A stretch of 64,000 nucleotides of DNA from Mesaphorura yosii (Eukaryota; Arthropoda; Collembola; Poduromorpha; Tullbergiidae), in assembly GCA_009869945.1 (NCBI GenBank), contig WIXG01000184.1, positions 1 through 64,000 on the forward strand, given 5' to 3'. The translations under genes were made by a program, and so were the position numbers. This document shows positions 1 to 64,000 of the stretch, in pieces. Below the pieces are notes generated by a model, which saw only the letters and a program-made list of their open reading frames with translations, searched no databases and was not told where the DNA came from. Position 1 is the stretch's first letter. The number at the start of each line of letters is the position of its first letter.

Positions 1-97
1 CGATAATTATCCGACTAGCCCTTAACATTAGGGGGTCGGATAATTATCGGATATTTATCGGATAATTATCAATGATAATTATCAATCGATAATTATC
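1..97. repeat. palindrome cluster with a 15-bp inverted repeat
   Basis: The perfect 10-bp palindrome GATAATTATC occurs five times, starting at 2, 39, 61, 74 and 88. Positions 1-15 and 35-49 form a perfect 15-bp inverted repeat around a 19-base loop that itself contains a CCCTTAA/TTAGGG near-palindrome. The block is AT-rich and sits in the intron upstream of the LPMO exon. It could be the edge of a satellite or of a foldback element that continues outside the window. No coding content is seen. Confidence 0.75.
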
Positions 98-121
98 AGC
101 GCACCCTGATTTGTATCTTAG

Positions 122-447
122 ACCATTGACGTAGAGGTCGAGCTGACTGTGGCTCACATGGGCTACATGGAGTGGCGTCTGTGCACAAACCGGAACACGG
201 AGAACCAAAACTGTTTCAACCAGAACCTGCTGCGACTGCAAAGCGGTGGCACACGCCTGAACGTGGGAGAGGCGGGTTTGTACCGGACACGGCTTCAAGT
301 CCCGTCTGGAGTCCGCTGCAACCCTTGCGTGCTCCAGTGGAACTACCGAGCGGGCAACAATTGGGGCTACTGCGATGATGGATCAGGTGCACCTGGATGT
401 GGACCCCAAGAAACATTCGCGGCTGCGCTGACATCGTCATTAATTAA
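122..447 (+). CDS. C-terminal exon of an AA15-type lytic polysaccharide monooxygenase, with an apparent 1-nt frameshift
   Basis: The exon follows an acceptor ending at 121 and opens with TIDVEVELTVAHMGY. It continues through MEWRLCTN and CVLQWNYRAGNNWG to GCGPQETF. This is the C-terminal half of arthropod AA15-type copper monooxygenases, which oxidatively cleave chitin or cellulose outside the cell. The Cys-rich CVLQW...GCGPQE block is diagnostic. The copper-binding N-terminal histidine lies in exons outside the window. In the direct frame the protein leaves the family pattern after TTC at 416-418 and runs on to 568. One extra base at 418/419 would give the usual ending FRGCADIVIN with a stop at 445-447. 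The single-base loss is either an assembly error or a real inactivating or tail-changing mutation. The gene converges on the minus-strand peptide gene. Confidence 0.8.
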
Positions 448-551
448 TCTGTACTGCCTCCACAATCTTTCGCGCTTTCGAAACAAACTCTCAGACCGAC
501 TTAATCAGGAAATGCACTCTGGAATTGCACTGCAACTTTTAACACTACGTT

Positions 552-557
552 TTTATT
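552..557 (-). terminator. poly(A) signal of the repeat-peptide gene
   Basis: AATAAA on the minus strand lies about 85 nt beyond the TAA of the precursor gene, which implies a very short 3' UTR. Confidence 0.6.
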
Positions 558-641
558 TCAAGATTTAAAACAAACAGACAGTAGTAAACAGGAAATCGAA
601 AAGGGTATGAATATGGGAAGCCAGGCCGTGTCCCACTCCGT

Positions 642-1291
642 TTAACCTTTGCCAAAAAGGAGTCGCTTCTTTCGCTCTCCTTTGGAGTCCTTACCCAAGA
701 GACCCCCGACTAAATTTTCTAGTCCCAGGAGCCTCTTCTTTCGCTCTTCGTTTGACTCCTTCCCCAGCAAACCTCCGACTAAATTTTCTAGTCCCAGGAG
801 CCTCTTCTTTCGCTCTTCGTTTGACTCCTTCCCCAGCAAACCTCCAACTAAATTCTCTAATCCCAGAAGTCTCTTCTTCCGCTCTCCGTTGGAGTCCGAG
901 TCCTTCCCTAGCAGGCCCCCAAGGTCCAGCCCCAAGAGTCTCTTCCTACGATCGCCTTCATCGGCATCCTTCCCCAGGAGTCCACCCAGCAGGTTTTCGA
1001 GCCCGAGAAGACGCTTACGTCGAGCATCAGCGTCGTGGCCACCAACTAAGCCCCCAGCAGTGCGCTGGGCTTCTTGAGCCGCCTGCGCTAGGGCCTGGAC
1101 CAGCTGCAGCTTCTGCAGGGTCTCAGCGTCTATGCCGGCTGGCAACCCTTCAGCTAGAATAGCACAAGAACAGAAGCGGATTAATATTTGGGTGGTGGAC
1201 AGGTTGACTTCAATGACAGTTACGTACCTTGCACCTGCTGGAAGCAGTAAAGGGCACAGACCACGATGGAGAGTAGAACAAGAGTCCTCAT
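642..1291 (-). CDS. secreted precursor with five repeated peptides between RKKR/RRKR sites
   Basis: There are two exons, 1228-1291 and 642-1153, giving 191 residues. Exon 1 is 64 nt and codes a signal peptide, MRTLVLLSIVVCALYCF. After an acidic, Gln/Ala-rich propeptide, six tetrabasic sites (RRKR or RKKR) separate five peptides of the type LLGLENLVGGLLGK, each followed by a short acidic linker such as ESNEE. The last site releases LLFGKG. No cysteines are seen after the signal region. Units are 23-24 residues long. The layout is that of a precursor cut by furin or a prohormone convertase, as in neuropeptide, antimicrobial-peptide or secretory-peptide precursors. The Leu/Gly-rich core could form an amphipathic helix. 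I do not recognise the family, and the function is unknown. The gene has its own TATA box and a nearby poly(A) signal. Confidence 0.85.
721..858 (-). repeat. two 69-nt coding repeats, nearly identical
   Basis: Positions 721-789 and 790-858 differ at only two bases. Each encodes one 23-residue peptide-plus-linker unit of the precursor. The flanking units (to about 1010) are more diverged. This shows recent tandem duplication or gene conversion within the exon. Confidence 0.9.
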
Positions 1292-2511
1292 GTTGATACT
1301 GGCTTTAGGAACAATCACGAAAAGACAAGTGACCAGGAAAGTGTTGACTTCCTATTTATAGGTTCAGAAAGGAAAAATTTTTGTTTTCATCCCCGTTCGT
1401 AGACACTGGTGGAGTCAATCACCAGATCTTTGCTAATTAACTAATTAACGCATTTCATGGACCAGGAAAAAGCCTGAAAGATGAGACTAAAGAAATTGTG
1501 GTTAATCACCGACAAGTTAGTTAACAAAATATGCTGAAAGAAATCAAGGTAGAAACTGTGCGCTAGTTTTGCGTTTGACCGCAATTCATTTCGTACCAAA
1601 ATAATTAGCGAGCTACTTTCATCATCCTCACAAGAATGCAATGTTATGAGGACATTTTGGCGACATTTCCGAGGCAAAGGAACTAGTAAATATAAACATG
1701 AACATTCTATGTGTTCTTTGTGACATTTCTGCAAATTGTTCGCAGGTCAGACGTCAGAGTTGGAAGGAGAAAACATCAGTTTATGGCATACTTACAACTT
1801 ACACTAAAGAGACTGTCAGCGTTTAGCAGCAGACAATCTAATGCTGTATTGATGTGACAATTAGTACTTATCAGGGAATCGGCTCTGGTAACCTCCTGAG
1901 TAAAACGCCACGTCTGCATGAAATGTCCAACGAAATGCTCAGACTGTAACCGGAGCCAATTGTAACAGCTCTAACCGCTTGCTACTCCATTGAAAGTCAA
2001 TTACACTGTACATTCGAACAAAGTCGTGTGGCATTTGCACTCTGCCAATATGAAGAGTTCGTAATGCTGCGGCTTAGATGTCGCAGAACAACATAAGTAT
2101 GAGTAAGTATGAACGCGTACAGTTTAAACGCGATACGAATTTTGTCAACGTGTCAGAGGTATTGGCATATGAGAAGCCGGTGCGGTGCATCAGAGAAATT
2201 CAGAGTCCGATTCGAAAATTCTTACTGATTACAATTAATTGAGTAAATAATAATTCAGAGTGCACATTTCGGACCTGGCATACCCATCAGACTACCGTGC
2301 CCTTCCATCCATTCATCTAAGGCCCTGCAGGTAAGCCGTTTCAAATCGGCATGGAATAGATTTCAAGTCAGATTAATTGTCAATTCAGTACGATAAACAG
2401 CGAATTATTCTGACTTTAAATTCTAGAGCTGTGCTACTCGCCTCTCCGTTGGAAGTGAATTTGGATTTTGTACTTTAGCTTGATTTTGCGCGTTAGCTTG
2501 ATTTTGTTAAA
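1292..2511. other. intergenic region between divergent genes
   Basis: This separates the minus-strand precursor gene from plus-strand TMEM258. Apart from the TATA box at 1353-1360, I see no coding exon, RNA gene or repeat. Short open frames here show no family resemblance. Confidence 0.5.
1353..1360 (-). promoter_or_regulatory. TATA box of the repeat-peptide gene
   Basis: The minus strand reads CTATAAATAG, about 62-70 nt upstream of the ATG, with TCA-type initiator candidates between the two. A strong TATA box fits a highly expressed, tissue-specific secretory gene. Confidence 0.65.
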
Positions 2512-2836
2512 ATGGTGAGTCCGTGCTACCGCTAATTACGGCTCCCAATCCTAATTTATGTTTATGTGAACTCCATTTTCTCTAATCGTCAATCAGGTTG
2601 AGTTATCATCAATGATCAGATACACGTCGCCTGTTCATCCGGCAATATTTCCTCACTTAACTCTGGTCTTATTGGGCTTTGGAATATTTTTTACTGGCTG
2701 GTTTTTCGTCTACGAAGTAACAACTACCAAGAAGACAAGGCAATTCTTGAAGGAGTTAACAGTGGCCACGGTGGCGGCAACGTTCATGGGCTTCGGACTG
2801 TTGTTTTTACTACTTTGGGTAGGAATCTACGTTTAG
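2512..2836 (+). CDS. TMEM258: TMEM258, oligosaccharyltransferase-associated small membrane protein
   Basis: Exon 1 contributes only the ATG (2512-2514), followed at once by a GTGAGT donor. Exon 2 is 2597-2836. The product starts [14 protein letters not shown] and has 80 residues (family about 79). Two hydrophobic segments, around [20 protein letters not shown] and [16 protein letters not shown], match TMEM258 closely, including the invariant C-terminus [14 protein letters not shown]258 is a subunit of the oligosaccharyltransferase complex in the ER membrane and is required for N-glycosylation. A poly(A) signal follows at 3071-3076. Confidence 0.95.
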
Positions 2837-3070
2837 TCCAGTTGGGACGCGACAAACTTCAACTTCTTCGGTGACTATTTATCATTAGAGACAATTATAT
2901 AAGATAAAGGTTGGGGGTATTGGTTTACATTCAGTTAAGTGTATGTTGTAAGGCTCTGTTAACGTCCAGTAACAGCAATTCCCATTTTTTGCCTTTTCGT
3001 AAGGTCAAATCTAAAGAAGCATGGTCGATAATTTTACATTCCTTGTATTCTATTCTTTAAGAGTTGATGC

Positions 3071-3076
3071 AATAAA
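3071..3076 (+). terminator. poly(A) signal of TMEM258
   Basis: AATAAA lies about 235 nt after the TMEM258 stop codon. Confidence 0.6.
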
Positions 3077-3683
3077 GATCAAACTCTGATCCATTAATTG
3101 CAGACTTTGTGGCAAATTCCATCTGTTTCATTCATTCAAACGTTCCATTTGATGAGGATGAAGCATAATTAGAACGGAAACCCAAACCCGTCGCTTTGCA
3201 TTACGAATTTAGTTTTCGTTTGTTCAGGTGAGAATTGAGAAGATATGAGTATATTCATACCATACAACACTTGTATCTCAATCAATATCTCTGGATAGGG
3301 CGTACTGCTATTGTACGATTAACTAATATTTAATTTAGTTAGCAACGAGCCGAGCCTGAGCATCTTCACAAGACTCCAATGCATATTCGTTACGTGAACA
3401 CGAACACAAAGTATTGGTGAGATCGACGAGGCGATGAGACCGCACACAACTGCCGTTCATCCTTTTGAATCCTTACTACACCATACCGTGAAAGCAGCCG
3501 GCTTGACTATCAAACTTGCTGATTGTGAACAGTTTCAACTTCCACATCTGCACAAACTAACGTAGATTGGAGAACACCAGAATACGAATTAAGGGTAAGT
3601 CTGTTCCTATTCTTAGTCTACAATTGTTCAGTCAATTTGTAGCTCTTTCAAATAGTCCTTTTGATTGAAGGTTTACAAATTAA

Positions 3684-4952
<1,269 letters not shown>

Positions 4953-5993
4953 TGGACTCCACTCCTTCGTTGATTTGCTGTGACTCCACGTACCCGTATT
5001 TGATTACTTGAAATGTATTACTATCAACTCTAGTTGAATGGCAACTCAACTCTTGTTACTCTATCAATGAAAGCATCTAAATAAAGAATATAATAGACGT
5101 AAACGTCATTTTCCTATGTGCCTTTGCATTTAGAATTTTTCTTTACATGGGTTCAGATGTTTCAGAGAACAAGTTAAATACAGCTTTGTTGCCATTTATG
5201 CGGAAGAACATGCAAAAAAAATACTCTTTATGAAAAGCACTTCACTCATTTCTTGATGTAATCGTTCTCTTGGCAATAAAAAAGCGGACCATCCAGAATC
5301 AAGCCGCATGATCTAACATGGCCTGAAGTTGTAGCGTCCTCACTCTCATTCCGAGACGAGGAAATGATATGGTTAATTGCATTGCACAGTTCTGATACTT
5401 ATATACAAGACAGCGGCAAAAATGTGTGTAGAGTGGGGCAAAATTCTTGCCTCTGCTGCTTTTATTATCATGAGCGAAAAGTCGTAAGACTGTAATGAAT
5501 TTGAAAGTGTTGTTGTGTTACATGATCCCATTGCATTTTCGGTCCCAGAGTAAGAGTTACAAAAGGCATGGACATGGACAAACGGGAAAACGAGGGAGAG
5601 AGCAAAAGACGGAAGAATTAAAAACTCAAGCGCTTACTGCTTTCTTCGAGTCCGGTGCCTCTGCCTCTGCTGCTTTAGGGGCAGAGGAGCTGACGGTATG
5701 AGCTTGTGCAAGTGGAGAAAAGAAGCTGAAGGAAGAAAGTCGAATCGCATCGTTTGCCAGCCTGCACTGCACGCTTATCTGTCCACCGTTCTGAATTCAA
5801 TATATTACAAGACAAAGAACTGGCGCATGCCGGATTATATGGGATGCTGGGCCTGGCTTCCTCTCCTTTATCGGATGTTGGGAGTTCAGGCTGCAGTGCA
5901 TGGAGCAACGACGGAGGAAAAAGCCGGGTCCTCTCCTTTCGCCTGAACATCCAGAAACAGAGGGTTTGATGGAAAGCTGCTGCTGCTGGAGTG
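4953..5993 (+). other. GFUS 3' flank and intergenic DNA
   Basis: Holds the GFUS poly(A) signal (AATAAA, 5080-5085) and then about 900 nt without a supportable gene, leading to the DAGL promoter. Confidence 0.45.
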
Positions 5994-6173
5994 TATAAAA
6001 CAGCTCTGCTGCCCTCCGAGCAGTACTCTGTTCTGAGTGGAGAGTTTAGTGGAGCGGTATTCCTCTCTCGGAGTCTGTCTTTGTGCCACGAGTCTCGTGC
6101 ATTCACCATCTCGAGGATCGGGAACCTCAGCGCAAGCACAAACACCGAGCGGACATTCATTCATCCTCAAATC
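5994..6173 (+). promoter_or_regulatory. TATA/initiator promoter and probable non-coding first exon of DAGL
   Basis: TATAAAA at 5994-6000 is followed by an initiator-like GCAGTA around 6020-6025, at the standard 25-30 nt spacing. The transcribed region then runs to a GTGAGA donor after about 6173. I infer this to be the untranslated first exon of the DAGL gene, whose coding starts at 7034. The acceptor joining the two is not resolved; one candidate AG is at 6280-6281. Confidence 0.5.
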
Positions 6174-7033
6174 GGTGAGAATTGCTTTCTCCTCTCTATT
6201 TTACCTTCCAATTGTCAACACGATCAAATGAGAGCTGAATAGACAGATTGAGTTAGCAAATCAACTGCTTCCTCTTCGCAGACAGAATCACGGGCTTTTA
6301 TCGCTCTTGGCCAGTCTTTTACTGTCCCTCAAGCGACGAGTTAAAGTGCGCTTTCGGATTCCTTCATTAGTCTCGTCAGCACTCCTTCGCCGTTTCGTGC
6401 ACATGGACTTGGTCCAGTACTTGCAGAAGCTCATACTGAACACCCATAAGGCATTGTGTTGACTTTGCCTTACATTGCTCCCACCGACTCAGCTCCTCGT
6501 GTGACAAAGTTGCGCTGAATGAGAAAGAAAACTTATTGACTGAGTGAGCAAGAACCCGAATAAAGAATGAAAGTGAAGGAATAGAAGAAAACAGATACAA
6601 AGAAAAGTCAATTTCTCTTTTGCACTTTGCGCTTGTCTCACACAGGAAAGTTCCAACGACCCTTCTCTTCAACAAAAATAGTTCGAGGAATTTGATTCAA
6701 AACAGCTAATTACTATCAGAGTGCATGAAGAGAAGAGATGAAAGCGATAATTAGCTAGTACGTAAAGGCTGCTGTTTAACGCAGCAACAGAATTTCTCCT
6801 GCTTCTTGTTCTGGGCCACGTTCGAACTCTGAAAATTACGGCAGGGAGACGTTGACAGAGCTCGAAAGAAAGAAGTTGTCTCACCGTGTCGAGTGGAAAT
6901 CAACGAAAAGGTATACTTTCACGGGCCCGCAAACGAAATTGCTGCAACACCAAAAAGCCCTCAACCCTGAGTCTTCGCGGTCTCAAATCTCAATCTTCCT
7001 TCGATTCCGTCATTTCCACCTTCTACAACGACT

Positions 7034-10000
7034 ATGCCTGGTCTAATTGCATTTGGACGTCGCTGGAGCTTCGGAAGCGATGATCTATTCCCTCCTGCCA
7101 TTCTGCTCTCCTTCATCCACTCAATCTGGTAAGTGCAACACCGATTTCTCTGCTTTTAACGCTTAGAACACTGAGAAATATGAGTATTCTCAAAACCCAT
7201 GTTCTTTTGCATTCGTTCTGAACAACTTTACATTACAATTTATTGTCTCAACTTGAGATCCTCTAACAGAGCGAGAGGCTAGAGCGAGACGTTGAGTAGG
7301 AACAAACGACTACCGGCCTCTGATCATTTGAAGTGTCTAATATATTGCCTCTGGACACGCATCATTACTTTTACCGAGTTGAGTGCTTCGCAGTGCCGAG
7401 TGTTTTGTTCTCTCATTTACGAGACACCATTTTAAGTTTCCCGAAGTATTTCAATTTTAGAATTCGCAAATCGATGGTGTTCGTAAGAAGGACCGGCATA
7501 AACTCATATTTCGATGTCATAGCGGTACAATAACGCCGCGGTACACGAAGAGCTGATATGGTCAAAAAAGTTACACCAAGGCAACTTATGCATTATAAAA
7601 AGATTAGACCCTGAAAACGGAAAGGTCAACTGTCTGTCTACCGAATGAAGTTGGACGTAAGTATCATTTCCATCGGATCATTCACAAGAAAGCTCCAAAA
7701 TCGTGTGTTGACTGGATCCCTATTTAGTTAATAGACGAAAGCTCTTCGTATTTATTGAACTTACCTGAAGAGCCACCGCTCTTTCTCGCTGGAATTTAGT
7801 TTCCTACATTGGCTTGAGTTTTCTCTATAATCCTGAATACTAAACTGTTGCCTTTGCCTTGTGTGACGTGCCTGGCTTAAATGTTCGGTTCATATGCGGA
7901 GAAAGTGCGAGTGATAACATGTCCCGTCTCGTAAGGGTTGTACGCAACTGGAGGAACATTTCGACGGGATAAGCTTAAGCAGGAAGCAAGCAGTTGAGCG
8001 GGAGGCTTTCGTAAAGCGTTGCACGATCGAAATCAATACTCACACCCATCGCACTCGATATTTCAGGCAATATTCTGGAAAATGTTTTCCAATTTGCAGC
8101 TTCCAAGCCAGAGGAATTCTTTATGTGTTCTGGCGACTTTTCGGACGAATATGTGTGATTGGGTTTGAATATTTGACGGACATTCGCCCGGACTCGGCCA
8201 AATGAGCCGCATTCGGCAATGTGTTGGCGTCGCTCATTTCGGTGATGTTTATCCAAATGAGAGTGACGGATTTATTCAAGCAAATGGGAGCGTCGCAATA
8301 AATAAGGTTACAAAGTTTACGCGAAAGAAGACACGTCGCACTCGTGCCGATTCTCCTTGGAAGACGAGACGAAATACATTTGTATGCCACACACACAATA
8401 AAAATATAAGTTTTCCGTATTTCCGTACTCTTGGGAGTTCCCTCGCGAGATTCTTTTTTGCTCTCTCTTTATAGTCAACAAGATCGTTCTTCTTGAGTCT
8501 TTTCATCTTTCCTTTTATCATATTAGAATAAGATATGAACCCAACACGAAACAAAATCGTATAAAGTAATAGTTTCGCAAGAAAAACAAAAGTTCCACAG
8601 ATTTGCCGGCTTGGAAAGTCAAACTCTGACTCAAAGTGGTGAGCAATGCTGTCTGTATCAGTCTACACGATATGTACTTTGTGTCTGAGCTGCCGCAAAA
8701 ATAAGACTTGGTAATCGCTGCAATTCACACGAAGTGCGTGTCCGCCCTTTTTTCTTTATCGCCGTTTGCCGCATCAACTATTGCAGTCTCATGCATTCTT
8801 AGCCTACCACGACAAAAGCCAATATCCCTCCAGCATAAATCCCTCCGTCAGAATCCATGGGACAGAATCCCTCCGCGGCAAAATCCCTCCACGGCAAAGT
8901 CCCTCTGCGACAAAATCCCTTGTCAAAATCTCACCGAACGAGAAGGCTTCAAGGATAGGAGGAAAGACACGTAAGGAAGTGCCTACCGGACACTTGCATA
9001 AAGTGTGTGTAAATTGTAATTGAAACAGACCGTACTTTCAAATACAGGTTTAGAAATGTTTAATTCTTCAAGCTGAACAGTGAGTCCAGTGGCCAATGAT
9101 GATGACTGAACTCGGCTTTGAAGGTTCTTAATTAGAAATCGTGACAAGCCATCTGAAGCCTTATTCTTAACTAATTATTGGAGGGATTCTGACGGAAAGA
9201 TTTTGACGAAGGGATTTATGCTGGAGGGATTCTGTCATGGATTCCATTCGTAGTATTCTCGTATCGTTAGTTCTGTTCAGTATTGGCAGAGTGCGAGTCT
9301 GTAACAAAGACAAATGCGCTGCACGGCTGTAGTAATTGCGAAATAATTTATGGCGACTCTCTTAATGCGCAACCACAAGCCGGAGGAAAGACTAATTCGT
9401 CTTCTGCAGTTGCACCGCTGCGGTCTTCGAATTCGAGTTGGCACCCGACTTTGGCATCCGGCTCCAATTCTGGTCGAAGCATACATGCTTCTTATGTTTA
9501 CCCTGGCATAGATTGGTTTCTACATTTGGAGTGTGGCGATACATTTGCAAGAGAGCCAATACTTACTAATTACTTTCCTCAATCAACTTCAGTCAAATCT
9601 TTGCTGCTTTCGTGTCAGTCACGGCCGTGCAAACTGCGAACCCTCACGCGAGGCATGGTTATGTTGTCTGTCACGTATTTTCCACTTGTTTTGCCGAAAA
9701 CAATTTTTTACGTGAGCTCTTTACGTCAGGGAGAGAGACTTCGCCGGCTTCGGCTTTACAAGATGCAATGAGAAAAAGCTCAAGGCTTCCAGACTTTCAT
9801 TTTTGGCTCTGACAGCACGGGATGAATGCGGATTACACAATCGCCATCATTGTATGGAATTAAGGCTGTTGATTTTAATAATTAGAGATTCAAATTAGGA
9901 ATCTATTTTCTCATGCTATGCTCTCGTTCTTATGACTAGAATTTCATCTCGCTGTTCCAGGAATCTGGAACCTCGTTCATGAAAGTAGCAGAAACGGAAT

Positions 10001-13000
10001 TCAGATCAAACCGCTTTGTTTAAAAATCAATTGTAATGCAATAAGCACACGAGTGGAGATGATTATTAGCAGAAGCAGCCTTCGTGTTCAGCCATTCGAA
10101 GGCGTATTATATTTCGAAGCCTTGTAACTTTCTGCTCCACCTGCGGGCCTCCCCGTTATTGTCTCATTATTGTGCGCAGCAATTCAAACAAAGAGACTGA
10201 ACGAAATTGTTTCCGAAAGTCTTCTCATGGGTATGCAGATTATAGAATCAATTACGTGTTCGGAATTCGATTGCTGAATGCCAAAGTCCACCGGCGAGGC
10301 TGTGAATTTTCTATAAATATGCGACGACAATGCAATAACTGACAGCCGCTCATTAAGTTCAAAAGTTGGCTAGCTGCTGCTGTGTTGGAAAATTTGCAAG
10401 GCCCGAAGCACAACTCACAAATTGAATTTCAATTAAGCCTCACAATATAACAGAAAGCGGGCGCTAATTAAAAAGTAGTGTACCAAACACTACCCAAATG
10501 CGAGCTCGCTGCTCGCTAGTTCGCTGACTCTCGAGATGAAAATGCGCACTGCCCACAAAGCGCTGTATTCTCGTCCCTTCCCTTTACCACAATTAAATCC
10601 CAGCGGTGATGGTATCCTGGAAACATCACATCGCATCAAATCAAATACCGTAAGAAGCAAAACTTCAGACTAAATTAATATCACGTACTCAACACACGAA
10701 GCAGACAGGAGAAAAACAAGTCGCTATTTGCCACTGCCACCGTCCAAGTTATCTCCTTTTCGATGGCAAACTCTTTCCAAATATTTAAAAGCGACGGCAA
10801 GGAGAGCTCGGAACGAGAAGCGTGTTGGCTAGCGCTTTAAAGCAGAAGTTCTGACACGCATTGAAATTGAAAAAAATTCTCTCCAATTTTGCATTTTATA
10901 AACGCGAACGCTCGAACATTCAAATTGCAACATTTTTACGTTATGAAACAACTTTCTAGTCTCTGAGGTGAACTCTGTCCCGCGCAGTGTTAGATAAGTC
11001 ACTTTTTTGGAATATTTCCCATCATACTGTGAAATATTGTGAAAAAATTTGATGATAGAACACAGTGGGAAATAACGTGTAATATTGTGAAATATTGTTA
11101 AACAGCGTTAAATAACGTTTGATAAACGGTGGTAAATTACGCTCAATATTGCGAATTAAAAAGTGGGAGAGTAGAGAATGATGGTAAATAACGTTCAATA
11201 TTGTGATATATTGTTAAAGAACGAATAATATTGTAATAGAAAATGGCGGAAAATAACGCTAATTACGTCATCATAGTGAATATTTCATATTTCACTGCCT
11301 TGAGAACATTTCACACCACGTTATTTACCACTGTGATATCAGTGTTATAAAACATCACCGACCACTGGTCCTCCATACTTCGGTTTCATGGGCCTTCCTG
11401 GATTTGAGCGCATGCACGGTCTGACCAGATGAAAAAAAGCGTGCTCCTTAGGGCCGGAAATTTAATGGAGAATGGAATCCGAGTATGAGGCGTTGCGTTC
11501 CTGCGGAGGCAAGAAAGTGCAAATATCACCACGCGAATTCTTTGCAGCATTAATATTTGATACGAACTTTAATTTTTGGTGCGGGGAAATGAATTCCTGT
11601 CTTGTAAGTTTACATTGCTTTCAGGCTTCCTGAAATTTCTTTGCGTTGTACTGCATTAATTCTCTTCTGCTTTCGACGAGTGAGATGTGCGAAGAATGGA
11701 AGTTACCAGTTGATGCAGGCCAGGAGAAATCAAATGAAGGAAAAATGGGCGGAATTGTCGAGCAGAGCGCGAACGTGACTATTACCACGCTCCTGCCAAG
11801 ACTGAAGTAATGCGATTGTCGAGCAGAATTCTTGGAAAGAAACCAGTCAGAAGTATAAATGATCGCCAGTCGTGTATCGCGTGATTGTGTACAAAGATTG
11901 CATTCTAATTCCAATCCCAACAAGGCGAAAACCCGAGAAAAGAAAAGCAAAGCAAGCAAATCTCAGCCCGACCGCGACCACACGTACTCGCATGAATCCC
12001 AGCATCCAGCAACCCAACTGATGAATTTATTTATCCGTTTGCATCTTCCTTTTGCAAGTATTTCGCATAGAAAGCAGCGTCAGGAGAAGAAAGAAGGCAA
12101 TGGGAACAGCAGCGGGCACTCATGCTGAATATTCGCGAGTGTTTTAAGAAGATTAAAGTGTGAGGAGAATAGAATTCGGTGGAGGCTGAGAAAAGCAGAA
12201 ATTCGCAATGCGCGCTAGCACATAAGTTGTTCATAACATTATCATTATAAATGCCCGCTTTATCTTTGAAGTTTTGCGAAGAAACGCAATTATCGCGAGC
12301 CGGAAAGGAGCGTCTCTCCTCAGGCAGTCTGCTACGCGCGGCCCGCAGCCGCAACTTGTTTTCCTGGGGAAAAATTACCATGTTGCCGGCAATAAAAATG
12401 GTCGTTTGCCAAACCGCACTTGATGAAGTGCGTAGTGCATGCTGGCATGTACTGGTTGTATTATAATGAGGTGCCCGACAACTAACTTGGCGTTCCTGGC
12501 GAGGCGATGTGTGACAATTATTATACATGGAAGTAATACGAATAGTAAAAGGCTGAATTCACTGAGAAAAATTCGTCAACAAGGACCAACTAAATTTTTC
12601 CTTTTCTCCATTTCGTTATTTGCACAAGGATTAAAGAAAGGCTTGTTGTTTGTTGCTTACGAAAGCAGCAACCGGATGCTTTGTTTCACACACGACTGCC
12701 GGACTAAAGAAAGAACAATAATCCTCTTCTCGCAAGTATTTACAAATATATTATTTTCTGCAAACAATAAGCACAATGCGAATAAGAAAAGTCCTGCTAA
12801 TAAAACAAAGGAGATGAACTACGCCGTTAAATGAGACGAGTACGAAATACGAGACAAAACAGCGGCTGGAAGGCAGCGAATGGTGACATTTGCAGCGCGG
12901 GTTGAAGGTTTTGTCATTTACGACCTAATTTATAGCTCTACCCGGGTCTACTTACATCAAGCGACGGCAAGTTCCATGCACTCCTCGCGTTAATAATTAC

Positions 13001-16000
13001 TAGTATTGGTCTGCCTTGTAAAGAGTTTAATTCGCTCGTGGGTGGCAGTGAAATAGCATTTATCGTAAAGAGAACTTCAACCCAGCTGCAACTTGAGGAT
13101 TGTCACGTCGCTTTTGCATTACTCTCTTGAGATTTGCAAGCGCCTTGCCACTCGTATTCCCACTTTCTAAATGGCATCCAAACAATAAACGCTTCTCGTC
13201 TACAATTATTATTTAGATTTTCGGATGATGATGAAGAACGAATTATTTTATTACGCCAACAGACTCGTAAAAATTTGTCAAGTAGTTTAATGAACGAGTT
13301 TACGACGCTCGGTACATATAAGTAATTACTCTGGGGAAACCGCGAGAGAAATAATCGCAGACACGTTGAGAGCAATCATAAAATGGAAAAGGAGCAACAA
13401 ACACATCACCAGCCGTCAGATCTTATTACTGGAACTCATAAATCATGGCTGACTGAACACTGAAACTAGCTTCTCTCTTCACGGGTCGGCGTCATCTCAT
13501 CTCTGTCAGGACGAAGATTCAATAAATGACTTTCCGTCCGCTCATGCATGCCTGGTTGTCTAAGCTTTTTTGTCTCCTGGTTCAGTCCAAAGACGATCAT
13601 CGTCATTCTCTCGTATTCGGCTCTGATCATAACAATAACACTTATGCTTTCAGCGACCATTCTCTCACGCATCGAAGAAGATTATCTTCGTTTCTATTTT
13701 TCCAGCCAGAAAGACTCATACCGCATTGAATTACGCAACAGCAGTATAAAATAATCGCACAAGTTAACTTTGTCTATAGTCTTGTTTTGTAAATATTCAG
13801 ACTGCACTCGGACGAGCTCACATGCAAGCCATGACTCACAACGTCCGTGAATTCCTGTGCCTGTGCCCGGTTATTGTTCGAAGAAAGATTCATGAGGTTA
13901 TGTCGCATAGGCCTGCATTTTGGCATTGATTTATATATTTAAAATAGGCCTTCTCCTTAAAGTTGCATCGTAATCTCGCCCAAGCAAGGCAGGGCTCAGC
14001 CGGCATTGCTATGAGTGGAGGGGATGAAGAATAATAATAGCATTATGAGTCTCGGCTGAAGGCTTCCCCTAATCCAATCTATTGAGAAAGACGACTGCAC
14101 TCAACACGGGCAACCAGTTAAATTCCTGAATGGAAAGGCAGAGTCGGGTGCGCACATTATGAGTTTTATGAAAAAAAATAAGACTCGAGATGAAAGAGGG
14201 GAAAGCAGCACAAAATGCGAGGGCAACTGGAATCAGTTTAATATTCTTACCCGGTGCCATGCAATGATGCAATGCACTCCTGAGAATGTGATAAGCAAGA
14301 CAATGTCTGATAGTCTTCCAGCCATTTACTCGTAACAAGATGTTAATTCAAAAGTGTATTGATTTTTGACTCCGCTTTACGATGGCAGAGAAGAGAGGAA
14401 GTGAAATATTCTCATATCGTCTTAACGCGTTGCTCAATTGCGAGGTGTCAAACTCCTCATTACGCCACTTTCAACACTTCAAAGTCGGAGGCACTAATTC
14501 CTTCTTAGATTGCAAAAATATGACTTAACGCTTAATGAAAATGTCGTTTACTCGACGAAACACTGCTTTCATTTCTCCACTGTTATGCCGGCCAGAAACC
14601 GGCTCATCCGAGGTTATCCGAGGGATCAGAATTATTTGCGGGTTGCTTTGAGTCTAGAACGTGACATTGCCGTGAAGACGAGAAGTCCACTGTCCAAGAA
14701 GTTTAATAATAACTCCATTGTTTACGGTGTGTGCTGCCGGGAGGGGGCCAAATAAAGGACACTTCCAGCCTATTTTGTCATCGTCACGCAGGTGAAAGTT
14801 TCTTATACGAGCATTCAAGTCGTCATCGCCGTGTGCGTGTTCCCGCGGTGCAAATCCGACGCCACTACGATGCCATTGTGGTCCATTCTTTTAGGCTGAA
14901 CTTGCGTGAAGTGTGCATGGTCGCGGGTGTCGAGTTGAGGGAGATGCGGAAGAGACAGACCAGAAGAAAGAATGTCAAGATGCCACAATCTGGATCGATA
15001 GATTCCTTCCATTATTATTCTTATTTTACATGTACAACATTTACTTTACTTTTACTTACTCCTCGTGCTTCTGACTGCTTACGATGTACGCGCTCTGTAT
15101 GCTGCATGTACGCATGCGACCTGCACGTTCCTCACTCTTCTATTTTGTGCACAGCTTCCGAGAAACACTTTCGTGACAGAAAGTAGAAAGTCTGCGTCTG
15201 GTCCTAGCAATATTATTTACGTTTTTGTCAATGACTTTCCAAACTAAACTTTCCTCCTATGTGGTGGTGATGCCGTAGCTCAGAGTTCGTCGGATGCAGT
15301 GAGTTTTCGCCATCGCTTCCTGCTTCTCTTTACCAAGCTTGTATGTCCATACTCGAAATACCAGTCACGTCCGTTTTGTCTCTGATCTTGTTCCATCTAA
15401 TGCGCAGCAAGAACTGTGTGTCATAATGTCCTCGGAGGATATTTGTCCAGGCAAGAGTAAATTGGACATTGTACACAAACGAATGCATTGCCTTCTTCAA
15501 AGGAAACAAGCTTCATTGTTTGTGCCTTCGGCCAATCCAAAAATCCATGTTAAGTAAATTAATGCGACTGTATCATCGTACACATTCTCATTAAGCGGTA
15601 CCAGCTTGCGGAGAAGGAGTTGATGAAAAGGTACCGCTCTGGCACTCTGGCTATTGCCATTGTTCAGACTTCTCGATCGAGTTTGAACTGGATACAAACA
15701 AAACTGCTGACGCTGTGCGAAAATAAATTAAATGAAAAGCAAAGCTTAACTTGTTTTCCCATTCGGGCACGCGTCACTGCATCTTCATAACAATACGAAT
15801 TATTCGAGAAATCAATTCTTTTGAATCTGCAGAAAGAGCAAATCCGTTCAATTCTTTCCGCATTTTCTCCTCTACTGCGAATTGTATTTTCAGTTTTGCT
15901 AGAGTCGCTCTTTAGCTCGTAACTCTAGCTGAACAATGAATTCCGAAGGTTTCCGTGCTTTGCACTGAGAGTTACGAATCAGAATGGTAACGTGCACGGT

Positions 16001-19000
16001 TCACTAACTAAATAAGACCACGTTACAAAAACACGTCGCTTTTCATCATGCTGAGAAAAATCTCTTTTGATTTCCAGGTTGGTCGTAGCCATCGTGGCAC
16101 TTGTGATTGACAGAAATGAATTCGCCACCGAAACTGGAAAGGCAACCTGTGGACCATACATTTTGGAAACTATAATCTCAATCACCGTGCTCCTGAGTGC
16201 CGGGCTAATTCTGGAAATATTCCTCTCAATTGTTTCGATGCGAGGTTCAATCCTGTACGATGCTCCTCGCAAATCTGCTCAATACCTGATCTACATTCTC
16301 TTAGGTACGTAAATGCGATACAGAGTGCCTGCAGGAGATTATTTCCCAATGCCGAGCAGAATTGATTAATGTCGTGGCTGGGATCATGCACTCTCCGTGA
16401 ACAGCCTCTTTCCCCAGTTTCCTCGATAATTTCCGCTCCTTCCTCCCCAGCAGCTATTCTGCAAGGCATCATTTCCTTATCCTAAGCATTTTGAGCACTT
16501 CGAGTAAAATCCCATCAAACTTTCCGGGTTTGAGGCTTAAACTTTCATCCTACTTGCCAAGTTAAACCGTAACTCGGAGTCTGTAAGCTTCTTTCTCTTC
16601 CAAACGTCAAATTGTTTGGAAGAATCAATATTTCGCATAAGTCAGCTGTCTTGCTTCAGACTTTGTAGAATTTTGATTGATTTTACATTTTTCCACAAAG
16701 CAAAACAATGCAAATTCAAGCCAGAATCAAATATTTCAATCTTAACCAATGTGCATCTATCTTTTTTGCACGTAATAAAATGAATCGCACAGAAATTCAC
16801 CAGCCCGGGGCGACTTTACAATAAAAAATTGATCGCTTTCCTTTCACCATACGCTTCGTATTTCTCTCTGTGGAAGCCAGCCATAATGATGTCATTTTTA
16901 TATGTCAGGAAATGTGTGGTGTTTGCATAAGCCCGGGATTTTATGATCAATAAAACGCCCTGGAAGAATAAAATTCGGCAATAAAATCCGACACTTTTAA
17001 GGAAATTAGAGCCGTAATACCTTAGCTTCCAGTATGACCGAGGAAATAACTTAATGGAGCCCGTGCCTGCGTGAAGCTGTACCTGATACGAGTACAGCAG
17101 CAACCCTGCTGCTGTGCTTCTAATAAATGAGTACACTATAAACTGGGGATTAGAGCGAAGCTCACACGAAACAAGAGAGGCCGAACTAATTGAAATTTGA
17201 TCACATTTAAGTAAACTGTCTTTGTGAGCAGAGCATCCCTACTCTCCTTTGCTACCGAGCAATATTCTAGCGAAATTGTCTCTCTGACTTTTAATCAAAA
17301 TCCAGCAGATTCACGGATTCTGTTGCTTTTGTCTGTCGTGTAAGCACAGCCGACCACACTCTGGCCGTGTGATTTGCTATCTAAATGGTTTAAGTTGAAA
17401 ATCTGAAGTGTACTGAAAATTCTATAATCGATAAACGAGCAAGTGAGAATGCTTTGGACCACAGCTCACATTTTTAATAAATTCCAGTGCCCTTATTTAT
17501 AATTAATGCTCTGGAATTGAATAAAATTCTCAAATTGTTCCCTTTTTCAGGTGTGCTCTGTATCAAATTAATCTGGACAGGATTCGGAGTCGCCTGGATT
17601 CATCAGTACTACTTTCAGTGCACCATTCCATTTTCAAAGCAAGTGATTCTAGGTAAATGAAGCCATCATGGCGCATGTCAGTTTGTCGGCTGCTGAGTAA
17701 ATCAGAGCAGAGCTGAGTGCTTGTCCATGTCAGTGTCCGGTTGTTCCGGGCAACTAATGGGATGCTTTCATCAGCACTTCCATTAGTTCCATTACGATGC
17801 ATGACACGCGCTTGAAGAGTGACGGAACAATCTGACCATTGTCATCTCATCTCAGGACGCCAAGCATATGTGCATTCCACCTTTCCTTTGCAAGTGACAT
17901 TCACTAGAATTCGATAATCTGATCTCCAGCGGAATAATTTGACACCCCGACATTTTCGCGAGCCTTCCATTCTCCATTATCCAAGCTCCACGCGCCTGTC
18001 ATTTTGTTGACCTTGCACCTTCACAATGCGGCGGACATTTACAAGAAAAATGAGTCGCACTACCTTTTAATCGCACAGGCATTTCGAATCTATTTTTCAA
18101 AACTACATGACAAATAATAAAAATAGAGCTGATGTTAAAATGCCAAACTCCTTTTCGTGAAGGTGCTGTGAGATTTGCAGATGTAATAAAAATTCCGTCG
18201 CGAGAAGATCAAAAGTTTTAATTTCAATCCAACTGTACTCAGTAAAAGGAAAAACAAATCACGACGTGACGGAATGACTCGATTTTTCGTCAAACGTAGG
18301 AGGAGGAATTTTTTCAGTTCTGGAGTCAACTATTTTGTTACCGAGCTGTAGGATTTTTTGTGTTCGTCGCAATAATAGAAAGCACTGAGCTAGCAATGAT
18401 TTATAATGACTTCTTTGATTCCTTTTATTACAAGGCCTGGTAATTTGTACTTGGTTCATCGTCTTCGCCCTTCTCATCACGACCTGGTGCACGTTTGACG
18501 GGGCGGGCAAGTCGTGGGTCAAGATGAAACGGTACCAAGCTAACATGAAGGAGTTTGAACTAAAGTACCCGTCTTACAAAAGATCTGGAACGCTGACGCG
18601 AAACTGGAGACAAAGGTAAGTGACAAATGAAGGGGAACTCAGGGTCAAATAGAACATAAACGAATAACGAAGAGGGACGTGCGTGGCACAGAAAGCTGGA
18701 AAATTTAGATTGACATGCATTAAGTGGGTCTTGACTTTGATCAGATGCAGTGAAGTGATGAAAGTAAGGAGGTCATAATTATATTAGCTTTTCTAAAGAA
18801 TTCTCGACACCACCACCACAACATCGAGATGGGTGTCAAGAAAAGGTCACAGCCACACGTCAGGATTAAGAATTGAATAAAGTAAAGTGCATGTAATCGG
18901 AGAAGACCCGTGGTTATAGATACGCTGTCCCAAAACGGCCTTGGAGCAATTTGCGAATGAAATACGAGTCTCCTTCCTTTATAGTAGTATAAAATATTTA

Positions 19001-22000
19001 ATGCAAGCGCACTAGACGGTTCTATGGAATGGAGAAGGGATGTTTTGCCAGAGTAGAGCTTGTGAAAACTGATCCGGCAATCAGTCATCGAATGTTCTCG
19101 GTTGCTACCAAAGCTAAAGCCGGATATCTCGCAATTATACTATTTCCAGGAAACATGCGTTTGCGTAATAAGAATACGTACACGTATTTCAGCAAATTTC
19201 GTTTATTTCTTACATCCAATTTCCAGAAAAGTAATTCGGGCTTACCAGGACAGTTGGGATCACCGATGTCGACTTCTGTTCTGCTGCATCCACAACAATG
19301 AAAGAAACCGGGTACGCCACACCGCTGCTTTTCCCTGCATATAATCCTGTGCACTATTAAAAAGTAACGATTGTCCTTTCTTGAGATTTAGGACTCGTTC
19401 ACGGAATTAGCTAAATTGCTCTCTGAGTTTTTTCGTGATCTGGACGTGGTCCCGACGGACGTTGTTGTAGCTTTGGTTTTGCTGAGACGCCTGCAACGTT
19501 TGGAACAATGTTCAATTGTTAAGCAAGTAAGTCACCTTTGCCCTTTCCTTTGCCGAAAGTTGGCATAGGCGCAGCATCCCTAACCTAATCGCTGTGCCGT
19601 GTCTGCGTCTGCTTCCCTGATACGATCTACTTCCGAACCACATGTGGAGTCACGAAATGTCAAGGCTGACGTTGTCCGTGAAATTGTGGCAATCTTTTAC
19701 CAATCAAACCCATGCATCGTTTATGTGCTTTGCACATATGCTAAACTTTGGACGAAATCGAAAATGGAATTTTGGAACCATAAAATGAAGAGCTTGCAAA
19801 AGTCCTTTTGAGTGAAAGTTGAATATAACTTGCTTTCGGTTATAATGCGATAAATAAAAACTAACTTTGTCCGGAATTTCAAAGTCATCCATCGACTCTC
19901 TCGTGTGCACTTTATAAATTCGAAACACGCCTAAACTGAGGACAGATTCGCCGATATAACGCCTCCATAATAATTTATGACATTGGCGCGTATTACTGCG
20001 CCATATTTCTATTTTCAAATTGCGTAATGCGGACAGAAAGCATTCGCCATTTAAGTGCAGTATGTCAGGTTAAGTATGCTGAGTAATATTTTTGTGCAGT
20101 ACAGGGGCATAACATTTTATCCTTATCATTCTCATGCAGAAACGCAATCACACTTACGAATTCCTCTCTGGAATTGCCATCACTCCGCGGACTAAGTTTG
20201 TGGCGATGAACGACCCGAAGGACCTGGAGACATTTCGCAACGTCGTTCATTACATGCACTACGCGTCAGCTGCGTATGGCTGGCCCTGGTATGTGATTCC
20301 GAACGGGCTTGGTGGCGTCTGCAGGCTGTGCACCCATTTGCAGTGAGTTAATTCTGCGTATGAACTCACATAATACTGCCAAGCAAAATGTGACCGTGTA
20401 CGTACATACTCGTAGGTGTGGTTGTCGACGACGCTCCGACCTGTCTGAAGTTGTCGTGGAGGATAATTGCTGCTACTGCAATTACGCTGTAATTCCGACC
20501 ATGTTTGACTCTGACACATTCGATGTCATCTACGCAACGTACCACGTTGATGTTGGCGAGACGCCATTCTTCGTCGTCGTTGACTACGAGAAGCAGACCG
20601 TCGTGGTCTCCATTCGGGGAACACTCTCGCTAAAAGTAAGCCAATCTGCTGGCTGGTAAAAGCGAGAAATTATCCATTAATGCATTTATGAAAGTTGATA
20701 GAATAATTTATGCGTAATGAGGCGCTTCATGAAAACGCAGTCAGTCGCTTCGCGTGCAAGTTGCGTCTGTAGTGAGGTGCGCTTGCTAAATTACCCTTGC
20801 ATGCTAGCATCGTGTTGCTCGCTGGCAGTGCGCACAGCTGCAAGCGAAAGCAACGAGGCCAGAACTGAATAGACTTTTCTTTTTCGGTTTATTATTATTA
20901 CGATTATGGGACTTTGTAGTTCACTATGCCAGAAACCTCGTTGCAAGAAAAGTCAGTACATGGATACATGCGGTACTGAAGTTTCAAGTTTTCGCTTCAA
21001 AAACTGCAGCTCGTAATGCAGCAGAATCCGCATTCTGCCAGAAGCAAGAGTTAAAAATGTGTAGTTGATAATATTGCGACGGCTCAGAATTCGAATGAGT
21101 GAACTCGAATGGAGAAAGTCATATAAAATGAATTTGCTGCTTTCTCTTCTCGATTCTCTCGTTGTTGATCCGGCCTTCCGTTATGTCTTTAGCCTGGCTA
21201 CCATTACGTGTATTCTGCTGTGCTCTTTCTCTTTTACGCACTTTCTTGGTCTCCATTGCAGGATGTGATTACGGACTTGAACGCGGAAGGCGAACTTCTG
21301 CCCGTCGAGCCGCCAAGAGAAGATTGGATAGGCCATAAAGTAAATACACAAATATTTTGCCCGCATTTTCCTCATGCTACGAAGGCTCTCCACCCGACTC
21401 CCGCTTCCGTTTTCATTTCTCTTTCTCTTCCTCCTGGTCAATGCTGGATTTATTTTGTTTCAACTTAATGTACAACTCCGTGTACATTACAGCAATGATG
21501 TTACGACTTTCCCCTTTGCAATTTATGCCACGCTCTTCCTGATCCTTGCATGGCTTTTGAATTCCCGCATTCTTCCTCGTGCCGCTTTCCTCCCGGTCCT
21601 CTGAGAGCCTTTCTTCCTCGAGCACATGTTCAACCGAACGAATCTTTGCCATTTAGGGAATTGTGAATGCAGCTGTGTACATGAAGTCAAAATTGATTGG
21701 TGAGAAAATTCTCGAGAAAGCATTCGCACGTGCAGTGGAGCATCACCCGGCTGGCGCGACATACAAACTCGTGCTTGTCGGTCACTCACTTGGTGCTGGC
21801 ACAGCTGCCATTCTCGCAGTCCTTCTCAAAGAAGCCTATCCCAGTCTTCATTGTTATTCATTTTCTCCGCCGGGAGGTCTGCTGAGGTAAAGCTCGCCCA
21901 TTTCTTAGCGTTTACCGTAAATTGATACATTTCACTTCCACGTCTTTCTGTTTTGCGCAATTCAATGTTGCGCGCACTTTGTCGTAGAGGACAAGGCGTA

Positions 22001-25000
22001 AGAGTTTAAGTCCATAATGCAAAGGTCATCTGGACGTTCCTTCTATGACTTTCCACATTCCCTCAGCACGTGCACTTTGCTCAACTTGAAAAGGTCGCTT
22101 TCCCACAATAATTTTAGCAGGAAGTATATCTTAATGCAGCGTGTAGCGCAATATGCTTCGCTTCTTGTCCGACATGAAGTTTCTTGAGGCGCAAACAATG
22201 CGCTATCATGTTTCATATTAAAGATTACAAACTTCACAAAATGGTACAGAATGGCGAAATTATGCTGGGCAGGAAGAGCAGATATTTTCTTACCATTACC
22301 ATTTAGTTGTGTATGAATTATTGCAACACGTCTCAGATCTTTATCACATTGTCCAAGAACGGAGTTCCAGGACATGTCGCATTTCTGAGCATGCCCTTTG
22401 ACATCTCGTATTTGTCTTCCTTAAAATTCAAGTCTTTGTTCTTGCCCACGTAGCATGCCAGTCGTGGAATACACGAAGGAGTTTGTAACGTCAATCATTG
22501 TTGGCAAGGACTTGGTTCCGCGAATTGGGCTGTCGCAGATGGAGGCTCTCCGTGCAGACCTCATCAACGCGATGAAGAAGAGCCATAAACCAAAGGTAAT
22601 GCGCGTGTCAGAGTGGGCTGCACATTAAGTTTAATAAATTGAATTAACCTGTTTTGTTCTGTTCTTTGTTCCGCATGCAGTGGCAGACGTTGATGTCCGG
22701 CATTGCCTGCTGCTCGTGCTGCGTCAAGTCAGAATTTGCGATGCCACAGCGACTGAGCTCGGCTCCATCGATCCAGAGTGAAGAATTCATGAGAATGCGG
22801 CGTTCGCTGAAAGACCTGCGCGAGGTGACAATCAACCCCAACGAGAGTGCCATCGCGATGACTGTCCATCAGCCACTCTACCCTCCGGGTCGCATAATGC
22901 ACATTGTGCGGCACCATCCGACCAAAGATGAGTAAGTTTTCCTTTAAAACTTTCCTCTGCCAGCGTCTCTCACCTCGGCGACTCGCTTTCACATTTCCGT
23001 ATGCGAAACTTTAGCACAATATGTGAAAGATTAAGAGATTTGTTAAAGATTTAACGACTTTTGCACGAGTGCATACAAAAGCAGTATCTTCGGGCTCTTT
23101 GACAGGAACAGTCCATTTCCTCTAATTCAATCAAAGCGACCGGGTGTCGGGTACAGAAAGTTTAAACGAACCGAGCTTTCGCAACTTCAGTCTGCTGGAA
23201 ATTGAACTTTGGCATGTGGAGCAGTGAGCACGAAAAAATTCTAATTTAGATAATTTATTCTGTATTCCATGAATTGCAAATGATAAGAAGATTAAAATAT
23301 GGAGCTACTTTCCGACTTCCTTGTCGCTACTCTCGAGAGCGCACTTCTCAGACACTTCCTTATACACACAAATTATAGTTTCATTCCTAAATATAGCGAT
23401 TTCATGAATTCTTTATCAATGTGCAAATTAACTTTGCTGATTTGAAGCAAAAGTTTTGTCCTGACACACTTTTCTCTTTGCTTATCTGGACTGGACAGCA
23501 ACAAAATCCAGGAAGCTAAAGTTGACTGGCAGAAGTTGAGCGAGTACTCACAAATGATATTTGAAATCGAACTAATTCAAACTTTTGTCCACTTCCCCAA
23601 TATTCGTGCTGCTTAATGATGAAGGACCAAATACGAAACTGTTTGGAAGTAAGTGTCCAATCAACTACCTTGAACTTTTGGATTTGACGGCTGCGCTAAA
23701 CCAGAAACTGTTATGCTACTCGCAGGAGAGTGGTCAAAAAGGGTGAACCTGTCTTTCAAGCACTGTGGACAGAAAACACGGACTACGGGCAAGTGCTGAT
23801 ATCACCTGGCATGATTCAGGACCACATGCCGGACCAGGTCCTTAGTGCGCTTCAAAGAGTAAGCCAACATGTGCCTAGACTCTTTCTTGGGAGTATGAAG
23901 CTATAATACAAGTTTTACTTTTCAGGTTGTGAACAATCCCGGACCTGCGAAGCCGCAACGCAGACTAACTTCGAGTCAGTCTCCGCTGACCATGTCCCGA
24001 GACTCTTTGCTGGGCGAAATCAGTTGGTCCAACAGAAATTCTCCACGCAGACAGAACATGGAAACCAGCTTCACAAGTTCCGCCACGCCGAAACCGTCAC
24101 CAGAGTGCTCGCTCCTAAAGCCGGGTCCGTTGATCGCAGATGCAGATGCTGAGATCGAGAATGACGAGGACCTGACGCCGATGAACGATCTTGGGTTTAA
24201 GGAGTTGCTATCAACGCTTAATTTGAACTGGGAGTATATTGCAACGCTTCGGACTCAGTTTCCAGGGAAAGACTGGAATCATTTGCCTCGCCACGAACGG
24301 AAGTCCAGCATTGGAAACATCAGCAGTTCGGGATGCAGCGAAACAGGAAGCACCTTCAAGGAAATCTTTGGTCCAATGGTGCGGTACGAAGATTGGAACG
24401 CTCCGCTCGCAAGTCCAGAGACACTCTCCGAGATTTCCAGCTTAGGATCGCGAGCCAGTTTCTTCCTACCCAAAGACCAGTCTCCACTGTTGCGAATGAA
24501 AGGGAGGAACGGAAACAGTTGCAGCCTTCACCGACAGCACCAGCGAAATGGGAAGACCAGTGCAATCAGTGGGAACAATTCTCATCACAATCGTAGCTTT
24601 AGTTGCACCTACCCGGAAAAAAGTGACGTCGCGATCATTGGCTCGGCCTTCTACTCTGGAAAGAAGAAGCCGAAGCTGCTCAACAACGGAAGCGGCGGAG
24701 GGGAAGAAGTCTTTGGGAATGAAGTGCATTGGGGTGAGAATGGAAGTCATCTTGAGGAGGGCCGCGAGCAGTTTGATGAGGAATATCCCAATCCGAACCA
24801 TAAATTGAGTCACCAGAACAGTTCGCCACCGACCACCAACAACTCATCGCCGGTGACAACCGAGGAAGCGCGTTCTGGTGGCAGAAAGCACTCAGGAACA
24901 GAATCACAAGTACCTGCGCCCATCGTTAAGCGTGTCAGCTTTAATCTGAAGAGGAAACACGCGTCTTCATCCAACAGGGATGACTCTAATGACTCTGACG

Positions 25001-25397
25001 CTTATGGCGCGAGCGGCAGTAGCCAAGTGGGTGCCTCTGGGCACTCATCCTTCGACCCAACCTACCCAATATTTTCACACCAAGAAGAGTACGGAGTTCC
25101 GTCTCTCAATTCTCCTCACTACACGTACTGTGGTAATTAACTAATTAGGAACATTAACATTTTCGTAAGGCCATTCACCATTACTAATGTTCGTTTATTC
25201 AAACAGGTCAGTCTCCGATTGATTCACCCAGCGTTGTCTTTTCATCTCCAACTTTAGGCTCACGTCGTGCCAATACTGGTCCAGAAAAATTTCAATTTCC
25301 AGATTTCAATGATTGCTTTCATTCCACAAATACTCAAGACGAGACTGGTATTGTGACTTGTGTCATTACAACTGAAATGCCTGAAACACACCACTAA
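7034..25397 (+). CDS. DAGLA: sn1-specific diacylglycerol lipase (DAGL-alpha / inaE type)
   Basis: Hydrolyses diacylglycerol at sn-1 in the plasma membrane, giving 2-arachidonoylglycerol or related monoacylglycerols. Exons: 7034-7128, 16078-16304, 17551-17652, 18435-18615, 19227-19311, 19392-19526, 20140-20342, 20416-20635, 21262-21339, 21657-21886, 22454-22595, 22681-22931, 23625-23648, 23726-23858, 23926-25132, 25207-25397, giving 1167 residues. The start MPGLIAFGRRWSFGSDD matches the family. Four membrane segments lie in exons 1-4. VVSIRGTLS precedes the lipase core GHSLGAG with catalytic Ser about 486, then IIVGKDLVPRIG with Asp about 538. A Cys-rich regulatory insert (GVCRLC, EEDNCCYC) is kept. 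Exon 15 (1.2 kb) encodes a Ser-rich, probably disordered tail of about 460 residues. The first coding intron is 8.95 kb. An alternative or additional 36-nt exon is possible at 23499-23534. Reading through the donor at 25133 would end the protein at 25140. Confidence 0.95.
8824..9249. repeat. inverted pair of ATCCCTCC minisatellite blocks
   Basis: About 8824-8930 carries seven degenerate units of about 14-16 bp. Most are ATCCCTCC followed by a short linker ending in CAGA or CAAA. The block at about 9180-9249 is the same family in reverse orientation. Read on the minus strand it repeats AATCCCTCCAGCATAAATCC and ATCCATGACAGAATCCC, which match 8824-8870. About 250 nt of unrelated sequence lies between. 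The structure could fold into a long imperfect hairpin and may be a foldback or MITE-like element inside DAGL intron 1. Confidence 0.7.
10985..11345. repeat. MITE-like AT-rich element with internal direct and inverted repeats
   Basis: CACAGTGGGAAATAACGTG at 11061-11079 has an inverted partner at 11317-11335 that matches 18 of 19 bases. A direct repeat related to AATATTGTGAAATATTGTTAAA occurs at 11081-11102 and 11196-11218, each preceded by a GTAAATAACG-type motif, with a weaker copy near 11127. CAGTGTTA occurs near both edges (about 10986 and 11340). No coding capacity is seen. It looks like a small non-autonomous DNA element or a decayed satellite in DAGL intron 1. Confidence 0.6.
23499..23534 (+). 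other. candidate alternative 36-nt DAGL exon
   Basis: It has a good pyrimidine-rich acceptor ending at 23498. The exon would read NKIQEAKVDWQK after the shared split codon and end at a weak GTTGAG donor. It is 36 nt long and has the same phase as the 24-nt exon at 23625-23648 (TKYETVWK). Either, or both together, keep the frame into RVVKKGEP. The 24-nt exon resembles other arthropod DAGLs better. This one is inferred only from phase, splice signals and the shared W-x-K ending. Confidence 0.35.
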
Positions 25398-28300
25398 ACA
25401 TTCCTGACAGAGCAAGCTCCATGACCATTCTACACACAACTTACAAAATTATATTTTTGTCGAAACGTCTCATTGTAATTTCTAATTAATTATAAGACCA
25501 TACTCACTAATGACTTGTTAAAGTAACAAAATGCGAAATATTTGAATGGATAGTCAATGCGACTATTCCGCGACTAAACTGGTTTGGGTAAGATTTCGAG
25601 AGTTTTCGGCTGATCTCCTAATTGGGAGGCCTAATTTGGAATTGTTTGGCGAGCCAACACTGGACAACGCATTTAGATTGCTGGACTGAAGGCTGTGTTA
25701 AAGCATTTCGAGGTTTATGATGTTACATTCATTCAGGTGTAATTAAAAGTGTTGTGTTTGCATGCAAATTGTGTGGATTAATAAAATCGTATTCAATGTC
25801 GTATGCGTGTGAGGTGCGAACTCTTTGTTCCACCGACCAATGCTTTGTGGGCATTTGGCAAGCGTTGCGAAACGAAGCAAGTAGCGAAATCATCTTTATT
25901 TTGGCAACAAGGGCAACGGTGGACGACAACCTTGCAACGCAATATTCAGTGAACATGAGCAGTACACTTGTGTCTGTCCACCGAATGGGAAAAGCAGAAT
26001 TCATCGTACGATACTCTGACGTCACTTCAGAAAGAAATCACATGCATTGTTTGGCCGCTAAAACGGAAATGATCTTCAACACAAGACACAAACCCTATCA
26101 ACTATCATGCAATGCTGTGTACATGGAAAAAGTTCCTTCTCAAATTTACACTATTTTATTAATAAAAGTATGAGTAAAATATTGCCTTTAAACCCGTTAG
26201 GCTAGCAGGTGATTAGCTCACTACGCAAAATTATCTCTCAGTATGATTCACACGAAATCTACCCATTTACAGCGTAGAAGGGCAAGCAAATCAGAAAGTG
26301 AGACAAGCGCACCGTCCTTTACGTTCCTGCAACTGTGGACATGAAAATCAAAACTAAATTTAAGTGAAATTCTGCTTCCAAATTCAATAATTCAAGTGTC
26401 ATCAGGTGTAGTGAAACAGTTCGAAATCAAGCGGAGATCAATTCAGTTATTGTAATTAGAGAACAGTTGAAGTTGTTGCTGTTTGCCGTTAACCGTTGAC
26501 ATCAGAGAGAATTGTGATTTGTTATGAGAGATGTTGTGTATTTAACGACGACTCGATCGTAATAAATAATCGACAGCTGACTTCTTCTCCCGCGTTTGAT
26601 CGTACTTCATTGTTTAATTTTATTTACTTTTTAACGTGTTCAAGAAAGAGTTTAGTCAAACAGCAGAAGAAGACCAAGACGAACATCAATACTATGTGAG
26701 TTGGTAAATCAGATGAAGCGATGGGTATTTAATATTCGTTGCAGTGTTCTTAATGTTGCAATTACGATCCTGGCAGAATGACAGTATAAAAATAATACGG
26801 GTCTCAGGGTTCAGCTGTTTGTTCCACTAGTTAAGCATGTTATCAATATTTTGTAATGGGCATTATTGTACTATGTACATCCGACGGTAACGGCTGAGGC
26901 AGTGCAGTAATGAATCTGCCAATGCCAATCACTCAATTAACATTTTATATTTAGCTGCAAGCTGAACATGCGAAACCGTCATCGTGCCGTGCATGCAGAT
27001 GCCACATGATATGATACCAAAAGGCGTTCATGGGTGCTCCAGTTCATTAATAAAAGTTGACATGAACTATTGAGTTTAGAGTTTGGAACTGGGATTGGGA
27101 TTAGCATTTGGTGTCGATCGATAAATATAGAACACTGGCTATTACTGATGCAAATGAACTAACCTTAATGTTGAAAATCATTAATATTTCTTGTCTCACT
27201 TGTTTGTTTCAGATTAGCCTACTTGTTTATGATCTCAAGATAGCGAAGGAAAGCAACGTCTCGAAGCATTAACCTCTCACCTGTTACTTCAACTATGCAA
27301 TTTCTATTTCGATTAAGTAAAAACAAGGAATCAAATGCAATAAACTCGAGCGATTAAACGTCCAAAAAGCCGCCGGTAAGTGTTTCCTTTCTTGCACGGT
27401 GTACTTTGTCAATTGTTGTCGTCGTCTGTGATTAACTTGCGTGCTTAAATGTGTCGTAGTGAAACATGTTACAACATAGTCTGGATGAACGTATGAACAT
27501 AGCTAGCATTCGGGTTGGAAATTGCGAATCGCTGAGTTGCTTGTCTAGATCCAGTCGCTATGTGTCACACATTTTCCGCTTGTTAATTTCGGAGAATTTT
27601 CATTCTTGAGAAGTTTAACCTTTTATTTGTTAGTTGTATTGCCGTAGGACGTAGAAGTAGCAGTAAACTAGTGCTTAACTGCACGGCACGGTTCAGCACG
27701 TGAGTGCCCTGTTTAGTAATTGGATCAAATCAGTTGATTGAGATTGTTGTGATCAGATTCTCATCCGCCTGACCATTCTTTTGGCTACTGCCAGAGCTGC
27801 GAACAAATTCCGCATGTTATTTAATCGTTCAGCCTTAATTCAATTTACTGCGTACATGCAGTTATTCATCATTTGTCAGAGAACAATAACAATGTAATAT
27901 TCACATTCAAATTTGGGAACTGAAGCAAACATTATGCAAGAAGACAGGACAAACTCATGAAAATGAAAGTCGTAAACGCACAAATGCAGTTAGGATAGGA
28001 TGCTCGGGATGACTGCAATACTTCAATACTCCAAACAGGTTATGAGACAGGTGATTATGAGCTGTTGGATATCGTACTTGGTAGTATTTTGAATAGACAG
28101 ACACTGGGCAAATCAGCAGTCAGCACAGTTGCGGTGCGGCATTACGACATTTGGATCCCAGAGGTCTTAGCCTGAATGATTTTCCGTCTAAACTACCTGA
28201 GTTCATGTATGCAAGCTATTATCGGTTGTGGCGATCACTGCTTAACGCGATTCATAGTACAATTGAACGTATGCTCATGACTGGCTGGCCAACATGCGTG

Positions 28301-30302
28301 ATCAACTTTTGAGACAACCTTTTCTGCAGGCAACAGTGCAAAGGTAAACGTAAACAATGAGTGGCTGCGATTTCTTAAAAGGTAATGAAATGCCCACTGA
28401 AAAGTATGAGGATTGGACAATTGCGAAGACACTGAGCCGCAGCGACGGCATTATTGCTTAGCATTAACCTGTCATTCCGCTACCTTTATTTTGATTCAGT
28501 TCGCCGTGCTCACTCGCTTCATTCGCAGTGCATATTGTTGAGTTGTTGCAAATATTCATTCCCTCGAATATGTGTTTCCCTTTTCAGGTTAAATAATTAT
28601 CAGATTCACTTCCTTGTTAAGTGAGCCATTTTCCGTTTGTCATCTTCAAGATTGCACAGCAGAGCAGGGCAGGGCAGTGCAGATCAGTGCAGATCAGTTT
28701 TGTGCTTCATTTCAACAGTAACAGAGACCATATTCACGAGTCAGTATTGCATGCATCAGATCAGCTGCTTGAAACCCATTTTAGAATAGAATGCATCTGT
28801 GTGTCCGCAAATATTAAACTTCATCAGAGCTGTGACTGAGATTCAACTGCACAAGGTCGTCAAGTGTGCAGTGCTGGTGAGACTTCCAATCAGTGTGGAA
28901 TCCCGAATAGTTATGGGCTGATTCTCATGGCAGAAATTCCAAATCAACTGCGTTGGTATGACAATTGTTTTTTTTACTTGGTTTATAGTGCAGAATCGTG
29001 TGCATAAAAGTTGACATTCGCATTGGGCTTCCCATTTCGCATGCAAAATTGCTTAGCAATTTCAGAGGGGTTAGTCTTAATTAAACTCACACGAACATAG
29101 AAATTAGAATAGATTCGTGAAACCCTGTTATTCGTTCAGTATTTCTGCAGAACCGATAACAGCCTAACAGAACATGTCTAGTATCAGATTGCGAATTCTA
29201 CCTTGACGCTTGACCTGCTGTGCAGAACAAGGTCGCTCTTATTTATTGCGAAATCTTGCTCAACTCTCAAGACGCCAGTTTTAACCGCTAACAAGTTCTC
29301 GAAGGAGTGCAGTTGAATGAAGTGTTGCATTGCATGAAATCTCGCCAATCAACGGCGGTCCTGCAGATCCTTCCTTCAGATCCTTTCTTGCAAAAATGCA
29401 CGTGAAGCAGTGAAGCACGGCAGAAGCGCCTTTGTGGTCTTGCGCATCGCCTTGAACCTCTGAATGAGCCGCCAGAAGCAGAATTAATAATTCGCTTTTG
29501 ATTGGTAGACGTAAAAGACCACTCTAAATAGGACAACTTCCTTATTTCACTTATTTCACTCATACGCATTCATGCTCTTCGCTCTCATGCGAGTCGAAGT
29601 TCCTCTGGACTACGCCAAAGGGAGATTCCAGAGAGATCTCCATTCTCTTGCTCAACGCACGCAGTTTTTTGCGAATTTTCCATTATGCTCACAAGGAAAC
29701 CTGATTGCTCTGCCACTAAGCACTAAGTAGAGCCAGACGTGCTACGGGACTAGCCGCAGGTCTTAACCAGGACAATCAGTCCACAATTTAAGACGCAAAT
29801 CATAGCAATTTAGAGTTTAATGCGAAATTACAGCATTCAGACATTTATATGTGAGGGGTGTGATAGAAAGCGTTCCACTACGCCACAATGAGGCAGATCG
29901 CGACTCATTTCACATGAGAAATCACGCCACTTGCATAACCGTGCGATATTACGTATTCATGGATATGCGCTGAGCTGAGCAGTGGCAGAGCCAGGCTCGT
30001 GACCTTTTCCTGATCTCCGTGCGGAACTGAGGAGGGTTCCCCACACTGACAAGCGTGATAGTCACTTTCCTAGAGCTAGTGACATGGTCAGAGTACGTTT
30101 GTATGTGCATGTGTGCGTTAGATGCATGTGCTGATAGGCAGACCAGTTCCTCGTGCTAGATCATGACACCGGCTGATGTGTGGCTGCTGGTAGCTGATAA
30201 GCCGTGAACAAAATAACGGGCAAGGCTGCTGGGAGACGAAGTACTTTTGAGAGGGAGACTGGATTTGAAATTGTTTGGTTTTTAACCGTTGGTACTCGTA
30301 AC
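25398..30302. other. 4.9-kb gap between DAGL and ACC
   Basis: AATAAA motifs at 25780-25785 and 26161-26166 could end DAGL transcripts. A TATA-like TATAAAAA near 26785 and a strong donor GTAAGT at 27376-27381, after CCAAAAAGCCGCCG, could belong to an upstream untranslated exon of ACC. That is speculative. No coding gene is supported. Confidence 0.4.
28658..28697. repeat. short CAG-rich direct repeats
   Basis: Overlapping units GCAGA/GGGCA pass into two copies of GTGCAGATCA. A small local tandem expansion in the DAGL-ACC gap. Confidence 0.6.
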
Positions 30303-33300
30303 ATGTCTGGCCTTTTCTCCAGGTGGCTTTCGAATCTACAACAACAACCTGCAATGGCAGACGTTACGTACAACGATCGTTCTTCAGCAGGTATACCAAA
30401 TTCATTAAGATTCTCTCATCTTCTTTCGTTCCCCTTCCGCAAAACTGCTAAAATTCTAAACTGATCTCTGAGTTAGTTTCCAAATTAGAGGGAAAATTCT
30501 TAAAAATAGACTTAAGAACTTCACACGCTAGTAGAATAAGTAGAAGTGTAGAAACACAACTCGCTTCATTTTCAAGTTCCGGTAGCTTATTACCTGTTTT
30601 GCAATTTCTCATTTTCGTAATTCCAGTGACTCATTTTAACTCATTTTGCCTTTTTATTTTGTAGGCGATCACATTTCGTATTTCTATTCCTTTCTTGAGT
30701 TGATCGCTGTATCGGTCATTTCATTACTGCTCCTCTTTTTTGTGAGAAGAAGAGGTGCGTGTTTTCTTTTTCGCAAGGAGTTTCTCATATTCTTAATTGT
30801 TTACTCGTATAAGAATAATTTTTACATTGTTGTTTTGGACAATTATTCATGCGTTGTATTTTTGTTCTGTTATTTTCGCTTCGTTACTGTCGTGTTGCTC
30901 GTCACTAACAATATCACCTTCCTTCGTGTTCGCGCACCCGTTGCCCAATTAAGACGGTCATGACCATGAAAACTCTCTTAACGATGATGATCCGCAACGT
31001 GTCAATTTTGTTGTTGGAGATGGTGAGGATTTGGCTTGCGATGATGAAAACGGACTCGAGAACGAAGATCAATTCGGCAGGAAAGACAGCTCGTCCAGCG
31101 ACTCCACGCCGGCCATCAACCATCGAGCCGAGATAATTTCCAAGAACTTGGCTGAACGCCGGAAGCGTCTCAGGTAAGAAATCTCTCTTTCTCATTTTCA
31201 CCGTTTTGCAATCAATGCCAGGCTCACAGACGCAAATTGGAAATGCTTTCTGCCTCTTTCCATTGATAATTGGAATTTCAAAACCTAAATCCAGTGTTTC
31301 TAGTACAAGTTCCGTAATTCAGGCAATTCATGGGAGTTTATTATAGTCATTACATTAGATAGGCTCTCGAGGTCAAGGTCTTTCGCAACGGATAGCCGAA
31401 GTGTAGCTTATTAAAGATAAAGCAGGCCAAAATTTTACAAACTCCAAGAGGTTAAATGGGAAACTTTTTGCTATCGTAAAGGTAACTCGGGATTCATTAT
31501 TACCTATTCCTCCTCATCAGAAGTAGTTTAAGCCCTTGAAACTTAGCCAGTATGAAACTCAGCCCTCATACATACGTACTTCTGTGTCAGCATCGTTCCT
31601 TTTGAGTAAACGACAGCATCTACAAATATCATACAAGACAGGGAAGCAATTTCATAATTTTGCTTCGTCATTCATTCTTGCCACGTTTGATTGTTGAATC
31701 TCATTGAGTAAAATTGCCAGGACATGCAATTTGCAATAATGATGCATTTAGGTTCATTTAGTTCATTTCTAGCACACGTTTAGCATCTTTGTCTGCCGCA
31801 AAACAAGCTTGCCCATTAATTTGATCTGCTACATGGGAACTTTGCCACAGTGTTAATTTTGAACATTGTAAGAGCATTGGTGTGAGCCCCATCGTCTCAT
31901 CGTGGCGTGTGTAGAATCTGTGGTTCGTCGTACGGTAGTGGTCAGTTCGTTGTGTCAGGAAAGTAACGTCGTACAGTCTAACTGCGTTCCGTGCGTCTAG
32001 CAGAGTGAGCCGTCCACATTGATCTCGCTCGCAGGCTCGCATCATCGCTGCGCGGCACCCAACTACGACGTGAAGCCGTCTGTGAGCGACTGACTAGCAA
32101 CGCACGATCGGATCATCCGTCTCATTGCGAACAATGATGACATGTGATAATTTTTCCCCATTTCATATTTAACGACACATGTTTCTCGTTCCCAAGCCAT
32201 GATTTTCGCATGAACTTATCGCGACAGGGACTGCATGTGAGAGATAAACAAGTCCAGTGGGCCTTCCAGTCCAGAACCTCAGCACGTAGTCTTGTCACTA
32301 CTTCAGATGTACATATTACATAATACCAATTACAAGTTGACTGCGATTGCAGCTTTTTAATGCATGTGGTCTGTGAGGATCTGTACAGTTTCAGTCTTCC
32401 ATTTCATCCTTTTGGAGTCCGGCTTCCTGACACGAAGCTCGTTGCAATTAGTTTGCAGAGTTCCTTGAGCCACTGCGCTGGTATTGTTGCATCGTACCTC
32501 GTTAGGTCTCTAGTCCATTATGTGCTGTGATTTGTGAAACATCGACACGAAAACACCACGAGATTCGCAAGTGCAAGACTTGCCAACGCTTAAAGTGAAT
32601 CTCGGGTCTCAATTGCAATTACGTTGAGACTCCATCGCAACGGAACAGAGTGACGCATTCCTGAAGAGAACTAGGAATCGCCAGAATCCCTTTCTGAGAT
32701 TAAATCGTCTTGAGTCTGACTCGGTTCTTTCTTTCACCTGTTTCACTTCCACATGGCAACGCTCAGGTACAACGCACAAACTTGTATCCATACGTACTGA
32801 TTACGTCAATACGAACGTTAAGTCAGCCCGATTGATTCAAAACTTCATTCAGATTTTCATGCAACGCTAAACTTTCGACTTCTTGCGAGGAATCTTCTTT
32901 CGAAGAAAATCTTGTGAGATTTTAAGTTTCAGTGACCATTATTGTCCTAAACGTGCGCAAAAGTAAGACCTCATAGAACAGCCACACTGAACCCAAATTC
33001 TCTGCCCGTGCTGTTGACCATCAGAGTTTAAATCATTTTCTCTGTTATCAGCTTTATCTCGCGTGCAAAGATTTAGACCCATAATCTCAATATTTATCAC
33101 CAATTTCACTCTTTGAGATTCACCCGAAGCATCTCTCCTCAATTTCCCTTGTCTACGACTGAAGGTTTTATTAATTGAAGCACGCGTACCGTCGTAATTC
33201 GCAGCAGCATGGTTGTAAGGTCTGTCGTGTCTCAACATCGACTCAACTTTTCAAGGTTGAGAGTGAGATTAGCTTAGCACAACTTCATTTGAGCTTGGCC

Positions 33301-36300
33301 TGATTATAGTAGAGAGGTCGGGATTGCACCAGACGCGGTGATGGCTACTGAGGATCACAAGATTCTCGGTGATAGTTAAGCGTTACTTTTACTTCATTGA
33401 ACAAAGTTAAATTGTCTGTTTTTAGACCGAGCATGTCATACGGAACAATGCTACGTGACCGATATCCGGAGCCGCGAGATGTCACCGTCGCCACTCCTGA
33501 GGAATTTGTCAAGAAATTCAATGGCACTAAAGTCATCGACAGAGTAAGCCGCTCATAAAGAAATTCAACTAAGAACGCAGCTAAAAGTCGCTGACTGAAA
33601 TCCTTTCCCGCAGGTGCTCATCGCTAACAATGGAATTGCTGCTGTGAAGTGTATGCGATCTGTCCGTCGTTGGGCCTACGAGATGTTCCGGAATGAGAGG
33701 GCAATTCGTTTCGTCGTGATGGTTACTCCGGAGGACCTGAAGGCCAATGCGGAATACATAAAAATGGCGGACCACTACGTTCCGGTTCCCGGCGGCTCCA
33801 ATAACAACAACTACGCAAATGTGGAACTGATTTTGGACATTGCCAAGAGAATGCAAGTGCAGGCTGTTTGGGCTGGATGGGGTCACGCCTCAGAAAACCC
33901 AAAGTTGCCTGAATTATTGGGGAAGAACGGAATTGCTTTCATTGGACCGCCAGAAAAGGCAATGTGGGCTCTCGGTGACAAAATTGCATCTAATATTGTG
34001 GCTCAAACTACCGATATTCCAACTTTACCGTGGTCTGGTTCTGGTAAGAAATTCGTCTGCATTCTCGTGAAGAGCATTTAACAATTCAGTATTTCATGAG
34101 AATTGTTTTCATCTCAGGCCTTGTTGCTAAATCCTTCGGAAAGGACAAGAAGATAAAAATTCCAAATGAATTGTATCAGAAGGGCTGCGTTAATACGATT
34201 GAAGAAGGGTTGAAGGCATCTCAGGTAATCGGATTCCCAGTCATGATCAAGGCTAGTGAAGGAGGCGGTGGTAAAGGAATCCGAAAAGCAGAAAGTGAAG
34301 ACGATTTTCCAAACCTGTTCCGACAAGTCCAAGCTGAAGTACCTGGATCTCCAATCTTCATTATGAAACTTGCTACCTGCGCTAGGCATCTTGAAGTACA
34401 GCTTCTGGCTGATCAATACGGAAACGCAATTTCCCTGTTTGGTCGTGATTGCTCAATTCAAAGAAGACATCAAAAAATTATTGAAGAAGCTCCGTGCATT
34501 ATCGCCAACGAAGAAGTGTTTGAACAAATGGAGAAGGTGGGCCACATCTTAAGATAATCTTGACCCAAAATCAATTCGGATCAAATCACTTCTTACTATT
34601 GTGTTATCTAAATTAGGCTGCAGTTCGCTTGGCAAAAATGGTTGGATATGTCAGTGCTGGCACTGTTGAATATCTCTACGGCAATGATGGCTTCTTCTTC
34701 CTAGAGTTAAACCCTAGACTTCAAGTCGAGCATCCATGTACGGAAATGGTTGCAGATGTCAATCTTCCAGCGTCTCAGTTACAGGTAATTCAACTTGGGT
34801 TATAATTCCGAACACATTCGTTTTTTAATAAATTCCGTTTTTTTAAATTCCAGATTGCAATGGGTATTCCCTTGTACCGTATTAAATGTATCAGGACACT
34901 CTACGGCGAGAATCCATGGGGAGACACTCCAATCGATTTCGACCAACCCAGGAATAAGCCACAGCCTTGGGGCCATGTAATCGCTGCTAGAATTACAAGC
35001 GAAAATCCTGATGAAGGTGAGATTTTTCATAATGCATCATTCGAACTCGTGGAACTTTCAGTAAAGTTTTCGTAATTCGTAATTAGGATTTAAGCCAAGC
35101 AGCGGTACAGTTCAAGAACTCAACTTCCGGTCTTCCAAGAATGTCTGGGGCTACTTTAGCGTTGCTGCTTCTGGAGGCCTTCATGAATTTGCAGACTCTC
35201 AATTCGGCCATTGTTTCTCCTGGGGTGAAGACAGGGAACAGGCTCGAGAGTAAGATTCCGGAAAAGAACGAATTCATAAGCAAAACGTTCTGGAAACATT
35301 TTTCCTTCGACCTTCTTTAGAAATTTGGTGATTGCCTTGAAAGAACTGTCAATTCGAGGTGACTTCCGCACGACAGTTGAGTACCTGATCACTCTATTGG
35401 AGACTGACGCTTTCCAAAACAACACAATTGACACAAGCTGGTTGGATGCGCTGATTGCTGAACGAATGAAAGCTGACAAGCCGGACATAATGCTCGGTGT
35501 GATTTGTGGTGCTCTCCATATTGCTGATCAGACCATTCTTAACGCTTTCCAAAACTTTCAAATATCATTGGAGAGGTAAGTTGAAAAGATGTACTACTCA
35601 CTACTCGTGTACTCACAATGAATGCATCAACTATCTGGAACAGAATTAACAATCTATTTTCTTTTTGTAATTGGTAATTTAGAGGACAAATACTTCCTGC
35701 AAACACTCTCCGCAATTCCGTTGAAATCGAACTTATTCACGAAGGAGTCAAGTACAAAGTCGATGCTGTGAAAAATGGACCAAACTCTTACTTTTTAGTT
35801 ATGAACGAATCACACAAGGAGGTTGAAGTTCATCGAATGTCCGACGGAGGTATCCAAATGCATACGTTGTCACGATTTGTCAGTTCATTGTATGCAAAGT
35901 ATATCTCATTCGTTTGTCTCAGGTTTACTGATGTCTGTTGACGGAGCGAGTTACTCAACCTTCATGAAAGAAGAAATTGATCGCTACAGGGTTGTAATCG
36001 GAAATCAAACCTGTGTTTTCGAGAAAGAAAATGATCCCACTTTGTTAAGATCGCCCTCTGCAGGGAAGTTGCTCGGATATCTCGTCGAAGACGGAGGACA
36101 CTTGTACGCTGGTCAAGCCTTCGCAGAAATCGAGGTTTCTTGTTGAGAGTTGAAATTAAATTATTGAAATTTCATATTGTGAAAATGTAATGTCTTGTTT
36201 AGGTGATGAAAATGGTCATGACTTTGACTGCTACCGAGTCTGGGTGCATACAATACAAAAAGCGCCCGGGTGCCGTCTTGGATGCTGGCTCCCTCATTGC

Positions 36301-39300
36301 TCGACTGGAGCTAGATGACGCATCTAAGGTTACGCGTGCAGTTATGTTCCAAGGCCAGTTCCCACCCAGTAACGGTTCTCTCACCTGCACTGGAGACAAA
36401 CTCAACCAGGTCTATCAAGCTTGCAAAACCACACTAGAAAATACATTTAGTGGTAAGTTGCATAAACTGCTAAGCAAATCGTACAGTTACAAGTTGGAGA
36501 CCTGTTTCATGTGTCTATAACTGGTAACAAACAGGATATTGTCTTCCGGATCCCTACTTTGCTCCGAAGATCAAAGAAATTGTAGAAAAGTTCATGAAAG
36601 CTTTAAGAGATCCCAACCTGCCTTTGCTAGAACTTCAGGTTCGTCGTCAGTTTTTATAGCAGTTTGACTTTTGAATACCACACAGTTCGTCATTACATCT
36701 TTTTCATTTCAGGAGGTAATTTCTTCCATCTCAGGGCGAATTCCACCTTCCGTGGAGAAGAAAATTCGAAAACTCATGGGTCTTTATGCCAGTAATATTA
36801 CCTCAGTCTTGGCTCAATTTCCTAGTCAACAAATCGCTAGCGTGATTGACAGGTAAATCGTCAAATTCTCGACGGAGCAGAGACCAGTTCAAGTAACTTT
36901 AAACGTTTCATTGTAGTCACGCGGCAACACTTCAGAAACGTGCAGAAAGAGACGTCTTTTTCATGACAACCCAAGGCATTGTTCAGCTGGTTCAGCGGTA
37001 CCGTAATGGCATCCGTGGTCGCATGAAGTCAGCAGTTCAAGAACTCCTTAAGAACTACCTTGCTTGCGAAACTCAATTTCAACACGGCCATTACGACAAA
37101 TGTGTGTCAGTGCTTCGGGAAAAGCACAAGGACGACATGGTATCGGTTGCAGCCACAATTTTCTCTCACTACCAGGCAAGTCATAATCATTTAAGATCTG
37201 CTAGACGTCGTTCATCTTCAATCGGTCATTGATTTTCAAACGTATTATGCAGGTTGCCAAGAAGAATGTTTTAGTAACCATTTTGATTGATCATGTCTGG
37301 GCAAATGAGCCGGGATTAACCGATGAACTTGCTCCAATTTTGAATGAATTGACAACTTTAAGCCGCACCGAGAATTCAAGAGTTGCGCTAAGATCACGTC
37401 AGGTGAGCTCTAATTAATTTTCTACTGCGACTTACATTTTTATACCTAATTTTGTATATTTGGTTTAGATTCTGATCGCAGCACACCAGCCAGCCTACGA
37501 GTTGCGTCACAATCAAATGGAATCCATCTTTCTGTCGGCAATTGACATGTACGGTCACGATTTCCATCCCGAGAACTTGCAGAAGCTTATTATGTCCGAA
37601 ACTTCAATATTTGACGTTCTACACGACTTCTTCTACCATCCTAACAAGGCTGTTCGGATGGCTGCGCTTGAGGTGTACGTTCGAAGAGCGTACATTTCTT
37701 ATGAGTTGACCTGTTTGCAACATCAGGAATTGTATGGATCAATGTGCATTGTGCAATTCCAATTTCTTCTTCCAACTTCTCATCCAAATCGGTGTGTCAT
37801 AGAACTTTTGATAGCTTTGCTAGTTAAATGGTCGAAAAGTTACCAAATCTTACGCTACTTTTGCAGGATTCCACACAACAAAGCTTGCCACATGATGAAC
37901 CACGTACCTTCCATTGAAGAAATGCAATACACGGACATGCAGCTGGTTAATCTTGAAGACTGTCAGAGAACAGGGATTATGGCAGCTTTCACGAAATTTG
38001 AGGAGTTTGTTACTTACTTTGACGAGCTGATGGATCAGTACGTACTAGACTCGCCACCAAACTCACCCAGAGCCAGACATAGCGAAAGTGAAGATACCAA
38101 GCTCAGCTCATCAGTCAGCTCGAACTATGGAGAATCTAACATGAACGACAACGAATCCGTGGTATGATTTACGAATGTAAAACGTGACAGATCAAACCAG
38201 TTATGGGCAGCCAAATCATGAACGGAATTTTTTATTTGCAGCCTCCAGAACCTGTTCACATCCTTAATATTGCACTCAAGGCGGAGATTGAAGTGGACGA
38301 CAGTATTTTAGCCGAACAGTTTTCTACTTTTTGCTCAAAGAACGTGGATAAGTTTACCGACAAGTCAATCCGTCGGATAACCTTTGTCGTGCTTTCAAGG
38401 TTTGACATACTTTATTTAAATCAGCACATTTGTGAAAGTTTGGCCCCATTGTCTAATTTCCACATTTTCTTTATTGAAGCAGGAAACAATTCCCGAAATA
38501 CTTCACATATCGCGCTCGTGATAATTTCACAGAAGACAGAATTTATCGCCATCTTGAACCAGCACTAGCATTCCAGCTTGAAATCAACCGAATGAGAACA
38601 TATGAGCTTGAAGCATTGACAACTTCGAACCAGAAAATGCACATGTACCTGGGTAAAGCGAAGGTCGCCAAGGGACAAGAAGTGACCGACTACCGATTTT
38701 TCGTTCGCTCGATCATCCGTCACTCAGATCTTATCACAAAAGAAGCATCATTCGAATACTTACAAAATGAGGGCGAGCGTCTTCTGTTGGAGTCTATGGA
38801 CGAGCTTGAGGTCGCCTTTTCACATCCGCACAGCAGACGAACAGATTGCAATCACATCTTCCTTAACTTCGTTCCTACTGTCATCATGGACCCAGCAAAG
38901 GTAGAATTACTTTTTGTTTTGATTGCGGGGAAATTACCCTAATAATTCAATATTTTGCGCAGATTGAAGAAAGTGTCAGAAGTATGGTGCTTCGCTATGG
39001 ACCTCGGTTGTGGAAACTTAGAGTTTTACAGGCTGAACTCAAAATGACAATTCGTCAAACTCCAAACAGCAAAATCATTCCAATCAGGTTATGCTTGGCC
39101 AACGAAAGCGGCTACTACTTGGACATTAGTCTCTATCGTGAGGTGAATGATCCAAAAACTGGATTGGTAAGACAAACAAAGCACACAATCATCGTCAACA
39201 CGCTGCAGGCATTTTCTAACGAATAGTTTTAATCTTAGATTAAATTCGAGTCATTTGGAAGTAAACTCGGTGTGCTGCACGGGCTTCCAGTTTCCTCGCC

Positions 39301-42300
39301 TTATATGACAAAAGATTATCTTCAGCAGAAGAGATTCCAGGCTCAGAGTAATGGGACAACTTATGTCTACGACTTTCCGGACATGTTTCGCCAAGTCCTT
39401 GTGAATTTGTGGCAAGAGCGTAGAGAAGCTCTTGAAGCGGACGGCACAAGTAAGCTTACACGATTTTGACATTTGTAATAAGTTAAGTAGTAGCAAGGTC
39501 ACTTGTTAATTGAATATACACTCAACTATTCCTTAGTGGATGAGCTGGAAGTGCCTGCCCAACCGCTGCAATACGTTGAGCTTGTTCTCGATTCTCAGGA
39601 TCAACTCATCGAGCAAAAAAGACTTCCTGGAGAGAACGAGGTAAGAAATCAGAAACTAGATCTAATTCTAATAGTCCGCCGCATAGGCTAACAACTGATT
39701 TGTGAGTAGATTGGAATGGTTGCTTGGAAGATGACTCTATTGACACCAGAATACCCGAATGGCCGAGACATTATTGTCATCGCAAACGATATCACTTTCA
39801 TGATAGGATCGTTTGGAATTCGCGAAGATATTTTGTTTTTGAAGGCTTCCGAACTCTCACGAAAGTTAAAGATTCCCCGCATTTACGTTGCGGCAAACAG
39901 TGGCGCAAGAATCGGCTTGGCGGAAGAAATTAAGCACTTGTTCCGTATTTCGTGGGTCGACCGTGATGAGCCAGACAAAGGATTCCGATATTTGTACTTG
40001 TCCCCGGAAGACTACTCCAAGGTAGCTAATCTCAATTCAATCCACGCTACCCTTATCGAAGACGAGGGAGAAGCAAGATACAAGATCACCGACATTATTG
40101 GTAATATCACAATCTAAATGCATAATAATGCGTTGATTTAATATCAGTAACTCGAATACCTTGTTTCTATTTCATAGGCAAAGATGAAGGCTTGGGCGTT
40201 GAGAATTTGAGATATGCAGGAACAATTGCCGGTGAGACGTCACAAGCATACAAAGAGGTCATTACGATATCAATGGTTACGTGCCGTGCAATCGGAATTG
40301 GTGCATATCTTGTTCGTCTTGGACAACGCGTGATTCAGATTGAAAATTCACATATCATTCTAACTGGATACGGAGCTCTTAACAAGGTTTGTGCTTTAGG
40401 TCTTTGCCTTTCTTGAAATCATAGGATGAAGGGTTCACTTTAAAATGCAATTCTGCAGCTTTTGGGTCGAGAGGTGTACACATCGAACAACCAGTTGGGA
40501 GGCATTCAAATCATGTATCACAATGGAGTCTCTCACAAAGCAGAACGCCATGATATGGAAGGCATCCAGCGAATTTTGAAGTGGTTATCATTCATGCCAG
40601 CTTACAAAGGATGTCCACTGCCAATTCTAGAACCCGTTGACCCAATCGAAAGAGAAATTGCTTTCGCCCCCACAAGAGCTCCTTACGATTCACGTTGGCT
40701 TTTCACCGGAAGACAAAATCCACGTGAGTTCTAACGCTTAGCTTAAAGTAAGGAAATTTGTTGTGTCCGTTCTTTGTTATATCTTTATATTTGTCGTACA
40801 GTTAGCCCAGGTGATTGGGAAAGTGGTTTCTTGGATTACGGTTCATTCGATGAAATTATGAGAAACTGGGCTCAAACGGTTATTGTCGGAAGAGGTCGTC
40901 TTGGTGGAATCCCTGTCGGAGCAATTTGCGTTGAAACTCGAACGGTTGAACTCAATCTGCCTGCAGATCCAGCAAATCTGGACTCTGAAGCCAGGGTACA
41001 TTTTGTTGGCAGTCGTAGCGATATGCGAATTCGTATAATTTTCAGAAAAATTAACATATTTCTTTCGCGTGTAGATTGTCGCTCAAGCCGGTCAGGTTTG
41101 GTTCCCAGACTCTGCGTACAAGACTGCCCAAGCTATCATGGACTTCAGCAAGGAAGAGTTGCCACTGGTAATTTTTGCCAACTGGAGGGGATTCTCTGGA
41201 GGAATGAAAGGTAATATTTTAAAAAAAGATTTTCATAACAAACTATTTACATTTAATCCTTTTAATTCAGACATGTACGAGCAAGTAGTAAAATTCGGAG
41301 CGTATATTGTGGATGGACTTCGCGAGTACCAACAGCCTATCATAGTGTACATTCCCCCGTATGGAGAATTGCGCGGTGGGGCGTGGGTGGTCATTGATCC
41401 AACGATTAACCAAAGACACATGGAAATGTACGCGGATCCCGAAGCACGTGGTGGAATTCTAGAACCAGAGGGTATTGTTGAGATCAAGTTCAGGATGAAA
41501 GATCAAACCAAAGCAATGCACAGGTTAAATAGTTCCATGAAGATGCGCAATAAACGGAGGTCAAGTGCCAAGTCATAACATTCGCTCTTGTCTGAATTCT
41601 TAGGTTGGACCCTGAATTGATTCAGCTCCGAACTGAGCTTTTGAATCTGACCGATCCTAAATCAGAAGCGAAGTTTGCAATTGAGAAGAAGATATCGGAA
41701 CGAGAGCAGCTCTTGAAACCAATGTACCATCAAATTGCTGTGCACTTTGCTGATCTTCATGACACTCCAGAGCGCATGCACGATAAGGGAGTTATTAAGG
41801 TACCTATTCCTTTGTGATTTATTCCTCGACCTATTCTAAATGTGATTGTTTTCAAAACAGGAAATTGTTCCATGGAAGAACGCTAGAACACAGTTGTACT
41901 GGAGACTGCGGCGCCTACTTCTTGCCCAAAGTGTTGAATCTCAGATTCATGAGTACAGACCAGGTTTAGCTCATGGACAAGTTGAAGTCATGCTGGCACG
42001 TTGGTTTATCGAAGACAAGGGAACATCACAAGTAATTAGAATCGAACTTCTAACTCCATTTGTTTATTTACTGTTCTTAATTTGAAAATGGAATTTCCAA
42101 CAATTCTCTGAAATCTTAGGGGCATTTGTGGGACGACAATCGCGCAGTCGTGGAGTGGCTTTCGTCCCAGTTGGACGAAAATAATTCAAAATCCGTTGTA
42201 CTTGAAAATCTCAAATGCTTATGCAGAGATAAGGTTTTGAACCAAGCCAATAGACTCATCGAGGTAAGGAATTTGATACGTAGGAAAGGGCATTGACAGA

Positions 42301-42490
42301 CAATTACAATTTGTGTTCTATTCCACAGGAATATCCTGAGCTGGCCATTGATTCAGTTGTCCAATTGCTTCAACGAATGACGTCTGGTCAACGTGCCGAA
42401 GCAATTCGAGCAATATCCAAAATCGAAGGTGTGTGTATTCCGACAGATGCTTCCAAACAAACAGACGCTGAGGCTGAGACCTCGTCATAG
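30303..42490 (+). CDS. ACC: acetyl-CoA carboxylase, complete multidomain enzyme
   Basis: Makes malonyl-CoA from acetyl-CoA, bicarbonate and ATP. Exons: 30303-30390, 30954-31173, 33426-33543, 33614-34043, 34118-34536, 34617-34784, 34854-35016, 35087-35249, 35321-35575, 35683-35849, 35923-36134, 36203-36452, 36535-36638, 36713-36852, 36917-37175, 37253-37402, 37469-37791, 37867-38161, 38242-38399, 38483-38900, 38963-39166, 39239-39449, 39537-39640, 39710-40100, 40178-40386, 40459-40723, 40802-40995, 41075-41210, 41271-41523, 41604-41799, 41861-42031, 42120-42263, 42329-42490; 2379 residues (human ACC1 2346). The AMPK-type site [10 protein letters not shown] has Ser about 107. Biotin carboxylase runs about 110-640 with the ATP loop EGGGGKG near 333-339. 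The biotin site VMKM has Lys about 804. The central domain follows, then carboxyltransferase from about 1570 (NWRGFSGGM). An upstream in-frame ATG at 30204 is possible. The intron at 37176-37252 uses a GC donor. Confidence 0.97.
30665..30754 (+). other. 90-nt in-frame cassette exon of ACC encoding a membrane segment
   Basis: An acceptor TTTTATTTTGTAG and a donor GTGCGT bound 90 nt with phase 1 at both ends, exactly the phase of the flanking ACC exons (30390 and 30954). Including or skipping it therefore keeps the reading frame. It codes 30 residues, [18 protein letters not shown]... ending in [10 protein letters not shown]. This is one strongly hydrophobic segment capped by three arginines, placed at about residues 30-59 of ACC. 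A hydrophobic N-terminus is what tethers vertebrate ACC2 to mitochondria. The sequence itself is not recognisably homologous. Confidence 0.65.
31174..33425 (+). other. 2.25-kb ACC intron splitting the AMPK site
   Basis: The largest ACC intron. It separates RRKRL from PSMSYGTM, with the arginine codon itself split. I see no further exon; a short ATG frame near 33342 was rejected on phase. Confidence 0.6.
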
Positions 42491-43481
42491 CAGACAATTT
42501 ACGCTAGGCTTGTCACATAATTTTTAACCCTGCACTAATTCCACATCACTGCACTAGCAATTCTGGTATTAACGAAGTAACACAAATTGCACGAACCTGA
42601 ATGTACGTTTTGATGATGCATTGTGATTTTATAAATGATATTAATTGCTTTCATCTGGCGACTAACCCACTTAATTCATCGGAACTTGCTACTTCGAAGT
42701 TGACTAATTGCCCTTACGATATTATAGCTTGATTTTATTTTTGTTTTAAATTGCAGACAGAGAGTGTGCTGAGTAGAACTTAGAGAAGCCTTATAATACT
42801 CTAGATATTTACGAAATTTAAAGCATTCCGTACTTTGGGGTGTGATCGCAATTTTTGTTCAGAGCCAACGATGTCATAAAATGAAGAAAACCGTCAAACT
42901 CGTTTTGTATAAGGAAAGGATTCTGAAGGGTTGCTATCTAATTTCGTTACTATAAATTAGGAGAATCAATTATTGTGAATCAACAACTGTTGTGATCAAG
43001 AATAAAATCGACACTTTATTTTGCTCAGTATTTTAGCTCGTAAATTATTCGTGCAATTATTACATTGTACTACTCGTAGCGTACCACCCATGAAAAGGAT
43101 GACATTAACGCAAGCGAGCTCGTATCCACTCAAAGGATTATAATTTGCCTGGCTCAAACCAAGCACTTCTTGCATTGAATCGGGAAATTGCCGATACCGC
43201 CTTATTGCATAATACGGCCAGAATTATATAACGTCAATATGCACTCATCTCACCAACGAAGAACGTTGTATAATTCAGGATTACATCATGCGAGCACTCA
43301 TCCCGAGTGTCAGAGTGACGAGAGGAAAGGTTAAAGTCTGCTTTTGATAAGTAGCTCGTATTTTGCACATTTTCCTATCTAGCCGGTCGCCTCTGACTGA
43401 CTGAATTCACAACTCCTGTATTAATGTGCAGCACTTGCCGGCCTCAAAGTGTCAAAAGCTCCAGGCCAGTGTAACGTAACG
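42491..43481 (+). other. ACC 3' UTR and intergenic DNA
   Basis: AATAAA at 43001-43006, about 510 nt after the ACC stop, is the likely poly(A) signal. The remainder up to the epoxide hydrolase start shows nothing recognisable. Confidence 0.5.
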
Positions 43482-44877
43482 ATGTTGTATCTTGTCAAAC
43501 TTCTTGCTGCCAAAGCATTCATCTTGAGCTTAGCGACTTTCTACGGATCGCTCGCGCTGTTGAGTCTGATTGTGAAGAGACTTTACTATGGAGCCGAGTA
43601 CTTGGAAGTTAAGGAGCGAACACTGCCTCCAGCCTGCCTCTACGATACTGCCTGGGGAAAGCATTCGTACATCAAGCTCAAGGTTAGCTCAGAAAGTTAA
43701 TGCCGCAAACGTCGGATTAACCTGATCGATCGCGTCTTTTGGATACACAGAATATAAAGCTGCATTACGTCGAAAACGGAGACTCGTCTAAGCCACTGAT
43801 GCTCTTTGTTCATGGATTCCCAGAGTTCTGGTTCTCTTGGCATTCACAACTGAAATTCTTTGCTAAGACGCATTGGTAACGTGCAAATACTACAGAAAAT
43901 CTTTCCTGATCAGAAAAAAAATGGCGATAGTAGCCTTTTGATTCGCCTTAAAGGGTAGTTGCTATTGACCAGCGAGGATACGGAGACTCGGAGAAGCCAA
44001 AGAGTGTGTCACAGTACAGCATCGATTTGCTACAAGCAGATATTGTCGACATTGTGAAGGTGTTAGGAAAGAGGAATTGCATTCTTGTTGGCCATGATTG
44101 GGGTGGCGCCGTGGCGTGGTACGAGACCTGAGTCAAAAATATAAAGCAAATAGCCTCAACTCTCCCGCGCATTTGTTTATCTGACTCTTGTGCTATCCTA
44201 GGACTGTAGCTGCAAATCATCCAGAAGTAGTCTCTAAGCTAGTCATTTTGAATTGTCCACATCCTGCGGCAATGCAACTCAAACTGAAGTCATCCGTCAC
44301 TCAGTTCCTTCGATCCTGGTACATATTTTTGTTTCAACTCCCGTGGCTCCCGGAGTTGTGCTTGCACGTGGAGGACTTGGACATATTCAGGAAAATGTTT
44401 CTAAACTCGAAAGGAGATCTCTGCATACCGCCTGACTATTTGGAAGCATACAAATACACATTTTCCAAGAAAGGTCAGAGACAAAGTCACCGAACAATTA
44501 TGTCCGATCCCACTGAATGAACTCGTCTGCCATAAAATTACAGATGCGTGGACACCTCCTCTCAATTACTACCGATGCACTCTGAACGCTCAAGAAATTC
44601 TCCATCCGAAGGCTACGAATACACCTCGCGTGCTCGTGCCAACACTCATCATTTGGGGAGAAAACGACGTGGTCAGTTGCGAATAAATAATTGCTTTCAA
44701 AGGAATGGTACCATAATTAAAAATTGTATGATATTCCAGGCGTTGTCGAAGGATTTGCCCGAGATGTGCCGAGATTTCGTTCGTGATTTGCGAATTGAAT
44801 ACATACCAAATGCCATTCATTTCGTCCAGAATGACCAACCGGATCTGGTTAACCAAGCTATCAAGGGCTTTCTATAG
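43482..44877 (+). CDS. EPHX4: membrane-anchored epoxide hydrolase, EPHX4-like alpha/beta hydrolase
   Basis: Exons 43482-43682, 43751-43875, 43954-44118, 44202-44473, 44544-44671 and 44740-44877 give 342 residues (human EPHX4 362). An N-terminal hydrophobic helix (about 4-30) should anchor it in the ER membrane. The alpha/beta-hydrolase core has the oxyanion motif HGFPEFW (88-94), nucleophile Asp157 in GHDWGG, charge-relay Asp296 in WGEND and His324 in NAIHFVQ. All parts of the epoxide hydrolase triad are present. The natural substrate is unknown. EPHX3/EPHX4 and related arthropod paralogues share these motifs, so the exact orthology is less certain than the family. AATAAA follows the stop by about 25 nt, and the next gene converges from the other strand 85 nt away. 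Confidence 0.92.
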
Positions 44878-44962
44878 CGAGTTGGAGTTGGATGGAGCTC
44901 TTGATAATAAAACACCTCAAGTATATTATATTGAGTCAAAATTCACAAAATTGAAAATTATA

Positions 44963-46284
<1,322 letters not shown>

Positions 46285-47043
46285 TCCGGTGCGGAGTCAG
46301 CGATCTGTTCTTTGAGGACACTATCCAGCTTGCTACTTGTTCATCGTGACGGTCGACCATCAATGGAAATCAGTTTAGTGTACAATGAACTCGTTGGATG
46401 AGTCAAATTGAGATATTCTCATTCTCAAGTTGTGAGATGCATCTTCGAATGTTTATGCAATTGTTTGTAGTCGTCGGGGTTCATTACAAAGCTAATAATC
46501 TGTGTACCAAAATAACATTGCATCTTAATAGCACATTTGTACTTATTCCAATTTTTGCTTCACTACACTCTGAATAAATTTAAATGTTTACGAAAGTTTT
46601 ACCAGTGGTTCAGTCCCAGTAAAGTTAAAACATACAAAGTCAATAATAAGAATATAAATGTATCGAAAGATATTGCCTGCAGGCTTTTCCTTCGGCTAAA
46701 CTAAATGTTAAATGTTCAGAATAAAATAGGATGCACATTATCAGTCAGCAGGGTTTAACTGGAAATGAAGTTCTCTAGAAAAGGAGTGTCAGTAACAAGA
46801 CGAATTAAAACTAAATCGAACACACTAGAATAATTGATTCCTAAAAGCCACGCACACACATATGGACGTCATATAAATTCTGCTGATCTGATTCTGAAGT
46901 AAAGTTATTCCGAAGTTGCATTGAATTGGAAGTGTCATGGGCATTTACGGCTTCGCCGCCAGAATGCTTGAGGTTTTCGTCGTATGTCTCAAAAGCGAAC
47001 TACGTTTCTTCATACCGGCGTTTCTTGCTATTGATGTCACCTG
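46285..47043. other. intergenic DNA
   Basis: Upstream flank of the sulfotransferase gene. No exon or RNA gene supported. Confidence 0.4.
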
Positions 47044-47682
47044 TCACGCAAACACGAGGAGAAAATCGTGTGTACCAAGACTGAAGAGGCAAAAAATAAA
47101 AACGGAACTTAAAGGAACCGAGTTACTCTGAGTACTTTGTGGCTTTCGGCTCGTCTTTCTGGCTGAGTTAGATGGCTTTCGTTGATCTTGAATACAATCT
47201 TTGTGATTCTCTAACTGGGCTTTAAGTCGCTACGTTTCAGCATTCAAATATCTCAATTTAATTTTCAAAATCTGAATTTTGGTTGTTAGATCGTCGTCCA
47301 TTAAACATATCAGGTGAATTATCTCCAAATGAAAGTCGGCTTTCATTTCGTCATACTTTTCTTGAAGGTCAACATGTTCAAAGCTATAAAAAGACAGTTT
47401 TTTTATCGTATTCCTATGAAGAACCCAAGCTAAGCCATCTCGCTGCTTCTCGCAGCTCGTTGACCACTACCATTTTAGCAAACATAACTCATGAAATACG
47501 TGCCTGCAAGGATTAGCAACGGTGTCATTCGCCGTTGCTGGAGACTTCTTTAAGCCATTATTCTCGGAACCAATAGCAGTGTCATCAGCAGCATTGGCAT
47601 TGACGTCGGTTGTTGGTACAACAGCCGGCGCAGGTGAAGGTGACTCCAGAAGTTCTTCACAAATTATGCAGCTAATCACCAT
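47044..47682 (-). pseudogene. broken, intronless RING/coiled-coil (TRAIP-like) copy
   Basis: From ATG 47682 the minus strand reads MVISCIICEELL, a low-complexity linker, then NPCRHVFHELCLLKW, which is the CxxC...CxH...HxxC pattern of a RING-H2 finger. The same frame continues past a TAG as WSTSCEKQR, where the expected final CxxC is C-E-K-Q, so the last zinc ligand is lost. It then gives NTIKKLSFYSFE and a heptad-like coiled coil from HVDLQEKYDEMKADF to RLKAQLENHKD, broken by a second in-frame TAG. RING followed by IIxKLxF and a coiled coil recalls TRAIP-type E3 ligases. The absence of introns over about 640 nt, the two stops and the missing Cys argue for a decayed retrocopy. An alternative is a real gene with unrecognised splicing. 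Confidence 0.5.
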
Positions 47683-48505
47683 TTTGTGGCCTCACAAAGA
47701 AAAAACCCCACCAATATCATCAGCTTCCGTTATCACAGTGCACAGTGGCCTTGTTCCCTGTGATTTATAAAGTGTGCCCTTTTGTTTGTATGACGGTCAA
47801 GAAGGCTGCTCTACTTATGAAACTGATGGAACTCTGTGGATTTTAACTGTTCACAGGGGTACACCCCCAGCCGGCAGAGCTTTCGAAGAACTGGTGATTC
47901 AGCTATTCAAGTCGAACAAAGGAGCATGCATCGTCTCAACGCAGTCGTGATAGTCGTGAATACATTCAAAACACAGCAGCTACTTCGAAGTGTATTAATC
48001 CAGTAAACTAACTGATCGATGTTCGGCGCAGACATATCAAAGAGTCAACGCTACAAACACGGTGGAGCCAAGCATCAGAACCACGCCACGTTTGGGATCT
48101 AGAAGCAGGCTTTCCTTGTCTCGAGCGAAGCAAGTATATCTGTGAATTTAAAAGTGTAAGCCACAACAGAACGGAACAGGAAGTTGAGAAGTTGTGTTGT
48201 GCTCAGCATGTGATCGTGATAGTTTTGATTGCGAGCACAATCAGATCTGCTTTCGCGATTTGCTTTAATCTTATCTAGTGGTTAACTTGCTAGTTTGCGC
48301 TGTCATTACGTTCCACTTATGTTCCTGATTCTTCGAGTCAAATTCCGAAGTTCACACATTCGCACTTCAAGAAAAGGCATTCAGTAAGCTTTCAGCTGAA
48401 GATTAACCAAACTGAGTGAGAAAAGGAAGATAAAAGAATTCTTTTGTCGCGGTTGTTGATTCATCAGGCATTTAAGTATCAAGTCGTGTCTAAGTACTGT
48501 CAAAG
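47683..48505. other. intergenic DNA and MTCH2 upstream flank
   Basis: No coding or RNA feature recognised. The MTCH2 promoter should lie in the last few hundred bases, but no TATA box is evident. Confidence 0.35.
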
Positions 48506-50543
48506 ATGAACCCACGTAGAGAACGGCGGTCCCCAACTCCGGAACCTGCTGCGCCAACAGCACAGCAACCCGAGCCTCCAATGGAGGTGGAAGCCATAGA
48601 ACTTCCTCTGTTGGTGTTGGAAGCCAACCAGTCCATCGAAGAGGATAACAATGCTGACATTAAGATGGTTTTGGTTGGTGTCGCATACAGAAGCATATTG
48701 ACGGTTGCATTCTACCCCTTTAAAATGGCAAAATTTCTCATCCAAGTAAGTGAAGTGTGAATGATCAATCGAAAAGCAGGCTTTGCCCGAGACGAGAGGA
48801 GGAAAGACCTCTGTGCCCTTGTCCAGGCTTGCTAGATTTTTGTAAAATCTTTCAATTGCATTTACATTAATTCTTTTGACGGCCACCTATATAACTCCAA
48901 CCACTTCAATTCTATCCTTTTGATAAAAAAGTAATGCGAACTAACTTTGGTTGTAGATGGGATACGAGCCCTATTTCGTCAGGAAGGAGCGGAATTTCAT
49001 GGCAATGGGAAGAGAATCCTATTTGCTACTGAACAGCTTGGCTTATGGTAAGTCATCAAGTTATCATAGTGTTGATAGCACAATATTTATCCTTCGGTAA
49101 TGCATAATTTCAGTAAACTACATTCGTCAGGTGGATGGGATCTGGGGCTGCTACCGTGGCTTTTTTCCGTACTCAGCTTATCAACTTCTCTTGAGTATAA
49201 CAAGGCAACAAATTTCTAACGCCTTCGCTAAATATATCAAACCACATGTGGTTCCGCAACTGCGTTTGCAAGTTGACCGTGAAGAGGCGAACGCTGATCA
49301 TCGAGCGGCTGGTGATGCCGGCAGGCACTTCGTTCAAGTTGTGGTGGAAGATTATGGTGACGGTTCAGATGATGCCAGGATGGCGGTGAACTGGGTGTAC
49401 TTTAAGCGCATCTTTTGGCAGGCAATTCAAGAGGTTGTCTCTGTGGGGGGCGCGTCAATTCTGTGCTACCCGTTGCGTGTAAGTTAAGTTTGACCTTCGG
49501 TGGTGAAAAATGCTCTTGTCTGGTACTGGCGTATTAAATTTTGGTTCGTTTTTTAGACTTTCGCATTTTTGTCGGTGTCAGAGTTCGTTGGGAGGGACGG
49601 AATAATGTAAGTAGACCAGATGTCTAACTTTCCGGCTATTTTTCGTTTAGATTCCAGAAAATTGTAGATCTGATTCCAGAAGCTTCGAATGTTCCAGAAA
49701 TATTTATTACTCGAATAGGGAGTCAAAACGCATAGCGTTTGGACGTTTCGAGCTCGTCTATCGTGTTCAGTTATTTCATTGCGCATTATAAAATCATGCT
49801 TCATGCTTGTTAATATTCTTTTCTAGGTCTCGTGGATTTATCCATGGAGTTTCCTTCATCTATAAGACTCGTGGCATCTCTGCTCTCTATGGTGGTTTGG
49901 TTCCTAAATTAATCGGAGATTCTCTTCAAAGTAAGCGTCTCCTTTGTGCCCTCAAATTAATGCTCGGTATTTTATGTCTGTTTTAACCCTGTGATTCATG
50001 TTTAACTAATTTTCTTCAATATTTTGTTTGTTACAGTCTGCCTGGTTGGAGCAATTAATTTTGGACTCTATACTCAGTTTTATTTCCTGCCGCGATACAT
50101 GATGTATTCATTGCGATCTGCATTCGCTGTAAGAAGATAAATCTAAGAAAGAAACTAGAAGCGTTAATATTCCATCCCATTTATAACATACATTTTCTAA
50201 CTAGTTCGTTGGCAGTGGCTTGGCTTATCCGTTTCAAATGATCTCCGTTACAATGGCGGTTTGTAATGCTGGGTAACAACATTGTGCCTTAAAACTTTCG
50301 AGATTGGGTGACTAGAAGTGTAATCTGTGTTTACCTTGCAGTTTCCGGTTCGGCAGGCCGCCCTACATGGTTCGCCATCATGATTGGCGCGATTGTTGGA
50401 CTCATCTGTCGAACGCAAATGTTCTGAACCGTGGTTCAAGCCAATTATTTCGATACTACACGGGTCCCGTCAACGCTGCTGGGGAAATCGTTCCAACTCT
50501 TGGTATCAACATTGGGCCTGACTTCAGAAACATACTTCGCTAA
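48506..50543 (+). CDS. MTCH2: mitochondrial carrier homolog 2 (MTCH2-type outer-membrane insertase)
   Basis: Exons 48506-48745, 48957-49047, 49114-49478, 49557-49606, 49827-49930, 50037-50128, 50205-50272 and 50342-50543 give 403 residues (human 303). Family landmarks are PFKMAKFLIQMGYEPYF, DGIWGCYRGFFP, GGASILCYPLRTFAFLSVSEFVGRDG, ALYGGLVPKLIGD and GSGLAYPFQM. The last is followed by GFRFGRPPYM...DWRDCW and the C-terminal GSSQLFRY. MTCH2 is a degenerate SLC25 carrier in the mitochondrial outer membrane. It inserts alpha-helical tail-anchored proteins and acts in apoptosis (tBID) and lipid metabolism. The extra length comes from a Pro/Glu-rich N-terminal extension of about 60 residues and a longer acidic loop near residues 145-195. 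A poly(A) signal lies at 50896-50901. Confidence 0.92.
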
Positions 50544-51072
50544 ATGCAAACACCTCCGCGATACATCAATGAGGTCAGTGGTAAGGCCTTCATTACTGCG
50601 TAACATAAAGATGCAAAAATTTCTATTTATGTACTTTGACTATTTGTCTGGATTATTATCAAATGTGCTACTAAAACATTGTCAGAATTTAAATTATAGC
50701 AGCAATAAGTACAAATAATCTCATGTTGTCGAGACTCGTTTTATTTTGTTTAACAATTAATTATGTGATTGACTGAAACAAAAAGGTACCTGAATTTTTT
50801 CTAGCCTTTACAAGTTGAAGTCATTATTTTATAGACTGATGTCTATTTATACGTCTCTCTAATTTATTAAGCTTTTAAAATTTTTATACATGCTGAATAA
50901 ACTGATTTTTGTACTGTTGAAAAGTGTGATGTCTTCCGTCTAGTGCTTTCGCCAGCATGCATTCAGGAGCTCTCAATTGAAATTCCTTCGTGGTAGGTCA
51001 ATTTAATCGTACCCGTCGTATTCATAAATCTGGAAATAAATGCAATTGTAGCTCAAGTGGCACAAGACTTCT
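50544..51072. other. MTCH2 3' UTR and convergent intergenic DNA
   Basis: AATAAA at 50896-50901 is the probable MTCH2 poly(A) signal. The minus-strand secreted-protein gene ends at 51073. Nothing else is seen. Confidence 0.5.
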
Positions 51073-51442
51073 TTATTGGGATTGAATATTCTCTAGTTGT
51101 CCATTTCCTACCAGCTCTCGCTTAACTTTAGTATCCTTCGGCGCTGCGTTGCTCGGTTGCAGTGGCTGCGGCGCTGGAGCTGGATCAGGGCTCGGGCTGC
51201 TCGCTTCCGTCTTCATGGCTCCCTCCTTTGGAATTGGAATCGTAGAATTTGGTGCTCTATGAAAGATCGGCCAGTTCCAGGGCAAGATCGACGATAGCGC
51301 AACTGGAGAAAACAAATAAGTACGACAATTCGAGTCTTCGTGTTTGAACAATTCTCAGCTTGAATATTTGCTTCTTACAAGTTTCGGCTTCGTGACCAGC
51401 CAGTGCAAGAGCAAAGAGCAACGCAAAAACCACAGGCCTCAT
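51073..51442 (-). CDS. small secreted Pro/Ser-rich protein, unknown function
   Basis: Two exons, 51379-51442 and 51073-51302, give 97 residues. Exon 1 is 64 nt and codes the signal peptide MRPVVFALLFALALAG. After the phase-1 intron come FALSSILPWNWPIFHRAPNS and a Pro/Ala/Ser-rich stretch (SPSPDPAPAPQPLQP). A KR pair in KVKRELVGNG could be a processing site. It has no cysteines after the signal peptide and no family I know. The gene architecture copies the left-end precursor: TATA box, a 64-nt signal exon ending in phase 1, one further exon and a very short 3' UTR. The poly(A) signal AATAAA (51072-51077) overlaps the TAA stop codon. It may be a peptide-hormone, cuticular or secretory peptide precursor. 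Confidence 0.75.
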
Positions 51443-51550
51443 GTTTCTTTTGGATTCTTTGGTTCCGATTTCCGGATGTGGTTCTGAAGTGTGACAGGCG
51501 TGTTTCGCCCTTGATGGATGACTAATTGTCTCATTCCCAATTTCTTCGCC

Positions 51551-51557
51551 TTTTATA
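51551..51557 (-). promoter_or_regulatory. TATA box of the small secreted-protein gene
   Basis: The minus strand reads CTTATAAAAGGCG about 110 nt upstream of the ATG at 51442, a near-consensus TATA box. Confidence 0.65.
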
Positions 51558-51717
51558 AGTTCGCGTGGCTTGATAATGAGAACTAATTGGTTCGCATATT
51601 AGTTTTAAATATGACTCATACTCGCCGACTTCGTAATGTTCATCCCCTATTTGGTGACAGCAGTTAATGAATAGGGATAATTGTTGTTCAAAGATTAGTT
51701 ACACATTATTACACTCA

Positions 51718-51909
51718 TTACGGAATCCAAAATTTCCCATTCGTATGAATGAGCTGAATGAAATAAATCATCTTGGTGGCTTCCACGAAGTGCGGCAAGC
51801 TTTCCTTTGCAGATTTCTGATATCCTGCCGAAACGATAATCGAATCAGGAATTTTGTGACGATTGACCTTGTCTTTGCGTACGGTAAAGAACACCTGACC
51901 GGTAATCAT
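51718..51909 (-). CDS. possible 63-residue orphan ORF or gene remnant
   Basis: Starting at ATG 51909 the frame reads MITGQVFFTVRKDKVNRHK and ends TNGKFWIP, with balanced, protein-like composition. Upstream on the same strand TATAAAAG (51984-51990) is well placed to drive it, about 75 nt before the ATG. The frame upstream of the ATG is also protein-like but is broken by a TAG immediately before it. It could be a tiny gene, one exon of a larger one, or a decayed fragment. I do not recognise it. Confidence 0.25.
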   Translation of the reverse strand: MITGQVFFTVRKDKVNRHKIPDSIIVSAGYQKSAKESLPHFVEATKMIYFIQLIHTNGKFWIP

Positions 51910-52802
51910 CTAATCATCAATGAGCTCTGGAATTTCCTCAGTTGTTTTTGAAAATTGTACGACTTCTGAGGGATTTCAACTGCTTTTATATCGATGACTT
52001 TCCTAGTTTCTACTTAAAAGTCAGTTTCAGAACGGATAACGGAAGGATTTGCAAACATCCTCTGATTTTGTTCTTCACTGTGACCAATTTGCATTAACAT
52101 TCTTACAGATCCTCATGCACTGCGGGTCTAAAACATGAGTCATGCTGTTTAAAACTGTAAACCTGGTGGACAATTGCACCGGCTCCGTGACCGTGACGTC
52201 GGCTGGGGTAATGAACCATTTTGTGCTTTATGCTATGAAATGCAGTGACTTGTTTACGACTTTCGATTATTGTCGCCAAGAAGCGAATGCATAAAAAGAA
52301 ACGCGAAAGCAATAAAATCACGAGTCGATGTCTTTGACATTGGCCGTTACAATTTTGTGCATGATTTAGTGTTCTTTATCAGTGTCGATTTTGCCACGAC
52401 GGCATGAGTAATTAATAGCAGCACAAGGCACAAGCGTCAGTGTTTTTGACAATAAACTCTCGCCTTGCATTTGCAAAACGTACTTTGCAAAATGAGACGA
52501 AATCCGCCACAGCAACTGGAGCAGCAGCATATGCATCTTTTGGACTCTCTCTTTCTTCTCCCGTTGTCGCCGTCTTTGCGTCCAGCTCGTCTCATCCTCA
52601 CCTAATATTGCAGTCTTCACTGCTTATCGTATTCTCAATTTGCCAATTTTCGTTCTCCCACTGCTGCACTGGGTGCTTGGACATTATTCTGATTTTATTC
52701 GGTCTTATCTCGACTTCCTGGGAGTGGCAGTGACTTCTCTCTCTCACTACACGACATTATTCATCAGTGGTTAACCTCAACTCGTCTCAACTGAACCTTA
52801 CA
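51910..52802. other. intergenic DNA
   Basis: Apart from the TATAAAAG at 51984-51990 (minus), no supported feature is seen up to the start of the next gene. Confidence 0.35.
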
Positions 52803-54063
52803 ATGGTAATTCTACAATTCTATTGCCACTACTACTACACTGTACAAACTATGATTGACCCTGAGTATTCTTGTCTTAAAGCGGAGGCTGCTGAGTAATT
52901 TTACATAAAGACTAGTGTAGTACAACGGAAATGAGTAGAGATAACAGTTTCTAGTGCAATAAATTATACTGCGCTTTGCCATACTTTTCCAGTTGTTTAA
53001 AGACTGTTGAGGGTGAAGGGTACACATTTTCTGCTCCTTAAATCAGACTCCAGCAGTTATTTTCACCATCGTTTGCAGCCTTAAAGTGCGAGGAGTGCTT
53101 ATAGCTAATTTATTGCCACTGATATGAGTTAACTCTAAGAATGTCATCAGTTTTCCATAGCTTGATAGCAGGCAAGTGTCACAAATCGCCCCATGTATAT
53201 CTTGCACGAACACCTTCCGTTGTCTCTGAAATATTAGCTTCTATTCAGTTGTGAAAGATGTTCCATTACCCCTTGTCCAGCCCTCTTAAAAGATTTCAAG
53301 CTAATTTATTTCAATTTTATCCTTCTTTCAGCCTAGAGGGCAAAAGAAGATTGTATTCAAGCCTTTTACTGGTGAAACTTGTCTCAAGTATCAGCTTAAT
53401 AAACCAAAGAAGGCGGTGGTGCTTGGTGCGACTGGTAATCACAAATTGCCTGGCGTAAGTGAATTGCGTGGAGCACATGGCGGATTAAAGGGCAGTCCAG
53501 GGAAAAGCCTGAAGCGCAAACAAAGAGCATTGGACGAGACTGGAAGCTGGGAACCACAGCTTGAACGTGAAAGATGTGAGGGCGCAACAAGTGGAGGGGA
53601 ATATCATTTATTGGGCCCTTCATCAAAAATGGCTACTGTTGGATCGTCAAGTGGATCATCAACTGAAGAAGGAACCATTGTGGTATATCCTCAAAACATG
53701 ACGATTGATTTGGAGACTCATCAAGCCACCCAAAATGCGGAGCAGTCTTCGGGCGCGGAAGATGAAGTTTCGGCGTTGACTAGTCAGATGGCTGCTGCAC
53801 GTGTTTACGATAGGACTCGTGATCGCGCCAGTGGTAGCAGCTGCCTTCCCAAACGCGTCACCAACTGGGATACTTTTGAGGAACCGTCCTTGCTGCGATC
53901 TAGACTTGCCCCTGAAGAAGAATTCCGTGGACCTTGGTCTGAAGGTGAGGCTGATGATGAGCGCCGACGTAACGAAGGCTCGTATGATTCATCATCTGAT
54001 GATGATAATGAATCCGGGTACTTCCGTCCTGTTGGATCCCCTGGCCGCAACAAGCTTCAGTGA
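52803..54063 (+). CDS. unrecognised acidic, Ser-rich protein with a basic N-terminus
   Basis: The main exon, 53332-54063, is open for 243 codons after a pyrimidine-rich acceptor. It begins PRGQKKIVFKPFTGETCLKY, passes LNKPKKAVVLGATGNHKLPG, and ends in acidic low-complexity sequence (GEADDERRRNEGSYDSSSDDDNESGYF). A likely start is an ATG-only exon at 52803-52805 (ACAATG followed by GTAATT), giving MPRGQKK and 244 residues in all. KKIVF fits the RVxF docking pattern for protein phosphatase 1, but such short motifs occur by chance. A strong internal GTAAGT at 53455-53460, after LPG, may allow a spliced variant. The tail looks disordered, and nuclear or scaffold roles are possible. I do not recognise the family. 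The start exon is the least certain part. Confidence 0.55.
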
Positions 54064-54931
54064 TGTGTTCTCCTTCGTTTGCTCGAGTCATAGTCATTGT
54101 CAACCTGATTCTAATCCCAATCCAAACCCCTCCTGCATGCAGTCAGCTTAACAACGTATTCATTCCGTATAAACGTACTCTATTTAATTGAATCTGTTCG
54201 TAAGCTCATTTGATCTCCTACACTCTCTGTTACAGTTAAAATCATGCAACAGTACAAAATATCGCAACGTTGATACACCAAAATGTGTTCGTGCTCGATA
54301 TTTAATTCCCCAAATAAGTTTGCTCATGCCAAAAAATAAGAATTGCCATATTTCTATTTTCTAATTATGCTCTCTACTCTTATGTTTAATGTTTATCTGC
54401 TATATCACTGTTTATTAATAAAATGCCCTGTGTCTGTTACTTTTGTTTGCTTTGTGTCTGTCAATTAGTTGCACTCTTGACCTGGACCATGTACATTCAC
54501 ATTTTCTTGCCTCTTGTTATTGCACCGCTATGACATAAACATAGCATAGGCTGCTACCTGCTCAAAAGAGGCCTCAACTTTAATGTTAATTGTTCCTGGC
54601 TTTCTTTCAGCTGAAATTAGCTTTTACCTGATTTAAAATGGCTAGGTTGACATCCGGCTGTCCTTTGTGTCCGCCTGCCGACACATTCGATAAAAATGCG
54701 GAGGCTTAAGGCTTGAGCTTGGGCTTGTGGTTGGAGACTTGAGGTTAGATAAAGGCTAACTTGAGAAGAGGAGGTAGCCCGACTCTCTCGTGGGTACAAG
54801 CTCACGGAAGTAAATTTAATCGTACCTGAAACCGCATTCGTTAATTGGGATGGTTGGGTCATTTTATTTTAAAGATGTTGCAAGAAGTAATTCTTCGGAA
54901 AAATGCTTTTAATGCCACTTGTAACGCGAGT

Positions 54932-54947
54932 AGAGAGAGAGAGAGAG
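54932..54947. repeat. GA dinucleotide microsatellite
   Basis: Eight AG units in a row in the gap between the acidic-protein gene and parvin. Confidence 0.9.
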
Positions 54948-55140
54948 TTGATTATTCCTGTTGAGAATAAGAATTAAAGTTTATGCAATTCTAAAACACG
55001 AGGAGGCACATTTTCTGGAGAATGCCCTGGCAAATTATTCTGAACTTTTTGTTTTAAGGATGTCTGGAAATATTGCTGTTGCTGTACAGAATTTCATGCA
55101 GTGTGCCATACGCTTGTCTGCTAGCCTCGTCTAGTTGTTG

Positions 55141-55175
55141 CACTCCTGCACTGCACTCCTGCACTGCACTCCTGT
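55141..55175. repeat. 13-bp tandem repeat, about 2.7 copies
   Basis: CACTCCTGCACTG occurs at 55141-55153 and 55154-55166 and starts again at 55167. It lies upstream of the parvin coding region. Confidence 0.9.
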
Positions 55176-55540
55176 CTCTCTTCATCAGTATTGAACCGAA
55201 GAATTTCTAATGAATTTTGCAATCACTTGAGATTTCTGGCATCTGCATTTTGGCACTTTCTGCACATCACATCCTGAAGCACCAGTGTCAACAAAGTAAA
55301 GCTCGGATCATTAAGCTTTGGGAGCGCTCGTGGCTGGCATTCTCTGTGCAGAAGGTACACCTCCTCTCTGTGTGTGTAGGAAGAAGGCCAACGGGCGTGA
55401 GCAGTGCGAGTGATCGTGATCGTGTATCAACCAGTTCATCCCAACCTCAACTTCATCAACATCAACATCTTATTTTGGTGAACGATCAGCCAGTGCAGGA
55501 AAATACTGGCCAGAGCAGCAGTGGCACTTTAGTTAAATCC

Positions 55541-57525
55541 ATGTCGTCACCAAATTTAAAGTCACCAGGAAGACCAGTGACTCCGAGGAAGGATGATAAG
55601 GACGAAACATTCTGGGACAAAATCGGGACACTAGGACGAAAGAAGAGGATAAAGGAAGGTAAGGCAGAATGAGTTCCATTGTTCAATAATTTTCAACAAT
55701 TAAACATCCCAGCTGCTTTACTAGGCCACTTGTCAGTCAAATGCAGCATTTCCAATGTCTGAAACTCCCTAACTGACAAGATTTATACAGATTTCGGATT
55801 TAATTCAGTCCATGTGCATTCTTCTCACTATGTGATTTCTCTGCCCACGCATTTGAGGTGTACACATACCGTAGAGGCAGTCGTATAGCTAATTCGTGAG
55901 CTTGAAGAAAAGGAAAGGTAACTTTGGCAAGCCTTTTATGGCGATTAGCTAAACGAACGGAAACGTCAACATGCGAATTACTGTGATTTTCGATTGATTT
56001 GGAAACCTTAATGCTTTGACAGTCCCATGAAAAATATGAGCCTTCTTCGCTTATTGATCATGGTTTAATTCATACATTTCCTCCTTTTCAGTCCAAAATT
56101 TTGAAGCAGAGGGAAAGCATGCAATCGACTCGCCAGGAAGTCCAACCCAATTTGACATCTCGCCGGACGAGTACGACTTGGGTAGGGCACATCACTAAGT
56201 AACAATAGACGTTATTTCTAAGGTCGAAGCTTAAGACTTCCTTGGACTCTTGATATATTTTACAGCTGAAGGAGATGAAAGATCACTGATTGAGAGAAGG
56301 TCATACGCTGATCCGAAATTACAACACTTGATAAGCCTTCTGATCGATTGGATCAACGATGAATTGGCTGACCAACGAATCATTGTGAAAAGCATTGAAG
56401 ATGATTTGTACGATGGACAAATTCTGCAAAAGCTTCTTGGTAATTGACTTTCATACAATGAATTTCACCACAATCTTATGTTAATGACACTATCACTCTT
56501 TTGACCACAAATGCATTGTCTATTGGTAAACAGAAAAGCTGACTGGCCATAAGCTCGAAGTGCCTGAGGTTTCCCAATCAGAGGAAGGACAACGACATAA
56601 GTTGTCAGTTGTGCTGAATGCTTGCACTCAAGTTCTCGGACTTGCAAGATGGTCCCAACAAAAATGGAGCGTGGAATCCATCCACAGTAAGAATCTGGTG
56701 TCGATTTTGTATCTTCTGGTGCATCTAGTGAGACACTTTAGGGCACCTTTGCGCTTGCCAGAAAACGTGAATGTGGAAACAGTCGTCGTGAAGGTGAGAA
56801 TCAATGATTTTTGTGTTCTCTTATTCGTTATTAATTGTGTGTTTTACCACATTTTCAAAGAAACGAGATGGGAAGCTGGAATATCGTCGGGTGACAGAAG
56901 AGATTACTTCCACGTACGACGAGTTTGGAATGAGGTGTGAACGAGATGCGTTTGACGCTCTTTTGGATCACGCTCCTGACAAGCTGCAAGTTGTTAAAAA
57001 GGTAATTACAGTTTCCTTTCTATGGTCAAACATTCGGCCATGGGCTGCTGTGCCTTTCTGCTAACTGGAATCCCAAATTATGCTTTTTTTTGTTTTAATA
57101 CTTGTAGAGCCTGATCACATTTGTCAACAAGTACTTGAACAAAATCAGCTTGGAAGTTACCGACATCGAAAGCCAGTTCCATGATGGAGTTTACTTGATT
57201 CTACTCATGGGACTTTTGGAAGGCTACTTCGTTCCTTTGTTTGAGTTTCATTTGACTCCGAAGGACTTCGAGCAAAAAGTGTTCAATGTTGCGTTTTCGT
57301 TTGAGCTTATGCAAGACGCTGGAATAAGCAAGCCAAAAGCACGTCCTGAAGGTAAGTGAATCAAACCTGGGAACATCACATTTACACCTACTTGTATTTA
57401 ATTTAATTGACTTTGAATCCGTGCGCAACACTCGTATATTTATTACAGATATTGTCAACGTGGACTTGAAGTCAACTTTACGTGTTTTGTACAATCTATT
57501 TGCCAAGTACAAGAATGTTAATTAA
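55541..57525 (+). CDS. PARV: parvin, focal-adhesion actin-binding protein
   Basis: Exons 55541-55658, 56092-56181, 56266-56439, 56534-56793, 56861-57001, 57108-57351 and 57449-57525 give 367 residues (human beta-parvin 364). The N-terminus MSSPNLKSPGRPVTPRKD and ETFWDKIGTLGRKKR matches the Pro/Ser-rich head and nuclear-localisation-like stretch of parvins. CH domain 1 covers about residues 90-200 (LLIDWINDELADQRI, LYDGQILQKL, WSVESIHSKNLVSIL). CH domain 2 covers about 255-365 (VVKKSLITFVNKYLNK, FHDGVYLILLMGLLEGYFVP, DLKSTLRVLYNLFAKYKN). Parvin binds integrin-linked kinase in the ILK-PINCH-parvin complex and links integrins to actin. The frame is open upstream to an acceptor at 55380, so a longer N-terminus from an upstream exon is possible. 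A poly(A) signal lies at 57669-57674. Confidence 0.94.
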
Positions 57526-58394
57526 TTCCGCCAGCCGCCAAAGTGCAATTGATATCCCCAACCCCAACTTACTTTAGTAGGTGCTTTACCGGGAACCCCA
57601 AATCTAAAGTGCCTTGATTGCAGTATTCATCTCGTCATTAACTTCTAAGACCTTTGTCAACTATACTTAATAAAAGCCTGCCTTTTTGCAAGAGTACAAT
57701 GCTAACTTAGCAGATTCGAAACCCTGACATGTTAGACGTAAATCTTGATTCGTAGGACCTAGAAACTAATGTTCGCTTAATCTTTCTTAGAGTGTCTTAC
57801 TAGCCTTTTAAGGACTGGCCTAATCCTCGGTTTTTAAGTCGAAATAAACAGATCGTGTGGTACTACGCTTGATGGCAGCAGATTTGAGTACTACATGCAT
57901 GTCAGCATTTAATCATCACAACCATCATCAATCAATAAATTAAATATAGAGCAAGTGGATAACTCAATGATGGTCAATCAGGAAATCATTAAGACTGATT
58001 GAAGATTGAGTCTAAAGTTGCATTTGTATGAGTTGAGGTGTGACAGAGATGCTCTTTACATTTTCCATGCTATCCTTGTCATTGCCAAAAAACCACGGAA
58101 ATACGAGAAGTAGGAATCGAGTTGGATATTGGATTTTGAAGAAACCGGACTCTTTTCTTCCTCGGTCACTGGAGTCTGTCTACTGATTTGGCGAAGCTTC
58201 ACTTAACCTTCAAGCGAAAGCGTAAGTTTTAGTTAGCCTATTGACTAAGCAGAAACTACAATTGCAGTGAGCCATTGCAATTGTCGTCTAATATGTCAGT
58301 TCATCTGAGTTTCATTCTCAATTTGTTGACATCTTTAGATACGATTAAGCTTGGGGTGCAAGTGTTAAGAAATCGGAGTCTTAGCTCGAGCAAG
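57526..58394 (+). other. parvin 3' UTR and TAF10 5' region
   Basis: AATAAA at 57669-57674 probably ends parvin. The rest, up to the TAF10 ATG, has no recognised feature. Confidence 0.5.
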
Positions 58395-59320
58395 ATGGAT
58401 TTTGGTTCTGCAGAACCGATGGAGGGAATGGACACTTCGGATTCATCCGCAAATTCACCAAAGATTCCACCCTCACCAAGTGCACCAGCTCAATCAGCTG
58501 TCGTCACAATTGGAGATGGTACTTGTAGTAGGAATTCATGTTACCGATTAAATACCCTCGTACTCTTATCGCAATGTTTCAATTTATTGTTCAGGTAAGT
58601 CTTCTGGCTCTACACCTGCGTTTACTCTGCGAATTGGTGATATCGTAGCTACTGCCCCAATTATCAACTTTCCGCCTTCCACTAACCTGCCGAAAGAAGA
58701 CGATGGGGTGTCTCTTGTTAGATCTGGCGCTAGACTTTCAACTAGTCCGGCAGGTACTTCCAGCAGCCGTGGTACCCGAAACCCGATGATTGACTACGTT
58801 ATTGGATCACCGGTCAATCGGGCCAGCCCAACTTTTGGTCATGAAACTTACAGTACAATCAATACTGACTTTGTGGGAGCTGCTGCCTCTGTTCCACCAA
58901 TTGAGCCTCCGGAGTTTACACTGTCAAACTTGTTGGAACAACTGGAGGATTACACACCCTCAGTGAGAAACAGACATTCATTTGTGTCTTTGAGTTGAGA
59001 ACTAAATATGTGAACGTATTTTTTTCAATTAGCTTCCTGATCCAATTGCTAACCACTTTCTTAATATGGCTGGGTTTGACTCGCCTGACCCAAGAATTTC
59101 AAGATTGGTGACACTCGCCGCTTCGAAGTTTATTTATGACCTCTTGAAGGGCAGCTCTACTATTTGCAAGGCAAAGGCTGCGGCTGCAGCTGCCGCAAGG
59201 GGTAAGCCGTTGGCGAAAGACACGAAGTACGTTCTGAATTTTGAAAATTTGGCACAAGCTGCTGAAGAGTACAAGATTGCATTGCAAAAATCCCCTCCTC
59301 CTTCGGAGTGGAGTGATTAA
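58395..59320 (+). CDS. TAF10: TAF10, TFIID/SAGA histone-fold subunit
   Basis: Exons 58395-58518, 58595-58962 and 59033-59320 give 259 residues. The N-terminal 140 residues are Ser/Pro-rich and variable, as in other TAF10 proteins. The conserved core begins FTLSNLLEQLEDYTPSLPDP and continues NHFLNMAGFDSPDPRISRLV and TLAASKFIYDLL. An Ala-rich loop and TKYVLNFENLAQAAEEY follow. This is the histone fold that pairs with TAF3/TAF8 in TFIID and SUPT7L in SAGA. The Ala/Lys loop (about 205-225) carries KAKAAAAAAARGK. Exon 2 starts directly with GTAAGT, so its acceptor overlaps a perfect donor consensus. AATAAA at 59401-59406 follows the stop. Confidence 0.93.
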
Positions 59321-62300
59321 GTGTGCAGAGTAGAATGTGGAATGTTTGTATTTTTATACTTTCGATACCTAACTGGAAATTTGTGTACTTGATTTCGGAA
59401 AATAAAAGGCTTGACTACTGATCACTCTTCAGTTAAATGTCCTTACGTTGAGTTTACTGTTTCTGCTTATCGGCTCACGACCTGGCGTGAAGTTAGCATC
59501 AACCGCCGTAACGTAAACGCCGCGATTGTTTTCTCTCATCCGTTCTAACGCTGATTGGTCCACAACCTTAATACAATATAAACAACGAAAATCGACTCGG
59601 TAATATGTCTGTAACTTTACACTTTCTCAGTTCTTGTAAATCCAGCCCTAGCTTTGTCAGATCACGTTTGCATAATTTCCTTGCAATCAGTTTGATTTAT
59701 AAATTACTGAAGTAGGTTGAAGATCAGTTGCCTGTCGACGAATCGTTTCTAATCGTGTTGATCAAGGCTGCTATTTCGACCTCCTACGCGAATCGGGATT
59801 TGTTTGGCTCACAATGCTCCTGGAATTTTCAAAGGGTGCTGAGCAGTTCTCCATTCAATGATATGCTCAAGCCTCCATTCTTTTATGCTCAGATTCCTGT
59901 AATCGAATGGCCAGTCGGTCATCGTGAATCGAAGAATGATATTTACATGCCATTATGACGGTTTTTCTGAGGCTATCAGATGCATTCCTGGAGTTTGTTT
60001 TCAGGAAGGCATGTCATGCTTTGTTCATGGTCAGGCTCTTCTTCTCACTGCACGAGCACCACCGAAACAGAAGAAAACTCAACGATCTTAATTTTTCCAG
60101 GTCAATTTCCTTGAAAAAAGAAGTCAGGCATGTTTGGCATCTTTGTCCATTGTTTGCAAAACACGACTTTAAAATGACACCAGGCCGCCAGGCCGCCAGG
60201 CCGCCGTCATTCATGCTTGACTTTTCCTTGAGAGGAGAATTTGCAAAAATCACTTGTGTGGAGACGGCCTGCCATATTGCATATCGTGCATTTTGTCTAG
60301 CCAGTCCGTGCCCTGAAGTGAGCCATCGCACATGCAAAGAAGTTATAAAGTAAAGGCATTGATCCTAAAAATAATACAACAACAAGCCAAGCTTTGGGAA
60401 GCGTGTGTAAAGCAGTTTCATAGAACTTTACAGAAGCCAGACGAGGACGAACTGTGAACGCACCAGTAACAACCTAGACGGAAAGGTTTCTCATCATTGT
60501 CTTGTCGCCAGTTCGTGGAGCATCACTGTTAAATCGATCCCAGCCCTGTCTACTGTCTATCACGAGTGTTGTCTAATTGCAATTATCTGAGATCTGATCG
60601 CTAAAGCGCTCCTACCTAATTGTACGAAACCCAAAGAAACAAAGGCGGAAATCAACTCGTAGCAATCAAACACAACAATTCATCTACCTCCGAAAGTCAG
60701 AGCATCAATCACAAGAGCAATTAACGCCACAAATCATAACTGCGTAAGAGACATTTTTAGTTGAACTTCAAATTGAATTGTTCCTGAATACGACATAATT
60801 TCAACATTGTCTTCGACTTGGGAACAAGTTGAAGAATTCGTCCATCGGTTACAAGTAATTGGAGGTGAGTTTGTTAATTTTGGATCCCTTTGCATTTATC
60901 TTTCCAACTCTGCTTTTCTATAAGCTTTTTCTGCTTGGTGCTGGAATGCCATGGCGTTCTCATTCAGTATCTGAACGAATTTCACGGAACTGTTGCCCAG
61001 CATTATTCCACGTGCCTCTCAGCTTGGTGCACGGACTGTTGAGTTCAATGTCGCATTTATGTACAGTAAATCCTAATGTCAAGCAATGGACACTCGTTAC
61101 ATTAGGCATACTGAGACTAATGGCAGACGTGCTGATTTTATGCCACTGAAATTAGCATGTCTCGAGGTCTTGTCTGGTGTCACATAAAGGTTAAAGCAGG
61201 ACGTTCCGTATATTATCGAACTTGATTCCATTTCATATTCATTCATCCGCTCAAGCCTATGCCAAGCTTCATACGGGGCATAAATATGAAGCTCACAAAA
61301 AATTACGTAGTTAGCAACTGCTTACGTTGACTTTTCCACTCGCACAGTTTTGCATGTGCATATTTGCTGTTTCTGGCAAGACCTTACTTTTGCATCAGCC
61401 GCAACACAAGCCACGGTATCATCCGCCAGATTTCACAAGCTTGCATGGAAAAGAAATTGACTGCGTTGTGCCAGACTGGCACAAGGTGTTGGCATTACTT
61501 CGATTTGCGAAATTTACTAATCGAGGGTCGGGCTGAGCAAGTGTTCATCAATCACGAACAACTGAGCGCGCGATTTCGTCGTAACATGCAACTCCACTCC
61601 AAAGTCACAGTCACAGGGGTAAAATGGTTGCGTTTGCATCTGCATCATCATATTTGTACAGAGTACGGCATAACTCAGAATTGATTGTGACATACATGTT
61701 CAGCCAAAAATTCCATAGCGCACGTGTGCTTTATTGAGGCATTCAGAGTTTCAGTAATCTCTGCTGTGGACCGTGTGAATTGTATTTGTTAAAGTTAAGG
61801 AATTAATTGTGGACTCCATGAGACATTTACATTTCTGTTTCTGCTTGCGAGAGAACATTCAGATGAAATCAGAATAATGCTGGAAGTCGCAGAAAGCAAA
61901 TGGCTCATGAAAAGTCACAACACAAATCGTCTATTGATGGAAACTGTGAAGTGCATCTGCATGCTCAAAATCCTGCCGTACGCAGATTGGGAGGAGACTC
62001 GTAAACTGACAAGGGTAGACATTCACCAATTTATCTGCTACCTGAACAGAATGGCATTGGTACAGGCTAATGGTTCTCGAATCTTCTTGCAATAAGAACG
62101 GAATTTTTCTGTTAAATACTACGTAAATTCTTTTCTGCAGCTGCAGCAAAAAGAAAGAATGTGAAGGATGTTTCTTGACCGTCGTTGTACCGTTTCTTGC
62201 GCTATGCATGACATACTATACGACAAAGCAATAACCAGCCAACCGGAATGCAACAGTGACGACGGCTGAAAGCACGCTTTTCACAGCCATGCAAATGCAA

Positions 62301-64000
62301 AGAAAATGTCATTCAAGAAATCGAGACACCCAGATTCTTCTTACAATTTACAGTCTACAACCACTTTTTTACTGACTGACTGAGTTCCGATGAATTGCCC
62401 ATTCAAACAACCGTACATTTTGTATTCAGGTGCAAGAAGTCTTCAATTCTTTATTATTCGAAATATTCGAAATGCAGTAAAGTATCCGTTGTTTACTTCT
62501 TCGATGGACATGCCCAACAAATTACTGTTACGCGTCTCGACAGGAGAAGCGGTTTTCTCATTAAATTCTTAATGTCTTTTGGAAGGCCATCTTAAGATTC
62601 CAGAACAGATTCGTTGTCTTTGAAGAAAAGAAGAGTTCTACGTGCTCATTTAGGAGGCAGTTCGTGGTAAGCTGCCAAATTCTCAGTTTATATTTTTGTG
62701 ATCGATGATAGGTTTCTCATGTTAGAAAAGTTCAATCCGGTCTTCAGGTTTTTGCTTGTTTACTCTCATTTTATTTGAAGTTCGGTAAAGTCAGTAGGTA
62801 ATGAAATGGCTTGCCTTTTATATCCAAAAAAACTCGCTACTTGCTAGAGTTCAGTTCTTGATACATGAAAACCTGAGCAGCTAATCCTGGACGTGTTTTC
62901 GTACTTATACAATTTGAGTCATCTACGACCGCGACGAGATCTCCGTGCATGAGTTGGGTCTGATAAACGATAAGCAAATAATTCATTTCAAATGATATTG
63001 ATAATAATCCATGATCTGCTGTCTGCTGCACTCATGAAGCAGTTTGTTGCACTGGATAAATCATACCAACAAACGTCACGATTTAATCGGTCATTTCAGG
63101 CGTCTGAGCTCTCGGATGTCAGCTCAGACGGAGAGATAAATAAAAATCTTAAATTCTTTGCATTGAGATCTAGCTGGACGCAGTAGTGCAACCACGTTTC
63201 ATGTCTACCGGCACCGTTAGCAAGAGGTTGTGATCTTAATTCTAAATTTAAAGCATCTGTGCATAGCACTTAAAGACACGGACGAATGTGGAATCTAAGT
63301 CTTGTGTAACAGTAATGTCTTGACCATGCTCTTTCGTAGTGGAAAAGATTGCTCAACAACGGCGTTCAATGCTAAATATGTTACAGTGTTCAATACCATC
63401 ACATTTAGCTTTCTTTGGTAAAGAGATGTACGCCCATTGCCCACGCCATTATTTTATTGTTCGTGTGCGACTCAATTTAGCGAACCTGAATTACTATGCG
63501 TTTATGTGTTGGCTTGGAGCAGAAAGAGTGAAATATTCCACCTGCATTCATTTTCACAAAGGTATGTCATTGCTCGAGGCTGTGTTGAATGAATCTGAAT
63601 AAGTGCCCGAGAGGAAAGGAATTTTTCACACAAGCCCTTAATCCGACGATATGATTCCTTATGTATACTGAATTTTGTAATTTTAAAATCATAAATATTC
63701 ATGGTGCTAATACCAAGAGCGTTCGCCTCCAGGGAAAAGGCCAATGGCCTACCTCACTCATGTGCAACAGTCGTGATTTTTCTCACCAATGCGTACCACC
63801 TTCTGCGCTGTACCTCGCCAGTGCAAAGCGTTGCAATGATATTGTAAATATTGCAATTTCTTTGATGTGGACTTGAATTTCACCATTTGCGCTTGCATGT
63901 GAGCCTTGAGATCAGCACCATATTTCTCTCCTCTTATTGTGTGCATTTCTGCAAATAAAATCTATATAAAACCCTGTCGTGAAATTGCTAATTTGATACC
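59321..64000. other. 4.7 kb without a recognised gene
   Basis: The TAF10 poly(A) signal (59401-59406) lies at the left. The rest has scattered short open frames without family resemblance or convincing splice structure, and an 8-bp CAGGCCGC repeat at about 60180-60205. It may be intergenic, or an intron or UTR of a gene starting beyond the window. Confidence 0.4.

Follow-up and report, generated by a model that had tools for sequence, protein, structure and literature searches.

According to passages of one study (PMC2629817), vertebrate ACC2 (ACACB) has a hydrophobic N-terminus in front of an ACC1-like enzyme, and in the human isoform ACC2.v2 the first 218 residues, including the hydrophobic part, are exchanged for 16 others through use of an alternative first exon; forms with and without the segment thereby come from one gene. 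In yeasts (Kluyveromyces lactis ACC and S. cerevisiae ACC1/HFA1), passages of another study, which reports complementation tests, propose that a single ACC gene has two destinations, reached by means of an optional N-terminal stretch (PMC4263661). Insects are described in passages of three papers as having one ACC gene per genome (PMC3431307, PMC11735997, PMC8710053), as in Drosophila (CG11198) and Trichoplusia ni (PMC3431307, PMC11735997). The word “isoform” is absent from the texts of PMC11735997 and PMC3431307 and the word “transmembrane” from that of PMC11735997, and the passages on ACC in these two papers mention no membrane-anchored form, unlike the proposal made here. Among the matches listed in text searches of the open literature, none described an anchor exon in an arthropod ACC; annotation databases may already contain such an isoform without comment.

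Here, we describe a candidate cassette exon, E1b, in the ACC gene of the collembolan Mesaphorura yosii. The gene lies within a 64,000-nt stretch of contig WIXG01000184.1 (assembly GCA_009869945.1), which was analysed as a whole and is referred to below as the window. As with ACC2 and ACC2.v2, one gene would give forms with and without a hydrophobic segment ahead of an ACC1-like enzyme. In vertebrates, however, ACC2 is a second gene and its forms differ by their first exon, whereas here there is one gene and a candidate internal cassette. The ACC2 anchor also sits at the very N-terminus, while the helix predicted here starts 34 residues in. The arrangement would share with the one proposed for the yeasts the use of one gene for two compartments, but that one relies on a start-codon switch and a mitochondrial import signal, whereas splicing and a membrane anchor are proposed here. 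We raise convergence with ACC2 as a hypothesis. Similarity to full-length human ACC1 starts at residue 74 of the E1b-included form, behind the cassette, and the human ACC2 chains that were compared are fragments, matching from query residue 147 at least, so that the ACC2 N-terminus lies outside this comparison.

The ACC splice model was built by dynamic programming with an exon penalty of 12, meant to suppress spurious exons, and comprised 32 exons (the “penalty-12 model”). Four places in it were corrected by hand to agree with the general ACC pattern, namely one intron that hid a real exon, with the next acceptor misplaced, and three donors. The corrected model has 33 exons, is free of internal stops and encodes 2379 amino acids without E1b and 2409 with it. 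An automatic model of 73 exons, with fragments inside the cassette, was discarded because its exon penalty was too low. The corrected model contains a GC-AG intron (donor 37176-37177, exon ending at 37175, CACTACCAG/GCAAGT, where the slash marks the exon boundary); this donor was picked so that the conserved ACC reading frame stays intact. The introns have a median length of 74 nt; introns 1 and 2, at 563 and 2252 nt, are the only ones longer than 107 nt. Intron 2 (31174-33425) may harbour regulatory elements or a further promoter. The gene encodes a eukaryotic multidomain ACC, with BC, BCCP, central and CT regions in a single chain: the BC region is similar to human ACC1 (E 3.9e-97), the sequence VMKM, which we take to be the biotin motif, is present, the central domain is found as PF08326, and the CT region was presumptively assigned by similarity of the model. 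The coordinates of the features are collected in Table 1.

Table 1. Features of the ACC locus, in window positions. A slash marks the boundary between exon and intron; scores are from the corrected matrices.
Feature	Position	Strand	Description
Whole ACC coding region	30303..42490	+	Splice model; 33 exons without the cassette; PF08326 matches
ACC coding exon 1	30303..30390	+	88 nt (29 codons + 1 nt), ends in phase 1; donor CAG/GTATAC; common to both forms
Pyrimidine tract and acceptor of E1b	30640..30664	+	CTCATTTTGCCTTTTTATTTTGTAG; score 8.48, rank 2 of 33
Candidate cassette exon E1b	30665..30754	+	In intron 1; 90 nt, phase 1-1, 30 residues; first codon shared with exon 1
Purine-rich 3' end of E1b	30744..30754	+	GAGAAGAAGAG, read off the sequence; codes for the RRR cap
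Donor of E1b	30755..30760	+	GTGCGT (GAG/GTGCGT after 30754); score 5.56, rank 12 of 33
CTAAC branch-point-like site (A at 30908) and exon 2 acceptor	30905..30953	+	CCGTTGCCCAATTAAG; weak; common to both forms
ACC coding exon 2	30954..31173	+	Acceptor CAATTAAG/ACG; human ACC1 match begins within this exon

The first-pass annotation had spoken of a single ACC gene, and this was borne out in the 93-Mb assembly (1127 contigs): all eight listed exon matches to the central domain PF08326 fall on WIXG01000184.1, between 36308 and 39163, which argues for one ACC locus as far as the PF08326 search reaches. A second ACC gene, which would stand beside a cytosolic ACC1 as ACC2 does, was considered and set aside, since the same genome search gave no other locus. 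Relatives were also sought in one viral and one genome contig collection; there were no viral matches, and the one matching genome contig belonged to a Nitrospira MAG (L030) and to no arthropod. Its biotin-carboxylase region (5001-5492) is 58% identical to that of the M. yosii ACC, reflecting either contamination or a bacterial ACC that resembles the eukaryotic enzyme. A Pfam search with seven ORF pieces neighbouring ACC returned no families. Elsewhere in the window, an ORF on the minus strand (642-1304) consists of near-identical repeats (KKRLLGLENLVGGLLGK...) split by basic sites, like a multi-copy precursor of secreted peptides; its sole Pfam match was sub-threshold (STPRs, E 0.0081). An ORF on the plus strand (122-565) matches LPMO_10 (PF03067, E 2.7e-6, 28.6 bits, above the cut-off), a domain of polysaccharide mono-oxygenase type. 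For the cuticle domain PF00379, 66 of 69 candidate matches in the genome were above the cut-off, in keeping with an arthropod.

E1b had been noticed in the first-pass annotation as a segment between ACC exons 1 and 2 with its own acceptor and donor and the same phase at both ends, and its boundaries proved exact. The acceptor junction reads TTTTGTAG/GCG, and the letters TTTATTTTGTAG stand directly before E1b. Since the length of E1b is a multiple of three, the reading frame survives inclusion; the skipped form reads ...SSA-DGHDHEN... (DRSSADGHDHEN), and the same Asp codon is restored at the joins whether E1b is in or out. E1b is open in the spliced frame only, both other frames being closed, including by stops in the frame that begins at 30665. 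The consensus splice sites and the frame-neutral length expected of a cassette exon are present. Counting against it, E1b would be shorter than the other internal ACC exons, which measure at least 104 nt, and is close to exon 1 in length. In a search that ignored simple repeats and very common words, E1b with its flanks matched itself alone in the genome, and an origin from a repeat or mobile element is thus unsupported.

In the spliced frame, E1b codes for one predicted transmembrane helix followed by RRR. The best 23-mer of the E1b-included N-terminus (residues 35-57) had an estimated dG of -2.35 and a KD value of 2.56, whereas the skipped N-terminus came no lower than 7.25 and has no helix, in agreement with the earlier description of a single, strongly hydrophobic helix capped by arginines. 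From residue 101 onward, the best segment reached 1.42 (penalty-12 model). A hydrophobic membrane segment ahead of the BC domain, as in ACC2, is therefore predicted only when E1b is included. The reading that we favour, with about an even chance of being right as a whole, is that the single ACC gene truly uses E1b as a small coding exon, and that the enzyme is membrane-anchored when it is included and soluble or loosely bound when it is skipped. What we infer here comprises the use of E1b, its skipping in some tissue or stage, the topology and a local supply of malonyl-CoA.

Splice sites were scored with matrices derived from the 32 introns of the ACC gene itself, real sites being scored leave-one-out. 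The summed score of the two E1b sites, 14.03, was exceeded by only one of the 31 internal ACC exons, whose sums ranged from 3.40 to 15.23. While the E1b acceptor is the second strongest of 33, the competing exon 2 acceptor scores lowest among 32 (-2.32 by leave-one-out, 0.62 when kept in the training set), and it lies twice as far from the exon 1 donor (563 versus 274 nt). Simple competition between acceptors predicts that E1b is mostly included. Because its acceptor is so much the stronger, a constitutive anchor is a serious rival to a switch: E1b would be real, and every ACC transcript from the exon 1 promoter would carry it. “Switch” may thus be wrong and “always anchored” right, since the splice strengths favour inclusion, although we consider this outcome unlikely. 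The exon 2 acceptor is C-rich and may for that reason be undervalued by a T-based matrix. The length of E1b makes skipping harmless, though 6 of the 31 other internal exons are also multiples of three, so that this symmetry by itself is no argument for skipping. The stretch free of AG before exon 2 measures 138 nt, the longest in the 32 introns (the next is 78 nt), and the branch-point-like A lies 45 nt upstream of the end of intron 1. Together with the weakness of the shared exon 2 acceptor, this long stretch and the purine-rich GAGAAGAAGAG, which presumably resembles an exonic splicing enhancer of the GAA type, are compatible with regulated splicing. Judged from the sequence, E1b is a good candidate, rather than an established switch.

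E1b might also be a decoy, in which chance splice-like sites occur in a T-rich intron, T at second codon positions gives rise to hydrophobicity, and the segment is never translated. Beyond its donor, the E1b frame continues uninterrupted through 65 codons of hydrophobic character in the downstream intron, up to a stop at 30961-30963. This T-rich intron also codes for helix-like stretches in three frames (dG -2.11, -0.69 and -0.66), and hydrophobicity is consequently insufficient as proof of E1b. Even so, helices of this strength are scarce: 3482 background 90-mers with comparable T content, each read in one frame and taken from 20 stretches of other contigs with coding sequence kept in, included 896 open ones, and only 18 of the 896 attained a dG of -2. 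The codon statistics of E1b are unlike those of ACC: its full codon log-odds of -4.71 fall below all 227 windows of 30 codons in ACC (mean 7.51). A membrane helix should be codon-atypical compared to the soluble ACC, which softens this result. Synonymous codon choice (-0.05) lies in the 10% tail of the coding and of the intron expectation alike. The coding statistics are thus contrary or silent, and the automatic penalty-12 model had left E1b out.

The splice sites and the frame speak against a decoy. The background, scored with the corrected matrices, amounted to 503,200 strand-bases, made up of the same 20 stretches of 10 kb each and the window outside ACC, on both strands and with exons kept. 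Only ten pairs of sites scored 14.0 or more, and none of the ten had both a length divisible by three and an open phase-1 frame. In-frame open pairs numbered 0 of 34 at a cut-off of 13.0, 8 of 140 at 12.0, 24 of 353 at 11.0 and 49 of 866 at 10.0, with five helix-like cases among these last 49. Cassette scans and shuffles were done with the penalty-12 model matrices. In dinucleotide shuffles of the 563-nt intron 1, an equal in-frame open cassette arose in just 3 of 5000, and one that was also a predicted membrane helix in 0 of 5000. A scan of 5294 intron bases gave six candidates for an in-frame cassette, of which E1b was the best, and one of the other five overlaps the real exon that the penalty-12 model had missed. 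The purine-rich end of E1b within a T-rich region likewise does not fit a decoy. When splice sites and frame are weighed against coding statistics and the omission by the model, E1b is probably a real exon, and a decoy is rather unlikely. Very improbable is the arrangement in which E1b is joined to another first exon and promoter, exon 1 (30303) normally being spliced to exon 2 and two promoters setting the form: passages of PMC2629817 describe human ACC2 forms that arise from alternative first exons, but E1b itself lacks an ATG.

In the favoured reading of an exon that is either included or skipped, inclusion would place one transmembrane helix about 34 residues from the start of ACC, with RRR on the cytosolic side. 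By the positive-inside rule, basic residues flanking a helix tend to stay inside. The tail before the helix has 34 residues, two of them basic and three acidic, and the RRR follows directly after the helix, which together suggests that the tail would come to lie beyond the membrane and that the catalytic part of ACC would remain cytosolic, fixed to the ER or the mitochondrial outer membrane. Signal anchors of the outer membrane, such as that of TOM20, have a C-terminal basic flank and a helix that is only moderately hydrophobic. The E1b helix is strongly hydrophobic, unlike these, and by general targeting rules an anchored ACC would fit the ER no less well than the mitochondrial outer membrane; a mitochondrial destination with control of CPT1 is a guess. 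When E1b is skipped, the frame would continue and ACC would be soluble, or loosely bound to a membrane through its amphipathic start. The beginning of exon 1 (30303-30350) encodes a predicted amphipathic helix (hydrophobic moment of 0.60-0.68 in four windows of 11 residues), so the skipped form, too, may touch membranes.

An anchored ACC might supply malonyl-CoA locally, either to control CPT1 or to serve fatty-acid elongases. The genome contains one match to a CPT1-type N-domain and 48 exon-level matches to ELO elongases, and these proteins could use malonyl-CoA that is produced at a membrane. The wider claim, that one gene replaces the vertebrate pair of ACC1 and ACC2, a 90-nt exon shifting the enzyme between membrane and cytosol and thereby steering malonyl-CoA, is doubtful, if conceivable. 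If it holds, splicing of E1b would decide whether malonyl-CoA reaches a membrane-bound user, CPT1 or elongases, or enters bulk synthesis. Arthropods are reported with one ACC gene, yet malonyl-CoA should be required in two roles, one as a building block and the other in restraining the import of fatty acids into mitochondria; a splice-controlled anchor, if true, would explain how one ACC gene serves both needs. ACC is a target of insecticides and acaricides, and given this, ACC isoforms with different locations would be of practical interest.
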